A stretch of DNA of 64,000 nt from NCBI RefSeq assembly GCF_018614975.1, contig NZ_JAGGNR010000016.1:124001-188000 (forward strand). Direction: 5' to 3'. Under the pieces are notes generated by a model. The model ran no database searches. It had not been told where the DNA came from and saw only the letters and a list, made by a program, of their open reading frames with translations. Source of the DNA: Paenibacillus polymyxa. Its GTDB lineage: Bacteria > Bacillota > Bacilli > Paenibacillales > Paenibacillaceae. A program made the position numbers and the translations under genes. Each line of letters opens with the position of its first letter. Position 1 is the stretch's first letter. Of this stretch, positions 1-64,000 are shown piece after piece.

Positions 1-499
1 TGACCCGACCGGTCTGCAAGCTGGATTCCAGTTGTTCCAGATCCATCGTGTAATGACCATTATTCTCTACCAAAGGATTGGTGATCAGTTCACGGCCCTG
101 ACCACGTACTACTTCATAGAAGGGCGCATACACCGGAGTTTGGATAACCACAGCATCTCCCGGATCAGTGAATCGTTGTACAGCGATGCTGAGTGCGGGC
201 ACAATACCTGGAGTGAATACGATCCAGTCATCGTTAATTTTCCAGTTGTGGCGCCGTTCCATCCACCCTGCAACAGCTGCATGATATGCCTCAGTCCGTA
301 CTGTATAACCAAAAATCCCGTGTTCCATCCGTGTTTGCAGGGCCTGAATGACGGATGGTGGAGCAGCGAAATCCATATCGGCCACCCACATCGGAAGCGC
401 ATCAGCAGCACCGAAGATATCCTCAAGCGCATCCCATTTTTCTGATCCGGTAGAGATCCGGTTAATAGACTGGTCAAATGTACTGTTATTGTTATTCAT
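1..499 (-). CDS. PatB/MalY-type PLP-dependent C-S lyase, N-terminal part
   Basis: The first 166 residues of a fold-type I PLP enzyme are present; the rest lies beyond the left edge. The sequence runs from MNNNNSTFDQSINR through the WVADMDF motif near residue 37, which is characteristic of the MalY/PatB cystathionine beta-lyase group of aminotransferase-like proteins. It continues with the IFGYTVRTEAY and IVFTPGIVPAL segments. The PLP lysine is not in the window. The start is supported by AAGGGGG at 510-516, ten bases upstream. Family members cleave the C-S bond of cystathionine or related thioethers in the cytosol and feed methionine synthesis. The exact substrate cannot be told from this part, and a plain aminotransferase is a less likely alternative. 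Confidence 0.8.
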   Translation of the reverse strand, partial: MNNNNSTFDQSINRISTGSEKWDALEDIFGAADALPMWVADMDFAAPPSVIQALQTRMEHGIFGYTVRTEAYHAAVAGWMERRHNWKINDDWIVFTPGIVPALSIAVQRFTDPGDAVVIQTPVYAPFYEVVRGQGRELITNPLVENNGHYTMDLEQLESSLQTGRV

Positions 500-865
500 C
501 GTATTTAATCCCCCTTGAGTTCCGTTCCTTCGACCACAAATCGACAAATCATTATCTAATACATTGGTTAATTTCGCAACTGTTGAGCGTGTATAATTGC
601 TAACCGTTGGAACATCGTACAAAGACTATTACCAGACCAAAATATGCCGTAACGATCAAGGGTTCTGTGTCTGCAACCAACAAGGATCTGAATGAAATTA
701 CCGTGGTATGGGGCGAAGAGTAATCTTCCCTTCTATAAAAGGTGAACAGCCAGAGCCGCCCGTTGAAATCATAACCGATTTCAACGGGCGGCTCTGAGGG
801 TTGAATCCATATCTGGTTCTATACTATGAATTAATAGTCTAATTAATAGTCTAATTATTAGTCCG
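500..865. other. intergenic stretch with possible coding remnant and a long hairpin
   Basis: This non-coding gap between two leftward genes contains, on the plus strand at about 607-723, a stop-free stretch ending in TAA. It would read as a C-terminal tail (ending KDLNEITVVWGEE), but it has no start codon or ribosome site, so it could be the relic of a lost gene. A 19-base perfect inverted repeat follows at 752-795. Confidence 0.3.
752..795 (-). terminator. long hairpin downstream of S9 peptidase gene
   Basis: Perfect 19-base arms at 752-770 and 777-795 enclose a 6-base loop. The hairpin lies just after the end of the leftward S9 peptidase gene. No strong T-run follows on either strand, so it may stop transcription weakly or protect the transcript 3' end. 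Confidence 0.6.
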
Positions 866-2875
866 TTACAGATACTCGTTAAACCATCCGGCAATATGCT
901 CCAGACGGCGTACCCTTAAGTGAGGATGACCTCCGCGAGATAACTCGTGGTTGGCACCTGGGAAACGAACAAGCCTTGTGGTCTGCTTACGCCGTTTCAA
1001 CGCAATGTATAATTGCTCTGCCTGTTCAATCGGACACCGCAGATCCTGTTCGCCATGCAAAATGAGCAGCGGAGTACTCACGTTGCCGACATAAGCGAGC
1101 GGGGAATGTTTCCACAGCTTTTCCGTGTCATCCCACGCGTTACCGCCAATCTGGTCTTCCGTGAAGAAATATCCAATGTCACTTACACCGTAGAACGATA
1201 GCCAGTTGGAGATGGAACGCTGGGTAACAGCGGCCTTAAAGCGATCGGTGTGTCCAACGATCCAGTTGGTCATGAAGCCACCATAACTGCCTCCGGTTAC
1301 GCCCAGTCTGGATTTATCGATAAACTCATATTGGGACAGGGCATAATCTACGCTCTCCATAAGATCGCGATAGTCGCCACCGCCATAATCGCCACGACAG
1401 GCATCTACAAACTGTTGCCCGTATCCAAGCCCTCCGCGTGGATTGATGTACACAACAGCATAGCCTTGTGCGGCAAGAATCTGGAACTCGTGCATGAATG
1501 TAAAACCATACATCATGTGCGGGCCGCCATGAATCTCCAGAATGGTCGGGATTTTGACCCCGTCGACCATGCCACGAGGTTTCATGATCCACCCTTGCAG
1601 CCGCAGGCCATCCGAGGAGTTGAACCAGAAGGTCTCGGGTGTACTGAGATGGATCTCATCCTCAAGCTGTGGATTGCTGCGGGTAAGCTGAATCGGTTCT
1701 ACCCCGGGATCTTCCGGTTGTTCATACATGTAGAGGTCACCGGGATTGCGCGTATTGGCAACAGCGGCAACGATCTGTCCGTTTTCCAATTCGGCAAATT
1801 GATAAATCTCCTGTTCATCAGGCAATATATACTCGGCACTGCTGCCGTCTATCGCGAATTTGGCAATGCGTACACTACCATGAATGGTCGCTAGAGAGAG
1901 AATGGATGAACCATCCCGACTGAATACAGGCCCCGTGGTTGTCAGATGTGATCGCATATCACCAACAATGCTGTGATTCAGTTGCACGTCCCAATCCGTG
2001 CTCAGACATACGAGTTCACCACCTGATAACTGAAGGGTGTACAACTTCACAAGTGTGGCATTTCCATAGGAACGGTCACTGGCGAGCAGTGCAATGGATT
2101 GTCCATCCGGTGCAAAGGCCAGTCGGCTGAACGTATATCCTTCCGGGGTCAACTGCTGCACATCTGATCCGTCTGCCTTGGCAAGGTACACATGATTGGT
2201 CAGGGTGTAATCGTTATGATCCTCGCCTTCTTCAGGCATTTGCGTGATCCAAGCGATGGATGTTCCATCCGGGGACCAGGCGTAGTCTCCAACGTCATAA
2301 TGACCTCTAGTTACAGGAATTGCTTCCGCATCGATCGGTGCGAGAGTGAAGAGGTGGGAACGTCGACCGTTCCATAATCCACTGGCATCTGACTTCATGC
2401 GGATCCGGTCTACAACATGTTCTTGCAGCAGTTTGGGTTTATCGTCTATGTGATCTGTATGTTCTGATTCCTCTTCTCCGCTCATATCCACGGATGATTT
2501 CACAAGTAAAGTATGACCATCTGGTGACCAGAGAAAGGAACTGACGCCATGTTTCAGGTGACTGATTTGCTGTGCTTCTCCGCCATCTGATGCGATAATC
2601 CACACTTGGGACTTTCCATCAACTTCTCGTTGAAAGGCAAGCTGGGACCCATCCGGCGACCAGGCAGGGGAATGATCCTTCTCACCAGAGGTAAAGGGCC
2701 TGTCCTTCTGACTCCCTAGATGCAGCAGTCTCAGGTGAGAACAATAACCGTCACGTGCTTCATTCGTTTTCCGGCTTACATATACCAGTTGTCCGCCTTG
2801 AGGGGACGGAGTTGGATCATTAACCCATGTAATCTGATAAAGATCTTCCGATGTTATGCCGCGCTGACTCATCAT
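866..2875 (-). CDS. S9 family peptidase (acylaminoacyl-peptidase/DPP type)
   Basis: A 669-residue serine peptidase of the prolyl-oligopeptidase family. The N-terminal two thirds hold repeated WSPDG motifs, typical of a beta-propeller (TolB/WD40-like) that filters substrates. The C-terminal alpha/beta hydrolase has the nucleophile in GGSYGGF (near residue 525), an acidic residue in LHGEQDLRCP and the catalytic histidine in PGANHELSRGG. There is no signal peptide, so it is likely a cytosolic oligopeptidase. A longer reading frame reaches 2893, but GGGAGG at 2884-2889 sits well placed for the ATG at 2875 (MMSQRGITSEDL), which is chosen here. The gene is monocistronic, with an isolated hairpin downstream. 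Confidence 0.93.
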   Translation of the reverse strand: MMSQRGITSEDLYQITWVNDPTPSPQGGQLVYVSRKTNEARDGYCSHLRLLHLGSQKDRPFTSGEKDHSPAWSPDGSQLAFQREVDGKSQVWIIASDGGEAQQISHLKHGVSSFLWSPDGHTLLVKSSVDMSGEEESEHTDHIDDKPKLLQEHVVDRIRMKSDASGLWNGRRSHLFTLAPIDAEAIPVTRGHYDVGDYAWSPDGTSIAWITQMPEEGEDHNDYTLTNHVYLAKADGSDVQQLTPEGYTFSRLAFAPDGQSIALLASDRSYGNATLVKLYTLQLSGGELVCLSTDWDVQLNHSIVGDMRSHLTTTGPVFSRDGSSILSLATIHGSVRIAKFAIDGSSAEYILPDEQEIYQFAELENGQIVAAVANTRNPGDLYMYEQPEDPGVEPIQLTRSNPQLEDEIHLSTPETFWFNSSDGLRLQGWIMKPRGMVDGVKIPTILEIHGGPHMMYGFTFMHEFQILAAQGYAVVYINPRGGLGYGQQFVDACRGDYGGGDYRDLMESVDYALSQYEFIDKSRLGVTGGSYGGFMTNWIVGHTDRFKAAVTQRSISNWLSFYGVSDIGYFFTEDQIGGNAWDDTEKLWKHSPLAYVGNVSTPLLILHGEQDLRCPIEQAEQLYIALKRRKQTTRLVRFPGANHELSRGGHPHLRVRRLEHIAGWFNEYL

Positions 2876-3266
2876 TGCTTGTCCTCCCACCATGAATTCG
2901 AATTGGTTAATTTCCTAACCTTTCCATTTATATTAACGGAAAGCGACGGATAGGACAATACGACTAAGGATGGGAGGGGGGGGATAACAGCGATCAGAAG
3001 GTTGTTCTGTCATCGAAGTGACCCGGGTAAATATTCTTTCGTTCAATTCATATAGGTGTGTTAAAAGGATTTGCTCGAAGGATGACGAATCCTAATGTTG
3101 AATAAGCGCAGAAATGACGAAAAATGGTCTTAATTTAATGTTTAACATTGGTGAATTTGGTTTAATGTACAATGCAATTCCTGGTCTACATTCAGGTATT
3201 TGGTTCATAGCTATTCGTTTATATAAAACTTTTATGATTCAGTCGTAATGAAGGAGGAACGTCACG
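2876..3266. other. intergenic region with repeat copy A
   Basis: This gap lies between divergent genes. It holds one copy of a dispersed repeat (about 2980-3035) and an AT-rich stretch at 3100-3240 that presumably carries the promoter of the downstream rightward gene. No further gene was seen. Confidence 0.5.
2980..3035 (+). repeat. dispersed repeat, copy A (partial)
   Basis: Starting with the 16-base core GGGGATAACAGCGATC at 2980-2995, this copy matches the copy at 35922-35977 over about 56 bases with roughly six or seven differences. The left half of the element, present in copies B and C, is missing here. Confidence 0.7.
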
Positions 3267-3824
3267 TTGAGCACATCCTATGAGCAGCATGTGGAATATC
3301 CAAACCGGAAACGAATGGCGTGGCTCACAGCAGGGGCAGCACTTTTTGTGGCAGCCGGATTTTTTTTGATTTTTGATCGTTCTTCAGGTGCGAATCATTC
3401 CATTCTCTCAGGTGTCATTGGACTTCTGTCCATTTTGTTTTTTGGGCTATGTTTCTGCTACAGTCTGGTAAAGATGATTAAGAAGGAACCTTCTTTTGTA
3501 ATCGATGAGGATGGGTTTGTGGATGCATCTTCTTATACCGCAGGAGGAGCAGTGGCCTGGAGAGACGTTGAGAATATTTTTATGTATGAATTGATGGGAC
3601 AGAAAATGATTGGGGTTAAATTGCGAGATGAGAAAGGTTTCCTGGATCGCCAGAACGGGATGAAACGCAAATGGATGACGGTTAACAGCAATATGGTCGA
3701 TGCGACCATCAGCGTTGCCCAGAGTAGCCTCACCATGCCACTGGATCAGGTGTATACCATGATGATGGGCCACTGGAGACATGTGAGTGATAACATGATT
3801 TATGATTCGTATAATCGTCGTTAG
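3267..3824 (+). CDS. STM3941-like two-TM membrane protein
   Basis: A 185-residue protein with two hydrophobic segments at about residues 18-36 and 47-67. A soluble C-terminal part follows that resembles the PH-like region of STM3941-family proteins (SFVIDEDGFVDASSYTAGG...WRDVENIFMYEL). The function is unknown. The start is TTG at 3267, preceded by AAGGAGG at 3251-3257. The next gene follows after 43 bases in the same direction, so the two may share a transcript. Confidence 0.75.
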   Translation: MSTSYEQHVEYPNRKRMAWLTAGAALFVAAGFFLIFDRSSGANHSILSGVIGLLSILFFGLCFCYSLVKMIKKEPSFVIDEDGFVDASSYTAGGAVAWRDVENIFMYELMGQKMIGVKLRDEKGFLDRQNGMKRKWMTVNSNMVDATISVAQSSLTMPLDQVYTMMMGHWRHVSDNMIYDSYNRR

Positions 3825-3867
3825 AGAGGTCGCAATGTCCATAAGTCTTCAGATTGGAGGAATATAG

Positions 3868-4734
3868 ATGATGCATGGTAATCAAACACGCACGATTCTG
3901 CTTCCGGATGGAACTGCCCTGCCTGCGATAGGACAAGGTACATGGAACATGGGAGAGAAGCAATCCAGCCAGCAAGAAGAAGTGCATGCACTGCGTTCTG
4001 GTATTGAACAGGGAATGACCGTGATTGATACGGCGGAGATGTATGCAGAAGGTGGGGCAGAAGTTGTTACGGGAAAGGCCATCTCGGGCCATCGTGATGA
4101 AGTTTTTCTCGTATCCAAAGTATATCCCCATCATGCAGATCGCAAGCAGATGATTACGGCTTGTGAGCGTAGTCTCACGCGTCTTGGCACAGATCGTCTG
4201 GAACTGTATTTGCTTCACTGGCGCGGAGGAGTACCACTCGAAGAGACGGTTGAGGCATTGGAACAATTAAAGCAATCCGGTAAAATTCTTCGCTGGGGTG
4301 TATCGAATCTGGATACAAGGGATATGCAGGAGTTATGGAGTTTGCCGGAGGGTGCTCAGTGCATGGTGAATCAGGTGCTCTACCATGCAGCTTCGCGTGG
4401 TATTGAACATGATCTGCTTCCCTGGATGCGGGAACGGAGCGTTCCTGTAATGGCGTATTGTCCACTGGCACAGGGTGGCAGACTTCGAAGTGAATTGTTG
4501 GAGCATCCAGTCATTCAGGAGATTGCACAGGATCGAGGAGTTACGACTTCGCAGATCGCATTAGCCTGGGTGATCAAGGACGGAGATGTGCTGGCGATTC
4601 CCAAGGCGGTACAGCTGAATCATGTGGCAGACAATGCAGCAGCAGTGAATATCGTTTTGACACAAGAGGAGCTCGCCCGTTTGGATGAGGCATTCCCTGC
4701 ACCTAAAGGCAAAGTACCTCTAGATATCGTGTAA
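3868..4734 (+). CDS. aldo/keto reductase
   Basis: A 288-residue NADPH-dependent AKR with the usual TIM-barrel length. The catalytic tetrad is visible: Asp and Tyr in VIDTAEMY, Lys in VSKVYPHH and His in LLHWRGG. The SNLDTRDM, VNQVLYH and IPKAVQLNHV segments match the substrate- and cofactor-binding loops. It probably reduces an aldehyde or sugar-type carbonyl in the cytosol; the substrate is not predictable. GGAGG at 3856-3860 supports the ATG at 3868, and a second ATG at 3871 is equally possible. A strong intrinsic terminator follows. Confidence 0.93.
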   Translation: MMHGNQTRTILLPDGTALPAIGQGTWNMGEKQSSQQEEVHALRSGIEQGMTVIDTAEMYAEGGAEVVTGKAISGHRDEVFLVSKVYPHHADRKQMITACERSLTRLGTDRLELYLLHWRGGVPLEETVEALEQLKQSGKILRWGVSNLDTRDMQELWSLPEGAQCMVNQVLYHAASRGIEHDLLPWMRERSVPVMAYCPLAQGGRLRSELLEHPVIQEIAQDRGVTTSQIALAWVIKDGDVLAIPKAVQLNHVADNAAAVNIVLTQEELARLDEAFPAPKGKVPLDIV

Positions 4735-4764
4735 AGTAGATGACATACGACTAATAAGTTATGC

Positions 4765-4797
4765 AGAGCAGATCTTCACGATCTGCTCTTTTTTTTG
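4765..4797 (+). terminator. intrinsic terminator after aldo/keto reductase
   Basis: Ten-base arms at 4765-4774 and 4780-4789 with a five-base loop are followed by a run of T residues to about 4796. Confidence 0.9.
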
Positions 4798-4860
4798 TAT
4801 GTATTTCGATAACCAAAGCTTACTCATCAACTGAGCGAATAGATAATTTAACAAATGGGC

Positions 4861-4900
4861 TTTACAACACTATTTCACTAGTGTACTATGTAACTAACAC
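4861..4900 (+). promoter_or_regulatory. sigma-A promoter with probable YtrA-type operator
   Basis: TTTACA at 4861-4866 and TACTAT at 4884-4889 are separated by exactly 17 bases. The -10 box lies inside an imperfect dyad, GTGTACTA...CTAACAC at 4881-4900. This resembles operators of YtrA-subfamily GntR repressors and suggests that the first gene of the operon represses its own promoter. Confidence 0.65.
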
Positions 4901-4927
4901 ACCAGTACAGAGAGGAGCGAGAGCTTT

Positions 4928-5314
4928 GTGACTATGGAATTTGATAACAATTCACCAATCTATCTGCAGATCATGCAGTACATCAAAAGACAGATTGTAA
5001 CCGGGACCCTTCAGGCAGGTGACAAAATTCCTTCGGTTCGTGAACTGGCGGCTGAACTACAGATCAATCCAAATACAGTACAACGGACATTTCAGGAGCT
5101 TGAGCGGGAAGAAGTGGTTGAAACCAAACGGGGCTTGGGCAGATATGTGACCAGTGAGGAGCGGAAGATTATGACGATCAAAAAAGAGATGGCCGGTGAA
5201 TTGCTGGAACGCTTTCTGACCGGAATGCAGGAGCTGGGGATCGAAGAGCAGGATATCTTATCCATCGTAGCTGATGCCGTTGCGGAAGGAAAGGGAGGAA
5301 CAACGCATGAGTAA
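4928..5314 (+). CDS. GntR family regulator, YtrA subfamily
   Basis: A 128-residue repressor with an N-terminal winged helix (about residues 8-75: PIYLQIMQYIKRQIVTG, PSVRELAAEL, NPNTVQRTFQELE) and only a short C-terminal helical dimerisation tail. This is the YtrA architecture, which has no ligand-binding domain. The start is GTG at 4928, with AGAGGAG at 4911-4917. It overlaps the ABC ATPase gene by 8 bases, so the three genes form one operon. YtrA-type regulators usually control the adjacent ABC transporter and often respond to cell-envelope antibiotics; that role is inferred here. Confidence 0.92.
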   Translation: MTMEFDNNSPIYLQIMQYIKRQIVTGTLQAGDKIPSVRELAAELQINPNTVQRTFQELEREEVVETKRGLGRYVTSEERKIMTIKKEMAGELLERFLTGMQELGIEEQDILSIVADAVAEGKGGTTHE

Positions 5315-6005
5315 CATCCTTGAACTAAACCAGATCAATAAAACATATGGCAATAAGAAAGCGCTCAGTAATATCACATTGGATATTGCACCAGGGCGAA
5401 TCGTTGGTCTACTGGGTAGCAACGGCAGTGGCAAAAGTACGCTCATGAAGCTGGTTGCCGGTTTGTTGCATCCGAGCAGCGGAACGATTCAAGTCACAGG
5501 TAAGCCTGTTGGGCTGGAGACGAAAGCGCTGGTTTCATTTATGCCGGATCGCCCATTAACCGAGAATTGGATGAGAGTACGGGATGCGATTGCTTACTAT
5601 CGCGATTTCTATGCTGATTTTGATGAGGAGAAGGCGCGGGAGATGCTGGACTTCATGAACCTTGTCGAGAGTGACCGGGTACGGCATCTGTCGAAAGGTA
5701 TGAATGAACGACTACAACTAACACTGGCACTTTCTCGTAAGGCTCGTCTGTATTTGCTGGATGAACCGATTGGCGGAGTAGATCCGGTTGCGCGAGGCAA
5801 GATTCTGGATGCGATCGTCAAATTCTATGATGAAGACAGCAGTCTCATTATCTCCACGCATCTTGTGAATGATATCGAACGAATTTTTGATGAAGTTGTC
5901 TTTATTCGCGAGGGCGAGCTGGTGATGCGGGAAGAAGTGGAAACACTCCGTCTGAAATATGGCAAAAGTGTGGATGAGATGTTCAAGGAGGTCTATGCGG
6001 AATGA
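5307..6005 (+). CDS. ABC transporter ATP-binding protein
   Basis: A 232-residue ABC ATPase. It shows Walker A GSNGSGKST, a degenerate signature LSKGMNERLQL in place of LSGGQ, Walker B LYLLDEP and the H-loop STHL. The degenerate signature is usual for the YtrB/EcsA-like group paired with GntR regulators. The start is ATG at 5307 with GGGAGG just upstream. It overlaps both neighbours (8 bases upstream, 4 bases ATGA downstream), indicating translational coupling. It likely energises the permease encoded next. Confidence 0.93.
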   Translation: MSNILELNQINKTYGNKKALSNITLDIAPGRIVGLLGSNGSGKSTLMKLVAGLLHPSSGTIQVTGKPVGLETKALVSFMPDRPLTENWMRVRDAIAYYRDFYADFDEEKAREMLDFMNLVESDRVRHLSKGMNERLQLTLALSRKARLYLLDEPIGGVDPVARGKILDAIVKFYDEDSSLIISTHLVNDIERIFDEVVFIREGELVMREEVETLRLKYGKSVDEMFKEVYAE

Positions 6006-6742
6006 TGACATTATTGAAGTATGACTTTAGAAGGAACTGGAATACACTGCTGGCTGGGCTGGTTATTTTGATTATTGCGCAAGTGGCGCTTTCCCTTTTC
6101 ATGTCTGAGGTCGCAGGGGTTGTGCTTGGCATTATGGGTTATGTTGGAGTAGGTGTGGCTATTTATGTGAAAATGATCAAAACATACACGTCCAATATCC
6201 GCTCGTATAACCGCCGTCTTTTACCCGTAACGGGCCTATCCCATGTGTTGTCTCCTTTGATCTTTGGAGCTCTTTGCGGGTTGGGATTAGTCATTATTTT
6301 TGCGACTCATGCCTACATCTATATTTCAATGAAGCTAAGAATGAACATGGCTAGCAATATTGATCTTTCGGGTCTGCATATTTCGGATTATATTAGTTTG
6401 TTGCTGTTTAGCGCATGGGTTATGGTATTCATGACCGTTATCATCTTCCTTTCGATCTCGATTGCAGGCAGCTTCCGTTGGAGAACTGGGCCATGGATTG
6501 GCATCGTTGCATTCTTGGTCCTCGTTAATCTGATTGGCTGGTTGGAGAATATCATTATGACAGGACGCTTCAGTCCAAATGAGATGTTCCGTTACACCGA
6601 AGAAAGTACAGGGATCTCAATCACAGCCAATGGCGTATTATGGTCGGACGGCATGTGGGGAAGCACTATATTTGAAGTAATCGTAGCAGTTATCTTGGTG
6701 TGGGCTACCATTTATCTGAACAACAAAAAAGTTGAGGTCTGA
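6002..6742 (+). CDS. ABC transporter permease
   Basis: A 246-residue integral membrane protein with about six hydrophobic helices (near residues 15-35, 40-60, 75-105, 130-155, 165-185 and 222-240). It is the membrane partner of the preceding ATPase. The start overlaps the upstream stop as ATGATG. No substrate can be named; such YtrA-linked exporters are often tied to envelope stress or peptide antibiotic sensing. Confidence 0.88.
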   Translation: MMTLLKYDFRRNWNTLLAGLVILIIAQVALSLFMSEVAGVVLGIMGYVGVGVAIYVKMIKTYTSNIRSYNRRLLPVTGLSHVLSPLIFGALCGLGLVIIFATHAYIYISMKLRMNMASNIDLSGLHISDYISLLLFSAWVMVFMTVIIFLSISIAGSFRWRTGPWIGIVAFLVLVNLIGWLENIIMTGRFSPNEMFRYTEESTGISITANGVLWSDGMWGSTIFEVIVAVILVWATIYLNNKKVEV

Positions 6743-6767
6743 TGACAGGGACAACTTGAACGGGATT

Positions 6768-6794
6768 CGAGCAACCAGGGTTGCTCGTTTTTTA
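6768..6794 (+). terminator. intrinsic terminator of the GntR-ABC operon
   Basis: Arms CGAGCAAC (6768-6775) and GTTGCTCG (6780-6787) are followed by six T residues. Confidence 0.88.
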
Positions 6795-6922
6795 CATCCA
6801 GTGATGATACACTTTTTGAATCGAATCCCATTAATGATACGTAAATATAGATATATTGTGTGCTTGTTGCGAGATTAGGTTAAAGAGAACAAAAGGATCC
6901 GTAAGGGAAAGGAGGAAGCGTA

Positions 6923-7423
6923 ATGGAACTATACTTCAGGGATAACTTTTTTAACGCGGGTTACACCGAGATTATGAATCCGAATCAGGAACAGGCAGGG
7001 CATCTGGATTTGAAAAGTGTTTTTGGTTCTTCGCTCGATGTATCAGATAACTCGGGATTGGTTTGCAGCGGCAAATTCCGCATGTTAACGAATCGTTGGG
7101 ATATCACTGCAGCGGATGGGAGACATCTGGGTGTGTTGCGAGCAAGGTTTAGTTTCTTCAGCAAGAAGTATGAGTATGATGCAGGATCACGTGGAACGTA
7201 TGAGGTCTATGCTCCAGCATTTTCGCAGGAATATGATATCAGTGGAGCTGGCGGCCGCATCGTGGCAAGTTTCCGTCGCACCAAGGGCTGGTTTAGTTCA
7301 GGGGCATTTGTATTAGATAACCAGTCGGAACAACTGGACACGTATGAATTAATTGCGGTAGTCATGGGCGTGCATGCGATTAATAAAAGACGGAACTCGG
7401 CTGCCAGCAGTGGTGGAACCTAG
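6923..7423 (+). CDS. LURP-one/tubby C-terminal-like protein
   Basis: A 166-residue soluble protein. The repeated beta-strand pattern with a central ITAADGRHLGVLRARFSF strand and the closing hydrophobic helix YELIAVVMGVHAI are reminiscent of LURP-one-related/scramblase-like folds, which form a 12-stranded barrel around one helix. This assignment is from pattern only. The biochemical role in bacteria is unknown. GGAGG lies just upstream of the ATG. The gene stands alone between two terminators. Confidence 0.65.
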   Translation: MELYFRDNFFNAGYTEIMNPNQEQAGHLDLKSVFGSSLDVSDNSGLVCSGKFRMLTNRWDITAADGRHLGVLRARFSFFSKKYEYDAGSRGTYEVYAPAFSQEYDISGAGGRIVASFRRTKGWFSSGAFVLDNQSEQLDTYELIAVVMGVHAINKRRNSAASSGGT

Positions 7424-7442
7424 TTAGGGGCATGGATAGAAA

Positions 7443-7479
7443 AAAGGTTTGGATGAGATCATCCAGACCTTTATTTTTG
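7443..7479 (+). terminator. intrinsic terminator
   Basis: The stem arms around 7446-7454 and 7461-7469 contain one G-U pair and are followed by a T-rich run. They sit directly after the LURP-one-like gene. A short atatgg/gatatg microsatellite follows at 7481-7506. Confidence 0.8.
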
Positions 7480-7549
7480 TATATGGATATAGATATGGAT
7501 ATGGATTAGGCTTATGAGCAATAATTATGGTTAACCCAATCTTACAAAA

Positions 7550-8434
7550 TCATTGACCATCGGCTTTCGCAAGAGAGCCTTCCTCGCGTTGGTGGTGCTG
7601 AACTTCATTGGAGTGTTCGGAATGCGTATCAGGATCTTTTTCCGCATAACGTGCCAGTGCCTTCGCAGCTGTTTCGGACATCCGCTCCCGTAGCACTGTG
7701 TGGTCAGCGATTCGAACCCGTTTGCCGAGAAAACGCATTTTGGATAAGACGTAATCCATCTCATTGCGCGGAATGGTCAGCTCGATCCGATATGTCTGCT
7801 TGGCTTCCATGTACTCGACCTGTTTCTCGAAGCAGGAGAAGGCATAGAGGATTCGGGACAGCTCCTGATTGAATTCGGGCAGTACCTCGATGGTGATGGT
7901 CGTCTTACGCCTCAGCGTTATCGCAGCAATTCGGGCAGTGTAGCCCGAAGCGGTATCCGGATCAACCGGTTGGGCTTCCACGGTAACGATGCTGTGCAGC
8001 TTGGTTGACATGAGTTTGTCGAAGCGAGGCGCGTACCAGAGCACATACCATTCTTTTTTGACCATGGAATACTCCAGTTTATACGGGAAACCAAATTCAT
8101 CCTGGCTTGTGCGTCCATTGCGGACGCGACCGATCAGCCGAAATCCCTGATGATGGAGAATGATTAGCCGTAACTGTCTAAGAAGTGGATGAGAGACACT
8201 GTTTTCCTCACTTTTGGCTTTTTCGGTCAGGTAATCCTGAAGGTTCAGGTCCTGTTCACTATTCAGCATGTTGTGCATTTTATCCAACGTTACAGGGCTC
8301 AGGGCTTCTCTTGCGGCAGGGTGGTTTAACATCATACGAAGCCAGGCTCGTTCCTGTGAGGTCCAGGTGAATAGTCCGGTTTCATTCAGTCGTGTCATCA
8401 TCTGATAGTTGAACATCTTCTCGAACAGGTTCAT
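7550..8434 (-). CDS. WYL domain-containing protein (short partner)
   Basis: A protein of about 294 residues with a central WYL module (ILHHQGFRLIGR, YSMVKKEWYVLWYAPR) and a C-terminal WCX-like extension (LRRKTTITIEVLPEFNQELSRILYAFSCFE). No clear helix-turn-helix is present at the N terminus, unlike its upstream neighbour. WYL modules bind ligands or nucleic acid and usually control DNA-binding partners. The ATG at 8434 is preferred over a TTG at 8446 because GGAG lies too close to the latter. The gene overlaps the end of the upstream WYL regulator gene by about 53 bases, so the two are made together and may form a heteromer. Confidence 0.85.
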   Translation of the reverse strand: MNLFEKMFNYQMMTRLNETGLFTWTSQERAWLRMMLNHPAAREALSPVTLDKMHNMLNSEQDLNLQDYLTEKAKSEENSVSHPLLRQLRLIILHHQGFRLIGRVRNGRTSQDEFGFPYKLEYSMVKKEWYVLWYAPRFDKLMSTKLHSIVTVEAQPVDPDTASGYTARIAAITLRRKTTITIEVLPEFNQELSRILYAFSCFEKQVEYMEAKQTYRIELTIPRNEMDYVLSKMRFLGKRVRIADHTVLRERMSETAAKALARYAEKDPDTHSEHSNEVQHHQREEGSLAKADGQ

Positions 8435-9737
8435 AATATTCCGCAATCTCCTTCCATTCCTTGATCATCTCCTGGCGTAGTCTCTGAGGTGCGATTATTT
8501 CACAGCTTGAGCCAAAACTCCGTAACCACGGTTTGATCTCGGTGGTACCGTTGACCTGGATTTCGTAGAGAAAGGTATGATCCGTTTCGGGTATAATCTT
8601 GCCCCATTGACCTTGCAGACGAACCCGGTCCAGAATGAAGTTGCGCTGACCACGCTCCGGGTGGAAAAAGCGTGCTTGAACCGTCACGGTATTCCCCGTA
8701 TCCACGAGCCAACTGTAACGACTAATGTCGGTCCACTGCTGCTTCAACTCGAGCATGTATTGCTCTTCTATTGAATCCTCTTCCTCCAGTTGGGTTATGC
8801 CTTCCATCCGGAATTTCACAAAGCCGCGGCGACCCTGATATCCAATGACATACCAACGACCATACTGATGGTCATAGATCACTTCAAGGGGCACAATCCG
8901 GTTGGATCGACCACTTGCTTCCCGTTCAAAGCGTGGATTCGTATTCTGTGAACTGTAGCTGGATGGTTTTTTCGGTGAAAAGTACAGAAACTGCACACGT
9001 TTGCGCTGGCGAATCGCACTAAGCAGCGTGTAGAGATGAGCTTCATCCAGGATACGAGAATAATAGTGATACTTATAGATATAGGGTTCGGTAGCTTCTT
9101 CTTGCGGGAAACTTGCTGTAATGGCTTTCTTCAAACTGTCCCGCAATAAGTACCCCTGTACGGAAGGAACTTGAGTATTCGCCATCATATCCACAAAATC
9201 ATATAACTCCAGCTGTTCCTCCACCGTTAATTCGGTAAGCACATCCTGTTGCAAGGCATAGCGATACGGTCTGCCACCGAGCTCTTTCCGGATGACGCCG
9301 ACCTCCTCCAGATACTTTAGATCGGAGCGAATGGTTTTCTCGTCAGGTAACGCCAGATCTTCCGGCAGATCAGTACAGCAGGCGTCCAGCAGTTCCATCG
9401 CGGTCAGGGTTTTATGTTGTAAGGTATGCAAAAGAACAGAAAGACGCTGAACTTCAGTCTCTTTCATCGACTTGGCGCGGAAGAGGAAGAGCAGCATTGG
9501 CTCTGCCGACTCTCCGTATTGGAAGCGGACGAGATCTGCCATTTCCCGGCTTGCTTCGGCACCTGAGCGTTGGTCAGTGACAGTCTGCATGATTTCTTTT
9601 AATCTGCGATTGGTTTTATCAAAGGTATGTACGGATATGCCAAGCCGCTCGGCATATTGTTTGCGGTTATACGCACCGCTTGTTAGGGATAACATGCGTA
9701 AGAACTGAATTTCTTTGTCAAAACTCTCTCTTGCCAT
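8382..9737 (-). CDS. HTH-WYL transcriptional regulator
   Basis: A 451-residue regulator. The N terminus has helix-turn-helix segments (RKQYAERLGISVHTFDKTNRRLKEI and a second one near residues 125-160, DEKTIRSDLKYLEEVGVI). A WYL module follows (RQRKRVQFLYFSP, VIYDHQYGRWYVIGYQ) and a C-terminal WCX-type region (TVTVQARFFHPE). GGAG lies nine bases before the ATG at 9737; an ATG two codons upstream is too close to it. It is transcribed together with the overlapping WYL gene downstream, as in PafBC-type pairs. The signal and target are unknown. Confidence 0.88.
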   Translation of the reverse strand: MARESFDKEIQFLRMLSLTSGAYNRKQYAERLGISVHTFDKTNRRLKEIMQTVTDQRSGAEASREMADLVRFQYGESAEPMLLFLFRAKSMKETEVQRLSVLLHTLQHKTLTAMELLDACCTDLPEDLALPDEKTIRSDLKYLEEVGVIRKELGGRPYRYALQQDVLTELTVEEQLELYDFVDMMANTQVPSVQGYLLRDSLKKAITASFPQEEATEPYIYKYHYYSRILDEAHLYTLLSAIRQRKRVQFLYFSPKKPSSYSSQNTNPRFEREASGRSNRIVPLEVIYDHQYGRWYVIGYQGRRGFVKFRMEGITQLEEEDSIEEQYMLELKQQWTDISRYSWLVDTGNTVTVQARFFHPERGQRNFILDRVRLQGQWGKIIPETDHTFLYEIQVNGTTEIKPWLRSFGSSCEIIAPQRLRQEMIKEWKEIAEYYEPVREDVQLSDDDTTE

Positions 9738-10006
9738 GAACATTCACTCCTTGTTATCCCTTCATTGTAGCAGGATGAGTGGCAGGTTTCATTTTAAACT
9801 TATGAAGGTAAACGATAATTTAATGATTTATGAAATTGATTCGTCGCCATACTTCTGCCATGTTCGTATGTGTCATGCGTGGGTCATAATGAGGGTATGA
9901 GCGAGGCTGGGACACACGTTTAATCGATCTGGTGAACAATGCGAAAAGGGAACAGGAATCAGTGATACATAATGTAATGTATTTGTTTCTAAAGGAGGTA
10001 ATGGAC

Positions 10007-10810
10007 ATGAACTATGTTCATGAAGACATGAAAGATACGATCAGGCAACAATTGAAGCAGATTGAACAGGAGGAGCAGGTACGGATTATCTATGCCTGTG
10101 AATCGGGCAGTCGAGCGTGGGGATTTCCTTCACAGGATAGTGATTATGATGTTCGTTTTCTGTATGTAAGACCGCTGGAGTGGTACTTGTCGATTGAGGA
10201 TAAAAGGGATGTTATTGAACGCCCGATCAGTGATCAGCTCGACATTAATGGTTGGGATCTGCGCAAGGCCTTGAAGCTGTTTCGCAAATCAAATCCACCA
10301 CTACTGGAGTGGCTGCAATCCCCCATTCAGTATGATGAACAGTATAGTGTGGCACAGCATATCCGTGCACTGTCGCCATTGACCTTCTCACCCAAGTCCT
10401 GCATGTATCATTATCTGAATATGGCGAAGGGCAATTTCCGAGATTATTTACAAGGTGAGCAAGTGAGGATTAAAAAGTATTTCTATGTTCTTCGTCCCTT
10501 ATTCGCTTGTGGCTGGATCGAACGTTATGATGCGATGCCACCGATGGCATTCGAAGAGATGGTGCAAGAACTTGTTCCTGCGACTACACCGCTGTATACG
10601 GGAATTCATGAATTGCTGCGCCGGAAAAAGGCGGGCGAGGAACTGGATCTGGAGCCGCAGTTGCCAGCGATACAGACATTTTTGGCGGAGAAGATCGAGC
10701 ATTTTGAACGACTGGCCGGCCAGATGGAGAATGAGCAGATTATTCAATTTGAAGAATTGGACCGGATTTTCCGTTTTGCATTGCAAGAGGTGTGGGGCGA
10801 ACGGGGGTAA
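10007..10810 (+). CDS. YcgL-like predicted nucleotidyltransferase
   Basis: A 267-residue protein of the DNA polymerase beta-like nucleotidyltransferase superfamily. The active-site motif is clear: GSRAWGF, then DSDYDVRF, giving the GS...DxD metal-binding pattern near residues 33-47. The remainder (ISDQLDINGWDLRKALKLF, NPPLLEWLQSP) is characteristic of the COG3541/YcgL group, whose substrates are not known. AAAGGAGG at 9991-9998 fits the ATG at 10007 best. The gene is alone on its transcript. Confidence 0.85.
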   Translation: MNYVHEDMKDTIRQQLKQIEQEEQVRIIYACESGSRAWGFPSQDSDYDVRFLYVRPLEWYLSIEDKRDVIERPISDQLDINGWDLRKALKLFRKSNPPLLEWLQSPIQYDEQYSVAQHIRALSPLTFSPKSCMYHYLNMAKGNFRDYLQGEQVRIKKYFYVLRPLFACGWIERYDAMPPMAFEEMVQELVPATTPLYTGIHELLRRKKAGEELDLEPQLPAIQTFLAEKIEHFERLAGQMENEQIIQFEELDRIFRFALQEVWGERG

Positions 10811-10970
10811 GAGGAAGAAAGTTGTGTGCTGGTAACGCTTTCGCTGAAGTCAGAGCGAGTAGACCCGCGTTTGTAAATTGTTATATGAAAATAAATTTGT
10901 TAACCACCTATATTGTATGGGTAATTATGGTATGATACTCTAGCCAAACTAATTGCTGGGGGTTATCCAT

Positions 10971-11603
10971 ATGCGGTTCAAAGTAATAAGCAGTTTTCTT
11001 GCCATTTTTATGATTTTTGCTACTGTTGCGTCTGCCCATCCGGGAAGAACAGATGCGAGTGGAGGGCATACCTGTCGCACCAACTGTGCAAAATGGGGGC
11101 TGAAACAAGGGGAATATCATTATCACAACGGAGGTTCCTCTTCCAGTTCCAAATCTTCATCTTCAAGTTCATCCAGTTCAGGAAGTACCAAGAAAAGTAA
11201 CAAGTCTTCAACGGCAACCAAAAAGAAAGTTGCTCCTAAACCAGAATATATCAAGTCTGCTGTTCAGGTGAAGGTGAATGGGTCCAAGGTTATTTTCACT
11301 GAATCTCCTATTGTCATGAATAACACGAATCTCGTACCTCTGCGTGAGATGGCCAAAGCAATGCAAGCCAAAACGTCTTGGGACAGTAAGACTCAAACCA
11401 TTACCGTTACCAAAGACAAGTACAAGCTAATCTTTACCTTGGGTAGTAAAAAGGTGAAGGTGAACGGAAAAGAAGTCACCCTACAGGCAGCGCCTAAAGA
11501 AATTAAGGGAACAACATATATTCCGCTCAGAGTATTGGTAGAAGGACTTGGAGCATCCCTCACTTCATCCGGTAATACGCTAACGGTGAAAGTGAAAGAA
11601 TAA
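10971..11603 (+). CDS. secreted YHYH-domain protein with copper-amine-oxidase-like stalk domain
   Basis: A 210-residue exported protein. A signal peptide covers about residues 1-22 (AIFMIFATVASA). A Cys/His motif follows (DASGGHTCRTNCAKW then GEYHYHN), the YHYH domain common in Gram-positive secreted proteins. A Ser/Lys-rich linker leads to a copper-amine-oxidase N-terminal-like stalk domain near residues 95-210 (VKVNGSKV, VPLREMAKAMQAK, YIPLRVLVEGLGA). Its likely place is the cell surface or wall; the function is unknown. The ATG at 10971 follows GGGGG, so upstream in-frame codons are not needed. Confidence 0.85.
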   Translation: MRFKVISSFLAIFMIFATVASAHPGRTDASGGHTCRTNCAKWGLKQGEYHYHNGGSSSSSKSSSSSSSSSGSTKKSNKSSTATKKKVAPKPEYIKSAVQVKVNGSKVIFTESPIVMNNTNLVPLREMAKAMQAKTSWDSKTQTITVTKDKYKLIFTLGSKKVKVNGKEVTLQAAPKEIKGTTYIPLRVLVEGLGASLTSSGNTLTVKVKE

Positions 11604-11620
11604 AAATAAGAAATCATACA

Positions 11621-11656
11621 GAAGCAGGTTGGGATCAATCCTAACCTGCTTCTTCT
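11621..11656 (+). terminator. intrinsic terminator
   Basis: Thirteen-base near-perfect arms at 11621-11633 and 11640-11652 are followed by T-rich sequence after the YHYH gene. Confidence 0.82.
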
Positions 11657-11739
11657 ATTGTATTTATAAATGCATTATTTGGAGGAGATCCTCATCGCAC
11701 AACGTATCTTGAGCTGGGGCGTATGAGGTGTTTGGAAGA

Positions 11740-12132
11740 TCAGTTGGTATGTGCAACGGCGCGAATCTCAATCAATTGATGAGGGAAGGCCAGTCCCGAT
11801 GTGCCAACCATTGTAACAGCCGGACGATGAGTACCAATGTACTCTTTATACACGGCAACACACGGCTCAAGATGCTCCTGCGGGTGAACCAGGAAAATCT
11901 CCAGTTCAGCAATGTTTGACTTGGTCACGTTGAATCCTGCGAGCACGCGATCCAAGTTATCCAGTGTCTGGCGAACCTGTGCTTCAATATCATCCACACC
12001 AATAAACGTCCCCTGCATATCATGCGAAAATTGCCCTGCAATGTAGATCGTACCGTTAATGCTGTATCCCTGAGCAACGCTAAATGCTTCTTCCCACGGT
12101 ACACCGTGGCTATAGATTTGAGCTGTATTCAT
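11740..12132 (-). CDS. Rid (YjgF/YER057c/UK114) family protein
   Basis: A 130-residue protein of the Rid family. Family-typical segments are GTIYIAGQFSHDMQG, VRQTLDNLDRVLAG and RPAVTMVGTSGLAFPHQLIEI, with the conserved arginine in the last. RidA itself hydrolyses reactive enamines/imines made by PLP enzymes; other subgroups differ, and the subgroup is not clear here. The ATG at 12132 is preceded by AAAGGAGAG and is preferred to an upstream in-frame ATG. Confidence 0.9.
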   Translation of the reverse strand: MNTAQIYSHGVPWEEAFSVAQGYSINGTIYIAGQFSHDMQGTFIGVDDIEAQVRQTLDNLDRVLAGFNVTKSNIAELEIFLVHPQEHLEPCVAVYKEYIGTHRPAVTMVGTSGLAFPHQLIEIRAVAHTN

Positions 12133-12407
12133 AAGTTTCTCTCCTTTGGAATTCAAGATAAGGTTAGTATAAACGGAGAAAAACGGCTTGGGCAGTACGC
12201 ACTTTCATGACAGTGACTATCCATAAGGATAGTGTGAACACGGTGTGTGTAAGCCTAACGACTCATTTCAGAGAATCTTTATATCAGGATATTTAATTTA
12301 GGTATAACTAACTTAAGTCCTATATCCTTCCCCTAGAATCTGGGTAATAATGATAGTAGGCAAGGGATTAATGGAATCTCATAACGTAACGATAGGGGGT
12401 AACCTGT

Positions 12408-12659
12408 ATGGCATCCTTGATTCTGCTGGTGAAACAGACGGAGGACGATGAGAAGGTTATTTATCGATTCGGACCGAATGAGCGAAAGATGGGGCTCATA
12501 GAGATGAATAAGATTAAGGAAAGTGTGAGGGAACTGGAACCTGTTCAGGTGGATGGGGTAAGTCCGAGTTTTTTCTTTAACCGAGCTGCGCAGCGACTGG
12601 TACGATGTTTATTCAGGGAAGGCGGCAAGTTCCCGGAACGAACGACGTTTGAATCATAG
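12408..12659 (+). CDS. small hypothetical protein
   Basis: An 83-residue protein of no recognised family (MASLILLVKQTEDDEKVIYRFGPNERKMG...). A GGGGG run lies just upstream of the ATG at a suitable distance and an intrinsic terminator follows, so it looks like a true gene. It has no membrane segment or signal peptide. The N-terminal half reads like a short beta-hairpin domain and the C-terminal half is basic and helical. Confidence 0.7.
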   Translation: MASLILLVKQTEDDEKVIYRFGPNERKMGLIEMNKIKESVRELEPVQVDGVSPSFFFNRAAQRLVRCLFREGGKFPERTTFES

Positions 12660-12671
12660 TTTCAGCACCGC

Positions 12672-12716
12672 AAAAATAAGTCCACAACCCTGCTCATGGG
12701 TCATGGGCTTATTTTT
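12672..12716. terminator. bidirectional terminator
   Basis: Arms beginning AAAAATAAG at 12672 and ending CTTATTTTT at 12716 give A/T tracts on both sides. It serves the small rightward gene and the leftward transporter gene. Confidence 0.85.
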
Positions 12717-12720
12717 CGTT

Positions 12721-13641
12721 TCAGAACGTTTTGGCATAAGAGATCAGTGCCGTAATCGTAATGATATTAAGCAACGTTGAGATCAGCACCGTCTGGGCTG
12801 CAAAATCGGGTTCGTTATCGTATTCTTCCGCAAGGATGGATGCGTTGACACCGGTCGGCATACCCGAAGCGATAATAAGTGCCTGTGCAGCGATGCCTTC
12901 CAACCCAAGCAGAAGCACAATCGAAATCCCGATAGCCGGGCCAATCAGAAGACGCAAAAATGTGCTAATATACACATCAAGGCGATACAGTTGAATTGGA
13001 TATTTTACAATCTGTGCCCCGAGTGTCAGAAGCGCCACGGCAACCATACTTTGCTGCGCATAGGTCAGCGGCATGGACAGGAACGTAGGCAAGGGAACCT
13101 TCCACATGTGTAACAGAATCCCCAGCAAGAGTGCATACGGAACGGGCATTTTAAGAAATCCAATAATTACTGCCCGGTAATTACCCTTGAGCTTCGCGCC
13201 CTGAATGGACAACACGCCATAGGTGAATGTCAGTAATGCTTGCAAAGACATGACCAGTGCCTGAATGGAAGAGGCGAGTGGATCGCCGCGGAATACCAGT
13301 GCATTGATTGGCAGTCCGTAGTTGCCTGCGTTATCCAGCATAATACTGTTGTTGAAGGCAGCCTTCATGCCTTTATTCATCCGAAGCGAGCGCGCAAATA
13401 CAGAACCTACAATATAGAGAATCAATACATATATCGCGTAAAAGAGTGTCACGGTCCCAAGCAGTTCGCCCGACATATCCGAGTGATACATGCTCATAAA
13501 GACGGCTGCGGGGGTAATACAATAGAAATTGATTTTGGCGAGTGTGTACAAGTCCAGCTTGAACACTTTTTGCATCCAGGACCCGACGGCAATCAGGAGA
13601 AAGACGGGCAGGACGACTTCAAGCATGATGTCTGCAATCAT
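12721..13641 (-). CDS. AEC family (auxin efflux carrier-like) transporter
   Basis: A 306-residue integral membrane protein with about ten hydrophobic helices in two halves. The features are those of AEC/PIN-like permeases: SIMLDNAGNYGLPINALVF in the fourth helix region and IASGMPTGVNASILAEEY in the C-terminal half. Bacterial members export or import small organic acids such as malate; the substrate cannot be told. The ATG at 13641 is chosen because AAAAAGGA lies 9-12 bases before it, whereas the ATG at 13662 has no ribosome site. Confidence 0.88.
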   Translation of the reverse strand: MIADIMLEVVLPVFLLIAVGSWMQKVFKLDLYTLAKINFYCITPAAVFMSMYHSDMSGELLGTVTLFYAIYVLILYIVGSVFARSLRMNKGMKAAFNNSIMLDNAGNYGLPINALVFRGDPLASSIQALVMSLQALLTFTYGVLSIQGAKLKGNYRAVIIGFLKMPVPYALLLGILLHMWKVPLPTFLSMPLTYAQQSMVAVALLTLGAQIVKYPIQLYRLDVYISTFLRLLIGPAIGISIVLLLGLEGIAAQALIIASGMPTGVNASILAEEYDNEPDFAAQTVLISTLLNIITITALISYAKTF

Positions 13642-13762
13642 TAGTTCAGCTTCCTTTTTCATGAAAATTTCAATCCGATTTCGAAAATGCTTTGCTTATT
13701 ATATCATTTTATACACAACCGAACGTGGGAATAGGCTAAAAAAGATCAGGAGGGGTTGCATC

Positions 13763-14278
13763 ATGATTCCAGATCATCTGGATGCTGGTTTATCGATATT
13801 GTTTATTGGCTTCAATCCGAGCATTACGTCTGGAGAGACGGGTCATCATTATGCTTACAAAGGAAACCGGTTCTGGCGCATTCTTGAACGGTCGGGATTA
13901 ACCCCGCGTTTATATGATGCACAGGAGGATGGAGAGTTGCTGAAGCTGGGATATGGATTCACGAATATTGTGGCCCGTCCCACCAGAGGTATGGAGGATA
14001 TTACGAAGGAAGAGTACGCAGAAGGACGACAGATTTTACGGCAAAAGCTGGAGAAATACCGACCGGACATCGCTTGTTTTGTCGGAAAAGGTGTATACAC
14101 CCAGTACAGCAAGCGCACCAAAGTGCAATGGGGATTTCAGGACGACCCGGTCGTCAAGGAAATTCAGGAGTTCGTCGCTCCGTCGTCCAGTGGACTCGTG
14201 CGCATGTCGATGGATGAGATTGTGGCGATCTATTCACAGCTTGCTGATTTTGTTGCGGAGAAGAACAGGGAAGATTAA
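13763..14278 (+). CDS. mug: G/U mismatch-specific DNA glycosylase (Mug/TDG family)
   Basis: A 171-residue base-excision repair enzyme that removes uracil or ethenocytosine mispaired with guanine. Family motifs are IGFNPSITS (active-site loop, normally GINPG-S), HHYAYKGNRFWRIL and ARPTRG. Near the C terminus APSSSGLVRM stands for the NPSGLNR intercalation loop. GGAGGGG lies upstream of the ATG at 13763. The gene stands alone and ends in a strong terminator. Confidence 0.92.
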   Translation: MIPDHLDAGLSILFIGFNPSITSGETGHHYAYKGNRFWRILERSGLTPRLYDAQEDGELLKLGYGFTNIVARPTRGMEDITKEEYAEGRQILRQKLEKYRPDIACFVGKGVYTQYSKRTKVQWGFQDDPVVKEIQEFVAPSSSGLVRMSMDEIVAIYSQLADFVAEKNRED

Positions 14279-14292
14279 GAGGCAAATAAGCA

Positions 14293-14338
14293 GAGTTCAC
14301 CCAGTCGGCTTCGCCGATAAGGGCGAATTCTTTTTTTT
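14293..14338 (+). terminator. intrinsic terminator with TTCG tetraloop
   Basis: An outer stem 14293-14302/14321-14330 and an inner stem TCGGC-TTCG-CCGA are followed by eight T residues. Confidence 0.9.
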
Positions 14339-14420
14339 GGATAAAGTGAGAGGTTTCGGGAACGGCTTCCGTCTATATAGTACAGAACCATGCATGGAAG
14401 CTGTAGAGAAGGGGGATTAC

Positions 14421-14996
14421 ATGACTCAACAGATACCGGAGGAGGAGCTTATTCAGCGCATTGTTGCTGGGGATAAGCAGTTGTTCTCCGTGCTTGTGGA
14501 TCGATATAAAAATAAAGTCTACGGCATCATGCGCGGAATGGGCGCGAGTCATCCGGATGCAGAGGATCTCGCTCAGGATACGTTTATTCGCATCTATCGT
14601 TATCTCCCGTCGCGGCGGGAGGGAAGCAGTTTCTCGTCGTGGGTGTACACCATTGCGGTGAATCGGATGAGGGATTTTATACGAGAAAAGAAACCCGTCA
14701 TGTCTCCGGTCGATCAGGGGATCGAACCTGTCAGTAATGAAACACCGGAAAAGCGTGTGCTGCATAAAGAGATGCAACGTGAAATATATCGCCAGCTCGA
14801 ACAGTTACCTGAATCGTATCGCCTGGTGTTATTACTGAAGTACACAAACGAGTTGAGCTATGAAGAGATTGCAGACATTACAGGCATGAGTTCAACCAAA
14901 GTGCGTAACGCCCTTTATCGCGGGAAAAAAACGCTGAGGAAGCAAATGGAACGCAAAGGAGGTTTAGCTACGTATGAAGCCTATTTCAAAGGATGA
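14421..14996 (+). CDS. ECF-type RNA polymerase sigma factor
   Basis: A 191-residue sigma factor with region 2 (about residues 25-90: LVDRYKNKVYGIMRGM, DAEDLAQDTFIRIYRYL, SWVYTIAVNRMRDFIR) and region 4 (about 125-180: LPESYRLVLLLKYTNELSYEEIA, TGMSSTKVRNALYRGKKTL). No region 3 is present. GGGGG precedes the ATG at 14421. It overlaps the anti-sigma gene by 23 bases, the usual arrangement for a coupled sigma/anti-sigma pair. The regulon is unknown; autoregulation is likely, but no clear ECF promoter could be fixed upstream. Confidence 0.93.
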   Translation: MTQQIPEEELIQRIVAGDKQLFSVLVDRYKNKVYGIMRGMGASHPDAEDLAQDTFIRIYRYLPSRREGSSFSSWVYTIAVNRMRDFIREKKPVMSPVDQGIEPVSNETPEKRVLHKEMQREIYRQLEQLPESYRLVLLLKYTNELSYEEIADITGMSSTKVRNALYRGKKTLRKQMERKGGLATYEAYFKG

Positions 14997-16590
14997 GGAT
15001 CGGTTGTGGGAGGAGCACCTTTATCGTGAGGAGCCGGACGCAGATTTTACGCTTAAGGTCATGCAGAAGCTGGATGGCGTGTCTATGGAAAGTGGAGAAG
15101 ATCAGTATCCATTCGTGAAAAAATCCATGAGAGCGCATTGGATGCGGCGGACTGGAATTGTTACAGCGGCTGTTGTGATCCTCGTGGGAGGGGCCTGGTT
15201 TGCTTTTGATCACACAGCAGAGCCAGCGCAACCCGCGGTAAATGCTGTGGATCGTCTGCCATTGCCTAACATACCTGTGCCTGAAGCATTGAAATATTCC
15301 TATTTTGCGGATGATTATAAACGTCTTAAACCTCTTGGACTTGTAGTTAATCCGGATATCAATATCAATGACCAGGGCTACACGCTTAAAATTGAAGACG
15401 TGCTTGTAGACCGATCTCATATGGTAATGACTATGCAACAAACAACACCTGATGGATTAGGGTTATCACGTTTACTGTCTGAGATGGGGAGAATTCATGT
15501 TACGGATGAGGAGGGGCGACAGGTTGCTACTCTTGCAAGAGATACTAGAACTAAGGGTTCCGTAACTGAACGATTGTTATTCCAGTTTCATGATGAAATT
15601 CCGGATCAGGTAGTCGTGCGGGGTGAACTGCGTAATTTAAATATGGGCAGATATTATGATTACGAGAAGAAATCCTACGAAGATAGAGATGTTACGGTGG
15701 ATTGGAGCTTCCAATTCAATATCGATATGACCAAAGCCAAATCATTGGCTGTTGAAAATTCTATGGATAACACATATACGACGCCAGAAGGGCTAAAGCT
15801 CGATATGACCCAGCTTGTACGCACGCCAAACGGAACCCGGCTTGACCTGAATGTGAGTCTGGATGATGAACTTCGTGCCAAAGGTGATGAGGATTGGGCG
15901 AACTATATGAGCATCATCTACCATCTTGAGATTCCTGAAACAAATGAATATCGAATTTTCAATGGAATAAGACCAGATGCCCGTCAAGCCAAGTTTCGGC
16001 TCCAAGATTTGAGTGAATTAAGGAATGGTGGGCCGTTGAAGTTGTCGGAGACATGGGACCCTGCATTTGTTACGGTAGATGCGAAGAACATTCGCTTTGT
16101 TCTGGATGGTTACACCCTCCCGGTGAAGGAAGAGAAATCAGTGGAAGTTGATCTGGAGAAGAGGCGTAAGGACGACACTAAATTTTATACTTTTGTAGCA
16201 TTTGAACAGCTTGGAGATAAAATATTAATCTATGATTTTGATTACGAGCCAATGATGGAATCATATGATCCTCCGAAGATTGATGTAAAGGAAGGCTATT
16301 CACTAGTTCTGAAGGGGAGTGGGACGTTCCGAAATGCTTTCATGGGTGATCGCTGGGTTGCAGTAGATTCGGATGGAAAAGAGTATCCTGTTGAAGTGAA
16401 CGGTTATCCGGATCAACCTAATAATAACGGTGGATACGTTGAAGATGATCTGCAATTAAAAATTCGGGGGTTTAACGAAGAAAAGGGTACAAAATTCACT
16501 TTGAAAAGAACCGTAGTCAATAGAGAGTATCGCGATGTGAATTGGGAAGTGGATCTTCCGTCGTACAATAGCTTGCCTTGGCTGAAATAA
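14974..16590 (+). CDS. DUF4179 membrane anti-sigma factor
   Basis: A 538-residue single-pass protein. A cytosolic N terminus of about 55 residues includes EDRLWEEHLYREEPDADFT and would bind the sigma factor. One membrane helix lies near residues 57-76 (TGIVTAAVVILVGGAWFAF). A large outer part follows, starting with the DUF4179 region (YTLKIEDVLVDRSHMVMTMQ). AAAGGAGG precedes the ATG. It is coupled to the ECF sigma gene upstream and likely holds that sigma factor at the membrane until an envelope signal arrives. Coding-like sequence continues in another frame just after the stop. Confidence 0.88.
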   Translation: MKPISKDEDRLWEEHLYREEPDADFTLKVMQKLDGVSMESGEDQYPFVKKSMRAHWMRRTGIVTAAVVILVGGAWFAFDHTAEPAQPAVNAVDRLPLPNIPVPEALKYSYFADDYKRLKPLGLVVNPDININDQGYTLKIEDVLVDRSHMVMTMQQTTPDGLGLSRLLSEMGRIHVTDEEGRQVATLARDTRTKGSVTERLLFQFHDEIPDQVVVRGELRNLNMGRYYDYEKKSYEDRDVTVDWSFQFNIDMTKAKSLAVENSMDNTYTTPEGLKLDMTQLVRTPNGTRLDLNVSLDDELRAKGDEDWANYMSIIYHLEIPETNEYRIFNGIRPDARQAKFRLQDLSELRNGGPLKLSETWDPAFVTVDAKNIRFVLDGYTLPVKEEKSVEVDLEKRRKDDTKFYTFVAFEQLGDKILIYDFDYEPMMESYDPPKIDVKEGYSLVLKGSGTFRNAFMGDRWVAVDSDGKEYPVEVNGYPDQPNNNGGYVEDDLQLKIRGFNEEKGTKFTLKRTVVNREYRDVNWEVDLPSYNSLPWLK

Positions 16591-16694
16591 CCATTAGTAC
16601 AATTCTTAGACATGAAGCAGATGAAAGCTTCGAATGGATGTATAAGGATGGATCAGTAGATTTAAGTGTGAATGTACAGGAATATAAGGTATAA
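16590..16694 (+). pseudogene. possible decayed gene tail after the anti-sigma gene
   Basis: In the frame beginning at 16590 an open stretch reads like a protein tail (HEADESFEWMYKDG, SVDLSVNVQEYKV) and ends in TAA at 16692-16694, just before a terminator. It has no start or ribosome site. It could be the original end of a longer or paralogous DUF4179-type protein lost by frameshift, or a chance open frame. Confidence 0.3.
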
Positions 16695-16707
16695 GCCTAA
16701 TATACGA

Positions 16708-16741
16708 AAAAGGCCCTGCATAATATGCGGGGCCTCTTTTG
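16708..16741 (+). terminator. intrinsic terminator of the sigma/anti-sigma operon
   Basis: Arms AGGCCCTGCAT (16711-16721) and ATGCGGGGCCT (16725-16735) are followed by TTTT. Confidence 0.88.
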
Positions 16742-16813
16742 TATGCACCAGACTTATGGGACAGCAAGTACCTAACGAATTCATTTTCAGAAAAGAGCGA
16801 TTACCTTTCTGAA

Positions 16814-17875
16814 TTATGCCGATTCCCTTGGAATCAACGTAGTCGATAACATAACCGTTTCTTTCGGCGTTCCGGGGCGTTCGATCCGGCGTTGTAAAGC
16901 CTCGACCGCGCGCTGTCCAAGTTCCTCTTTACACAGATTAACTGTGGTCAGGGGCGGGGAGGACGTAACTGCGGAATGTACATTGTCGATACCGATGACA
17001 AGGCAATCTTTAGGTGTAGAGATACCGATCTCCTGTAATTTGTGCATCCATTGCAAAGCAATATCATCATTAACACCAATCCAGGCATCGGGACGTTTGT
17101 CATCTGGCATGTTTTGAATGGTGGTAGCCAATTGGTTAACCCATTCGCCGTTCTCATACGGAATGTTCCATTCTCTGAAGCTGGTCGTATGACTGGTGTC
17201 CACATGGAAATGGTTCAGGGCCAACTCAATCCCGATCTTCCGCTGCGCAAAGCTGGCAGCACGACCATCATCTGTGATGAGGCCAATCCGTTGGCAATTC
17301 ATAGACATTAGATATCTAGCCACGGTGATGCCAGCTTCCAGATTATCATGGCTGATCGTATCACAATTCAGCAGGGGTTCCTGATGATCTACCAAAATAA
17401 TAGGCCGACCGGTCTGAGAGAGCCGTTGCAGAACTGTATGAGGAAAAGCCCCCATGACAATAATCCCGGCACAACGTTCCCAGTCCAAGTGAGGAGCAAT
17501 AGCTTTTTCGGGAGAGATGTTCTCGTCCGTCACTCCGAGTGAGGGAGATACAATGGCATGATGCCAACCACGCTCATTACAGGCGGAGATCATGCCTGAC
17601 AGAACACGTTGCCAGTAGTGAGGTTCACCACGGTTGAGCTGATTCATGCATATGAGAGCAAACGGTGGATCGGACGGATCTGCATGGTTTGCAGTAGCAG
17701 GACTATTGCTAGCACCCGGAGTACTTTGGCGATATCCTAAAGCCCGAGCGAGTTCGAGTACCCGTGCGCGTGTCGCTTCACTGACACCCGTCTTGCCACT
17801 GAGTGCGCGGGAGACGGCATATTTGGATAATCCGAGCTGGTCAGCCAGCGTCTGAATGGATACTTTGCGTGACAT
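16814..17875 (-). CDS. LacI family transcriptional regulator
   Basis: A 353-residue regulator. The N-terminal HTH is typical (SIQTLADQLGLSKYAVSRAL, residues 6-25), followed by the hinge helix VLELARALGYRQ and a periplasmic-binding-protein-like effector domain (RCAGIIVMGAF, ILVDHQEPLLNCD, GIDNVHSAVTSSPPLTTVN). It is divergent from a GH125 alpha-mannosidase gene with two palindromes between them, so it most likely represses that gene and itself until a mannoside-derived sugar binds. The TTG-rich upstream stretch contains no better start. Confidence 0.92.
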   Translation of the reverse strand: MSRKVSIQTLADQLGLSKYAVSRALSGKTGVSEATRARVLELARALGYRQSTPGASNSPATANHADPSDPPFALICMNQLNRGEPHYWQRVLSGMISACNERGWHHAIVSPSLGVTDENISPEKAIAPHLDWERCAGIIVMGAFPHTVLQRLSQTGRPIILVDHQEPLLNCDTISHDNLEAGITVARYLMSMNCQRIGLITDDGRAASFAQRKIGIELALNHFHVDTSHTTSFREWNIPYENGEWVNQLATTIQNMPDDKRPDAWIGVNDDIALQWMHKLQEIGISTPKDCLVIGIDNVHSAVTSSPPLTTVNLCKEELGQRAVEALQRRIERPGTPKETVMLSTTLIPRESA

Positions 17876-17912
17876 ATCATTACTCCTTCGTATGTGAGAT
17901 AACCTTTATGAA

Positions 17913-17941
17913 TTGACGATCATCGTCTGACACAGTACACT
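17913..17941 (+). promoter_or_regulatory. promoter of GH125 gene with palindromic operator
   Basis: TTGACG at 17913-17918 and TACACT at 17936-17941 have a 17-base spacer. A perfect 13-base palindrome, GACGATCATCGTC, lies at 17915-17927 over the -35 end, a good place for LacI-type repression. Confidence 0.6.
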
Positions 17942-17953
17942 TACAAATAATAA

Positions 17954-17976
17954 TGTTATTATAATTTATCATAACA
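17954..17976. promoter_or_regulatory. 23-base AT-rich palindrome between LacI regulator and GH125
   Basis: The arms start TGTTAT and end ATAACA, symmetric around 17965 with only one mismatched pair. It is likely a second binding site, or a site for another regulator, downstream of the start of transcription of the mannosidase gene. Confidence 0.5.
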
Positions 17977-18053
17977 AAAATAACAATAGTGTAAGGGTGT
18001 TAGGCTTAATCTAAACCAATTTGCTAAACCTCAATTTGAAGGAGACGACATCC

Positions 18054-19373
18054 ATGGAACAGTTCAGATTACCGAAAATCCCTATGCCACAACTGGAATT
18101 GCCGCAAGCTGTGCAGGATATTCTGACTGAGGCGGACGAGCGTTTGCAACATCGACCGAGATTGCTGGCTCAGTTTCGCAATTGTTTTCCCAATACGCTG
18201 GAAACGACCACGAAGCTACTTGAGGATGGGACCACCTTTGTGATTACAGGGGATATTCCCGCGATGTGGTTAAGGGATTCGGTAGAGCAGGTCATGCATT
18301 ATGTTCCACTTGCGAAGGATGATGAGAAGTTACAGCGTATTATCGGAGGACTAATCAAACGTCATACGTTCTACGCTGAGATGGACATCTATGCCAATAC
18401 TTTCAATGAAACAGCGAATGGATGGCATTGGGATGCCAATGATGAGACGGAGATGTCACCTTGGGTGTGGGAACGGAAGTTTGAACTGGATTCCCTTTGT
18501 TTCTCCATGAAGCTGGCTTACACATATTGGCGGGAGACTGAACTTACGGATATATTTGACGAGCGCTTCAAGAAAGTAATGGGGAATATCGTACACCTGT
18601 GGGAGACAGAACAGCATCATGCAGAACGTTCATCTTACCGGTTCATGCGTCGCAATTGTCCAGCCCATGATACGCTGCGTAATGAAGGATTGGGTATGCC
18701 TGTGAATTACACGGGGATGATCTGGTCCGGATTTCGTCCGAGTGATGATGCCTGTGATTTTCATTATAATATTCCGGCGAACATGTTTGCTGCGGTAACC
18801 TTGCGTCAGATGGGGGAGATCGCGAAGTGGGTGTTCAGGGATGAACATCTGGTAAGCCGGATGGCTCGTTTGGAAGAAGAAATACGACACGGTATTGCCC
18901 TGTACGGTACTTACCGTCATCCAGAGTATGGACAGATTTATGCCTATGAGACGGACGGTTACGGCAACTTTTGTCTGATGGATGATGCGGGCACACCTGG
19001 ACTGATGTCTATACCGTATATGGAGTATACTTCGATTGAAGACAGGGTGTATCAGAACACACGTCGATTTATTCTGAGTAAGGAAAATCCGTTCTACTAT
19101 GAAGGGAAGGTAGCCAAAGGCATTGGCAGTCCACACACACCTCCGGGATACATTTGGCACATGGCTCTATCCATGCAGGGTCTGACCGCAGACAATGACG
19201 AGGAAATGCTGGCCATGATTGAATTGCTGGAGAACACGGATGCGGGTACCGGATATATGCATGAGGGTTTCCACGCTGATGATCCCAACACGTTCACCAG
19301 ACCATGGTTTGCCTGGTCCAACAGCCTGTTCTCGCAGTTGGTGTATAAGGCAATGAAAAAAGGAATTCTATAA
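18054..19373 (+). CDS. GH125 exo-alpha-1,6-mannosidase (metal-independent)
   Basis: A 439-residue (alpha/alpha)6-barrel glycosidase. Family landmarks include AMWLRDSVEQVMHY, AEMDIYANTFNETANGWHWD, SPWVWERKFELDSLCF, IWSGFRPSDDACDFHYNIP and GYMHEGFHADDPNTFTRPWF. GH125 enzymes remove terminal alpha-1,6-mannose by inversion from N-glycan-like or yeast mannans. There is no signal peptide, so it acts on imported oligosaccharides. AAGGAGA lies before the ATG at 18054. It is under the divergent LacI regulator. Confidence 0.92.
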   Translation: MEQFRLPKIPMPQLELPQAVQDILTEADERLQHRPRLLAQFRNCFPNTLETTTKLLEDGTTFVITGDIPAMWLRDSVEQVMHYVPLAKDDEKLQRIIGGLIKRHTFYAEMDIYANTFNETANGWHWDANDETEMSPWVWERKFELDSLCFSMKLAYTYWRETELTDIFDERFKKVMGNIVHLWETEQHHAERSSYRFMRRNCPAHDTLRNEGLGMPVNYTGMIWSGFRPSDDACDFHYNIPANMFAAVTLRQMGEIAKWVFRDEHLVSRMARLEEEIRHGIALYGTYRHPEYGQIYAYETDGYGNFCLMDDAGTPGLMSIPYMEYTSIEDRVYQNTRRFILSKENPFYYEGKVAKGIGSPHTPPGYIWHMALSMQGLTADNDEEMLAMIELLENTDAGTGYMHEGFHADDPNTFTRPWFAWSNSLFSQLVYKAMKKGIL

Positions 19374-19443
19374 GTGATGTAGTTCAAAAAAATAATTGCT
19401 CACTGCCTGCAAAGTGGCCGTTCCGGTTACGAATCGTTCTTTT

Positions 19444-19520
19444 GATCGCTGTTATCCCCGGATTTCCTGATCGACTTTTGTGAAGTCGAAATCCGGTGAT
19501 AAAGGCGAGCACTTCGTTTC
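19444..19520 (-). repeat. dispersed stem-loop repeat, copy C
   Basis: Read on the minus strand it starts GAAACGAAGTGCTCGCCTTT, passes an inner hairpin (TCGACTT...AAGTCGA, 19471-19489) and ends in the core GGGGATAACAGCGATC (19459 to 19444). The outer arms pair (ATCACCGGATTT with AAATCCGGGGAT). It matches copy B at 35861-35937 in both halves but not in the central loop. Confidence 0.75.
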
Positions 19521-19620
19521 TTCAGAATCGATTTCGTTCCCTGCACTACTTTTACTATCGAGCGCGACTGTTTTTGAACGACATCATTTTTAGAATAGGA
19601 GAGTGGGTAAAAAAAACAAG

Positions 19621-19657
19621 AAAGCCCAAACTGCTAAACTATTGCAGTTTGGGCTTT
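19621..19657. terminator. bidirectional terminator
   Basis: Perfect 14-base arms AAAGCCCAAACTGC (19621-19634) and GCAGTTTGGGCTTT (19644-19657) lie between convergent genes. Confidence 0.9.
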
Positions 19658-19685
19658 GTTTAAATTGAAAAACACAGGCGCTTTG

Positions 19686-20741
19686 TTATGTGTTTTTCAG
19701 CAGATCAGCGATGAATACTTTCTGGCCTGTGCGTGCGCTTTCCAGGGATGCAAGGACCATGGCCATGCTGAATTGGTTATCGCTGCAATCGGTCTCAGGT
19801 AGTCGTCCGGATTCCAGTGCGGCGAACATGTCTTCGAGACAGCCGTGATGACCTGTTTTGTCCATGACAGGCAGTTCCGCTTCAATCCGCTCACTTGGCT
19901 GGAAAAAGGATGGTTTGCCGTCAGCATCCAGGCTTTGCGCAGTAACCACCTCAGCGTAGATGTCATCATGACCATCCCAGATGGCGGTTCCTTTATCACC
20001 GATTACGCGCCAGCTTGCTTCCCATGATGTGGGTACACCTTCTGCGCACCAGGATCCACGATAGTTGAATACGGACCCGTCAGACATTTCAAATATACAT
20101 AACGCCATCGCATTGCCCTGATACCAGGACCCTGGAGGATTGAACTCATGGCAGTACACTGATACCGGGTTGGCTCCGAGAATATATCGTGCCTGATCAA
20201 ACGTATGTATTGCCATATCGAGCAGCAGCGGGCTATCCATCAGGTCTCGGAATCCGCCGAAGTGTGGCCCGAGGAAGAAGTCGGCTCCTGCGTAACCTAC
20301 CTGCCCTATAGCTCCGCCGGAAATGAGGTGCTGGTAGGCGCGGATACGCGGATCGAAACGGCGATTTTGCATCACGGCTTGAATGTGTCCTGTACTGCGA
20401 GAGGTTTGCACAATATCTGTGCAGTCGGAGAAGGATTCTGCGAGGGGTTTCTCGCCAAATACGTGACATCCTTCCTTCAGCGCCGTCATGGCAATGCCGT
20501 AATGACTCGCCGGAATTGTGACATCGAATACGATATTCGCGCCAGTTGCTTGAATGGCCTCACGGATATCGGTGAACGTAGGGCAGGTGAGGCCATGTCT
20601 TGTAGCAAAAGCAAGGGCTGTCTGTTCATACAGATCGACCAGTCCCACGATTTCTGTGTCCGGCCTTTGCAAGGCATAGTCTGCCCACGTGTTTGCCATG
20701 GCACCGCAGCCGGCGATAATTACCCGATAAGGATGAGTCAT
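19686..20741 (-). CDS. Gfo/Idh/MocA family oxidoreductase
   Basis: A 351-residue NAD(P)-dependent sugar or cyclitol dehydrogenase. The Rossmann motif is GCGAMA near residue 11, and the family EKP motif is in FGEKPLAES near residue 95. The C-terminal alpha/beta domain includes LDMAIHTFDQARYILG, where the His is the usual catalytic residue. It is the second gene of a leftward operon, 48 bases after a sugar isomerase-like gene. Together they probably oxidise and isomerise an imported sugar or inositol-type compound. The substrate is unknown. Confidence 0.92.
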   Translation of the reverse strand: MTHPYRVIIAGCGAMANTWADYALQRPDTEIVGLVDLYEQTALAFATRHGLTCPTFTDIREAIQATGANIVFDVTIPASHYGIAMTALKEGCHVFGEKPLAESFSDCTDIVQTSRSTGHIQAVMQNRRFDPRIRAYQHLISGGAIGQVGYAGADFFLGPHFGGFRDLMDSPLLLDMAIHTFDQARYILGANPVSVYCHEFNPPGSWYQGNAMALCIFEMSDGSVFNYRGSWCAEGVPTSWEASWRVIGDKGTAIWDGHDDIYAEVVTAQSLDADGKPSFFQPSERIEAELPVMDKTGHHGCLEDMFAALESGRLPETDCSDNQFSMAMVLASLESARTGQKVFIADLLKNT

Positions 20742-20789
20742 GTTCCCATCTCCTTCGTATGGATTGTGTTATACCGCTCGCATGGTTTT

Positions 20790-21677
20790 CTATACCGGAT
20801 TTGGCACAAAATCGCCACCGCGGCATTGTTTCAAATATCGCAATGCATGCACCTGGCCGGTCATTTCGAGTTCGTCTTTGTAGACGGGATCATGCCAGCC
20901 TTCAATATCAATCGTGCCCTGATAACCGTTCTGGCGCAGAATGGTGATAATGTCTGCCCAGTTGTTATCCCCGAAGCCGGGTGTGCGGTGCCAGACGAAT
21001 TCACGTGGGCCATGCACGCCATATTCCTTGACAATATCCCAGGCAATCGTGGCATCTTTGCCATGTACGTGGAAGACTTTATGAGCCCATTTGCGTAGCT
21101 GTGGAATAGGATCGATCAGGCTGGACATTTGATGACAAGGCTCCCACTCCAGGCCTACATTGTCATCTGGAACAGCATCAAACATCATCTCCCAGGCCGT
21201 CGGATTATGGGCAATGTTCCAGTCGCCTGTCTGCCAAGTTCCTCCCATATCACAGTTTTCAAAAGCAATGCGTACACCCCGGTCTGCTGCCCGGCGTGCC
21301 AGTTCACCAAATACTTCCTTGAACCGGGGGATGGACTCGTTAATGGGTTGATCGGTCAGACGTCCGGTGAACCCGGAGACGATATCTGCACCGAAGAGCT
21401 GTGCGTGATCAATCACTCGCTCCCAGCTTGCCAGTGTATCGGCGTTGTCTCCGGCTCCGGTGAGCGGATTACCAAATACACTCACCGCGGAGATGACAAT
21501 ACCTTGTTCGTCCACGATTTCACGGACACGTTTGGCTGTCTCTGCCAGGTCCAGATCGCCAGTTGTTTGCCAGAAGGTCAGGTTAAATGATTCGAAGCCG
21601 TGTTGCATGATCTGCGGGATAACGCGGACGGCGTCCTGCCCGCCTACAAGGGTACCGATGCGTAATGATTGATTCAT
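20790..21677 (-). CDS. sugar phosphate isomerase/epimerase (xylose isomerase-like TIM barrel)
   Basis: A 295-residue AP-endonuclease-2/xylose-isomerase-like TIM barrel. Metal- and substrate-binding positions are visible in RIAFENCDMGGTW, GLEWEPCH, KVFHVHGKDATI and GTIDIEGWHDP, giving the Glu, Asp/His, His and Glu ligands of the family. It is the first gene of the operon with the Gfo/Idh oxidoreductase and is divergent from an AraC regulator. This fits an inducible sugar-utilisation unit. Confidence 0.9.
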   Translation of the reverse strand: MNQSLRIGTLVGGQDAVRVIPQIMQHGFESFNLTFWQTTGDLDLAETAKRVREIVDEQGIVISAVSVFGNPLTGAGDNADTLASWERVIDHAQLFGADIVSGFTGRLTDQPINESIPRFKEVFGELARRAADRGVRIAFENCDMGGTWQTGDWNIAHNPTAWEMMFDAVPDDNVGLEWEPCHQMSSLIDPIPQLRKWAHKVFHVHGKDATIAWDIVKEYGVHGPREFVWHRTPGFGDNNWADIITILRQNGYQGTIDIEGWHDPVYKDELEMTGQVHALRYLKQCRGGDFVPNPV

Positions 21678-21806
21678 GGTTGTATTTCACTCCAATATTG
21701 GCTTATAGTACTTCGTGACACACTCATTATAGCCGTGGATTAACGGGATGGCTCTAAACAATCTTGTGTAATAATAGTCGGATCTTGTGAAGAGGGGGAA
21801 GAAGTT

Positions 21807-22703
21807 GTGCTGGATCTGAAAGCGCTTCACGAAAATACCCGAATTGACCATAAATCACATCCATTTCAGCTGTTCCAAAATCGGTGTTCAGATATGAAAG
21901 CTGAAGAATGTATCCTGTATTTGCATTGGCATGAACATTTTGAACTGATTATCATGCGCAAGGGAAATGCGCTGTTTCATATTGATAGCAAACCTTATGT
22001 GGTTCGAGCAGGTGAGGTCATCATCATTCCTGGAGGTACACTACATGTCGGATATGCCCTGGATGAGGGGGATGTGCATTATGATTCCGTTGTAGTGAAC
22101 CGTGCACTGTTCCATGATTTCACCCATGATCCTGTGCATGAGCAATATGTCGCGCCGTACTTAGAAGGAAGGGTGAGGTTTCCGGTCAAACCGGCAGAGG
22201 AAAACACAGCCTGCACAGGCTATTATTCTTTGCTGAATGAAGCTGTGGAGGAAATGGCGTTACAGCCCCCGGCTTATCAGCTCGTGGTGAAATCCAAGCT
22301 GCATGCCTTGTTCACCCTGCTTGCGCGAACCTTTATGCCGCAGCAGCTACCGGATAAATCGGTCGGATCGTATTTTCCCAACCGTGAACGTTTCAAACAG
22401 TTGATTGCACAGATTGAAGCGGACCCCACAGGTAAGATGTCTGTTACGGAAGCGGCAAGTCATGTGGGATTGAATGCGTATCACTTCTGCAAAATGTTCA
22501 AAAAGCTGACCGGACGTACCTTCGTGGAATACGTGAACGGGTGCAGGATGAGTGAGGCAGAACAGCTGCTGCAAGGCAGTAGTCTGACCATTACAGAGAT
22601 CGCAGCCAGAGTTGGCTGCGACAACGCCAACTATTTTACGAAGTTATACAAACAATACAAGGGCATGACCCCCTCGCAGGGACGTGGGAGAAAAGAAGGT
22701 TGA
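21807..22703 (+). CDS. AraC family transcriptional regulator
   Basis: A 298-residue regulator with an N-terminal cupin sensor (LHWHEHFELIIMRKG, GEVIIIPGGTLHVGY) and a C-terminal double HTH (SVTEAASHVGLNAYHFCKMF and LTITEIAARVGCDNANYFT). The GTG start at 21807 is preceded by GAGGGGG. It is divergent from the isomerase/oxidoreductase operon with 129 bases between starts and likely activates it in the presence of the sugar. Confidence 0.92.
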   Translation: MLDLKALHENTRIDHKSHPFQLFQNRCSDMKAEECILYLHWHEHFELIIMRKGNALFHIDSKPYVVRAGEVIIIPGGTLHVGYALDEGDVHYDSVVVNRALFHDFTHDPVHEQYVAPYLEGRVRFPVKPAEENTACTGYYSLLNEAVEEMALQPPAYQLVVKSKLHALFTLLARTFMPQQLPDKSVGSYFPNRERFKQLIAQIEADPTGKMSVTEAASHVGLNAYHFCKMFKKLTGRTFVEYVNGCRMSEAEQLLQGSSLTITEIAARVGCDNANYFTKLYKQYKGMTPSQGRGRKEG

Positions 22704-22855
22704 GCACGACCGGTTTAACAGTAGTCTCAAATAAAATGTCCATAACGAAGGTTGTAGCCATATGCAACTCGCAATCACAAATGTGAGCAGAAGCAAAGCA
22801 CACAGCAGTGATTACCGTAACCATAATCATACGATACGCCCGTATACAAAGAATA

Positions 22856-22892
22856 ACCCAGATAAAGGCCTCTTGAAGGCTTTTATCCGGGT
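22856..22892. terminator. hairpin between convergent genes
   Basis: Fifteen-base imperfect arms at 22856-22870 and 22878-22892 are followed by AGTTTT. It probably serves the AraC gene and the leftward kinase-like gene. Confidence 0.7.
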
Positions 22893-22940
22893 AGTTTTGA
22901 TTCAATAATATCAAGACAATCATCTATGTGTATAACGTGT

Positions 22941-23624
22941 TCATTTCATAAACCTGGAGAACAGACGATTGGCTTTCTTGGCGAGGTCGTCCATTTTGAC
23001 GTTGGCATGATCGAACTGATTGTATCCCCATTTGATCGTTTGCAGCATGCGTGGAGATATGGGCGTACCTTTGATTCGCGGATAGATGTTGTGATAAGCC
23101 CAGACAAGATGCTCCCAGCGATTGTCATTGCCATCCTGAATATACTCGGATACGTCAATCACTTTCCCGCGTCCATCCTGAAGAATTACATTTTTTAGAT
23201 GAATGTCACGAGGGTTCAACCCGCGGCTGCGAACGGCTTCTCGCGCTGCATCCACATCGAGCATCACCTGCTCGGGGACGGGAATTCCCTTTTCCAAACA
23301 TTCCAGCAGCGTATCCCCGGGTTCAAAACTGATCACGAGCACATTCCGGCCGCTGCCGTAATAAGTAGGGAAGTATGGCAGGCCTTTGAGCTGTTCGTAT
23401 ACCTGTTTTTCATTTTCGAGTTTGTCCAAGGCATGATCCGAGTACATCTTGAAGGCATACTGCGGCAAGCCGTCATACGTAAATACAGCCGCATCCGTAC
23501 CTGTGCCAATGCAATTCAATCCTCCTACATCGCCGATGATGTTTACGAGCTCATTCCGGTCGCTTCCGATGACTTGGATCTGTTGTAATGCTTCTTCCGC
23601 CTGGAACCAATCCGGTCGATTCAT
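22941..23624 (-). CDS. small protein-kinase-like protein (YrzF/YbdM type)
   Basis: A 227-residue minimal kinase fold. It has a glycine-rich loop GTGTDAAVF, the VAIK-like lysine in YAFKMY, a catalytic-loop equivalent NPRDIHLKNVIL in place of HRDLKPxN, and VIDVSEY in place of DFG. No membrane or PASTA domain is present. B. subtilis YrzF and YbdM are similar small orphan kinases of poorly known role. The ATG at 23624 has AAAGGAGG upstream. The changed catalytic motifs leave open whether it phosphorylates proteins or small molecules. Confidence 0.85.
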   Translation of the reverse strand: MNRPDWFQAEEALQQIQVIGSDRNELVNIIGDVGGLNCIGTGTDAAVFTYDGLPQYAFKMYSDHALDKLENEKQVYEQLKGLPYFPTYYGSGRNVLVISFEPGDTLLECLEKGIPVPEQVMLDVDAAREAVRSRGLNPRDIHLKNVILQDGRGKVIDVSEYIQDGNDNRWEHLVWAYHNIYPRIKGTPISPRMLQTIKWGYNQFDHANVKMDDLAKKANRLFSRFMK

Positions 23625-24130
23625 GGGTGGTGCCTCCTTTTAGGATATGCCTGTACAATTTTTTTCATATAATCATTTTCTAACGAACCGAGTAAGTCTT
23701 ATTTCACGTAAATCGGCAGATCTGAAAATATAACGGATCAGAGACACGCTATTGACTCATTTGCTTGCAGTAAACACGTTCTACAACCGAAATAAGACTA
23801 ATTAGCGTGTCTGGAGTTCGTTAGATTCCGTAAAACCTCGTGATCCACGTGATAAGGTGTGTGTGATTCGTTAGCGCCGGGCCAGCGCTGGACCCGTAAG
23901 ACCCGTACTAACATCATGGATTCGCTGCCCTCTATTAAGTATATTATGCGTTCTGCTCCGCAATTTCATCTTTTGGTGATGTTACTATATAAACGATACG
24001 GATCGAATCGGAAACGGTTGCGTCAGAAGAAAATAACGGAAGCGCGCTTGCGGCAAGGTTGCCCGGGCTTTATACTGTGAGCATTAAGGGATCTCATGCA
24101 GATCCGGCACACAGAAAGGCAGAAGTTCTT
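23625..24130. other. structured intergenic element with crossing inverted repeats
   Basis: About 500 bases lack a convincing gene. Three inverted pairs occur: 23679-23688/23816-23825, 23695-23705/23789-23799 and 23742-23751/23803-23812. The last two cross each other inside the first, a pseudoknot-like order. A near-palindrome CGGGCCAGCGCTGGACCCG follows at 23878-23896. A 73-codon open frame at 23859-24080 has no ribosome site. Confidence 0.5.
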
Positions 24131-25048
24131 ATGGCACAATACCCGCAGTGGTCTTATTCGCAGTCGCGGGCGAGTATGTTCGATGAGTGCCTGCGCAAAT
24201 ATTATTATCATTATTACGGTGCCCATAACGGCTGGAAGACAGACTCTGCTGATGAGATGCAGGTTCGTCTGTACCGTCTGAAGCAGCTCAGCAATCTGTA
24301 TCTTGTCTTCGGGGACCTCGCGCATCGGATGTGTGAGTCGGCGGTACGAAGCAGGGAAGAGGGCAAAGATAAACCACGTGAACACTTTCTGGAACAGACG
24401 ATACGCAAGCTGCTGAATCAGGCGTATGTGGAATCCATGGACGCGGATCAGTGGCGGCTGAACCCCAAGAATCGCACGATGCTGTCTGAGATTTATTACG
24501 GGGATGATACGTTGGATGACCGGATTGCCACGATCAAGGAGCGGGCTTCGGCCTGTGTCAGTAACTTGTACCAGACGCTTACGTGGGAGGACTTGTCCCG
24601 GGCAAGTACGGACATTCTGGAGATCGAGAAATGGGATACCATGATGCTGCACGATACACGCGTGTATGTGAAGATGGATTTACTGTATCGGCGCAGTAAC
24701 GGCAATATTGTCATTGTGGACTGGAAGACGGGTAAGGAAGATGACTTCTCCGATCAGCTAATGCTGTACGCATCCTATGTGAGAGAGCACTACCGGGTTC
24801 CCCTGGAGCAGATTGAGCTGCGAGTGGAGTATCTGTTAACCGGAAAACACCGAGAGTTTACAGCCACAGAAGAGGATATCCGAAAGGTGGAGGAGAACGT
24901 GGGTCGTTATATCGAGGAGATGCGATCCTGTGTGGAGGATGAGTACTATAACCGTCCAAAGGACGTCACCTACTTCACAGCAATGCCATCGCACCGGTCC
25001 TGCCGGGATTGCAACTTCCGCGAAGTATGCAGTGAGCGAGCAGTCTGA
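24131..25048 (+). CDS. PD-(D/E)XK nuclease superfamily protein with Fe-S cysteines (Cas4/AddB-like)
   Basis: A 305-residue RecB-like nuclease domain protein. The core motif is IVIVDWKTGKEDD (D...DxK) preceded by VYVKMDLLYRR, and the QxxxY helix is QLMLYASYV. One cysteine near the N terminus (MFDECLRKYYYHYY) and three at the C terminus (SCRDCNFREVCS) form the four-cysteine pattern that holds a 4Fe-4S cluster in Cas4 and AddB. No CRISPR, helicase or phage gene is near, so it is an orphan DNA-processing protein. The ATG at 24131 follows AGAAAGGCAG; an upstream start in the same frame is possible. Confidence 0.85.
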   Translation: MAQYPQWSYSQSRASMFDECLRKYYYHYYGAHNGWKTDSADEMQVRLYRLKQLSNLYLVFGDLAHRMCESAVRSREEGKDKPREHFLEQTIRKLLNQAYVESMDADQWRLNPKNRTMLSEIYYGDDTLDDRIATIKERASACVSNLYQTLTWEDLSRASTDILEIEKWDTMMLHDTRVYVKMDLLYRRSNGNIVIVDWKTGKEDDFSDQLMLYASYVREHYRVPLEQIELRVEYLLTGKHREFTATEEDIRKVEENVGRYIEEMRSCVEDEYYNRPKDVTYFTAMPSHRSCRDCNFREVCSERAV

Positions 25049-25118
25049 AGTGCCAAAACCGGAGGAACCTAGAGGCCTTATACCAACTAACAAGCTATTT
25101 CTTATGTGAAAAAAATCA

Positions 25119-25162
25119 AGAAGCGCAGGGCCGGGAAAGTCATTTGCCCGACTTGCGCTTCT
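25119..25162 (-). terminator. intrinsic terminator of ald
   Basis: Arms AGAAGCGCA (25119-25127) and TGCGCTTCT (25154-25162) have further pairing inside. On the minus strand the stem is followed by a T-rich run. Confidence 0.85.
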
Positions 25163-25216
25163 ATTACGTTCCACAGGCTTGGCGACAAGGCGCCGGGTGG
25201 AACGATCATATCAAGA

Positions 25217-26350
25217 TCACTGGACAGCGGCGGTATTCTCCAGCGCCTGACCCGCAGGAACATAGGCATGCCCGAGATCCCGGGCAACTGCCTCATACGT
25301 GATATGTCCATTCAGCGCGTTAACCGCGCTCCGAATGGCCGAACTGCCGCGAATCGCGGCGGCTGCACCGTGGTTGGCCAGCTGCAGCGCATAAGGCATG
25401 GTGGCGTTGGTTAGCGCCACCGTGGACGTACGCGGCACGGCGCCCGGCATATTCGCCACCGCGTAATGCACGACGCCATGTTTCACATAGGTCGGTTCAT
25501 CGTGGGTTGTGATATGATCAATGGTCTCAACGATCCCGCCCTGATCAATCGCCACATCCACAATGACCGAACCCGGTGCCATGGTCTTCACCACCTGCTC
25601 GCTGACAAGCGTTGGCGCCTTGGCGCCCGGAATCAGCACCGCACAGATCAACAGATCTGCCGCCGCAACAGCTGTTGCGATGTTGGACGGGCTGGATACC
25701 AGCGTGTGGATCTGATTGCCGAAGATATCATCCAACTGACGCAGACGATTCAGATTCAGATCAAGGATGGTCACATCGGCGCCAAGACCAATAGCAATTT
25801 TGGCTGCATTTGTTCCCACCGTTCCACCACCAATAATGACCACTTTCCCCCGACTAACGCCTGGTACACCGGACAACAGAATGCCCTTGCCACCTTCCGT
25901 TTTCTCCAGTAGCTGTGCTCCGATCTGGGAGGCCATGCGGCCTGCAACTTCACTCATAGGGGTTAGCAGGGGGAGGGTACTGTTGACCTCCAACGTCTCA
26001 TACGCAATAGCTGTTACCCGACTTTTAATAAGGGCTTTGGCAAGCTCCGGTTCCGCTGCGAGGTGCAGGTAGGTGAACAGAATCATTCCCGGACGAAAAT
26101 ATCCATATTCACTGGCAAGTGGTTCTTTCACCTTGATGATCATATCGGCTTCGGTCCACACTGACTTGGCATCAATCCGAATCTCGGCGCCTGCAGCTTG
26201 ATATTCATGATCCGTGAATCCGCTACCAATCCCTGCGCCTTGTTCAATCATCACCTGGTGACCGGCTCTGATGAAATCAGCAGCCCCGGCCGGAGTCATT
26301 GCTACACGATTCTCATTGTTTTTAATTTCTTTGGGAATTCCGATTCTCAT
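25217..26350 (-). CDS. ald: alanine dehydrogenase
   Basis: A 377-residue NAD-dependent enzyme interconverting L-alanine and pyruvate plus ammonium. Characteristic segments are [17 protein letters not shown] at the N terminus (substrate-binding Arg), [10 protein letters not shown] (catalytic Lys), the Rossmann [17 protein letters not shown] and the C-terminal [18 protein letters not shown]. The ATG at 26350 is best spaced from GAGGTG; an ATG two codons earlier is too close. It is divergent from a PucR-type regulator, the arrangement of ald and adeR in B. subtilis, which points to induction by alanine. It also supports sporulation in bacilli. Confidence 0.96.
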
Positions 26351-26539
26351 CACCATGCACCTCGTCCATTTATTGGTTGTTAGCTTATACTACAAGTTTA
26401 TGACTTGGATAATCGTTTTGCACCTTACTTCATGTCTAATCTTTAGGAATTAAACTCAACATATTGTCGAAAAAGACTGTTCAGGACATTTGTCCATGGA
26501 TTATAATGTAAGAAAAAATAACACGAAGAGGGATCGCCA

Positions 26540-28195
26540 TTGCAAAATGACCGTGTGTTTACGATCAAAGATATCCTTGCACGTCCGGTATTTGGCCGAG
26601 CACGACTAGCGGCAGGGAAGGATGGAGTGAACCGTCAGGTTGGCTGGGTTCATGTATTGGAGATTACAAATGTATCTCCATTTGTAAGCCCCCATGATCT
26701 TATTTTATCCACTGGACTGTGGCTTCAATCGGAAGAAGGGCGCGAAGAGTATCTGCTTCAGCTCATTGGCAGTGAGGCAGCGGGGCTATGTGTGGAGTTT
26801 GGTACCAGCATATACGGAATCCCGGAAGAACTGATTGAACTGGCGGATAGACACCAGTTTCCGCTGATCGTATTTGAGCAACCGGTCCGTTTTGTCGAGA
26901 TCACACAGGATATTCACTCTCTGCTCATTAATCATCAGCACCAACTGCTGAAAAGTCTGGAAGCCTACTCCCGCCAGCTTCAGCAGCGTACATTACAGAG
27001 TACGGACATGTCTGCTGTGCTGAACCTGTTGCATGAATACGCTGCCAAACCGGTGGTGTACATTTCGTCCATGGAGCCGGGCAGTTTTGTGCCCGAACTT
27101 GTTCCGGAGATGGAACAGGCCATCTATACCTGGTATGAGCAGGAGGTAGAACAGCTGGATTTGAATGATTCAGATACCGAATTATGGTTCCACATGGACG
27201 AAGAGAAGGCTCTGCTGTGTCAACCGGTCGTCTGTTTCGGCCAGGTGTTCTCCGCTGTAAGCATGATTGTGCATCCCGCGGCTCCAGTGGAATATCTCAA
27301 GCTGCTGCTCGATTATACGGCGAAGGCGGCGGCAGCGCTCACGCTTCGTTCCCAGTTTCTTGAAGAGAAGATGGTCCGAAATCAGAATGAACTGATCCAG
27401 GATCTGATGAATGGCAACATCCATCAGGAGGAACAGGCTCAGACTCGAATGGGGCTTCGTTTGCTGGTGAAGGGACAGTACTGGTTTGCAGGAGGGGTCA
27501 TCGAGATTGAGCATCGATTGAAGGGTACAGGTCGGGAGCGAATGGAAGCGAATCATCAGGATGTTCTTGTCCTGCTGCGTTCCCTGCTCAAGAAGAACAA
27601 TCTGCCTAGCCTGATTATGCTGAAGAACAACCAGGTATATCTGTGCTGTGCGAAGGAAGCGGTAACGGCTGCTGCACGTCATCAACTGCTGCGATTGCTG
27701 GAAGGGATTGCCCAGGACGTGAAACGGTTTGCCAGTCGTAACTTGAAGCAGGTTATGATTCATGTGGGGTTTGGCAAGTTACGCAGCCGTTTGACCAGCC
27801 TGCCGGAGAGCCTTCAGGAGGCCTATCAGGTGATCGAAGTTTCGAGATCGGTAGATTCGATGGAACATGTTCACTTTTACGAACGTATGGGTATATATCA
27901 AATGTTAAAGGCGTTACCCCACTCCTTCCTGCAACCCTTTGTCCAGGATCACCTGGGTATGTTGATAGAACATGACCAAACGCATCACCTGCGATTGGTA
28001 GAGACGTTGGATGCTTACCTGCAGAACTTTGGTTCCAAACGGGATGCAGCCGCCCAGTTATTTATTCATCGGCAAACGTTGTACAACAGACTGGAGAAGC
28101 TGGAAGAACTGATGGGGCCAGGTTACATGGATCAAGGGAGAAGAATCTGTCTGGAGATGGCGCTGCTCGCACACGCGATGATTGAGAATGGATAG
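26540..28195 (+). CDS. adeR: PucR family regulator, probable AdeR activator of ald
   Basis: A 551-residue regulator. The N-terminal PucR sensor domain (residues 5-125, FTIKDILARPVFGRARL, NVSPFVSPHDLILSTG) is followed by a GGDEF-like middle region. The C-terminal HTH_30 is typical (GSKRDAAAQLFIHRQTLYNRLEKLEEL). The TTG start at 26540 is preceded by GAGGGA. In B. subtilis, AdeR of the same family activates the adjacent ald. The divergent placement here makes the same role likely. Confidence 0.85.
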   Translation: MQNDRVFTIKDILARPVFGRARLAAGKDGVNRQVGWVHVLEITNVSPFVSPHDLILSTGLWLQSEEGREEYLLQLIGSEAAGLCVEFGTSIYGIPEELIELADRHQFPLIVFEQPVRFVEITQDIHSLLINHQHQLLKSLEAYSRQLQQRTLQSTDMSAVLNLLHEYAAKPVVYISSMEPGSFVPELVPEMEQAIYTWYEQEVEQLDLNDSDTELWFHMDEEKALLCQPVVCFGQVFSAVSMIVHPAAPVEYLKLLLDYTAKAAAALTLRSQFLEEKMVRNQNELIQDLMNGNIHQEEQAQTRMGLRLLVKGQYWFAGGVIEIEHRLKGTGRERMEANHQDVLVLLRSLLKKNNLPSLIMLKNNQVYLCCAKEAVTAAARHQLLRLLEGIAQDVKRFASRNLKQVMIHVGFGKLRSRLTSLPESLQEAYQVIEVSRSVDSMEHVHFYERMGIYQMLKALPHSFLQPFVQDHLGMLIEHDQTHHLRLVETLDAYLQNFGSKRDAAAQLFIHRQTLYNRLEKLEELMGPGYMDQGRRICLEMALLAHAMIENG

Positions 28196-28232
28196 TGGCA
28201 ATCCTCTTGATGAGGTGAAAGGAATGCAAGAC

Positions 28233-28281
28233 AGACTGTGCATCGATCTTACACAACCTTGAGCACAGTCTAGCAGTTTTT
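28233..28281 (+). terminator. intrinsic terminator of adeR
   Basis: Arms AGACTGTGC (28233-28241) and GCACAGTCT (28263-28271) are followed by AGCAGTTTTT. Confidence 0.75.
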
Positions 28282-28560
28282 ACTAATCCGCCGGGTATGT
28301 TGTAATGAAGCAGGCAGGCGTTGCAGGGTGGGAGTGGAGCGTCGGCCCCGATAAAGCTTCGTTTGACCGGAGGATGGTGCCAATGATAATGAAGAAGGAG
28401 CAGCCAGCCGATACGGGGGTGAAGACCGGTCAGGGCGTCGTTCCGGTTCCACTTCATTGGTCGCCATTGAAATGCCACTTTGGTGCAGCCATTCATTAAG
28501 TCGTTTGGGATTGATTCCAAGTTGTCCGCTCAGATTACAGATATCGAGGTTTATTCTCAC
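28270..28560 (-). CDS. doubtful small ORF with HTH-like N terminus
   Basis: A 96-codon open frame from GTG at 28560, with GGAAAGGCGG five bases upstream. The first 30 residues read protein-like (LDICNLSGQLGINPKRLNEW). The rest is rich in Ser, Pro and Arg with little structure, and the frame ends within the terminator of adeR. It could be a small gene, a degraded one or noise. Confidence 0.3.
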   Translation of the reverse strand: MRINLDICNLSGQLGINPKRLNEWLHQSGISMATNEVEPERRPDRSSPPYRLAAPSSLSLAPSSGQTKLYRGRRSTPTLQRLPASLQHTRRISKNC

Positions 28561-28876
28561 ACAAATCCGCCTTTCCTGGAATATCGGGCTGGTAGTAGGG
28601 TATGAAAGGGAAGCATGAATTCGAGATCGGTAAATGCTATTGTACATGTTGGTTGTGCTTGATCGGCGGAATGATCCATTGTCTTAAGAAATTGTGTGAC
28701 GGCGTATGTATACGTTGTTAAACGTTTCCATGTCCGCTGTTTTGAAATTTTTCCATTAAATTGGCTTTTAACAAGATTCTATCACTTCTCATGCCATTGC
28801 GCGTCTCAATATAGTCTCATTTTTGAGAGGATATATTGTATATTAAAAGTACCAGTATCTAGTACGGAGGACATAT

Positions 28877-30949
28877 ATGGGAAACAGCAGTAGTGAGGCA
28901 CAATGCGACAAATATGTTGAGGATGGGAAACGTTTCGTCGGTCGAGCCGAGGAACTGACGACACTGGAGCGGTGGTTCAATCATCCGGAAGCCCCATTAA
29001 CCATATTCTCAATTACAGGCATGGGGGGCATCGGTAAATCTTCCTTGCTATCAGAGATGTTATCCGTATCTCGGGATCGAGGTGCGACAGCCATATGGAT
29101 GGATGGCCGATCATGCGGTGCAACACCATCCGTATTTATGGATTATCTCTCCTCTACATTAGGGCTGGAAACACTGGATAGTGAAGGGAATCCACGACCA
29201 CTGAGTCTACTGAAGGAGACTTCAATTGAGAAGAGATTGGTCCTGGCCGTGGATAATTATGAAGAGCTCGCTCTGTTAGAAAGCTGGTTCATGGAAGTCT
29301 TTGTTTCCAAACTTCCATTGAGAGGGATATTGGTCATTCTTGCATCACGCCCGGAACTCGCTTCTGCCTGGCGGACACATCCCCGACTGCATCAGCGTTT
29401 TGTACAGATGCGGCTTCAACATTTTACAGTCGATGAAATTACGGAGTACATCACAGTGGCAGGTTTTTTGAATCAGGGCATGGCAGGCACCATTACGAGA
29501 ATGACCGACGGGCATCCACTGGGTCTGGCCCTTGCTGTAGAAGCTGCAGATCAGAGGAGGAATCTTCCGCAGTCCGAATGGGCTGAACTGTCGCATATGA
29601 TCAGTGCTCGATTATTATTGGAACTTACTACACCTCGCCTGCACCCCATGGTGGAGGTACTCACATTGCTTGAGACAGCCAATCAGGAGTTGTTATCATC
29701 CGTACTGGATATGACCGTGACAAAAGAAGAGTACCACATGCTGAGACAGATGTCGTTTATCCGTTCGGGCCCGGATGGTCTTGCCCTGCATGATATGGCC
29801 AGGGTACATCTACTACGAGATTTTCGCCAACGTGAGCCACATCGGTTGCAGACGATGCGTATCAGGATTGCGAAGTTGCTGAAACCGCTGCATGAACAGG
29901 CAGGGTCTCATGTGCGTCGCCAAATTGCCAGGAAGATGCTGCTGCTCTGTCAGGAATCGATGCTTCAATACCGCAAGTACGCAGACGTGTCTCGTGATTC
30001 CTTGTTCTCGCCTCTTGAAACGATGACAAAAGAGGATCTGCCCGCTCTGCACAGCTTGTTACAGCAATGGTGCGAGTACAGCGTGGAACCATGGCAGGCT
30101 GTATCCTATGGCCCCTTCCTGGATGAATTGGCACAACGTTATCCCGAAGGAATCGTATTAATGCGTGACAAGCTTGGGGAGACAATTGCCATGTTCATTA
30201 CCATCCTTGTACATAGGGAGAGTAGTGAGTTGCTATTAAAATATTTTCCGAATGAGATGCAGGAATGCTTCACACCACAAGAGCTCCAAAATGACCCGGA
30301 TCAGAGTGATACACACTTTGCTTTGCTGGCGGCGGCAAGAGATGATATGCCTGGTTATACACGAGAAGAACTGGTAGGATACATGGCACTGGACCGGCTG
30401 TCTCTGCTTGGTGATGGTGCGCGAGCGATGCTCGTTGCAACGAATCCTCACCTGAAACTATTTTTGCAAAGTATTGGATTCCAGATGCGAAGAACCCGCA
30501 CCCGTGTCTGTGATAGATTCGAGGACCGGGCGGACATCCTTGATTTGGATTTGCGTAGTGGGCAATTCGGAGAGTGGGTCATGTCTCTGCTTGATCCGGA
30601 ATCAACAGAGAATCGTATACCGCCGGAAACAACGGAAGTGAATGGTGTAATCTGGAATGAACAGGATGTTCGCAAGATGTTGGGATTCCTTCGTTCTCCG
30701 GGAGAATTGCATGAATATGCTGGCAGGGTTACAGGAGTAAAGGATGGAATCCAGTTACAGCTGTATGTCATGGATGTGTTGGGAGGCAAAGTGCAAGGTC
30801 TATCTCCACAGGATCAGATGCTGTTATACGCGGCCTACTGGACGCATGCTGGCAATCCAACTGCCGCAGCTCAGACGTGTTCCATGAGTCGGGCGACATT
30901 CTATCGCCATCTCAGAACAGCGCTGACTCGCTTGGCACGGATTTTGTAG
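28877..30949 (+). CDS. STAND-type ATPase with C-terminal HTH
   Basis: A 690-residue protein. Near residues 20-35 the FVGRAEELTTLERWF box opens a STAND/NB-ARC-like module: Walker A GMGGIGKSS near residue 50, Walker B LVLAVDNYEE near 118, ILASRPEL (sensor 1) and the TDGHPLGLALA segment (GxP). A long helical middle region without obvious TPR repeats follows. The last 50 residues form a helix-turn-helix resembling sigma region 4 (NPTAAAQTCSMSRATFYRHL). This suggests a signal-dependent transcription regulator that oligomerises on ligand binding. The ATG follows GGAGG. Its target and ligand are unknown. Confidence 0.82.
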   Translation: MGNSSSEAQCDKYVEDGKRFVGRAEELTTLERWFNHPEAPLTIFSITGMGGIGKSSLLSEMLSVSRDRGATAIWMDGRSCGATPSVFMDYLSSTLGLETLDSEGNPRPLSLLKETSIEKRLVLAVDNYEELALLESWFMEVFVSKLPLRGILVILASRPELASAWRTHPRLHQRFVQMRLQHFTVDEITEYITVAGFLNQGMAGTITRMTDGHPLGLALAVEAADQRRNLPQSEWAELSHMISARLLLELTTPRLHPMVEVLTLLETANQELLSSVLDMTVTKEEYHMLRQMSFIRSGPDGLALHDMARVHLLRDFRQREPHRLQTMRIRIAKLLKPLHEQAGSHVRRQIARKMLLLCQESMLQYRKYADVSRDSLFSPLETMTKEDLPALHSLLQQWCEYSVEPWQAVSYGPFLDELAQRYPEGIVLMRDKLGETIAMFITILVHRESSELLLKYFPNEMQECFTPQELQNDPDQSDTHFALLAAARDDMPGYTREELVGYMALDRLSLLGDGARAMLVATNPHLKLFLQSIGFQMRRTRTRVCDRFEDRADILDLDLRSGQFGEWVMSLLDPESTENRIPPETTEVNGVIWNEQDVRKMLGFLRSPGELHEYAGRVTGVKDGIQLQLYVMDVLGGKVQGLSPQDQMLLYAAYWTHAGNPTAAAQTCSMSRATFYRHLRTALTRLARIL

Positions 30950-30985
30950 AATTCTATTCGTTCATCATACCGATAATAACGACAA

Positions 30986-31015
30986 GAAGAGGCTGGTCAT
31001 AGACCAAGCCTCTTC
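30986..31015. terminator. convergent terminator
   Basis: Arms GAAGAGGCTGGT (30986-30997) and ACCAAGCCTCTTC (31003-31015) overlap the stop codon of the sigma-54 regulator gene. Confidence 0.7.
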
Positions 31016-32715
31016 ATGCGATTATAGAGCGTTGCCCTGGAGATGCCAAGTTGCTTGGCGAGTGTTCGTTTGTTGCCACCTGCTGCTTTCAGATATTGAA
31101 TTAGAAGTTGCGCCTCATAGGTGTCCAATTTTTGCTGGTAGGTAACACCGGAGACAAGTTCGGAATCATCCGAGGTATCTATTTCGTTCACATTTGCAAC
31201 CGTTCGAGGTTTTTGTTCTGCTCCCGCCGAATCCTGACGTTGCTGATTTTCGTTGTTGACATGTGAATGAATTCCGGATATCAGTTGAACTTCGGACTGT
31301 TCTTGCATGGTGAGGGAGGTGAGGGTATCAGGCAGGTATTCCTGCTTCACCTCACCATCTGTTGTCAGAATGGTCAGGCGTTCGATCACATTTCGTAATT
31401 CACGTACATTGCCTGGCCAATCATATTGGAACAGCAACTTGAACACTTCAGGTGGAACCAACTCAATATGACGGTTATAGAGCAAGGAGAATTCTTGGAG
31501 GAACGTCTGGGTTAATTCATATATATCTTCCTTGCGCATACGCAGAGGAGGGATGACAAGGTTAATGACATTCAGCCGATAGTAGAGATCTTCCCGGAAT
31601 TGATTGCGGGCAATCATATGCAGCAGATTCTGATTGGTCGCAGCGATAATCCGGCAGTCGGCCTGTTTCATACGCGTTCCCCCCACAGGAAAGTAACTCT
31701 TCTCCTGCAACACCCGAAGCAGCTTCACTTGCAATTCCAATGGCATCTCACCGATCTCATCCAGAAAAAGAGTCCCCCCTTCGGCAAGCTCAATCTTGCC
31801 CTTTTTGCCTTTGGGATCCGCTCCGGAGAAGGCACCTTTCTCATAGCCGAATAACTCACTTTCAAACAATGAAGCAGGGATTGCCCCACAGTTAATAGCG
31901 ATGAACGGTGCAGTCTGCAATTCACGAAGATCATGAATGGCTTTGGCGAATAACTCCTTGCCTGTGCCGCTCTCCCCGAGAATAAGTACGGTTGCTGAGG
32001 TGGTACTGATCTTGCGAATGGTCTCCATGCATTGCTTGATGACCAAGCTGCTGCCCTTGATTCTGGCGAATGGATCTAATTCGGGACGTAGCCGAGCAAC
32101 GGCTTTCTCCAGATGCTGGACTTTGGAGGTCATATGTAATAGTTCCTGATGTAATCGTATTTCGGTTGTTATATCCACTTCGGCAGCAACTGCACCCATA
32201 ATATGTCCATCCAGCTGGACAGGACGAGCATTAATCAGGGCGAACAGGTCGGGCCGGGGCTGATGCTGTTTGCGATAGACTGATTCGCCAGTATATAGCG
32301 TCTTGAGAGACTGGAGCCGATCGGTTGGAAAGAAGTCCGCGGCGGGTTGTCCGATGATGTCTTTTTTACTGATCGAAAAGACATGCTCCGCGCCAGTTGT
32401 CCAGTAGGCCACCTTGGCGTCCTCATTAATTAATGTCAGAGCTGAGCCTGCTGTCTCCAGTGTAGTCTCAAAATAAGCTTCTATTAGGCGATGCGCATGC
32501 ATCATGGCATGCAAAACATCGGATACGGCGATATATCCCAATAGGGGTCCATCATCCTGAATGAACAGATAAGAACATGTATCGAACAGGGGGATGGCAT
32601 CTGCCAGAGATGTCGATGACGTGATGGTGGGCATGGAAAGACTTGAATCAAGCGTGCCCATATCTGTTCGCAATAAAGACATTAATTCTGGAAGTAAATG
32701 TTTCATCGATATCAC
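30997..32715 (-). CDS. sigma-54-dependent enhancer-binding regulator (CBS-PAS-AAA+-Fis)
   Basis: A 572-residue activator. A CBS-like N terminus (residues 25-90, SLADAIPLFDTCSYLFIQDD) and a PAS domain (95-205, ALTLINEDAKVAYWTTGAE) precede the AAA+ motor (about 225-450). Walker A is GESGTGKE. The sigma-54 contact loop reads GAFSGA rather than the usual GAFTGA. GGTLFLDEIGEMP is Walker B and WPGNVRELRN the sensor 2 region. The C-terminal Fis-type HTH is GGNKRTLAKQLGISRATLYNRM. The start has no strong ribosome site; ATATCGATG begins at 32715. It is the only such activator in the window and lies near sigL and three sigma-54 promoters, so it may control proline and aspartate catabolism in the manner of RocR. 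Confidence 0.92.
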   Translation of the reverse strand: MISMKHLLPELMSLLRTDMGTLDSSLSMPTITSSTSLADAIPLFDTCSYLFIQDDGPLLGYIAVSDVLHAMMHAHRLIEAYFETTLETAGSALTLINEDAKVAYWTTGAEHVFSISKKDIIGQPAADFFPTDRLQSLKTLYTGESVYRKQHQPRPDLFALINARPVQLDGHIMGAVAAEVDITTEIRLHQELLHMTSKVQHLEKAVARLRPELDPFARIKGSSLVIKQCMETIRKISTTSATVLILGESGTGKELFAKAIHDLRELQTAPFIAINCGAIPASLFESELFGYEKGAFSGADPKGKKGKIELAEGGTLFLDEIGEMPLELQVKLLRVLQEKSYFPVGGTRMKQADCRIIAATNQNLLHMIARNQFREDLYYRLNVINLVIPPLRMRKEDIYELTQTFLQEFSLLYNRHIELVPPEVFKLLFQYDWPGNVRELRNVIERLTILTTDGEVKQEYLPDTLTSLTMQEQSEVQLISGIHSHVNNENQQRQDSAGAEQKPRTVANVNEIDTSDDSELVSGVTYQQKLDTYEAQLLIQYLKAAGGNKRTLAKQLGISRATLYNRMKRLGL

Positions 32716-34559
<1,844 letters not shown>

Positions 34560-34702
34560 AAGGCTTTTCGAGCTTGTAATTTTGATTAATAAATGGGTAT
34601 GTCCAGAAAAATAGACATTTAAAATTGGGGATGCTAATTTTTTAGACATCAAGAGAAGAAGTGGAGAAAAGGAAAGTTGGATGCTCTGGTAAAGGGTTCG
34701 TA

Positions 34703-34751
34703 CAGAAAAACCATGTGCCCAGAAAGAAAGAGGCAACATGGTTTTATTCTG
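34703..34751. terminator. bidirectional terminator
   Basis: Arms CAGAAAAACCATGT (34703-34716) and ACATGGTTTTATTCTG (34736-34751) give T-rich runs on both strands. They lie between the convergent collagen-like and proline dehydrogenase genes. Confidence 0.8.
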
Positions 34752-34789
34752 TCTTTGTTTATTTATATATTGATCCAGCTAGAAAATAA

Positions 34790-35713
34790 CTATCGGAACA
34801 TATTCTTAACGACCATCCAGAGATTAGCCGGTTTTTCGGCCAAACGGCGGGTATAGTACGGATACCACATGGTGCCATAAGGTACGTAACAGCGAATGCG
34901 ATAACCTTCTTTGGCGAGACGTTCCTGTTCACCCATGCGTAGGCCGTATAACATCTGAAATTCAAAGGCATCCTGCGAAATTCCCCGATCCTTGGCGTAT
35001 TGTTTGGTCCAGTTAATGATGTGATCGTCATGCGAAGCAACCGCGGTGTACACACCTTGATCGAGATGATTGCGAATCATCGTTTTGAATTGATGAATGA
35101 CTTCAGAAGTATTTTGATAGGCGACTGATGCAGGTTCTTTGTAAGCACCTTTAACCAGCCGAAGCCGAATGCCTTCCCGAATCATATCGCGTGTATCTTC
35201 TTCGGTACGATGCAGATAGGCTTGCAATACTGTGCCCGTATTATGCAGTCCTTCCGAGTGCAGTCTTCGGACAATATCCAGCGTCGCTTGCGTAAATGGA
35301 CTATCCTCCATATCAATTCGGACAAAAAGATCATGCAATTTGGCTTGTGCGGCAACAGTACGGATATTTCGATAACCCTCTTCCGGATCAAGTGCGAGGC
35401 CCATCTGGGTTGGTTTCAGCGAGACGTTGGAGTCTGTTTTCTCACGTGCAATGCCTTCTACCAGTCGTACGTACTCATCCCTGTATAATGCCGCTTCGCT
35501 CAGGCGGGTGATGCCTTCGCCCAAGTGATCAAGCGTAGCCATAATGCCTTTATTATTGAGTATGCGGATCTCTTCGAGAGCTTCTTCCAAGGTGTTTCCT
35601 GCGATAAACTTGCCAGCTAGCTTCTTACCATATCTAATGGACAGGTTCTCTACAGCTTTGTTGCCTGCCACGGTTAATAAGGTTTTGCGATATATTTCCG
35701 TTCCTACACTCAT
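34790..35713 (-). CDS. proline dehydrogenase
   Basis: A 307-residue FAD enzyme oxidising L-proline to delta-1-pyrroline-5-carboxylate, the first step of proline use. Family segments are NVSLKPTQMGLAL, VRIDMEDSPFTQATLDI, VLQAYLHRTEEDTRDM, RLRLVKGAYKEP, VASHDDHIINW and FEFQMLYGLR. GAAGGAGGAAC is well placed before the ATG at 35713; the frame is open further upstream but lacks a ribosome site. A sigma-54 promoter lies at 35752-35767. It is divergent from the gene for the next enzyme of the pathway. Confidence 0.94.
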   Translation of the reverse strand: MSVGTEIYRKTLLTVAGNKAVENLSIRYGKKLAGKFIAGNTLEEALEEIRILNNKGIMATLDHLGEGITRLSEAALYRDEYVRLVEGIAREKTDSNVSLKPTQMGLALDPEEGYRNIRTVAAQAKLHDLFVRIDMEDSPFTQATLDIVRRLHSEGLHNTGTVLQAYLHRTEEDTRDMIREGIRLRLVKGAYKEPASVAYQNTSEVIHQFKTMIRNHLDQGVYTAVASHDDHIINWTKQYAKDRGISQDAFEFQMLYGLRMGEQERLAKEGYRIRCYVPYGTMWYPYYTRRLAEKPANLWMVVKNMFR

Positions 35714-35751
35714 TTTTGTTCCTCCTTCAGCATTGTGCATCCTTAATTCAA

Positions 35752-35767
35752 GCAAGAAACGTGCCAG
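35752..35767 (-). promoter_or_regulatory. sigma-54 promoter of proline dehydrogenase gene
   Basis: On the minus strand CTGGCAC, five bases, TTGCTT: the -24 GG (35765-35764) and -12 GC (35753-35752) are separated by exactly ten bases as required for sigma-54. Confidence 0.88.
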
Positions 35768-35860
35768 ATTTGGCGATGGTCTACTATTTTTCATGAAAAT
35801 TATCTATTTAAATTGAACTAAACATTTACACAAAACGGAGAGGACAGAAAGAACCTGAAG

Positions 35861-35977
35861 AAGCGGAGCGCTCGCCTTTATCCCCGGATTTTCCCTCTAT
35901 AAAAAGGAATCAAAAAAATCTGGGGATAACAGCGATCGGAAGGTTATTCTGTCATCGGAGTGGCCCGTGTGAATTTT
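35861..35977 (+). repeat. dispersed stem-loop repeat, copy B
   Basis: This is the longest copy. The left half (AAGCGGAGCGCTCGCCTTTA, 35861-35880) matches copy C. Outer arms TTATCCCCGGATTTT (35878-35892) and AAATCTGGGGATAA (35916-35929) pair, and the core GGGGATAACAGCGATC lies at 35922-35937. The right part to about 35977 matches copy A. It sits between the two sigma-54 promoters. Confidence 0.8.
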
Positions 35978-36022
35978 CAGTAGTTGAATTTAACGAGAAA
36001 AATATTTCAGTTTCAACCGGAG

Positions 36023-36040
36023 TTGGCACGGATTTTGCTA
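36023..36040 (+). promoter_or_regulatory. sigma-54 promoter of the P5C dehydrogenase gene
   Basis: TTGGCAC-GGATT-TTGCTA: the -24 GG at 36025-36026 and -12 GC at 36037-36038 have ten bases between them. It is close to the ideal consensus and about 80-100 bases before the start codon. Confidence 0.92.
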
Positions 36041-36121
36041 CATATATTTGGTGATGAGTAACATGCATAATAATTCAGGCGAGCAGCCAGCGAATCCCAC
36101 ATCCTGAAGGAGGAATCATTG

Positions 36122-37669
36122 ATGAATATCCCTTTTGTTAACGAACCATTCACACCCTTTGCAGTCCAGGCGAACCAGGAAGCATTTGAAGACGCACTTC
36201 GTCAGGTAGAAGCTGAACTTGGGCAGGAATACCCGATTATTATTGGTGGGCAAAAAATAACAAGCAGCCGCACGTTAACTTCCGTGAACCCCGCAGCCAA
36301 GAATCAAGTTGTTGGAACGATCCATCAGGCAGATCGGGAATTGGCCGAAAAGGCCATTCAGACAGCGGCGGAGACATTCCACACATGGAAACATACCGAC
36401 CCGAATGAACGGGCTCGTTATCTATACAAAGCAGCTGCCATTATGCGCCGTCGCAAGCATGAGTTCTCTGCATGGATGGTCTATGAAGCCGGCAAGACTT
36501 GGCCAGAAGCCGATGCGGATACCGCGGAAGCCATTGATTTTATGGAATTCTATGCACGGGATATGCAGCGACTGAGTGAACCGCAGCCCCTTGTGCGGAT
36601 TGCAGGGGAAGATAACGAACTGAGTTATATACCGCTGGGCGTGGGTATTGTTATTCCACCTTGGAACTTCCCGCTGGCAATTATGGCAGGTATGACCTCT
36701 GCTGCACTGGTATCCGGCAACACGGTGGTATTAAAGCCCGCCAGCACAACTCCGGTGATAGCCGCGAAGTTTATGGAGGTGCTCGCAGAAGTTGGCCTGC
36801 CGGATGGCGTGGTGAACTTTTTACCAGGACCAGGCAGTGAGGTGGGCGATTATCTTGTGGATCATGCGCTCACCCGATTTATCAGCTTCACCGGTTCCAG
36901 GGATGTAGGGCTGCGAATTAATGAACGTGCAGCACGTACAGCTCCAGGTCAGAAGTGGATCAAGCGGGTTATTGCAGAGATGGGCGGCAAGGATTCTATC
37001 GTAGTAGACAGTGACAGTGACCTGGAACTCGCGGCAGAGTCCATTACCGCTTCGGCATTTGGTTTCTCAGGACAGAAATGTTCGGCGTGTTCCCGTGCCA
37101 TTATTCATAAGGATGTATATGATGAAGTATTGCAAAAAGTGATTGAACGGACACAGAAACTGACGATGGACAGTCCACTTGAAGTTGGCAGTCAGGTTGG
37201 GCCGGTTATCGATGACAAGGCATATGCAAAGATCACGGAATATATTGAAATCGGCAAGCGTGAGGGGCGTCTTGTGCACGGTGGCGGTACAGGGAACGTT
37301 GAAGGTTATTTCATTGAACCAACCATAATTGCAGATGTGGACCCAAAAGCACGGATTGCTCAGGATGAAATTTTTGGACCCGTGCTTGCATTCATCAAAG
37401 CTGAATCTTTCCAGGACGCATTGGATATCGCCAATAATACAGACTATGGCCTGACCGGCGCGGTGATCTCACGTAATCGTGATCATCTGGAGCAGGCAAG
37501 ACGCGAGTACTTTGCGGGTAATCTGTATTTCAACCGGAAATGCACCGGAGCACTGGTGGGCACGCATCCATTTGGCGGATTTAACATGTCAGGCACGGAT
37601 TCCAAGGCAGGTGGAAGAGACTATCTGCTGCTGTTTACACAGGCAAAGCTGGTATCGGAGAAATACTAA
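36122..37669 (+). CDS. pruA: L-glutamate gamma-semialdehyde (P5C) dehydrogenase
   Basis: A 515-residue NAD-dependent aldehyde dehydrogenase of the RocA/PruA type, oxidising glutamate semialdehyde to glutamate. Motifs are [15 protein letters not shown], the NAD-binding [11 protein letters not shown], the Glu motif [14 protein letters not shown] and the nucleophile Cys in [31 protein letters not shown] near the end is typical of the family. AAGGAGG precedes the ATG at 36122. With the divergent proline dehydrogenase gene it completes proline breakdown to glutamate. Both genes have sigma-54 promoters. Confidence 0.96.
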
Positions 37670-37700
37670 ACAGCTGATCCATGATCCGACTAAAATCTGC

Positions 37701-37729
37701 TTACAATCGTTTAAATAGTATGCTATTAT
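37701..37729 (+). promoter_or_regulatory. probable sigma-A promoter of rpoN
   Basis: TTACAA at 37701-37706 and TATTAT at 37724-37729 with a 17-base spacer, 28 bases before the rpoN start codon. It would let sigma-54 be made apart from the upstream gene. Confidence 0.6.
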
Positions 37730-37756
37730 CCCTGCAACGGATAAGGAGGGAAACGG

Positions 37757-39061
37757 ATGTTAGGTGTTCAGTTGGTACAGGAACAACGTATTCGGCTGTC
37801 CATCACGCCGGAGATGAAACAATCCTTTCATTTGCTAACCTTGTCTGGCCAGGATCTGACTCGTTACTTGCTGGATGCGGCGGAGGAGAATCCAGTACTT
37901 GAACTGGAAGAACAAGTTACGCCCCTCGCCCCGATTCCGCGGCGAATGGATCAGCGCAGGTATGATTCCTACGATCCGCTGCTTCAGGCCAAAGGTGCCG
38001 AACCTACACTGGAACAATTGCTGATTGCGCAAATTCGAGTGATGATAATTCCAGACGAATTGGAAAATATAGCAGTATATTTGGCAGGGTGCGTCAATGA
38101 TGATGGTTATCTGACGGTTGAGCTGTCAGAGGTGCAAGCGGCGCTTGAGCTTCCGATGAGCAAGGTTGCAGTGGGACTCGAGCTTCTCCAATCGCTGGAC
38201 CCTGCTGGTGTAGGGGCGCGAAATCTGCAGGAATGCCTGCTGCTCCAGATCAGGCGTGATCTATCGGCTGTTCTGTACGCTGAACGCATGGTGGAAGCGG
38301 GGGTGGAAGCACTGGTTCCTTTTCACCCAGGTAGAACAGGAAGTCGACTAGGTATGACTTCACGTGAAGCCCAGGCTGCCTATGACTATATTACACGTCT
38401 CGACCCCAAGCCTTGCCGATCTATCGGATATACGGAACGACCACATTACATTATTCCGGACGCCACTGTGGGGTTGCGTAACGGTGAGGTCCATTATAGT
38501 CTGCATGCAGCAGGTAACCCTCGTGTATCGATGAATGAAGCGTGCTTCCGCTGGATCAGGGAAGAGGCTCCTGACGCAATCTGGTCTACCCGCGTGGGAG
38601 AGGCGAGGGCTATTATTCGGAGTGTACAATTGCGGCGCAGGACTTTAGTGCGTGTGCTGGTGGCAGTGATGGAAGAGCAAAAGCACTTTTTGGTCAAAGG
38701 CCCATCCGCGCTAAAACCGCTTAATCTGGCTGTTATTGCAGAGAAGATTGGCATGCACGAATCAACGGTAAGTCGTGCGGTGAACGGTAAATACATTGAG
38801 ACCCCACATGGTGTATATGAACTCAGGGCTTTTTTTGCCTCGGGAATCCGTACAACGTCAGGGGATAAAACATCAGCATCAGCGGTGAAACGCAGATTAA
38901 AAGAAATCATTCGCATGGAACAGGCTCAGCGTCCATACTCGGATAGTCATTTGGCTACACTGCTCGCCGAGGAGGGGATTGTCATCTCCCGTAGAACGGT
39001 TGCCAAGTACAGGGAGGAACTTCAGATTCTGCCTTCCCTTGAGCGTAAACGGTGGGCTTAA
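37757..39061 (+). CDS. rpoN: RNA polymerase sigma-54 factor (SigL)
   Basis: A 434-residue sigma-54. The Gln/Leu-rich region I is LVQEQRIRLSITPEMKQSF. The core-binding domain follows, then an HTH (AVIAEKIGMHESTVSRAVNG) and the C-terminal RpoN box, which reads SRRTVAKYRE (usually ARRTVAKYRE). GGAGG precedes the ATG. It is placed directly after one of its likely target genes, pruA, and one gene away from another, aspA, giving a compact sigma-54 island. Confidence 0.96.
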   Translation: MLGVQLVQEQRIRLSITPEMKQSFHLLTLSGQDLTRYLLDAAEENPVLELEEQVTPLAPIPRRMDQRRYDSYDPLLQAKGAEPTLEQLLIAQIRVMIIPDELENIAVYLAGCVNDDGYLTVELSEVQAALELPMSKVAVGLELLQSLDPAGVGARNLQECLLLQIRRDLSAVLYAERMVEAGVEALVPFHPGRTGSRLGMTSREAQAAYDYITRLDPKPCRSIGYTERPHYIIPDATVGLRNGEVHYSLHAAGNPRVSMNEACFRWIREEAPDAIWSTRVGEARAIIRSVQLRRRTLVRVLVAVMEEQKHFLVKGPSALKPLNLAVIAEKIGMHESTVSRAVNGKYIETPHGVYELRAFFASGIRTTSGDKTSASAVKRRLKEIIRMEQAQRPYSDSHLATLLAEEGIVISRRTVAKYREELQILPSLERKRWA

Positions 39062-39093
39062 CGGAGTAGCAGGCGTTTATCATCTCCTAATGC

Positions 39094-39135
39094 AAGAACC
39101 CCCGCAAACCGGATGAACGGTCTGCGGGGGTTCTT
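39094..39135. terminator. bidirectional terminator
   Basis: Arms AAGAACCCCCGCA (39094-39106) and TGCGGGGGTTCTT (39123-39135) lie between convergent rpoN and aspA. Confidence 0.9.
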
Positions 39136-39191
39136 TGGGATGTTATTTGTATTGCGTTTTCTGCATTCCCTGCATCGGATTTCCAGATTCT

Positions 39192-40625
39192 CTACAAGCG
39201 TTCCATATTACGCAGGAAGTGTTCTCCAGCAATACCTGGTGTAGTCATCTGTTCCGGATGAAGAATCTCTTCCAGTTCTTCCGGTGTCAGCAGTCCACGT
39301 TCCAAAATAATCTCTTGCAAGGAAAGTCCAGTCTTGAGTGCTTCCTTCACGATGGAAGCTGCCACATTATAACCTAAGTGCGGGTTCAACGCCGTAACCA
39401 CACTGAAACTTTGCTTCATGATTAATTCGCAGCGTTCACGGTTAGCTTCCATCTCTTCAACTGCATAACGCGTGAAAACATCGATGCCGTTATTCATAAT
39501 TTTCAGTGATTGCAGCAAGTTGAACGCAATAACTGGGCCCATGACATTCAGCTCGAATTGACCGGCTTCACACGCCATACAGATCGTATGATCATTCCCC
39601 ATCACCTGGAAGGATACCTGGTTAATGACTTCCGCCATAACAGGGTTGACTTTGCCCGGCATAATGGACGAACCTGGCTGACGCGGTGGCAGGCGCAGTT
39701 CATTGAATCCTGCACGCGGACCTGAAGCCATCATGCGAATATCATTACAGATTTTGGAAAGGCTAACCGCACATACCTTCAGCGCCGCTGAAAGTTCCAG
39801 ATAGGCATCCGTGTTCTGCGTTGCATCCACGAGATCCTCAGCTGTTTGTAGTGGAAGTCCGGTAACATCAGACAGGTGCTCTGTAACCTTGACGATATAT
39901 TCGGGTTTGGCATTGAGCCCTGTACCCACCGCAGTTGCACCCATGTTAATGGTAAGCAAGCGGCGATTGGCGAATTCAAGACGCTCAATATCCCGTCCAA
40001 TTACACGGGCATAAGCTCCGAATTCTTGTCCAAGGCGAATAGGCACGGCATCCTGAAGATGGGTACGGCCAACCTTGACCACATCGTTGAATTCCACTTC
40101 TTTTTTACGGAACGCATCCTGTAGTCTTTTCATGGTAGCGAGTAACGTCTCCGACAGTCGGTACGCCGCAATGCGCAGTGCTGTAGGTACCACATCATTG
40201 GTGGACTGGGACATGTTCACATGATTATTGGGATTGCAATGGAAGTAGTCTCCCTTACTTTTGGTTAACAGTTCCAGTCCGCGGTTGGCCAAAATTTCGT
40301 TCATATTCATATTCATGGAGGTGCCTGCACCGCCCTGAATGGAGTCTACAATAAAATGATCCAGATGATGACCTTTCATCATTTCTTCAGCCGCCATGAC
40401 GATCACATCGCCAATCTTGCTCGGCAGCATCTTCAACTCCATGTTGGTAATCGCTGCTGCCTTCTTCACCGCAGCCAGAGCCGTGATCAGCTCCCGGTGT
40501 ACCGGAACGCCGGTAATCGGGAAGTTTTCCACGGCCCGTACCGTCTGAATTCCGTAATAAGCATAAGCCGGGATTTCTTTTTCACCGATAAAATCTTTCT
40601 CCGTCCGTGTGGACATAGTAGACAT
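39192..40625 (-). CDS. aspA: aspartate ammonia-lyase
   Basis: A 477-residue fumarase/aspartase superfamily enzyme converting L-aspartate to fumarate and ammonium. The signature GSSIMPGKVNPVMAE is complete. The N terminus KDFIGEKEIPAYAYYGIQT and the segment GGAGTSMNMNMNE are aspartase-like rather than fumarase-like (Asn-rich helix, longer length). GGAGG lies before the ATG at 40625; codons upstream in the same frame overlap the promoter and are rejected. A sigma-54 promoter at 40702-40717 ties the gene to SigL. Confidence 0.95.
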   Translation of the reverse strand: MSTMSTRTEKDFIGEKEIPAYAYYGIQTVRAVENFPITGVPVHRELITALAAVKKAAAITNMELKMLPSKIGDVIVMAAEEMMKGHHLDHFIVDSIQGGAGTSMNMNMNEILANRGLELLTKSKGDYFHCNPNNHVNMSQSTNDVVPTALRIAAYRLSETLLATMKRLQDAFRKKEVEFNDVVKVGRTHLQDAVPIRLGQEFGAYARVIGRDIERLEFANRRLLTINMGATAVGTGLNAKPEYIVKVTEHLSDVTGLPLQTAEDLVDATQNTDAYLELSAALKVCAVSLSKICNDIRMMASGPRAGFNELRLPPRQPGSSIMPGKVNPVMAEVINQVSFQVMGNDHTICMACEAGQFELNVMGPVIAFNLLQSLKIMNNGIDVFTRYAVEEMEANRERCELIMKQSFSVVTALNPHLGYNVAASIVKEALKTGLSLQEIILERGLLTPEELEEILHPEQMTTPGIAGEHFLRNMERL

Positions 40626-40959
40626 CTCGTTCGCCTCCAGTGGCATCAATAAAAATAGTTCCGCTCCAGCGTTGCTGAAGCGCACTCAGTATATCATTTA
40701 AGCAAAATGGATGCCAATCTAAATCATTTGGCCTCTTGTGCCGATAATAAATAAAATTAGGGATAATAAATGGAATATTATTCAATTTTTAAGAAAGGGA
40801 GGGGTGACCAAGCTTGTCTTATACATTATGCGCTTTATGGTAGAGAAGTCATGCATAAATGACAAGTATGGGGGAAATAGAACGTTCTCAGTGATGTATA
40901 TCACATGAAATTTGGTACTTGATTGGTAAAATAGGAAAAAAGGACTACGGGGTGTGCAC
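40626..40959. other. divergent control region aspA / chemoreceptor
   Basis: Apart from the aspA sigma-54 promoter, this region is AT-rich with no gene. A TTGGTAC...TGGTA string at about 40914-40932 only loosely resembles a -24/-12 site for the rightward chemoreceptor gene and lacks the -12 GC. Confidence 0.4.
40702..40717 (-). promoter_or_regulatory. sigma-54 promoter of aspA
   Basis: On the minus strand TTGGCAT-CCATT-TTGCTT: -24 GG at 40715-40714, -12 GC at 40703-40702, ten bases between. It lies about 77 bases before the start codon, leaving a short leader. Confidence 0.87.
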
Positions 40960-42237
40960 ATGAAATGGACTTTAGGAGCAAAGACTGTCGCAGGCTTGGT
41001 ACTGATTTCGATTATTACCTACGGAACTAGCGGCTTTTTTATATTTTTTGTCAAAGACTGGATTACGTTAGATATTCCGAATTGGGTATACATATCGATT
41101 ATCCTGATCATGGGAGTATGCTGGAACGGGATTCTGGGATGGTTTGCCTCACGCTGGCTGACTCGTCCAATCGTTCACCTGTCCCGGGCTGCACAGCAGG
41201 TTTCAGCGGGGGATCTGACAACCGAAATTCCGCAGCGACGCACGCAGGATGAACTTACCGTATTATATGATGCTTTTCGCGCAATGGTTTCTAACCTTCG
41301 AAGTATTGTAAATGATATTGCAGACAGTACAAGAACGACCTCTCAGAACGCACAGTCTCTGAGTGAAGCAATTACCCAGGCCGCCGAACAGATCGAGATG
41401 ATGTCGAATGCAGTGGATCATATTGCGGTAGGCGTAGAAGAGCAGAAGGTCACTTCCCATCAATCTCTGATCACTGCGGATGAGATGCTGAACGATTTCC
41501 AGCGTATGCATAGCCAGTCCATGGACATGACAGAGATGTCCGGTCAGATGGAACGATCGGTGGATCATACAAAACAGACTTTCTCATCATTAATGAAAGG
41601 AATGGACGAGCTGGCTGAGTCGCACAATCGTTCTCGCGACATTATGCTGTTGCTGGAGAAGGAAGCCTCCGATATCGAGGTAATTACCCAGTCCGTCAAA
41701 AACATTGCTGAGGAAACAGGGTTACTTGCCCTGAATGCTTCCATTGAGGCTGCACGAGCTGGCGAAGAAGGTTCTGGTTTTGCAGTGGTGGCGCAGCAGA
41801 TCCGCAAGCTGGCTGATGAGAGTAAGGAATCGGTACACCGTATTAATGAGCTGATTAGTCGTGTGCAGCAGCGAATCAGGGAGACAGCCCAACTGTCTCA
41901 TGAGCAGCATGGTCTCGTGGTTGATGAATCGGAGCGGACCATCTCTGTGGATCAGACGTTGCATGAATTGACAGGCACGGTGGAAGTATTTATGAAGGGT
42001 GCGCATGATATCGGTTCCAAGATTGCAGAACAGACTGGTCGAGTGGAGCAAACGCACGGTCATGTGAAGAAGATCCAGGCGAAAGCCGGATCGTTCTCGG
42101 ATGAGGCGAGACGAATTATGGATGCCGCACACGAAGAGACAGCCATCATGGAGGAGATTTCATCCTCGGCTGAAGAACTGAGACAATTAACCGATCGGTT
42201 ATTGGACAAAACCAAAGCATTCCGAATGCAGCCTTAA
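40960..42237 (+). CDS. methyl-accepting chemotaxis protein without outer ligand domain
   Basis: A 425-residue receptor. Two closely spaced membrane helices (about residues 9-30 and 40-62) leave almost no outer loop. A HAMP domain follows ([24 protein letters not shown]). A long coiled-coil signalling domain has the hairpin tip [37 protein letters not shown] (in parts), which binds CheA/CheW. Without a sensor loop it may sense membrane or energy state, or a partner protein. ATG 40960 is preferred over GTG 40954 because of spacing to ACGGGGTG. It is divergent from aspA. Confidence 0.92.
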
Positions 42238-42258
42238 GCTGTGTTCGGGATTTTTTTT
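42222..42258 (+). terminator. intrinsic terminator overlapping the receptor stop codon
   Basis: Arms CCGAATGCAGC (42222-42232) and GCTGTGTTCGG (42238-42248) are followed by eight T residues. Confidence 0.85.
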
Positions 42259-42435
42259 GCTTTTGGAGAACAGTTTTGGCAAGAGAATTTGCTTATTCTG
42301 GTTAAAGCCGAACGTTCTTTCGTGAAAAAGGGAATTTGTAAAGATTATTTTATGAAAGATTAACAAATTCGCAACTTGCAGGCGATAAATGAAGATATAA
42401 TAGGATTATCACAACAGATAAAGGAGCCCAGTATA

Positions 42436-43281
42436 TTGAAAACTTGGACAGGTATCCTGCTGATGATTATTTTGGCGGTAGCTACGATTAGTACAACTTC
42501 GGCTGCCAGAACCATGAATGAATCGCAAAAACAGCTTAATATAGATGATCAATCCAGCCAGACCGCAGTGGTCGAGGCTTCCAATATAGATAAACTGCAT
42601 GACACAGCGAAGGCAACACAGGAATCCATCCCCGTGAAAGAGGAATACGTTTCGGTAGCTCCAGAGAATGAGAACGTCAGATTATACCCTATGAAAGTTG
42701 AGGGTTCAGGATATATATATAACGGAATGATTTTGGAAGTGAACGGCAAAGCGCGAGAATTTAGGGATTGGCAGGGAGAAGGCGGGTCTTACAAACCTGA
42801 AGTGCACGAGCTGGATCTGAATGGAGACGGCGAGAAAGAGATCGTTGTTTTATACACGGAGGGTCATGGAACAGGCATTTATTTGGGACAAGTACGTATT
42901 ATTAATCCGGTAACGCTGGAAGAGATGAAGATGCAATCTCTGGATGATATTACGAAACAGCATGTGAAGTCGAAAGTTACGGTTAGATCAGACCGCGTAG
43001 ATATTGATGTCGCCGTTGATGGCGTTCAAGCAGAACCTTTACGGATCGAGGTAGATACGAGTGGCGGCGTATATAACGAAGAGTTGGGATTCGGTGGAGT
43101 AACCTATTACAGTGTAGAAGATGGCCAACTTGTCGTAACAGCAGCAGGATCTTACGGTGCGGCTTTATATGCGGGTGATCTGACATTCGCTTATGAGTAT
43201 CAAGATGGCGAGTGGAAGGCCGTAGATTTGAAGTACAGCATGGAAGTGTATGAAGAAGAATATTATGAAACTTTCGATTGA
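42436..43281 (+). CDS. exported protein with Ca-binding-like repeat
   Basis: A 281-residue protein with an N-terminal membrane/signal segment (TGILLMIILAVATISTTSA). A beta-rich outer part follows with a DxDxDG loop HELDLNGDGEKEIVVLY, as in FG-GAP/VCBS-type repeats. No family name could be given. The start is TTG at 42436 with AAGGAG at 42421-42426; a frame continuing upstream has no ribosome site. A terminator follows. Confidence 0.72.
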   Translation: MKTWTGILLMIILAVATISTTSAARTMNESQKQLNIDDQSSQTAVVEASNIDKLHDTAKATQESIPVKEEYVSVAPENENVRLYPMKVEGSGYIYNGMILEVNGKAREFRDWQGEGGSYKPEVHELDLNGDGEKEIVVLYTEGHGTGIYLGQVRIINPVTLEEMKMQSLDDITKQHVKSKVTVRSDRVDIDVAVDGVQAEPLRIEVDTSGGVYNEELGFGGVTYYSVEDGQLVVTAAGSYGAALYAGDLTFAYEYQDGEWKAVDLKYSMEVYEEEYYETFD

Positions 43282-43320
43282 TATCATCCTGTTGATATCG
43301 TAGTGCAGCGGGAAGCAGGG

Positions 43321-43357
43321 CGAGGCTGAAAAAAAATGACACATACAGCCTCGTTTT
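43321..43357 (+). terminator. intrinsic terminator
   Basis: Arms CGAGGCTG (43321-43328) and CAGCCTCG (43346-43353) are followed by TTTT. Confidence 0.8.
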
Positions 43358-43472
43358 GTGCTGCCCGGAAATAGGCACTGTGTACTAAAAACGTAGTAAA
43401 CAATTGACATTATCACTTTAGTCGTTTAAATGTATAAAGGACAAATCATTTTAACATTCTGGAGGGATTTTG

Positions 43473-44180
43473 ATGAAGAAAAAGGTTGTACTGGGTTTGA
43501 TGGTAGGCACATTAACGCTTGGGATCGGAACAGGTGCACTTGCAGCAACAGGGTTGGAACAGATTAAAGCGTATTTGAATAGCAAAATTACGTTGAAACT
43601 GAATGGCGAGACCGTGACAGCGAAGGATGCTAACGGCAAGACCGTATTGCCGATCACGTATAACGGAACAACGTATTTGCCAGTTCGTGCGGTTGGAACA
43701 CTGCTTGGAACTGAAATCAATTATGACGGTGCAACTTCTTCCGTCCTGATCGGTGGAACGAATGGATCTGCGCCCGTAACCAACGGAAAAGTAACGCTGA
43801 GTGCACTTGGAACATCCGTACTGGGTTCTACCGCTTGGCACACCAAAGATCCTAAGGATACCACATATAAAGGCAAGGATTACAAGGATGTTTATCTGCA
43901 TAATGATCCTACGAAACAGGGGGATGATATCCAGATTAATACTGGTAAAAAGTATTCTTCTCTGCACTTGGAACTTGCCGCGCTGAAAGGAAATCAGGAG
44001 ATTCATATCTATGATCAGGATCTCGCGACACTCAAAAAGTTCAATATCACTCCAGAAAGCGGTATGATGAGTCTAGATGTGGATGTTAAAGGTACAGACG
44101 CTGTCTATGTCGAGATTGTATCTGAAGATCCAGGTTCATCGCTGTTTGTGCCTCTTACCACATCTTACTTGGTTAAATAA
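43473..44180 (+). CDS. secreted stalk-domain protein
   Basis: A 235-residue exported protein. The signal peptide is VVLGLMVGTLTLGIGTGALA. A copper-amine-oxidase-like stalk domain (about residues 35-95: ITLKLNGETVTAKD, TTYLPVRAVGTLLG) is followed by a beta-sandwich tail resembling a carbohydrate-binding (NPCBM-like) fold (DVYLHNDPTKQGDDIQINT, AVYVEIVSED). The ATG at 43473 follows GGAGGG. It likely sits in the envelope; its function is unknown. Confidence 0.82.
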   Translation: MKKKVVLGLMVGTLTLGIGTGALAATGLEQIKAYLNSKITLKLNGETVTAKDANGKTVLPITYNGTTYLPVRAVGTLLGTEINYDGATSSVLIGGTNGSAPVTNGKVTLSALGTSVLGSTAWHTKDPKDTTYKGKDYKDVYLHNDPTKQGDDIQINTGKKYSSLHLELAALKGNQEIHIYDQDLATLKKFNITPESGMMSLDVDVKGTDAVYVEIVSEDPGSSLFVPLTTSYLVK

Positions 44181-44192
44181 AATAGACGTAAT

Positions 44193-44261
44193 AAAAAAAC
44201 GATTATCAACAATGATGTAGCTGGATCATGTCCATAACATACATTGTGATAATCGTTTTTA
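44193..44261. terminator. bidirectional terminator with long loop
   Basis: Nineteen-base near-perfect arms (44195-44213 and 44242-44260) carry A- and T-runs at the outside. They lie between convergent genes. Confidence 0.8.
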
Positions 44262-44264
44262 TGT

Positions 44265-45239
44265 TTAACGAATGACGGTATCCAGCGGTTTGAGATTAGC
44301 TTCAATCTCGGCGCGGCGACCTTCAAGGAATGGAGGCAAGGCAAGTGATTCTCCCAGATGCTCCAATTCTTCGTCTGTATCAAATCCCGGACCATCGGTT
44401 GCAAGTTCGAACAGAATACCGTTTGCTTCACGGAAGTACAGGGAGCGGAAGTAGAAGCGATCTACAAAACCGGAGTTAGGGAATTGGAAGTTACGAACGC
44501 GTTCCACCCATTGTTTCAGTTCTTCTTCGTTATCCACACGGAACGCAACATGGTGTACGCTGCCACGTCCAGGACGCTCTTGGGCAAGGTCATTCCGTTC
44601 CTCAACATGTACCTCTGAGCCGCTGCCACCTTCACCGGATTCAAAAACGAGTACATCAGGTTGACCTGGAGTAAAGGCAGGGTAACTTCCTTTGGCTCTG
44701 AAACCAAGCAGTTCGGTAAGAACTGGAGCGGTAAGGGAAGCATCTTTTACCGTAAGATGGATGGGGCCAAGACCTACAATGCCATACTCAGCAGGCACAG
44801 GGCTCTGATCCCATGGTTTACCACCAGCTACACCTGTGTTGTTTTCATCCGAGACCAGAATCAGACGTTGTCCTTCAAAGTCTGTGAACGAGAGCGTGGC
44901 ACGACCACCCCGTTCAACAATCTCTCCATGCGGGACTTCGAATTCGTCAAAGCGCTGCTGCCAGTAGGTAAGTGCCGCATCACTTGGAACGCGCAGTGAC
45001 GTTCCGGATATGCTGTTCACCCCTTCACGAGTCTGTCCGGCCATCGGAATCTCAAAGAAGGTAAGTTCGGTACCCGGATTGCCTTTCTCATCGCCATAGA
45101 AGAGATGGTAGACGGACACGTCATCCTGGTTGACCGTTTTTTTAATCAGGCGCAGACCCATGATGTTGGTGTAGAAACGATAGTTCTGATCGGCATGTGC
45201 GGTTAGAGCGGATACGTGGTGAAGTCCTTTGATTTGCAT
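44265..45239 (-). CDS. ring-cleaving (VOC) dioxygenase, MhqO/MhqA-like
   Basis: A 324-residue protein with two vicinal-oxygen-chelate modules. The first starts IKGLHHVSALTAHADQNYRFYTNIMGL and the second GPIHLTVKDASLTAPVLTELLGF. Metal ligands are the His in GLHHVSA, the His in GSVHHVAFRVD and the Glu in NGILFELATDGPGF. Related B. subtilis proteins open quinone-type rings and are induced by quinone stress. AGGAGGAAATATT precedes the ATG at 45239. A symmetric site upstream may bind its repressor. Confidence 0.88.
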   Translation of the reverse strand: MQIKGLHHVSALTAHADQNYRFYTNIMGLRLIKKTVNQDDVSVYHLFYGDEKGNPGTELTFFEIPMAGQTREGVNSISGTSLRVPSDAALTYWQQRFDEFEVPHGEIVERGGRATLSFTDFEGQRLILVSDENNTGVAGGKPWDQSPVPAEYGIVGLGPIHLTVKDASLTAPVLTELLGFRAKGSYPAFTPGQPDVLVFESGEGGSGSEVHVEERNDLAQERPGRGSVHHVAFRVDNEEELKQWVERVRNFQFPNSGFVDRFYFRSLYFREANGILFELATDGPGFDTDEELEHLGESLALPPFLEGRRAEIEANLKPLDTVIR

Positions 45240-45271
45240 AATATTTCCTCCTAGATGAAATGGGATAGTGT

Positions 45272-45291
45272 AAATGTTTAGTTGAACATTT
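45272..45291. promoter_or_regulatory. inverted repeat, probable operator of VOC dioxygenase gene
   Basis: Perfect arms AAATGTT (45272-45278) and AACATTT (45285-45291) with a six-base spacer, 33-52 bases before the start codon. Its shape suits a MarR- or HxlR-type repressor. Confidence 0.55.
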
Positions 45292-45502
45292 GTTGAGTGC
45301 TGTATTTTTATCATTTCGGTTAAGAAAGTTACTAACTTTTTGTTTGTTTTGGTTCTGGATTTATCTTAACATAAAGATATTTAAATTACAATGCTTATGT
45401 AGATTCCAACTGGACAGCTCTTTCATTCAATGGCAAAATGAAAAAGTTAACATGAAAGAGAGATAATGTTGGTGAGATCCTTGCAAAGGAGAGAAGAGAT
45501 GC

Positions 45503-46264
45503 ATGGCGTACCCACCATGGCTGGACCCTTATGATGCAGAGCCGTTTATCCTGTTCTCCAGTTCACATATCGTTTCCATTAGCGTAATTACAGCATGGAT
45601 TGTAATGATGTTTTTGCTTCGACACCATCTTCGATCATGGTCAGAGAGGGCACGCCGTATTCTGCGGATTGTACTGGCCTGTATCATGTTCACCTGTGAA
45701 ATCGTGCTGCAACTCTGGTATGTGTACGGAGACATATGGAGCCTGCAGACGTCACTGCCACTCGAATTATGCAGTCTGTCTCTGCTGTTATCGGCGTTGT
45801 TACTACTGACACGCAGTCGACTGTTACATGCTGCACTGCTGTTTGCAGGCATTGCTGGAGCCCTTATGGCGATCCTTACTCCTAATCTGGGTTATGGTTA
45901 TGCACATTTTCGCTTCATTCAATTTTTCGTCGCTCATGCCTGCATCATTCTGGCTTTACTCTACATGACCTGGGTGGAACAGCTGCGACCTAGCTGGAGA
46001 TCTGTAGCAGGTTCAATGATATTTGTGAATGTGGCAGCATTAATCGTATACGTTGTAGATGTCATGCTGGAAGCGAATTACATGTTTTTGAGATACAAGC
46101 CGAGTACACCTTCGGTGCTGGATATGCTAGGTCCGTACCCCATGTACATCCTTGGGGAAGAGATCCTGGCGCTGGTTTTGTTTTCGCTGATGTATGTTCT
46201 GCTTTTTGCCATTCCAGATTGGTTGAAGCATCGTGTGAAAAAAGGTAAAAGCAATGCAGTTTAG
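45503..46264 (+). CDS. TIGR02206 family (YwaF-like) integral membrane protein
   Basis: A 253-residue protein with about six or seven membrane helices. The segments LQTSLPLELCSLSLLLSALLL, NLGYGYAHFRFIQFFVAHA and PSVLDMLGPYPMYILGEE match the TIGR02206/YwaF family, whose role is unknown. AAAGGAGAG at 45485-45493 fits the ATG at 45503. Confidence 0.88.
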   Translation: MAYPPWLDPYDAEPFILFSSSHIVSISVITAWIVMMFLLRHHLRSWSERARRILRIVLACIMFTCEIVLQLWYVYGDIWSLQTSLPLELCSLSLLLSALLLLTRSRLLHAALLFAGIAGALMAILTPNLGYGYAHFRFIQFFVAHACIILALLYMTWVEQLRPSWRSVAGSMIFVNVAALIVYVVDVMLEANYMFLRYKPSTPSVLDMLGPYPMYILGEEILALVLFSLMYVLLFAIPDWLKHRVKKGKSNAV

Positions 46265-46369
46265 CGGTAATCCTTGCATGCGTCCGCCCGTATTATAATT
46301 CTCAGCATTTTGCATAATTCGAATCCTACCGCTCACGGGATTTATGCGAAATGCTCTTCACTATATATA

Positions 46370-46417
46370 AAACATCCCGCAGTAATCTGACCGGATCAGA
46401 TTGCTTGCGGGATGTTT
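46370..46417. terminator. bidirectional terminator
   Basis: Outer arms AAACATCCCGC (46370-46380) and GCGGGATGTTT (46407-46417) have inner pairing AATCTGA/TCAGATT. They lie between convergent genes. Confidence 0.85.
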
Positions 46418-46451
46418 GGGCGTTGTCCCTGAATAGGGCCAACTTATATTT

Positions 46452-47246
46452 TTATCCACGGAGCAGAGATTCCGCACCATCCACATAGATTCGTGTACCT
46501 GTAACATGGGAGGCTTCATCGGAAGCGAGGAACAGAACGAGGTTAGCCACTTGCTTCGACGTTCCAGGTTCGCCCTTGAGCGGATGTTCATGACCCTCAG
46601 GGAATTCAACAGGAATCTGTACTTCTTTCAGATCATCCGACGGGTAGGTGTTATCATCAATGTTGGTATCGATAGCTCCCGGGCAGACGGCGTTGACGCG
46701 AATCTTATAACGAGCCAGCTCCAGTGCAGCCATCTTGGTAAAAGCAGTTTGTCCCGCTTTGCTGGAAGCGTATGCAGAGAAACCGATCCCTGAGAAGACC
46801 CGGTTACCGTTGATGGAACTGGTAATAATGATGCTGCCGCCATGTTCTTTCAGATGGGGAATCGCATATTTGACGGTTGCGAAGGTTCCGCGCATATTGA
46901 TCTCCATCGTCTGGTCCCAGTCCTCAATTTCCATCGTTTCGATTGGGGCCATCGTTCCGTTAATGCCGGCATTCGCAAATATGATATCCAGTTTACCCGC
47001 TTCAGCAGCGGCCTGATTGATCGCCTTCTGCACATTGTCCGGTTTGGAGATATCACATTCGATCACATACGCTTCTCCGCCAGCTTTTTCAATCGTCTGC
47101 TTGGTTTCCTCCGCATTTTCGGGTGTGCGATCCAGCATGTATACTTTGGCTCCATGCTCGGCGAAACGAATAGCGGTAGCCTGACCAATACCCGATCCAC
47201 CTCCGGTTACAATCGCGACTTTGCCTTCCAAACGTTGTTCAGTCAT
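46452..47246 (-). CDS. SDR family oxidoreductase
   Basis: A 264-residue classical short-chain dehydrogenase. The cofactor motif is TGGGSGIG, the NAG motif IFANAGINGT, the catalytic Ser in IITSSINGN and YxxxK in YASSKAG. The Asp in MLDRTPENA at the end of strand 2 suggests NAD(H) preference. GGAGGG precedes the ATG at 47246. The substrate is unknown. Confidence 0.93.
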   Translation of the reverse strand: MTEQRLEGKVAIVTGGGSGIGQATAIRFAEHGAKVYMLDRTPENAEETKQTIEKAGGEAYVIECDISKPDNVQKAINQAAAEAGKLDIIFANAGINGTMAPIETMEIEDWDQTMEINMRGTFATVKYAIPHLKEHGGSIIITSSINGNRVFSGIGFSAYASSKAGQTAFTKMAALELARYKIRVNAVCPGAIDTNIDDNTYPSDDLKEVQIPVEFPEGHEHPLKGEPGTSKQVANLVLFLASDEASHVTGTRIYVDGAESLLRG

Positions 47247-47339
47247 CTCTGATCCCTCCATGGATTAGAATATCGTTGTATGCTCTACTTCTAACATACC
47301 CGGCTCAAGACTGGTGAATCATATGTATCTATATCAAAA

Positions 47340-47368
47340 AGAACAGGACCGCGATGCGGCCCTGTTCT
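47340..47368 (-). terminator. intrinsic terminator of the yqkE-like gene
   Basis: Arms AGAACAGGACCGC and GCGGCCCTGTTCT; on the minus strand a run of T residues follows. Confidence 0.85.
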
Positions 47369-47449
47369 GTGAGCAGATCATCTTCATGATGTCTGCTGTA
47401 ATATTATTTGGCATGTGTGATATGAGACACCTTTAGGTCATGCCTTGAT

Positions 47450-47710
47450 TTACTTATGTTTCTTCCAGTCCATAGCGCTGTTATTAAGCAAATATTCGAA
47501 GTCGTTATCCCGGCGCTTCTGCTCCGCTTGGCGAGCTTCTTCTGCTTGCTGACGTTCCTGCTCTTTAAGTGCTGCCTCGGCAGCCTTTGCCTCATCCGCC
47601 TGAGCTTTCAGCTTCTCCAGCACATCACTGCTTAGTAGATCCTTCAGTGTCGTGGGTTTATCCTGTGCTGCTGCTTTGGGAGCAGGGGGACGTTTTTTGG
47701 ATTTTGCCAT
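47450..47710 (-). CDS. YqkE family (DUF3886) small coiled-coil protein
   Basis: An 86-residue, highly charged helical protein: a basic start MAKSKKRPPAPK, then TTLKDLLSSDVLEKLKAQAD and a Lys/Glu/Ala-rich coil, ending LLNNSAMDWKKHK. This composition and the TLKDLL...LK motif match YqkE/DUF3886 of Bacillales, whose function is unknown. GAAAGGAG precedes the ATG. Confidence 0.85.
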   Translation of the reverse strand: MAKSKKRPPAPKAAAQDKPTTLKDLLSSDVLEKLKAQADEAKAAEAALKEQERQQAEEARQAEQKRRDNDFEYLLNNSAMDWKKHK

Positions 47711-47910
47711 AGGAAAATCTCCTTTCCAAACATGAATCAGGTTCCATTTATGGTACAGTAGTCATAGTATATCAGGTTCCCGTAAAGCATTCCATGAATC
47801 TGCGGAACAAAAGCAGGAAAACGAGGGTTGCGTGACGAATGAAAACGGGTATAAAATCATATACTATTACCGATACTGCGACTATTCCCTGGAGAAAGGA
47901 GTCGTTGTTC

Positions 47911-48021
47911 GTGGAAGTAAACCGTGGTTTACTGAAAGGGCTTGCATGGGGCGTTGCCTTTAGCTGCCCGTTATGGATTGCGATTATCGGCTGGTTACGT
48001 TTGATGGGATGGATGTATTGA
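47911..48021 (+). CDS. 36-residue single-pass membrane protein
   Basis: A very small protein, VEVNRGLLKGLAWGVAFS then a hydrophobic helix CPLWIAIIGWLRLMGWMY. GAAAGGAG lies nine bases before the GTG at 47911. The open frame reaches 47839, but the ATG there has no good ribosome site and the added part is not protein-like. Function unknown. Confidence 0.6.
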   Translation: MEVNRGLLKGLAWGVAFSCPLWIAIIGWLRLMGWMY

Positions 48022-48090
48022 GGATGATGCCGGAAGAGGTCATTTTATATAAAGTCATATATGTAACCGCTATCATTAAAATCAATAAAT

Positions 48091-48129
48091 AAAGCTCGGC
48101 CTTGCGACATTCGCACAGGACAGAGCTTT
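48091..48129 (-). terminator. intrinsic terminator of the PPIase gene
   Basis: Arms AAAGCTC (48091-48097) and GAGCTTT (48123-48129) with inner pairing TGCGA/TCGCA. T-rich on the minus side. Confidence 0.75.
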
Positions 48130-48194
48130 TGTTTGGTTAGAGTTCATTAACAAGTCATAACCATGGATTATGATCCATTTGGCAAGGAAGTTCA

Positions 48195-48848
48195 TTAAGG
48201 CATTTTTACCGGCTCTGGATACTCCAGACCATGGGTATCTACCGTAACTTTTTTCATGACCTGATCGGTATCGGGTTTGTCCTTGATTTTGCTTATTTTC
48301 TGAGCTGCAATCCCATCAACAACTTCCATACCTTCGGTCACTTTACCAAAAGTAGCATATGAATTATCCAGATAATCAGCATCAGCTAACATGATGAAGA
48401 ATTGGGAACCAGCTGAATCAAGATTATCCGGTTTACGTGCCATCGAAATGATTCCCCGAGTATGATTCAGGTGATTTTTGTGGCCATTGGATGTAAATTC
48501 CCCTTTGATCGTATAACCTGGGCCGCCTGAACCGTTGCCATCGGGATCACCACCTTGAATCATGAAGCCCGGAATGACCCGGTGAAAGATCAGGCCGTCA
48601 TAGAACCCTTTATTCGCAAGGGAGATGAAATTATACACCGTGTTGGGCGCAATCTCCGGATAGAGTTCAATAACGATCTTTTGACCATCCTGCATCTCAA
48701 TGGTAGCCACCGGGTTTGGACCTTCAGGTGCGGCCGGGACCGGCGCTTGCTCGGCACTGGTTGCAGGGCGTCCGCAACCACTAATGACGATAAGCAGCAT
48801 CGCAAGAACGAGCGATACTGCGGTTGTTTTTTTCCACCGTAAAGACAT
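48195..48848 (-). CDS. lipoprotein peptidyl-prolyl cis-trans isomerase (cyclophilin)
   Basis: A 217-residue exported cyclophilin. A lipoprotein signal with lipobox VISGC (Cys near residue 25) anchors it to the outer face of the membrane. The cyclophilin core is complete: NTVYNFISLANKGFYDGL, IFHRVIPGFMIQGGDP (catalytic Arg), GSQFFIMLADADYLD and YATFGKVTEGMEVVD. It speeds folding of exported proteins at prolyl bonds. AAGGAGG precedes the ATG. Confidence 0.94.
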   Translation of the reverse strand: MSLRWKKTTAVSLVLAMLLIVISGCGRPATSAEQAPVPAAPEGPNPVATIEMQDGQKIVIELYPEIAPNTVYNFISLANKGFYDGLIFHRVIPGFMIQGGDPDGNGSGGPGYTIKGEFTSNGHKNHLNHTRGIISMARKPDNLDSAGSQFFIMLADADYLDNSYATFGKVTEGMEVVDGIAAQKISKIKDKPDTDQVMKKVTVDTHGLEYPEPVKMP

Positions 48849-49054
48849 GAAAACGTTCCTCCTTGCATCTCTGCATTATATATTTTCTCCAAGTCATAAT
48901 TGGATATTTACCCAACTATCATACCGTTTTTGTGGACAGGATGGCAATGTAATCATGCAGTCGTCATCTCTCTTTGATACATATTCAGATAGGATGGATA
49001 TAAGCCACATGTTTATAACACGTCAATCCCAGTCTGATCTTGGAAGCTTGGAGG

Positions 49055-49477
49055 TCACTTAACGCGCTTGGAAATGGGGTGATCCTCATTCATTTCCAGC
49101 AGGTCCCATAAATTTCCGTATAAATCTTTAAATACAGCTACTGTTCCATAAGATTGTTCTTGCGGGGCTCTAACAAATTCGATTCCCCTAGTGACCATCT
49201 CATTATAATCTCTCCAAAAGTCATCGGTGTTTAGAAACAGAAATACCCGACCACCAGTTTGGTTACCAACAAATGGCTCTTGTTCAGGTTTAGATGCTCT
49301 GGCAAGTAAGACTGTAGTACCGACAGAGCCAGGGGGAGAAACCACTACCCACCGCTTATCTTGTTCCGGTTGATATATATCTTCAACTAATGTGAAGTTC
49401 AACTTTTTTGTGTAAAATTCTATTGCTTCATCGTAATCTTTTACAACCAAAGCAATATGCACAATAGACTGAATCAT
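49055..49477 (-). CDS. VOC family (glyoxalase-like) protein
   Basis: A 140-residue single VOC-module-pair protein. It starts IQSIVHIALVVKDYDEAIEFYTKKLNF (in part), with metal-ligand positions His (VHIAL) and Glu (WDLLEMN). KRWVVVSPPGSVGTTVLLARA is typical of the group containing bleomycin-resistance-like and glyoxalase-like proteins. GGAGGAG lies nine bases before the ATG at 49477; an upstream TTG overlaps it. The substrate is unknown. Confidence 0.88.
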   Translation of the reverse strand: MIQSIVHIALVVKDYDEAIEFYTKKLNFTLVEDIYQPEQDKRWVVVSPPGSVGTTVLLARASKPEQEPFVGNQTGGRVFLFLNTDDFWRDYNEMVTRGIEFVRAPQEQSYGTVAVFKDLYGNLWDLLEMNEDHPISKRVK

Positions 49478-49619
49478 ATACTCATTCTCCTCCAATCCCA
49501 GTAATAACTTTTGTAATATGTATTTTTATATAATAGCGGAAGGGAACTATTTTTACTATACTGCGGATTAGTGTACAAAAGCAGCCGATGACGTGGGTCA
49601 AGTGATTCAAGCTATTAAA

Positions 49620-49654
49620 CTTAAAGAAACCCCTTTTTAAGAGGTTTCTTTAAG
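49620..49654 (-). terminator. hairpin downstream of the small acidic gene pair
   Basis: Arms CTTAAAGAAACC (49620-49631) and GGTTTCTTTAAG (49643-49654) are perfect, with A/T-rich flanks. Confidence 0.75.
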
Positions 49655-49677
49655 TCTGGAATTTATTATCCGAGTGA

Positions 49678-49872
49678 TCATTGATCATCCGAAGAGGGCT
49701 TGCGAGAAGCCTTCTCTTTGGGAATGGCATGCTCGACCGCATCACGTTGATCCTCATCCTCAAGTGCTTCGGGGAAGGAGTCCTCAGTGAACAGTCCGAA
49801 GTCCGGGTCAATATCTCGTTCGGTCACGAGATTATCCGGTTCATTCACATGTTTTTGGCGATCTTCCTTCAT
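49678..49872 (-). CDS. small acidic hypothetical protein
   Basis: A 64-residue hydrophilic protein (MKEDRQKHVNEPDNLVTERD...), rich in Asp/Glu with no hydrophobic segment, so probably disordered. AGGAGGTG lies before the ATG. It follows another acidic, disordered gene by 39 bases on the same strand; the two look like an operon. No family recognised. Confidence 0.72.
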   Translation of the reverse strand: MKEDRQKHVNEPDNLVTERDIDPDFGLFTEDSFPEALEDEDQRDAVEHAIPKEKASRKPSSDDQ

Positions 49873-49911
49873 CGTGTATGCACCTCCTCATTCAGGATGT
49901 CATAACAGCTG

Positions 49912-50283
49912 TTAATGTCGTGGGGGAATGTCATTCTCCGGTTTGGCATCCGCACCAGCACCATTAAGCAGATCGGTACCATGCAGCGCATCCGGATCGG
50001 GTGCAGCAGGATCAACCGGACTGTTCGGTTGCAGAAGATCTGCATCCGGTACAGATTCCAGCGGTGTCTCAGCCAAACGTGAATCCAATACCGGCTCGTC
50101 CACAGCGGTTGCGGCTACGGGTGCCAGATCCGTATTTTCCGTTACAATCCGTCTGCCGGAAACTTCATCAAAGGTATCCATATCGCCTTCCGGGACTTCC
50201 GTCTCTGGCGGAATATCGCGGGACCTCTGATAACGGTCATAATAGCGGTCGCTCTCTTCGTTACTAATTGATTTGTCAGACAT
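49912..50283 (-). CDS. acidic disordered hypothetical protein
   Basis: A 123-residue protein without hydrophobic core (MSDKSISNEESDRYYDRYQR..., later many PVDPAAPDPD-like stretches). AAGGAAGTG precedes the ATG at 50283; a TTG-like extension upstream is not needed. Its composition (Asp, Pro, Ala) suggests an unstructured protein. Function unknown. Confidence 0.72.
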   Translation of the reverse strand: MSDKSISNEESDRYYDRYQRSRDIPPETEVPEGDMDTFDEVSGRRIVTENTDLAPVAATAVDEPVLDSRLAETPLESVPDADLLQPNSPVDPAAPDPDALHGTDLLNGAGADAKPENDIPPRH

Positions 50284-50404
50284 GAGTAACACTTCCTTTC
50301 ATTGTCGGTTGTCCAAAGCTTCTTACCCCGTAGTTACCCAAAGCACTAGTGTTGTAATCTTGCACAGGTTATTATCTCCGGGTGTTCGCTACGATATGAA
50401 TGCC

Positions 50405-50566
50405 TTAGAATTTGGGGAATACATATTTAACCAAGAAGTATAAGAATCCGAAAAAGATAATGATATATGCTGCATATTTAATAAATGTGGAAGCAACCAT
50501 ACTTGAATCCGATTTATGCTGAACATCCTTATGTTCCACCTCAACCGTACGATGTGGCTCATTCAT
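50405..50566 (-). CDS. 53-residue single-pass membrane protein
   Basis: A short gene: MNEPHRTVEVEHKDVQHKSD, then a hydrophobic helix (FIKYAAYIIIFFGFLYFLV) and a KYVFPKF tail. AAGGAG lies nine bases before the ATG at 50566. The pattern of a charged N terminus and one membrane helix close to the C terminus recalls the small YqzM-like proteins of bacilli, but the match is weak. Function unknown. Confidence 0.7.
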   Translation of the reverse strand: MNEPHRTVEVEHKDVQHKSDSSMVASTFIKYAAYIIIFFGFLYFLVKYVFPKF

Positions 50567-50711
50567 TGTAATCATCTCCTTAGCGTGTTTGTTTGCTTTG
50601 AGAAACTATTACACCCGGAGCAAAGGATTGAATCGCAGCCATCGTTTTTACAGCTTTTCCTGTTTTGCCTATGTTATGATGAAGCATGAATATGTAAGGG
50701 AGGGATTTCAT

Positions 50712-50993
50712 GTGGACTGGTTCACACTGGGCAATATGATCACACGCATCCGTATCGGGCAAAAGGCGTCCACACCCGGGTTCTCCCGTACCGTCATCCG
50801 TCGTCCGGATGGTTTGTTTTGGGTAGGCGGTATATGGTCCGGGCAAGTTGTCCAGTTGCGGGATTTCCTTTTTTCCGACATATGGACCATCTATGATGAT
50901 GAGGAGACAGATCAGTGGCTTGAATTTCGCAGTCAAGTTGAACAGAAAGAACGGGAAATGATAGTGAACCAGTTCGAAGAATTGCGTGATTAA
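50712..50993 (+). CDS. small hypothetical protein
   Basis: A 93-residue soluble protein (VDWFTLGNMITRIRIGQKAS, then a Trp-rich middle WVGGIWSG and a charged helical end QVEQKEREMIVNQFEEL). The GTG start at 50712 has GGGAGGG at a proper distance; the longer frame from 50589 has none. No family recognised. It may share a transcript with the histidine kinase gene 150 bases downstream. Confidence 0.65.
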   Translation: MDWFTLGNMITRIRIGQKASTPGFSRTVIRRPDGLFWVGGIWSGQVVQLRDFLFSDIWTIYDDEETDQWLEFRSQVEQKEREMIVNQFEELRD

Positions 50994-51146
50994 TCGGATA
51001 ACTTTAACAATAAACTGGAAATAAGACTATAAATCGACTTAAATGTGAAATTTCATTTTATCTCAAGAAGGTGACGTGACAAACGGTGGCGAATGATAAA
51101 TGAGAGAATCTAAGATAGGGAAAATTAGAACTTTGAGGTGCTGTGA

Positions 51147-53045
51147 ATGAAAAATGTGCCCAAAGCTATCGTCATCTTATGGATGAGTGTATTGATTATT
51201 CTAGGCATGCCACATGGGATAGTCTTTGCAACTACAGGAGTGGTTCAGCAACCTGTATCCATTACAGGATGGGAAGTACAATGGGGGAACGTTGACGATC
51301 AAGGATTCATCAGTGAGGTTAAGGGAGCAGACGAGATATGGGAAAAGCAGGGCAGCGATAAGTTCGAGTATAGCAATACGGATCGATCGAATTCCTTATG
51401 GACGCGCCTGACCATCCCTGAATTGAGTGAGGAAAGTTTAGCCATTCGATTTGAGAACATTAAAGGCAATCATATTGTTATCTATTTGGAAGACCGCAAG
51501 GTCTACGAGAACTACCATTACAATTATGATAATAATGCTGTGTTGCTGCCCTTATCCAGCGAAAATTCTGGTGACACGCTCTATGTATGGTCGCAAAATG
51601 AGAAAGGCCGTTTGGGGATACAAGGTACTGTTCAGGTTGGACCTTATGCCGCGTTACAGGAGAAATATATTCATAACGGACTTATTGATGTAATTTTGGG
51701 CGCGACCTTTGTTTTCACAGCGATTACGATGCTGAGTTGTACGTTCTTCCTTGGTAAATTCCATAAGGGATTATGGATCTCGCTATGCATCGTGATGGGT
51801 TCCATCGGCACGATGATCATCACGTACTCGAAATTTTTGTATACGTTCTATCAGGTATATGGTGACCTGTATTCCGTAGTCTTTGATCTGGCGATGCTGC
51901 TGGGTATGCCAGCGCTATGTTATTTTTTTGAACAGATTATCGGAACAGGACTGCATGGAATCTTCACCAAACTGCGAAAAATAATATTCATATATTCAGT
52001 TATCGCTGTGTTCTCTCTATTTATCTATGTTACTTCAGGTGGGCAATGGGAGATCCTCTACAATCTGCTCGTACAGCGTGTGGTTGGCATTGTGCTGGTC
52101 ATTCTGCTGACAATCCTGTTGGTTGGTACCATTGCTAAAGCGCTGCAACGAAATCGGGAAGCTATGCTGCTTGCGACAGGATTCGGTACATTTGCCTTGA
52201 TCAGTGTGGCTGAACTGTTGTGGTATTATCAGCGGAGTGGGACATATCATCTGTTATGGTGGAAATGGTCCATGGTTGCATTTGTGATCTCGTTGATTGC
52301 CATTCTCGGAAGTCGTTTTGCCGAAAAACACACCAAAGTTCTAGAGTATTCCAAGGAACTGGAGCTGTTCAACAATGAGTTGCAGCGATCCGAAAAGATG
52401 GAGATTATTAGCGAATTGGCTGCTTCCGTTGCCCATGAAGTACGTAATCCACTTCAGGTGACAAGAGGGTTCCTGCAACTTATGACGGAACAGGAAGACA
52501 ACAAAAACAAGGGGTATGTGCGAATTGCACTGGAAGAACTTGATCGGGCTTCGGGCATCATAACGGACTTTCTTACCTTTGCCAAACCTGAGTTTGACCA
52601 TATTATCGCGCTCAATATCTCGGATGAGTTCAATCATATTGAAGGCATTCTTGTACCGATGGCTAATCTGGAAGGTGGTAAAATCACCACTGACATTCCG
52701 CCAGATCTATATATTCGGGGCAATTCCTCGAAGTTCAAGCAGGCTTTTATCAATATTATCAAGAACAGTATTGAAGCTCTGCAGGGACAAGGCCAGATTG
52801 ATATCTGGGCGTACAAGCAGGATGGAATGATTAAGGTGCATGTCAGGGATAACGGAGAAGGAATGGATGAGGAAGCACTCTCCCGGTTGGGCGAGCCTTA
52901 TTTCTCCAATAAAATCAAAGGCACGGGCCTCGGCATGATGGTGACATTCCGAATTGTTGAAGCGATGCAGGGACAGATCAGCTTTACAAGCACCAAAGGG
53001 GTAGGAACAGAAGCGGTTGTATCTTTTGCCGAGTTCGTCGATTGA
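51147..53045 (+). CDS. 7TM sensor histidine kinase (7TMR-DISM type)
   Basis: A 632-residue membrane kinase. A signal segment (residues 5-28) is followed by an outer beta-rich domain (about 30-175, NSLWTRLTIPEL, NHIVIYLEDRKVYENY). Seven membrane helices cover about 176-395. The HisKA phosphoacceptor is in ASVAHEVRNPLQVTRGFLQ (His near residue 430). The ATPase domain has N box FINIIKNSIEAL, G1 VRDNGEGMD, F box PYFSNKIKGTG and G2 LGMMVTFRIVEAM. The kinase half is of the sporulation/KinA-like type and not the NarL-like type of ComP. No response regulator is adjacent. It is convergent with the peptide/isoprenyl enzyme pair, so it is a candidate, but unproven, receptor for that product. Confidence 0.93.
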   Translation: MKNVPKAIVILWMSVLIILGMPHGIVFATTGVVQQPVSITGWEVQWGNVDDQGFISEVKGADEIWEKQGSDKFEYSNTDRSNSLWTRLTIPELSEESLAIRFENIKGNHIVIYLEDRKVYENYHYNYDNNAVLLPLSSENSGDTLYVWSQNEKGRLGIQGTVQVGPYAALQEKYIHNGLIDVILGATFVFTAITMLSCTFFLGKFHKGLWISLCIVMGSIGTMIITYSKFLYTFYQVYGDLYSVVFDLAMLLGMPALCYFFEQIIGTGLHGIFTKLRKIIFIYSVIAVFSLFIYVTSGGQWEILYNLLVQRVVGIVLVILLTILLVGTIAKALQRNREAMLLATGFGTFALISVAELLWYYQRSGTYHLLWWKWSMVAFVISLIAILGSRFAEKHTKVLEYSKELELFNNELQRSEKMEIISELAASVAHEVRNPLQVTRGFLQLMTEQEDNKNKGYVRIALEELDRASGIITDFLTFAKPEFDHIIALNISDEFNHIEGILVPMANLEGGKITTDIPPDLYIRGNSSKFKQAFINIIKNSIEALQGQGQIDIWAYKQDGMIKVHVRDNGEGMDEEALSRLGEPYFSNKIKGTGLGMMVTFRIVEAMQGQISFTSTKGVGTEAVVSFAEFVD

Positions 53046-53080
53046 CGAACTCACAGAAGGATACAGCGGCTTTTTTTGTT
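53031..53080 (+). terminator. hairpin and T-run at the end of the kinase gene
   Basis: Arms GAGTTCGTC (53031-53039) and GACGAACTC (53044-53052) span the stop codon; a T-run lies at 53073-53080. Confidence 0.6.
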
Positions 53081-53123
53081 CCTACCTCTGATTTTCTTAC
53101 TTTACCAATTTAACTCATCCGAA

Positions 53124-53369
53124 TTAACTTCGCCAAGGTCCGCAATTCACATCATAATTTACTTTGGAAGGATTGGGAGGTATGACAAGCACATAGTCAT
53201 TCTGCTGCTCCTCAACGGTACGTACCTTAATGTGCTCCGGGATTATGATACCGAAAGCTTCACGAAGCGCCTGCTTTGGATTGGAGTGCAATTGTTGTCT
53301 GAAGTGCTCGTCAGTCCAAGCCTTTTCAATAATATCCTCATGCAACGTTTTCTCTGATACCATCATCAT
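53124..53369 (-). CDS. NHLP-leader RiPP precursor peptide with Cys/Trp core
   Basis: A peptide of about 81 residues. The first 60 match the nitrile-hydratase-like leader (NHLP) pattern: TLHEDIIEKAWTDEHFRQQL, NPKQALREAFGIIIPEHIKV and the closing strand NDYVLVIPPNPS. After this lies a short core, KVNYDVNCGPWRS, with one Cys and one Trp close to the end. AAGGGA at 53376-53381 suits the ATG cluster at 53369/53366/53363; an ATG at 53384 lacks a ribosome site. It follows the isoprenyl-enzyme gene by about 51 bases on the same strand. The expected fate is enzyme-guided modification of the core, leader removal and export. The role (pheromone or antimicrobial) is inferred. Confidence 0.82.
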   Translation of the reverse strand: MMMVSEKTLHEDIIEKAWTDEHFRQQLHSNPKQALREAFGIIIPEHIKVRTVEEQQNDYVLVIPPNPSKVNYDVNCGPWRS

Positions 53370-53420
53370 CAACATTCCCTTCATATTTAAAATTAAACTG
53401 AATCAGCTTAGTCCTTGTGC

Positions 53421-54368
53421 TCAGAATCCCAACTGTTGCTCGCTAATCCAGTGATGAAACCCGCCTTGGAGGAGCCGTTTCTTCCGTTGTGTAATGTCCT
53501 GAACAGCTTGTACTAAAGTGCTGCATAAATAAGAATTAAACACCTCAAGATGCGATATTCCTAAGTTAGACGATGTTAGTGTACGATTATAGTGATAAGC
53601 AATGTCTACGTAAGAGTTCATGAGTTGTGTATTGTATACATTATCATGTATACGTTCGCTTAAAGGATGAACTGGATAGTTGTGATTCAGTGCTGCGGAT
53701 ACGTGGGAGAGGTAGCTGTTGTAGTTTCCATGCACAGCATCTTGTTGCGTGTCTGTGAAGTCATCGGTCATCTGGAGTGTCATGAGCGTGATATTGATGG
53801 CAGAACACACCGGGATGATCCGGTCGGACTGATTCAGCAGAAGGAGTGCTCCAGTAGCTCCAATGAGCAGAGGGGCAGCCTTTTGCGCAATCAACAAGGG
53901 ATTCTGTTGGAAATAATCAATGGAATGCTCACCCGTAACACTTACGGCCCAATCCACGACATATTGTCTGAAATAGACCCAGAACGTGGAAGAAGGATCG
54001 AATAATACCGAGTAAGATTGAAGTGCATCCATGTAGTATAGATTACCCAGGGATAACTTCAATGTGGCATTCTCCGGTTGTTCATCCATCACGTCGTCCT
54101 GATTCAGAAAATATAACATGTGAATGAGACAGGCTGTACTTAATTGGTGTGCTTTCTCTGGGGGTAGTTTATCTGAGTGTTGCATCCAGAGTGGAATGAT
54201 ATACCCGATATAACTGTGCCCCGGATCTCGTAACAGGGGATTGACCGAATGAAGTTGCTCCAATGCATGTCCTGACATGGGCTCGGGATATTCTCGTACG
54301 AGTTGTTCCGCTGAAGCAAACACGACCTCCAGATCGGAGCTAAACGGATCTAACCAATCTCTCCGCAT
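53421..54368 (-). CDS. class I isoprenoid synthase-like enzyme (ComQ-like)
   Basis: A 315-residue all-helical enzyme. Two Asp-rich motifs in the places of polyprenyl synthases are visible: LNQDDVMDEQP near residue 90 (DDxxD) and LQMTDDFTDTQQD near residue 200. They would bind Mg2+ and the diphosphate of an isoprenyl donor. The chain lacks other landmarks of housekeeping farnesyl or heptaprenyl synthases and no isoprenoid pathway gene is near. Its downstream partner is an NHLP-leader peptide with a C-terminal Trp. ComQ, a diverged member of this superfamily, prenylates the Trp of ComX from the same gene order. By analogy this enzyme may prenylate the peptide core; a terpene synthase is the alternative. 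Confidence 0.78.
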   Translation of the reverse strand: MRRDWLDPFSSDLEVVFASAEQLVREYPEPMSGHALEQLHSVNPLLRDPGHSYIGYIIPLWMQHSDKLPPEKAHQLSTACLIHMLYFLNQDDVMDEQPENATLKLSLGNLYYMDALQSYSVLFDPSSTFWVYFRQYVVDWAVSVTGEHSIDYFQQNPLLIAQKAAPLLIGATGALLLLNQSDRIIPVCSAINITLMTLQMTDDFTDTQQDAVHGNYNSYLSHVSAALNHNYPVHPLSERIHDNVYNTQLMNSYVDIAYHYNRTLTSSNLGISHLEVFNSYLCSTLVQAVQDITQRKKRLLQGGFHHWISEQQLGF

Positions 54369-54592
54369 CGTTACATCTCGTCCTTCCTGCGATAAGGTGA
54401 TTCAGGACTGTTCAACTGATATAGATCATGAAGTTACATTCAGTATAGCGGAAATAAACTGAAAAAAATAGGATTTTTTGTGATCAATTGTGAGAAAAAT
54501 GATGACTTTTTGTATTTTATGGCATAAAAAAGTGGATTTTAGGCTCAAACTAGGAAGGCACAGGATTTCGACATCGGAAAGGCGGCAGAAAA

Positions 54593-55330
54593 ATGAATTT
54601 GAAATGGAAGACATGGATGGCAGCCGGATTGGCAGCCGTAGTCATAACAGCAGCAACAGGACATGTGGCATTCGCTGATTCAACGGTTCGGGCTGAGGAA
54701 CATGACGATGCGTCAAAAGCTTCTTCCTCCGGCAAATCAGCGAAGCCATGCATGCAGGCAGGACACGGTCTGTTCATGATTGGTGAAACAGCAGATTTGC
54801 TTGGGATTGGACTTCGGGATCTGAAAGAACAGATGGAACTTGGCAAGACGTTGTCCCAGATTGCCAAAGAGCGTAAGGGACTAAGTGAGGAGCAGTTATT
54901 GCAGAAGTTGAAGCCTACACTTGCGCAGCGTCTGGATCAAGCTGTAGAAGAAGGCTGTCTCACTAAGGAACAAGCTGCGGCCACGAAGGCGGACATGGAT
55001 ACCAAGTTGAAAAAGGTCATTAATACCCCGCTGCGTGACTTGCGGCGTGAATTTGCCCACCATGGCAAACGTTCCATGGTAGATAAGGGGGAAATTGCCC
55101 GGTTTATTGGAGTCACCCCGGCTCAACTGCACGAGCAGCTTCAGGGAGGGAAATCCCTGGCTGAGATTGCTCAGGCAAAAGGCATTAGCGAAACGCAGCT
55201 GGTGGACAAGCTGAAGGAACAATTAACGGGTGATCTGAAGAGATTTGTGAATCAGAAGGGCAACGTGCATCCAGCCCCGGGTCCCCAGGAACCTGTTCCT
55301 GGACGATCCACTTCGAGCGAAGTAAAATAA
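54593..55330 (+). CDS. secreted protein with two copies of an LGIS-type helical repeat
   Basis: A 245-residue exported protein. The signal peptide is WMAAGLAAVVITAATGHVAFA. Two similar modules follow: residues 63-110 (ADLLGIGLRDLKEQMELGKT, LSQIAKERKGLSEEQLLQKL) and residues 160-205 (ARFIGVTPAQLHEQLQGGKS, LAEIAQAKGISETQLVDKL). The shared pattern is hydrophobic-G-(I/V)-xx-x-L-xx-Q-(hyd)-xx-GK-(S/T)-L-xx-IA. A linker ends in Pro-rich sequence. AAAGGCGG precedes the ATG. It is divergent from the isoprenyl-enzyme gene. Function unknown. Confidence 0.8.
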   Translation: MNLKWKTWMAAGLAAVVITAATGHVAFADSTVRAEEHDDASKASSSGKSAKPCMQAGHGLFMIGETADLLGIGLRDLKEQMELGKTLSQIAKERKGLSEEQLLQKLKPTLAQRLDQAVEEGCLTKEQAAATKADMDTKLKKVINTPLRDLRREFAHHGKRSMVDKGEIARFIGVTPAQLHEQLQGGKSLAEIAQAKGISETQLVDKLKEQLTGDLKRFVNQKGNVHPAPGPQEPVPGRSTSSEVK

Positions 55331-55369
55331 AGAAGAGCGTCTCCGTGAGGGGACGCTCTTCTTTATTTT
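55326..55369. terminator. bidirectional terminator
   Basis: Long arms around AAAGAAGAGCGTC and GACGCTCTTCTTT with A- and T-runs outside. They lie between convergent genes. Confidence 0.9.
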
Positions 55370-56621
55370 ACAATGGCTCACTCGTTCCCGGACTGCGAGT
55401 GTGGCCGGGTGACGGAGTTCGCTCAGGTGAATTTCTTTTGTCCACAGCAGCTGATGGAGGGGAGGTTGCACGTGGTTTGCGCATTAACCCTACGGTGAAG
55501 CGGGAGCCAGGAAGCTTGGATAATGCCCAACTGATTGCAAGAGCACTACCAACAGTTACAAAGAACGATAGCAACGTTACAGGCAGATGCCATCCACTGA
55601 GTTGAAGCGGTCTGGTTACGTAAGCGATCGCGTAGATCACCAGTGCATGAACCAGATATCCACCAAATGAATAGCGGCCAATCCAGGATAATAGGCGCTG
55701 AAACCATATGTTTTTGCTCCGCATCAGTACAAGGAAACCATACATCATAAACATCTGAGCCATAATGATCAGGAATGTGGTTGGTTTCAGATAGGTGGAG
55801 ATATTCAGATTCACAACATCCCCGGACCCACGCAGCACATCGTAACCAAGCCATATATACATCCCTACAAACAGACAGATCGTCCATGGCAGTACCTTCG
55901 TGGTCCAACTCCTCCAATTGTCCACTGACCAGGCACATACAGCACCCAGTAAAAAGTAGAACCAGTACATCACCCATGAATAGGAGCGATATTGCAGCAA
56001 CGTTGACCAAGGCTCAGACATGGATTCTGTCCAGCCCCCCATATTATAGTAGGACCATTTCATAAGCAGGGCATATAGTGCTGCTGCAAAGAGAATTAGC
56101 CCGGTAATGACTTGCATGGGCGTGAAACGTGAGGCGTTCTGGATACGTCTCTGAATGGCTTTCGCTCCCGCCAAAAACAGGGGGAACAGAATATAGAACT
56201 GAAACACCATAATGACAAACCAGAGATGATATCCTGTCTGCGGGACAAACAGTTCACGAATCAGATTGCGAAAATCCGGTATGCCTGCAAGCCAGAACGC
56301 GGGGGTGAAGATACGGACAGAAAGCCAATAGATCAGTGTCCATACGACAAACGGCATATAGATATCGCCAAATCGCTTTCGAATAAAGCGAGGATAGTCC
56401 GGTTTGGTGTTCCGGTGATGGTAAAACAGCATTACACCCGATAGAAATACAAATGTTGGCGTACCAAATCGGGTCAGATGATAAATCATGGTCAGCATAA
56501 TGGAATCTGGTTTTTCAATATCGGCGCGATAGATATACTCAGCGATATTATGCTGCATGACAATCGCCAGAAAGGCAATGCCCCGCAGCTGGGTCCATTC
56601 CGCTATTCGCGGTTTTTTCAC
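55368..56621 (-). CDS. acyltransferase family 3 membrane protein (OafA/WecH-like)
   Basis: A 417-residue protein with about ten membrane helices. The acyltransferase-3 N terminus is clear: EWTQLRGIAFLAIVMQHNIAE, where the His after the first helix is the usual active residue. HLTRFGTPTFVFLSGVMLFY and the Arg-rich IRKRFGDIYMPFVVWTLIY follow. Members O-acetylate wall polymers, exopolysaccharides or other glycans. The GTG at 56621 has GGAGGGAGG upstream and is preferred to ATGs further out. The Pro/Ser-rich C terminus runs into the terminator shared with the convergent gene. Confidence 0.87.
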   Translation of the reverse strand: MKKPRIAEWTQLRGIAFLAIVMQHNIAEYIYRADIEKPDSIMLTMIYHLTRFGTPTFVFLSGVMLFYHHRNTKPDYPRFIRKRFGDIYMPFVVWTLIYWLSVRIFTPAFWLAGIPDFRNLIRELFVPQTGYHLWFVIMVFQFYILFPLFLAGAKAIQRRIQNASRFTPMQVITGLILFAAALYALLMKWSYYNMGGWTESMSEPWSTLLQYRSYSWVMYWFYFLLGAVCAWSVDNWRSWTTKVLPWTICLFVGMYIWLGYDVLRGSGDVVNLNISTYLKPTTFLIIMAQMFMMYGFLVLMRSKNIWFQRLLSWIGRYSFGGYLVHALVIYAIAYVTRPLQLSGWHLPVTLLSFFVTVGSALAISWALSKLPGSRFTVGLMRKPRATSPPSAAVDKRNSPERTPSPGHTRSPGTSEPL

Positions 56622-56710
56622 ATTGTAATCCTCCCTCCAGGAACCGGAGTTCATCATATAAGGGTACCCGTTAAACATTAAGACTGCATTAAATGGAGGA
56701 AACAGGTACT

Positions 56711-56738
56711 AAAAAAGACGGCTTGGGCCGTCTTCTCT
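56711..56738 (-). terminator. intrinsic terminator of the LCP gene
   Basis: Arms AAGACGGC and GCCGTCTT with a four-base loop; a run of T residues follows on the minus strand. Confidence 0.88.
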
Positions 56739-56769
56739 GTTGATATATCTCATACTTGATTTAGTTCCG

Positions 56770-57756
56770 TTATTCTGATGATGGGGTCTCTGAGGACGCG
56801 GCATCTTCTTCAAACAGTTTCTGAATGTAGGACTGGAGTTTGATTACATCGACACCCAGCACCTGAGCTGAGCCGACCAGTTCATTGGTGAGCAGCTTGT
56901 TCGGTGGAATCTGCTGCTGATCTATATCATTAACATGGATATCGAAGCCAAGTGATGCGAGTTTTAACATCTGGGTTGGACTAAGGTCTGTCTCAATATA
57001 GGGAGCGATCGCTTCTAGGATATCCGGGATTTTGAAGAGCGACGTGGTGCTCTGCATTTTCTTGGCTAACTCGGTCATGAAGATCCGCTGCCGTTCGGTA
57101 CGAGTGAAATCCGAGGTGGCATCATGCCGGAACCGAACATATTGAAGGGCGGTCTTGCCGTCCATATGCTGCAATCCTTTTTTTAAGTCAATGTCGTACA
57201 TATGTTTATCTGCTTTACTGGTGTAATACATGTCTTTCTCCACATCGATCTCAATACCGCCTACAGCATCAACGAGTGCCATGAAACCTGTAAAGTCTGT
57301 GTAGACATAATGCTGAATGGGAATACCGAGCAGATCACTTACGGTTTGTTTGGTCAGCTCCGCACCCCCGTAGGAAAATGCAGCATTAAGTCTGCTTTTG
57401 CCATGCCCCGGAATGGCTACATAGGTGTCTCGCAGTACGGAGAATAGATGGGCTTTTTTGGTGACTGGATCAATGGAAGCGACCATGACCGAATCTGAGC
57501 GTCCTGCATCATCACCTCTAGAGTCTCCACCAAGGAGCAGAATGTTCACCCGTTCCTGGCCTTCCCATCTGGGAATCGTTGTCGTTGGGGTGTCTGAATC
57601 GTTATCTGTGCCTGAAGAGGACGAGTTGGATGAAGTCCCGGAAGCGGTTGAGATGCTATTGGCAAAATGAACAATCGAATATCCGTAATATACAACGACA
57701 CCTGTAATCGCAAGTGCCAGGGTCAGGGCTGTACCCCATAACCATTTTTTAAGCAT
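56770..57756 (-). CDS. LytR-CpsA-Psr (LCP) family protein
   Basis: A 328-residue single-pass membrane enzyme. One N-terminal helix (WGTALTLALAITGVVVYYGY) and a Ser/Thr-rich linker precede the LCP domain (about residues 85-240: NILLLGGDSRGDDAGRSDSVM, HLFSVLRDTYVAIPGHGKSR, NAAFSYGGAELTKQTVSDLL, LQYVRFRHDATSDFTRTERQR). The conserved Arg and Asp residues bind the polyprenyl pyrophosphate carrier. LCP enzymes attach teichoic acids or polysaccharides to peptidoglycan. GAAAGGTGAAG lies before the ATG at 57756; the longer frame has no ribosome site. Confidence 0.93.
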   Translation of the reverse strand: MLKKWLWGTALTLALAITGVVVYYGYSIVHFANSISTASGTSSNSSSSGTDNDSDTPTTTIPRWEGQERVNILLLGGDSRGDDAGRSDSVMVASIDPVTKKAHLFSVLRDTYVAIPGHGKSRLNAAFSYGGAELTKQTVSDLLGIPIQHYVYTDFTGFMALVDAVGGIEIDVEKDMYYTSKADKHMYDIDLKKGLQHMDGKTALQYVRFRHDATSDFTRTERQRIFMTELAKKMQSTTSLFKIPDILEAIAPYIETDLSPTQMLKLASLGFDIHVNDIDQQQIPPNKLLTNELVGSAQVLGVDVIKLQSYIQKLFEEDAASSETPSSE

Positions 57757-58164
57757 AATCTTCACCTTTCTATGATTGAACTGATATGTAACCCAAACTA
57801 GTTTAACAAAAAGAAAGCAAAATGTCCTCTTTGATTTCGTAAATTCGGTCAATGTGAGGATTGTTTGACAAATAGTTAGGTGTATATTTGTTGTGTAAAA
57901 AATATACCAAGTCGATTCCCGACTTCTTCATTAACATACACCGAAGTGTTTTTCGTTAGCGATTGAAAGAAATGTGTGGCGAAGTTGCCGTAGTTTCGTT
58001 TAACTCAAGAAGTCTCTAATCTCTGGTTCTTCCAAAGATGGGAGATTCTTTTGCGTAATGTTCGAAGTTACATGAAATTTATAGAAATTGAATTCTAACA
58101 TCTACAATTCATGACTACAGGTGACGATATACTATAAATATGTATTATTTGAGGAGTTGGACAC
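57757..58164. other. intergenic region before chemoreceptor
   Basis: Some 400 bases between divergent genes. They hold a small hairpin AAGTCG/CGACTT at about 57908-57924, and a TACA (58103-58106), 16 bases, GACGATAT (58123-58130) string that resembles a sigma-D motility promoter. No gene was seen. Confidence 0.4.
58103..58130 (+). promoter_or_regulatory. possible sigma-D promoter of chemoreceptor gene
   Basis: TACA, 16 bases, GACGATAT resembles the TAAA/GCCGATAT boxes of sigma-D. It lies 35 bases before the receptor start, a suitable place for a motility gene. Confidence 0.45.
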
Positions 58165-59904
58165 ATGGAAGGCACGCGGGGAAACATGTTGGGGAAATTG
58201 AAGTTAACGATTCGAGGCAAGTTACTGACCGGTTTTCTGGCAGTCGTGATTCTGATGATTTTTGTAAGTGCCTATTCGTTAGTCCAGATTCATAGTATGT
58301 CTGGCAAGGCGAGTGAAGTGGATCAGACCTGGATGCCGAGTGTAAGCCTGCTGGGTAAGATGAATGGTGATATCTCCGATGTAGAGCGATTGGCGCTTGC
58401 AATCATCGTGGAACAGAACGAAGATGAAACAACAAAGATGAATGAAGCGTTGCAACTACTCCTCACAAAGATGGAGGATGAGCGCAAGCAGTTGCAAACG
58501 TACATTGCAGGCAATGAAGCAGCGCTTAAGCTTTATAATGAGGATTTCAGTACAAACTATGATGCCTATCTGACTAAAATGCCTGCATTCATCAAATTGG
58601 GGCTGGACAATGATTATGATGGAGCAAGCAGACTTCATACTGAGGCTTATCCGATGTGGTATATGGCAAACGACGCACTTGTTAAGTTAATTGACTTGGG
58701 TAATGAAGGTTCGGAAGCGGCTACGAATGATTCTGTTGTATTGGCGGAGAATACATTTAATGTGATTTTGGCAGTGACGATATTTGCCTTCCTGGTTGCG
58801 ATATTCATTGCATTCTTCATTGCAAGTATCATCTCGCGTCCAATCAAAAAGATGAATGAAGCAGCCTTGGCCATTGCCAACGGCGATCTGACGGGTGAGA
58901 CGATTGTACTTAAGAACAAGGATGAATTGGGAACACTGGCAACTTCCTTCAATACCATGAGTGGTAATTTGCGCTCGATGATTGAATCGGTATCAGTAAC
59001 CTCTGAGCAGGTAGCGGCTTCATCCGAGGAGCTTCTTGCAAGTGCGGAGCAGAATACTCAAGCCTCGGAACAGATTTCCGAAACGGTTGAGGAATTGGCT
59101 GTAGGTACGTCTGATCAAGTTGATATTGTGAAGCGCTCTTCACAGGCGATGAATGAGATGGCTCTCGGATCAGAGCAGATTGCTGAGCTTGCTCAGAGTG
59201 TATCCGTATCTGCTGTAGATGCGGCGAATCAATCTTCCGAAGGAAATATGATTATTCAGCAAGCGGTTGAACAGATGGGTTCTGTTCGAAATTCCATTGC
59301 TTCGCTTACTGAATTGGTTACAGGGCTGGGGGAACGTTCAGCAGAGATTGGAACCATTACCGAGGTAATCAACAACATTGCCCGGCAGACCAATCTGCTT
59401 GCACTGAATGCAGCTATTGAAGCCGCACGGGCAGGAGAGCATGGACGTGGTTTCGCCGTAGTTGCGGGAGAAGTGCGTAAGTTGGCTGAGGAATCGTCCA
59501 CATCTGCGCAAAGAATTACGGATCTCGTTCAATTGATTCAGAAAGATACAGATCATGCTGTTCAGGCAGTCAAAGTGAACAGCAGTGAGACAGAAGCAGG
59601 AATCGAGATGGTTACTGCTGCAGGACAAGCGTTCGAGCAGATCTCGGATGCGGTCAACAAAGTGGCGGGTGAAATCCAGGAAGTATCTGCAGGTTCAGAA
59701 GAAATGTCGGCGAGTACAACTGAGGTTGTAGGATATGTAAGTCAAATCTCCAACATTGCTGGAGAGGCAGCGGGCGGGGTTCATAATGTATCTGCCGCAA
59801 CTCAGCAGCAGTTGGCTTCGATGGAAGAGATTGCATCATCCGCAGGTTCATTATCCAAAATGGCCGAAGAACTGCAGGAGCAAATTAACAAGTTCAAAGT
59901 GTAA
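58165..59904 (+). CDS. methyl-accepting chemotaxis protein (4HB type)
   Basis: A 579-residue chemoreceptor. Membrane helix 1 is near residues 20-40 ([21 protein letters not shown]). An outer four-helix bundle (about 40-190) contains [21 protein letters not shown]. Helix 2 is near 195-220, followed by HAMP ([20 protein letters not shown]) and a long signalling hairpin with tip [26 protein letters not shown] precedes the ATG. The ligand is unknown; 4HB receptors often bind small organic acids. Confidence 0.95.
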
Positions 59905-60236
59905 CCAATGAGATGTTCTGATACCTAAGGTGTACAGAAACATACAGACGAGATGGTCAGAATGCCATTTGATCTGTGGTTTTGAAAGCAAGGGCGAGAA
60001 GTTGTTTCTCTAACGCGCATATGCGTCAGAGAAGCAGCTTTTTTTGTCGCTTGACGCAGAGGAGGTCACAACAATGTTATTTTAGAAGTCACCAATGCTT
60101 ATATAGCAAGTTAAACAAACGACTATAATGGTAATTAATGGTGGAAATTGCACTGAAATACACCATGGGGAGGAGCGATATAAACTCGCAGTCCAGAGTA
60201 ATGCATACGGAACATTCATGAAGAGGAGATGAATAG
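59905..60236. other. intergenic region before cellulase operon
   Basis: This region holds the terminator of the chemoreceptor gene (60000-60046) and about 190 bases upstream of the cellulase start with no clear operator. No gene was seen. Confidence 0.5.
60000..60046 (+). terminator. intrinsic terminator of chemoreceptor gene
   Basis: The long stem 60000-60016/60023-60039 contains TCTCT and AGAGA plus an AACGC/GCGT inner part; seven T residues follow. Confidence 0.85.
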
Positions 60237-63236
60237 TTGAACATGAAGGGGAGCTGGTGGAAACGAGTCGCCATGATTGCGTTATCGGCAGGACTACTGG
60301 CAGGGAGTTTATCGATGGGCACAGGAATTCGTAAGGCGGATGCGGCCGCCGGAAATCAGAACTATGCTGAAGCACTGCAAAAGGCCATTTACTTCTATGA
60401 AGCCCAGCGTTCGGGCCCATTGCCAGCGAGTAATCGGGTCGAATGGCGTGGTAATTCGGGTATGCAGGATGGGGCTGATGTAGGCGTTGATCTGACCGGA
60501 GGGTGGTATGATGCCGGAGATCATGTGAAGTTTGGTTTTCCGATGGCTGCTTCCGCTACGATGCTCGCCTGGTCTGTCGTGGAATACAGCGACGGATATG
60601 AACAGGCCGGACAACTGGAGGAGATCAAGGATAATATCCGATGGGCGACCGACTATTTTATGAAAGCGCATACGAAACCAAATGAATTATGGGGACAAGT
60701 CGGAGCCGGCAATACCGACCATGCCTGGTGGGGACCCGCAGAAGTCATGCAGATGAACCGTCCGTCGTTCAAGATTGATGCTTCATGCCCGGGCAGCGAT
60801 CTGGCGGCAGAAACGGCTGCAGCGCTGGCAGCGTCATCGATTGTATTTGCAGATGATGATCCTGTGTATTCAACGAAGTTGCTTCAACATGCGAAGGAAC
60901 TGTATCACTTTGCAGATACGTATCGTGGGGAATACACCGATTGTATCACTGATGCCGCAGCATTCTATAACTCGTGGACAGGATACGAAGACGAGCTGGC
61001 ATGGGGCGGAGCATGGCTGTATTTAGCCACTAATGACAGCGCTTACTTGTCCAAAGCCATTGCAGCTACGGACCGGTGGTCTTCTAGCGGTGGCTCAGCC
61101 AATTGGCCGTATACCTGGACACAAGGTTGGGACAGTAAACATTATGGTGCCCAGATCCTGCTTGCCCGGATTACGTCCAGTTTGAACATGCCGGAGGCGA
61201 CGAGATTTATTCAGTCGACAGAACGTAATCTGGATTATTGGACGGTTGGAGTCAATGGGACACGAGTCAAGTATACCCCAGGAGGTCTGGCATGGCTGGA
61301 TCAGTGGGGATCGCTCCGATATGCAGCGAATGCATCCTTTATTTCTTTTGTATACTCCGACTGGGTCAGTGATCCTGTGAAAAAATCAAGATATCAGGAT
61401 TTCGCTGTCTCGCAAATGAACTATATTCTGGGCGATAATCCACGTCAGAGCAGTTATGTGGTCGGATATGGACAAAATGCACCTCAACATCCGCATCATC
61501 GGACCGCTCACGGTTCATGGGTGAACAACGAAAATATCCCGGCAAACCACCGCCATATTCTGTATGGTGCGATGGTTGGTGGCCCGGATGCATCAGATGG
61601 GTATACCGATGATATTGGGGATTACGTGAGTAATGAGGTCGCAACCGATTACAATGCTGGTTTTACCGGCGCACTGGCCAAAATGAATTTGCTGTTTGGT
61701 CAGAATCATCAACCCCTTGCAAACTTCCCTGCACCTGAGGTGAAGGGGGATGAGTTCTTTGTAGAGGCTTCTGTTAAATCATCCGGTGCCAATTATACGG
61801 AAATCCGGGCACAGCTTAATAATCGATCCGCTTGGCCTGCCCGAATGGGAGATCAACTGTCCTTTAAGTATTTCCTTGATCTGAGCGAGGTGTATGCTGC
61901 TGGACGTACCGTATCGGACGTGCAAGTGACAACGTCCTTTACGGAGGGGGCGACGGTATCCCAACCAGTTGTGGTGAATGCAGCCCAGCATATCTATGCC
62001 ATTACGGCGAACTTCGGTAATACAAAGATCTATCCGGGCGGGGAAGGAAATTATCGTAAAGAAGTACAGTTCCGCATTACAGGTCCACAGGGTGCATGGA
62101 ATGCAAGTAATGATCATTCGTTCCAGACGCTGACCACAGGCACTCCTGTGAAGAGCATATACCTTCCAGTCTATGATGCAGGGATGAAGGTGTATGGACA
62201 GGAGCCTGGTGCTACACCGGTCACGGTTCCAGGCGCACCCGCTGGCGTGCAGGCTGTTGCGGGAAGCAGTCAGGTTAACCTGACCTGGGCAGCTGGTTCC
62301 GGGGCCGAATCGTATACGGTGAAGCGTTCCGAGGTGAGTGGAGGGCCATATACAACTGTTGCGACGGGTGTGAATGGATTGACCTATACAAACACGGGAC
62401 TGACCAATGGGAAGACTTATTATTATGTAGTGACTGCCGTGAATTCAGCTGGGGAATCATTGAGTTCTGTAGAGGTGTCGGCTACACCGCAAGCAGCTTC
62501 GACGGTCCCCGGAGCACTGACTTTAAGCGGGACAGCTGGCAATGCACAGTCGGTCCTGACTTGGACAGCAGCCTCGGGCGCTACTAGCTATAAGGTACAA
62601 CGTTCGGTGGCAGGCGGAACATATGCGGATGTGGCAACCGGATTGTCCGTGTTGACTTACACGGACACGACTGCGCTGAATGGCACCACGTACAATTACC
62701 GGATTGCAGCCGTGAATGCGAACGGACAGACGCTGTCCAATGTCCTGGCACTGACGCCTTCTGCACCTCCGGTGACGACGGGGACGCTCGAAGTGCAGTA
62801 CCGTAGCGGAGGGTCCGGCAATTCGAGTAATGCGGTGACCCCGCAGTTCAATGTGAAAAATACCGGAACACAGGCGATTGATCTCAGTGCCGTGAAGATC
62901 CGATACTATTTTACCAAGGATGGTACCGATGATATGACGTTCTGGTGTGATTATGCTCAGATGGGTACGGCCAATGTTGAAGGAACATTTGTCGCGGTGA
63001 ATCCGGCGAAGGGTACAGCTGACACGTATTTGGAGATCAGCTTCAAGTCCGGAGCAGGCAGTTTGGCCGCTGGAGCAGAGACCGGCGTAATCCAGGCACG
63101 CTTTTCCAAAAATAATTGGAGTAATTTCGATCAAAGTAATGACTATTCCTATGACGCATCCAAGACAGCTCTTACCGCTTGGAACAAGGTAACCGGGTAT
63201 CAGGGAAACACCAAAGTATGGGGGTTGGAGCCGTAA
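60237..63236 (+). CDS. GH9 endoglucanase with CBM3 and fibronectin III modules
   Basis: A 999-residue secreted modular cellulase. The signal peptide covers residues 1-34. The GH9 catalytic domain (about 38-470) has DLTGGWYDAGDHVKFGFPMA with the catalytic base Asp, the His signature PQHPHHRTAHGSW and the acid Glu in DYVSNEVATDYNAGFTGALA. A CBM3c-like module (about 490-640) next to the catalytic domain implies processive cutting. Two fibronectin III modules (about 660-840, each with the YTVKRS or YKVQRS strand) and a C-terminal CBM3 (about 850-999, LEVQYRSGGSGNSSNAVTPQ) follow. The start is TTG at 60237 (GAGGAG seven bases upstream); the ATG at 60243 is possible. A GH48 gene follows after 90 bases. 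Confidence 0.95.
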   Translation: MNMKGSWWKRVAMIALSAGLLAGSLSMGTGIRKADAAAGNQNYAEALQKAIYFYEAQRSGPLPASNRVEWRGNSGMQDGADVGVDLTGGWYDAGDHVKFGFPMAASATMLAWSVVEYSDGYEQAGQLEEIKDNIRWATDYFMKAHTKPNELWGQVGAGNTDHAWWGPAEVMQMNRPSFKIDASCPGSDLAAETAAALAASSIVFADDDPVYSTKLLQHAKELYHFADTYRGEYTDCITDAAAFYNSWTGYEDELAWGGAWLYLATNDSAYLSKAIAATDRWSSSGGSANWPYTWTQGWDSKHYGAQILLARITSSLNMPEATRFIQSTERNLDYWTVGVNGTRVKYTPGGLAWLDQWGSLRYAANASFISFVYSDWVSDPVKKSRYQDFAVSQMNYILGDNPRQSSYVVGYGQNAPQHPHHRTAHGSWVNNENIPANHRHILYGAMVGGPDASDGYTDDIGDYVSNEVATDYNAGFTGALAKMNLLFGQNHQPLANFPAPEVKGDEFFVEASVKSSGANYTEIRAQLNNRSAWPARMGDQLSFKYFLDLSEVYAAGRTVSDVQVTTSFTEGATVSQPVVVNAAQHIYAITANFGNTKIYPGGEGNYRKEVQFRITGPQGAWNASNDHSFQTLTTGTPVKSIYLPVYDAGMKVYGQEPGATPVTVPGAPAGVQAVAGSSQVNLTWAAGSGAESYTVKRSEVSGGPYTTVATGVNGLTYTNTGLTNGKTYYYVVTAVNSAGESLSSVEVSATPQAASTVPGALTLSGTAGNAQSVLTWTAASGATSYKVQRSVAGGTYADVATGLSVLTYTDTTALNGTTYNYRIAAVNANGQTLSNVLALTPSAPPVTTGTLEVQYRSGGSGNSSNAVTPQFNVKNTGTQAIDLSAVKIRYYFTKDGTDDMTFWCDYAQMGTANVEGTFVAVNPAKGTADTYLEISFKSGAGSLAAGAETGVIQARFSKNNWSNFDQSNDYSYDASKTALTAWNKVTGYQGNTKVWGLEP

Positions 63237-63326
63237 CTGACTGAATGTCAGAAGCCGAAAGATCAACATGTACAGACCAACACGCACTTATATACAATTT
63301 CCACTATTCCAGGGAGGTATATATCA

Positions 63327-64000
63327 ATGTTGAAATCAGCTGCGAAAAAAAGTTTAACAGCCATGCTGGCGGGAACTGTCATGTTGACCGGATACACCGG
63401 TCTCTGGGCAGGGCCGCAAACGGCACATGCCGCAGATCAGGCCATCGAGATTCAGTCAGACAGCATTAATGAGGCCAGGTTTTTGCAATTGTATGATCAG
63501 TTGAAAGATCCGGCGAATGGTTATTTTTCTCCAGAGGGAATTCCATACCACTCCATTGAAACGTTGCTCAGCGAGGCCCCGGATTATGGTCACATGACGA
63601 CATCAGAGGCGTACAGTTACTGGCTATGGCTGGAGACGATGTATGGTCACTATACGGGCGATTGGTCCCAACTGGAAGCTGCATGGGATAGCATGGAAAA
63701 ATACATTATCCCGGTTAACGAAGGTGACGGCAAGGAAGAGCAGCCTACGATGAGCTCATACAACCCGAACAGCCCTGCTACGTATGCAGCGGAAAAACCT
63801 TTCCCTGATCAATATCCATCGCAACTTAATGGTCAATATGCAGCGGGTAAAGACCCGATTGATGCCGAACTTAAGGCGACCTATGGTGACAATCAGACCT
63901 ATCTCATGCACTGGCTGGTCGATGTGGATGATTGGTATGGATATGGCAACCTGTTGAATCCATCACATACGGCTACCTATGTGAACACGTTCCAGCGTGG
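63327..64000 (+). CDS. GH48 reducing-end cellobiohydrolase, N-terminal part
   Basis: The first 224 residues of a secreted enzyme cut by the window end. The signal peptide is LTAMLAGTVMLTGYTGLWAG, ending near AHAADQA. The mature part begins RFLQLYDQLKDPANGYFSPE and contains IPYHSIETLLSEAPDYGHMT and the GH48 general-acid region TTSEAYSYWLWLETMYG (Glu). NQTYLMHWLVDVDDWYGYG is also family-typical. GGGAGG precedes the ATG. GH48 exo-enzymes act with GH9 endoglucanases on crystalline cellulose; the 90-base gap without terminator indicates one operon. Confidence 0.95.
   Translation, partial: MLKSAAKKSLTAMLAGTVMLTGYTGLWAGPQTAHAADQAIEIQSDSINEARFLQLYDQLKDPANGYFSPEGIPYHSIETLLSEAPDYGHMTTSEAYSYWLWLETMYGHYTGDWSQLEAAWDSMEKYIIPVNEGDGKEEQPTMSSYNPNSPATYAAEKPFPDQYPSQLNGQYAAGKDPIDAELKATYGDNQTYLMHWLVDVDDWYGYGNLLNPSHTATYVNTFQR

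Follow-up and report, generated by a model that had tools for sequence, protein, structure and literature searches.

The closest described relative of the locus analyzed here is the PalQ/PalX/PalP system of Paenibacillus alvei, for which prenylation in vitro and NMR data were reported in December 2023 and in which PalQ acts as a tryptophan C3-prenyltransferase, PalX is the NHLP-led precursor peptide, and PalP is a sensor kinase (PMC10853753). In vitro, PalQ leads to mass shifts of +68, +136, and +204, and NMR identified the modified residue as a pyrroloindole. The leader of PalX boosts the reaction but is not essential, and an Ala added after the Trp of PalX abolishes PalQ activity, a need for a terminal Trp that has been attributed by the authors to the shape of the pocket. 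The pal cluster has been described as conserved across Paenibacillus, and the C-terminal Trp of its precursor has been termed conserved (PMC10853753). A review from 2026 reports low activity of PalQ on an internal Trp flanked by glycines and contrasts this enzyme with ComQ and ChrPC as internal-Trp enzymes (PMC13290415).

In the comQXPA system of Bacillus subtilis, four genes including the regulator gene comA are located on one strand; the precursor ComX is an extremely variable member of PF05952, and the kinase ComP has a PF07730 domain (PMC4008528). In ChrPC, a trans-IDS-like P domain prenylates an internal Trp, as the window enzyme may do; unlike the window enzyme, ChrPC has, according to its description in the review, a second domain that cyclizes the prenyl group (PMC13290415, section 2.4).

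Gene set, enzyme, and precursor peptide

The window, that is, the whole stretch of 64,000 nucleotides analyzed, encodes a PalQ-like enzyme, an NHLP-led precursor peptide on the same strand, and a sensor histidine kinase on the opposite strand (Table 1), the same three kinds of genes as in the Paenibacillus system PalQ/PalX/PalP. The initial annotation had described a 315-residue enzyme with two Asp-rich motifs and a peptide of about 81 residues with the C-terminal region given in Table 1, and both were confirmed; it had overlooked the convergent kinase. It had also proposed a possible new prenylated RiPP, which is not new in kind, since PalQ and PalX have already been published (PMC10853753).

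Table 1. Features of the locus, with positions counted from the first letter of the window
Feature	Positions	Strand	Basis and remarks
PalQ-like trans-isoprenyl-diphosphate-synthase-fold tryptophan prenyltransferase (predicted)	53421..54368	(-)	315 aa; ORF, AlphaFold2, Foldseek, family matches
FARM DDVMD, residues 91-95 (PalQ D89/D93)	54084..54098	(-)	alignment of 137 enzymes
SARM with putative Trp-recognition Gln, QMTDDFTD, residues 199-206 (PalQ Q197, D200, D204)	53751..53774	(-)	alignment of 137 enzymes; PalQ spacing
PalX-like precursor peptide	53124..53384	(-)	86 aa if read from first ATG; start probably at 53369 (81 aa)
NHLP leader, residues 12-73 (86-aa numbering)	53166..53351	(-)	TIGR03793, 63.9 bits, cut-off 50.9
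C-terminal region NYDVNCGPWRS with presumed core	53127..53159	(-)	CGPWR in 44/44 window-type genomes
Codon of Trp84, the presumed prenyl acceptor, with two residues after it	53133..53135	(-)	invariant column and census
PalP-like sensor histidine kinase	51147..53045	(+)	632 aa; HisKA and HATPase (Pfam); gene converges on that of the peptide

The enzyme gave no match at cut-off in Pfam and NCBIfam, and a search of its profile against the sequences of solved structures yielded nothing significant (best E 0.088). An AlphaFold2 model based on an alignment of 47 sequences reached a pLDDT of 91 and a pTM of 0.88, and a Foldseek search with this model returned 240 matches, a single one of which had an E value <0.001 (9.1e-4, probability 1.00). 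Among the 50 matches listed of these 240, nearly all are isoprenyl diphosphate synthases or related prenyltransferases with 10-17% identity. The modeled enzyme has the fold of isoprenyl diphosphate synthases, to which its sequence identity is low. In an alignment of 137 enzymes, D91 and D95 of the FARM are present in all sequences, residue 92 is D in 109, E in 27, and A in one of them, and Q199, D202, D203, and D206 are invariant. The Gln is located three residues before the SARM, and the offsets between FARM, Gln, and SARM are identical to those of the published PalQ landmarks.

The precursor shares its leader with other NHLP-led RiPP precursors (TIGR03793, E 8.8e-18). Its true start is probably at position 53369, because a Shine-Dalgarno-like AAGGGA immediately precedes ATGs at residues 6-8 and because an in-frame ATG is missing from the relatives at loci L032-L036 where the window peptide has its first ATG. 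The peptide gene is present in one copy in its own genome. A Pfam search with E values up to 1 did not assign the peptide to PF05952, the ComX family, the NHLP leader being matched instead, and a genome-wide search for PF05952 in its own genome gave no match, with the control likewise matching nowhere. ComX is not known to carry an NHLP leader. An Rfam scan of the window returned nothing, and a pattern scan of positions 52900-54650 found two promoter-like sites (4.1 in shuffled sequences) and three terminator-like sites (1.1 in shuffled sequences), none of either kind being located between enzyme and peptide. In a tethered model of enzyme and peptide, the core was left unplaced (pLDDT <50).

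Distribution and neighborhood of the three genes

A search of the genus found the enzyme in 63 of 75 genomes. Enzyme, peptide, and kinase occur together at all 63 loci (the window and L003-L064, with the kinase only partly inside the DNA examined in L003-L031), and because of this constancy their association is not due to chance. The 12 genus genomes with no enzyme match suggest losses. Across the family, a match was obtained in 326 of 394 genomes, a number that counts enzyme matches, with peptides sought only at loci whose DNA was examined; in an even sample of the phylum, the six matches among 398 genomes all belong to this family. A scan of named genomes, in which the best 80 of 139 relatives were retained, found a kinase match directly downstream and convergent at 77 of these 80 loci, the kinase being the best match at 75 of the 77 and a second match at L095 and L102. 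A peptide match was also found at 77 of these best 80 loci, outside the usual place at L140 and L141. A kinase match is absent at L097 and L138, and at L140 the kinase is located upstream instead.

For a census of the precursors, 176 loci were reduced to 138 distinct enzyme-peptide sets, and the interval scanned for an NHLP peptide ran from 150 nt ahead of the enzyme's end to 1500 nt beyond it. Such a peptide was found at 131 of the 138 distinct loci, which had been picked by enzyme similarity and are therefore biased toward near relatives. The seven distinct loci with no peptide in this interval are L020, L140, L141, L097, L138, L139, and L179. The peptide of L140 is flipped and ends with WP, and that of L141 is located beyond the kinase and ends with GW. 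At L020 (G005:C1, 1432-2739), a frameshift at the end of the enzyme merges enzyme and peptide into one open frame of 436 aa, in which the conserved Gly-Gly near the C terminus of the enzyme is lost and the peptide ends with CGPWRS; this merged frame is either a sequencing error or a real fusion. At L097, L138, L139, and L179, where the enzyme is present and no peptide was found, the peptide may be encoded elsewhere or have diverged.

The isoprenyl diphosphate synthase fold and these four of 138 distinct loci would also agree with a conventional synthase of terpenes or isoprenyl diphosphates that adjoins the peptide by accident. This is scarcely credible, however, given that the pair is kept at every genus locus and lies within 1.5 kb at 131 of the 138 distinct loci, and that the published relative PalQ is a proven peptide prenyltransferase (PMC10853753). 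Even in Gorillibacterium timonense (L140, 1633-4921), in which the order is rearranged to kinase (+), peptide (-), and enzyme (+), the three genes are still together. Homologs thus keep the peptide, so that the refuting condition named in the initial annotation, enzymes consistently occurring without it, did not apply, and a reading as part of a terpene cluster was rejected on the same ground. It is very likely that a ComQ-like enzyme acts on the Trp of an NHLP-led peptide.

In Pfam scans of 13 neighboring ORFs of the window (44.2-59.9 kb), none reached the cut-off of a response regulator, exporter, or peptidase family, which bears out the earlier statement that no other modifying enzyme, peptidase, or exporter is near. 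Unlike other NHLP-led RiPP precursors, the window peptide is not accompanied by a cyclodehydratase, LanM, radical SAM enzyme, or C39 transporter within this set of 13 neighbors. A response regulator was likewise not found in ten ORFs of four relative loci, which include one kinase and represent part of the neighbors. An ABC transporter gene within 4 kb at L134 (L134:76-1845) and genes for an M56 peptidase and a radical SAM enzyme within 4 kb at L091 (L091:509-1525, 8147-8926), the latter about 3.2 kb from the peptide, are read as unconserved neighbors. Elsewhere in the window, the (+) strand encodes a TMEM164-family membrane protein of 253 aa (45503-46264), a collagen-repeat protein with a BclA C-terminal domain (33057-34559), which is likely a spore-surface filament protein, a STAND-type NTPase (AAA_16/nSTAND1) of 690 aa (28877-30949), and a 538-aa ORF (14974-16590) with no Pfam match at an E value of 1e-5.

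Acceptor residue and the tail of the window clade

The initial annotation had named Trp or Cys as acceptor. All 131 census peptides have a Trp among their last five residues, followed by no further residue in 72 peptides, by one in 11, two in 44, three in 3, and four in 1. In a 27-row alignment of precursor peptides, 11 rows of which are of the window type, this Trp is the sole invariant column in the last twelve residues, and many columns of the leader are invariant as well. The alignment of cores suggested earlier thus gave the pattern of a conserved leader and Trp with neighbors that vary between clades. Modification of the conserved Cys81, instead of or besides Trp84, would fit its presence in all 44 window-type genomes and the fact that Cys prenylation is common in eukaryotes. 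Within the last twelve residues, however, a Cys occurs in 43 of 43 window-clade peptides and in none of the 88 others, while the Trp is universal. In addition, the indole-recognizing Gln is invariant, and all characterized trans-IDS-like peptide prenyltransferases target Trp according to the review (PMC13290415), which makes the Cys a very improbable acceptor. Being restricted to the window clade, it was rejected, and only the Trp half of the earlier proposal stood.

Unlike PalX, which ends with DNVRRFFW, the window peptide has the residues R-S after its Trp and an invariant C-G-P before it. The internal position of the Trp had been overlooked in the initial annotation and is, as judged from the sequence, the real departure from PalX. 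The C terminus reads CGPWR[STND](F) in 44 of 44 window-type genomes, and the peptide ends with Trp in all 19 other genomes of the same genus set ("polymyxa-type"). Tails after the Trp are also found at 16 loci outside the window clade. In a tree of the enzymes, which was calculated by a quick method from 111 rows after 27 near-identical rows had been removed by hand, the window clade has an SH-aLRT support of 100 and a stem of 1.1. At least six changes between tail-less and tailed forms are needed on this tree, in which several branches are long and the deep joins are unsure.

Within the clade, eight members are 85-98% identical to the window in the peptide and 61-96% in the enzyme; in the five members with a full-length kinase, identity falls to 69% in the sensor part and is at least 93% in the kinase part. 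What looks new on comparison of these sequences is the variant with an internal Trp and a near-frozen core CGPWR in the presence of a diverging enzyme. No PalX-type precursors with residues after the Trp were found in the titles and abstracts searched, and the supplementary clusters of the PalQ study could contain some. This frozen cross-species core is unlike ComX and counts against a ComX-like reading, ComX being reported as extremely variable (PMC4008528).

The clade enzyme would act, like ComQ and unlike PalQ, on a Trp that is internal and followed by two or three further residues (CGPW-R-x). Such a direct modification is not assured, because PalQ is inactive with an Ala after the Trp and the kinship with PalQ is known via a proxy. 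The back-translated published PalX core of P. alvei was found in 0 of 394 genomes, and the nearest PalX-like locus, L134 (core ...RRFVW), was used instead, the enzyme of which is 32% identical to the window enzyme. Alternatively, the two-residue tail could first be removed by a carboxypeptidase, and the enzyme would then prenylate a C-terminal Trp like PalQ. The rejection of C-terminal extensions by PalQ in vitro (PMC10853753), a strict terminus that is repeated in the review (PMC13290415), and the 72 of 131 peptides that end with Trp point in this direction. Nevertheless, such trimming is unlikely: the Arg of the tail is kept in all 44 clade genomes, which would be odd for a part to be discarded, and no peptidase is present among the 13 window neighbors scanned. 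Furthermore, at 17 enzyme positions the clade (43 rows) has a fixed residue that differs from that of the tail-less majority (72 rows); several of these positions are near the Asp-rich motifs, although the long stem alone could explain this. These positions include W204 to F within the SARM, C55 to G, F88 to L, and Y38 to Q. Because most of them are not shared by the 16 other tailed enzymes and because the stem of the clade is long, they are candidates for tail acceptance and no proven rule.

Sensor kinase and proposed pathway

The histidine domain of the kinase is a HisKA domain (PF00512). Hydropathy analysis revealed an N-terminal hydrophobic stretch, followed by a predicted outer region of about 150 residues and then by seven more stretches of hydrophobic character. 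This layout resembles that of 7TMR-DISM proteins, for which no match was obtained with Pfam. The closest solved relative of the catalytic part is the sporulation kinase KinB (3d36) with 186 bits, followed by the next solved kinase with 95 bits; the best other kinase of its own genome reached 144 bits against the kinase domain, a value from another program that is only roughly comparable with 186. The NCBIfam model of KinD scored 136.9 bits, far below its cut-off of 775. Based on these scores, the catalytic domain is nearest to KinB.

In having an enzyme with the isoprenyl synthase fold, an internal Trp near the end of the precursor, and an adjoining membrane kinase, the locus resembles ComQ/ComX/ComP of B. 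subtilis. Unlike ComQXPA, it has an NHLP leader, a KinB-type HisKA domain, and a convergent kinase gene, and neither a PF05952 precursor nor a PF07730-type kinase with an adjoining response regulator was found, no regulator being present among the 13 neighbors. Because the flanks scanned contain no cognate response regulator, signaling by the kinase is inferred from the gene partnership. The product could also be an antimicrobial or membrane-active peptide with no signaling role, in which case the kinase would regulate its production or sense stress. Peptides geranylated with PalQ have been reported to gain antimicrobial potency, and the core is frozen within the clade and not diversified like ComX. 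No recognizable immunity gene or exporter is found among the 13 window neighbors, however, and, as in ComQXP, it is a receptor-like kinase that constantly accompanies the pair, so that a purely antimicrobial role appears rather improbable.

The locus is probably of the PalQ/PalX/PalP type, with prenylation of an internal Trp in an NHLP-led peptide, sensing by the kinase, and an output to sporulation. In this pathway, the enzyme would bind the NHLP leader of the precursor and transfer an isoprenyl group, probably C10 or C15, to the indole C3 of Trp84, after which the prenylated residue would cyclize to a pyrroloindole. The end of the peptide would then be released by cleavage, exported, and detected by the convergent kinase, the KinB-type domain of which may pass phosphate to the sporulation phosphorelay (Spo0F and/or Spo0A). 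This output, in which a ComX-like pheromone would feed the phosphorelay, is suggested because the kinase domain is nearest to KinB. Two kinases of Paenibacillus polymyxa have been reported to complement sporulation mutants of B. subtilis, and one of them, Kin1038, is thought to pass phosphate directly to Spo0A (PMC6429003). A literature search with the locus tags neighboring PPE_01038, which encodes Kin1038 in P. polymyxa E681, returned nothing on the neighbor genes. Judging from a rough map position, estimated from genome size and gene count, Kin1038 may be the kinase of this locus.

A further, tentative reading, toward which we lean less than away, is that PalQ-type enzymes changed between terminal and internal Trp acceptors no fewer than six times, and that the Paenibacillus pabuli/amylolyticus group may use a ComX-like form with internal Trp, in which a prenylated peptide that hardly varies across species (CGPW*R, the asterisk marking the prenylated Trp) would act on sporulation via a KinB-type sensor. 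This would represent one pheromone common to many species, as opposed to strain-specific pherotypes, with an NHLP leader unrelated to ComX.

The interest that remains beside the published system concerns the internal-Trp lineage, the core frozen across species, and the KinB-type receptor kinase. PalQ is attractive as a labeling tool because it needs a terminal Trp, and the natural internal-Trp clade offers ready-made enzymes and 17 candidate positions to explain or re-engineer this limit. The locus also allows a connection of a prenylated peptide with a KinB-type kinase to be tested directly. It is present in P. terrae, P. brasilensis, and P. ottowii, which are near relatives of P. polymyxa. 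According to a paper from 2014, P. polymyxa has no comQXPA homologs (PMC4209062). With enzyme matches in the large majority of the family genomes, the locus is a candidate for what these bacteria use in place of ComQXPA.
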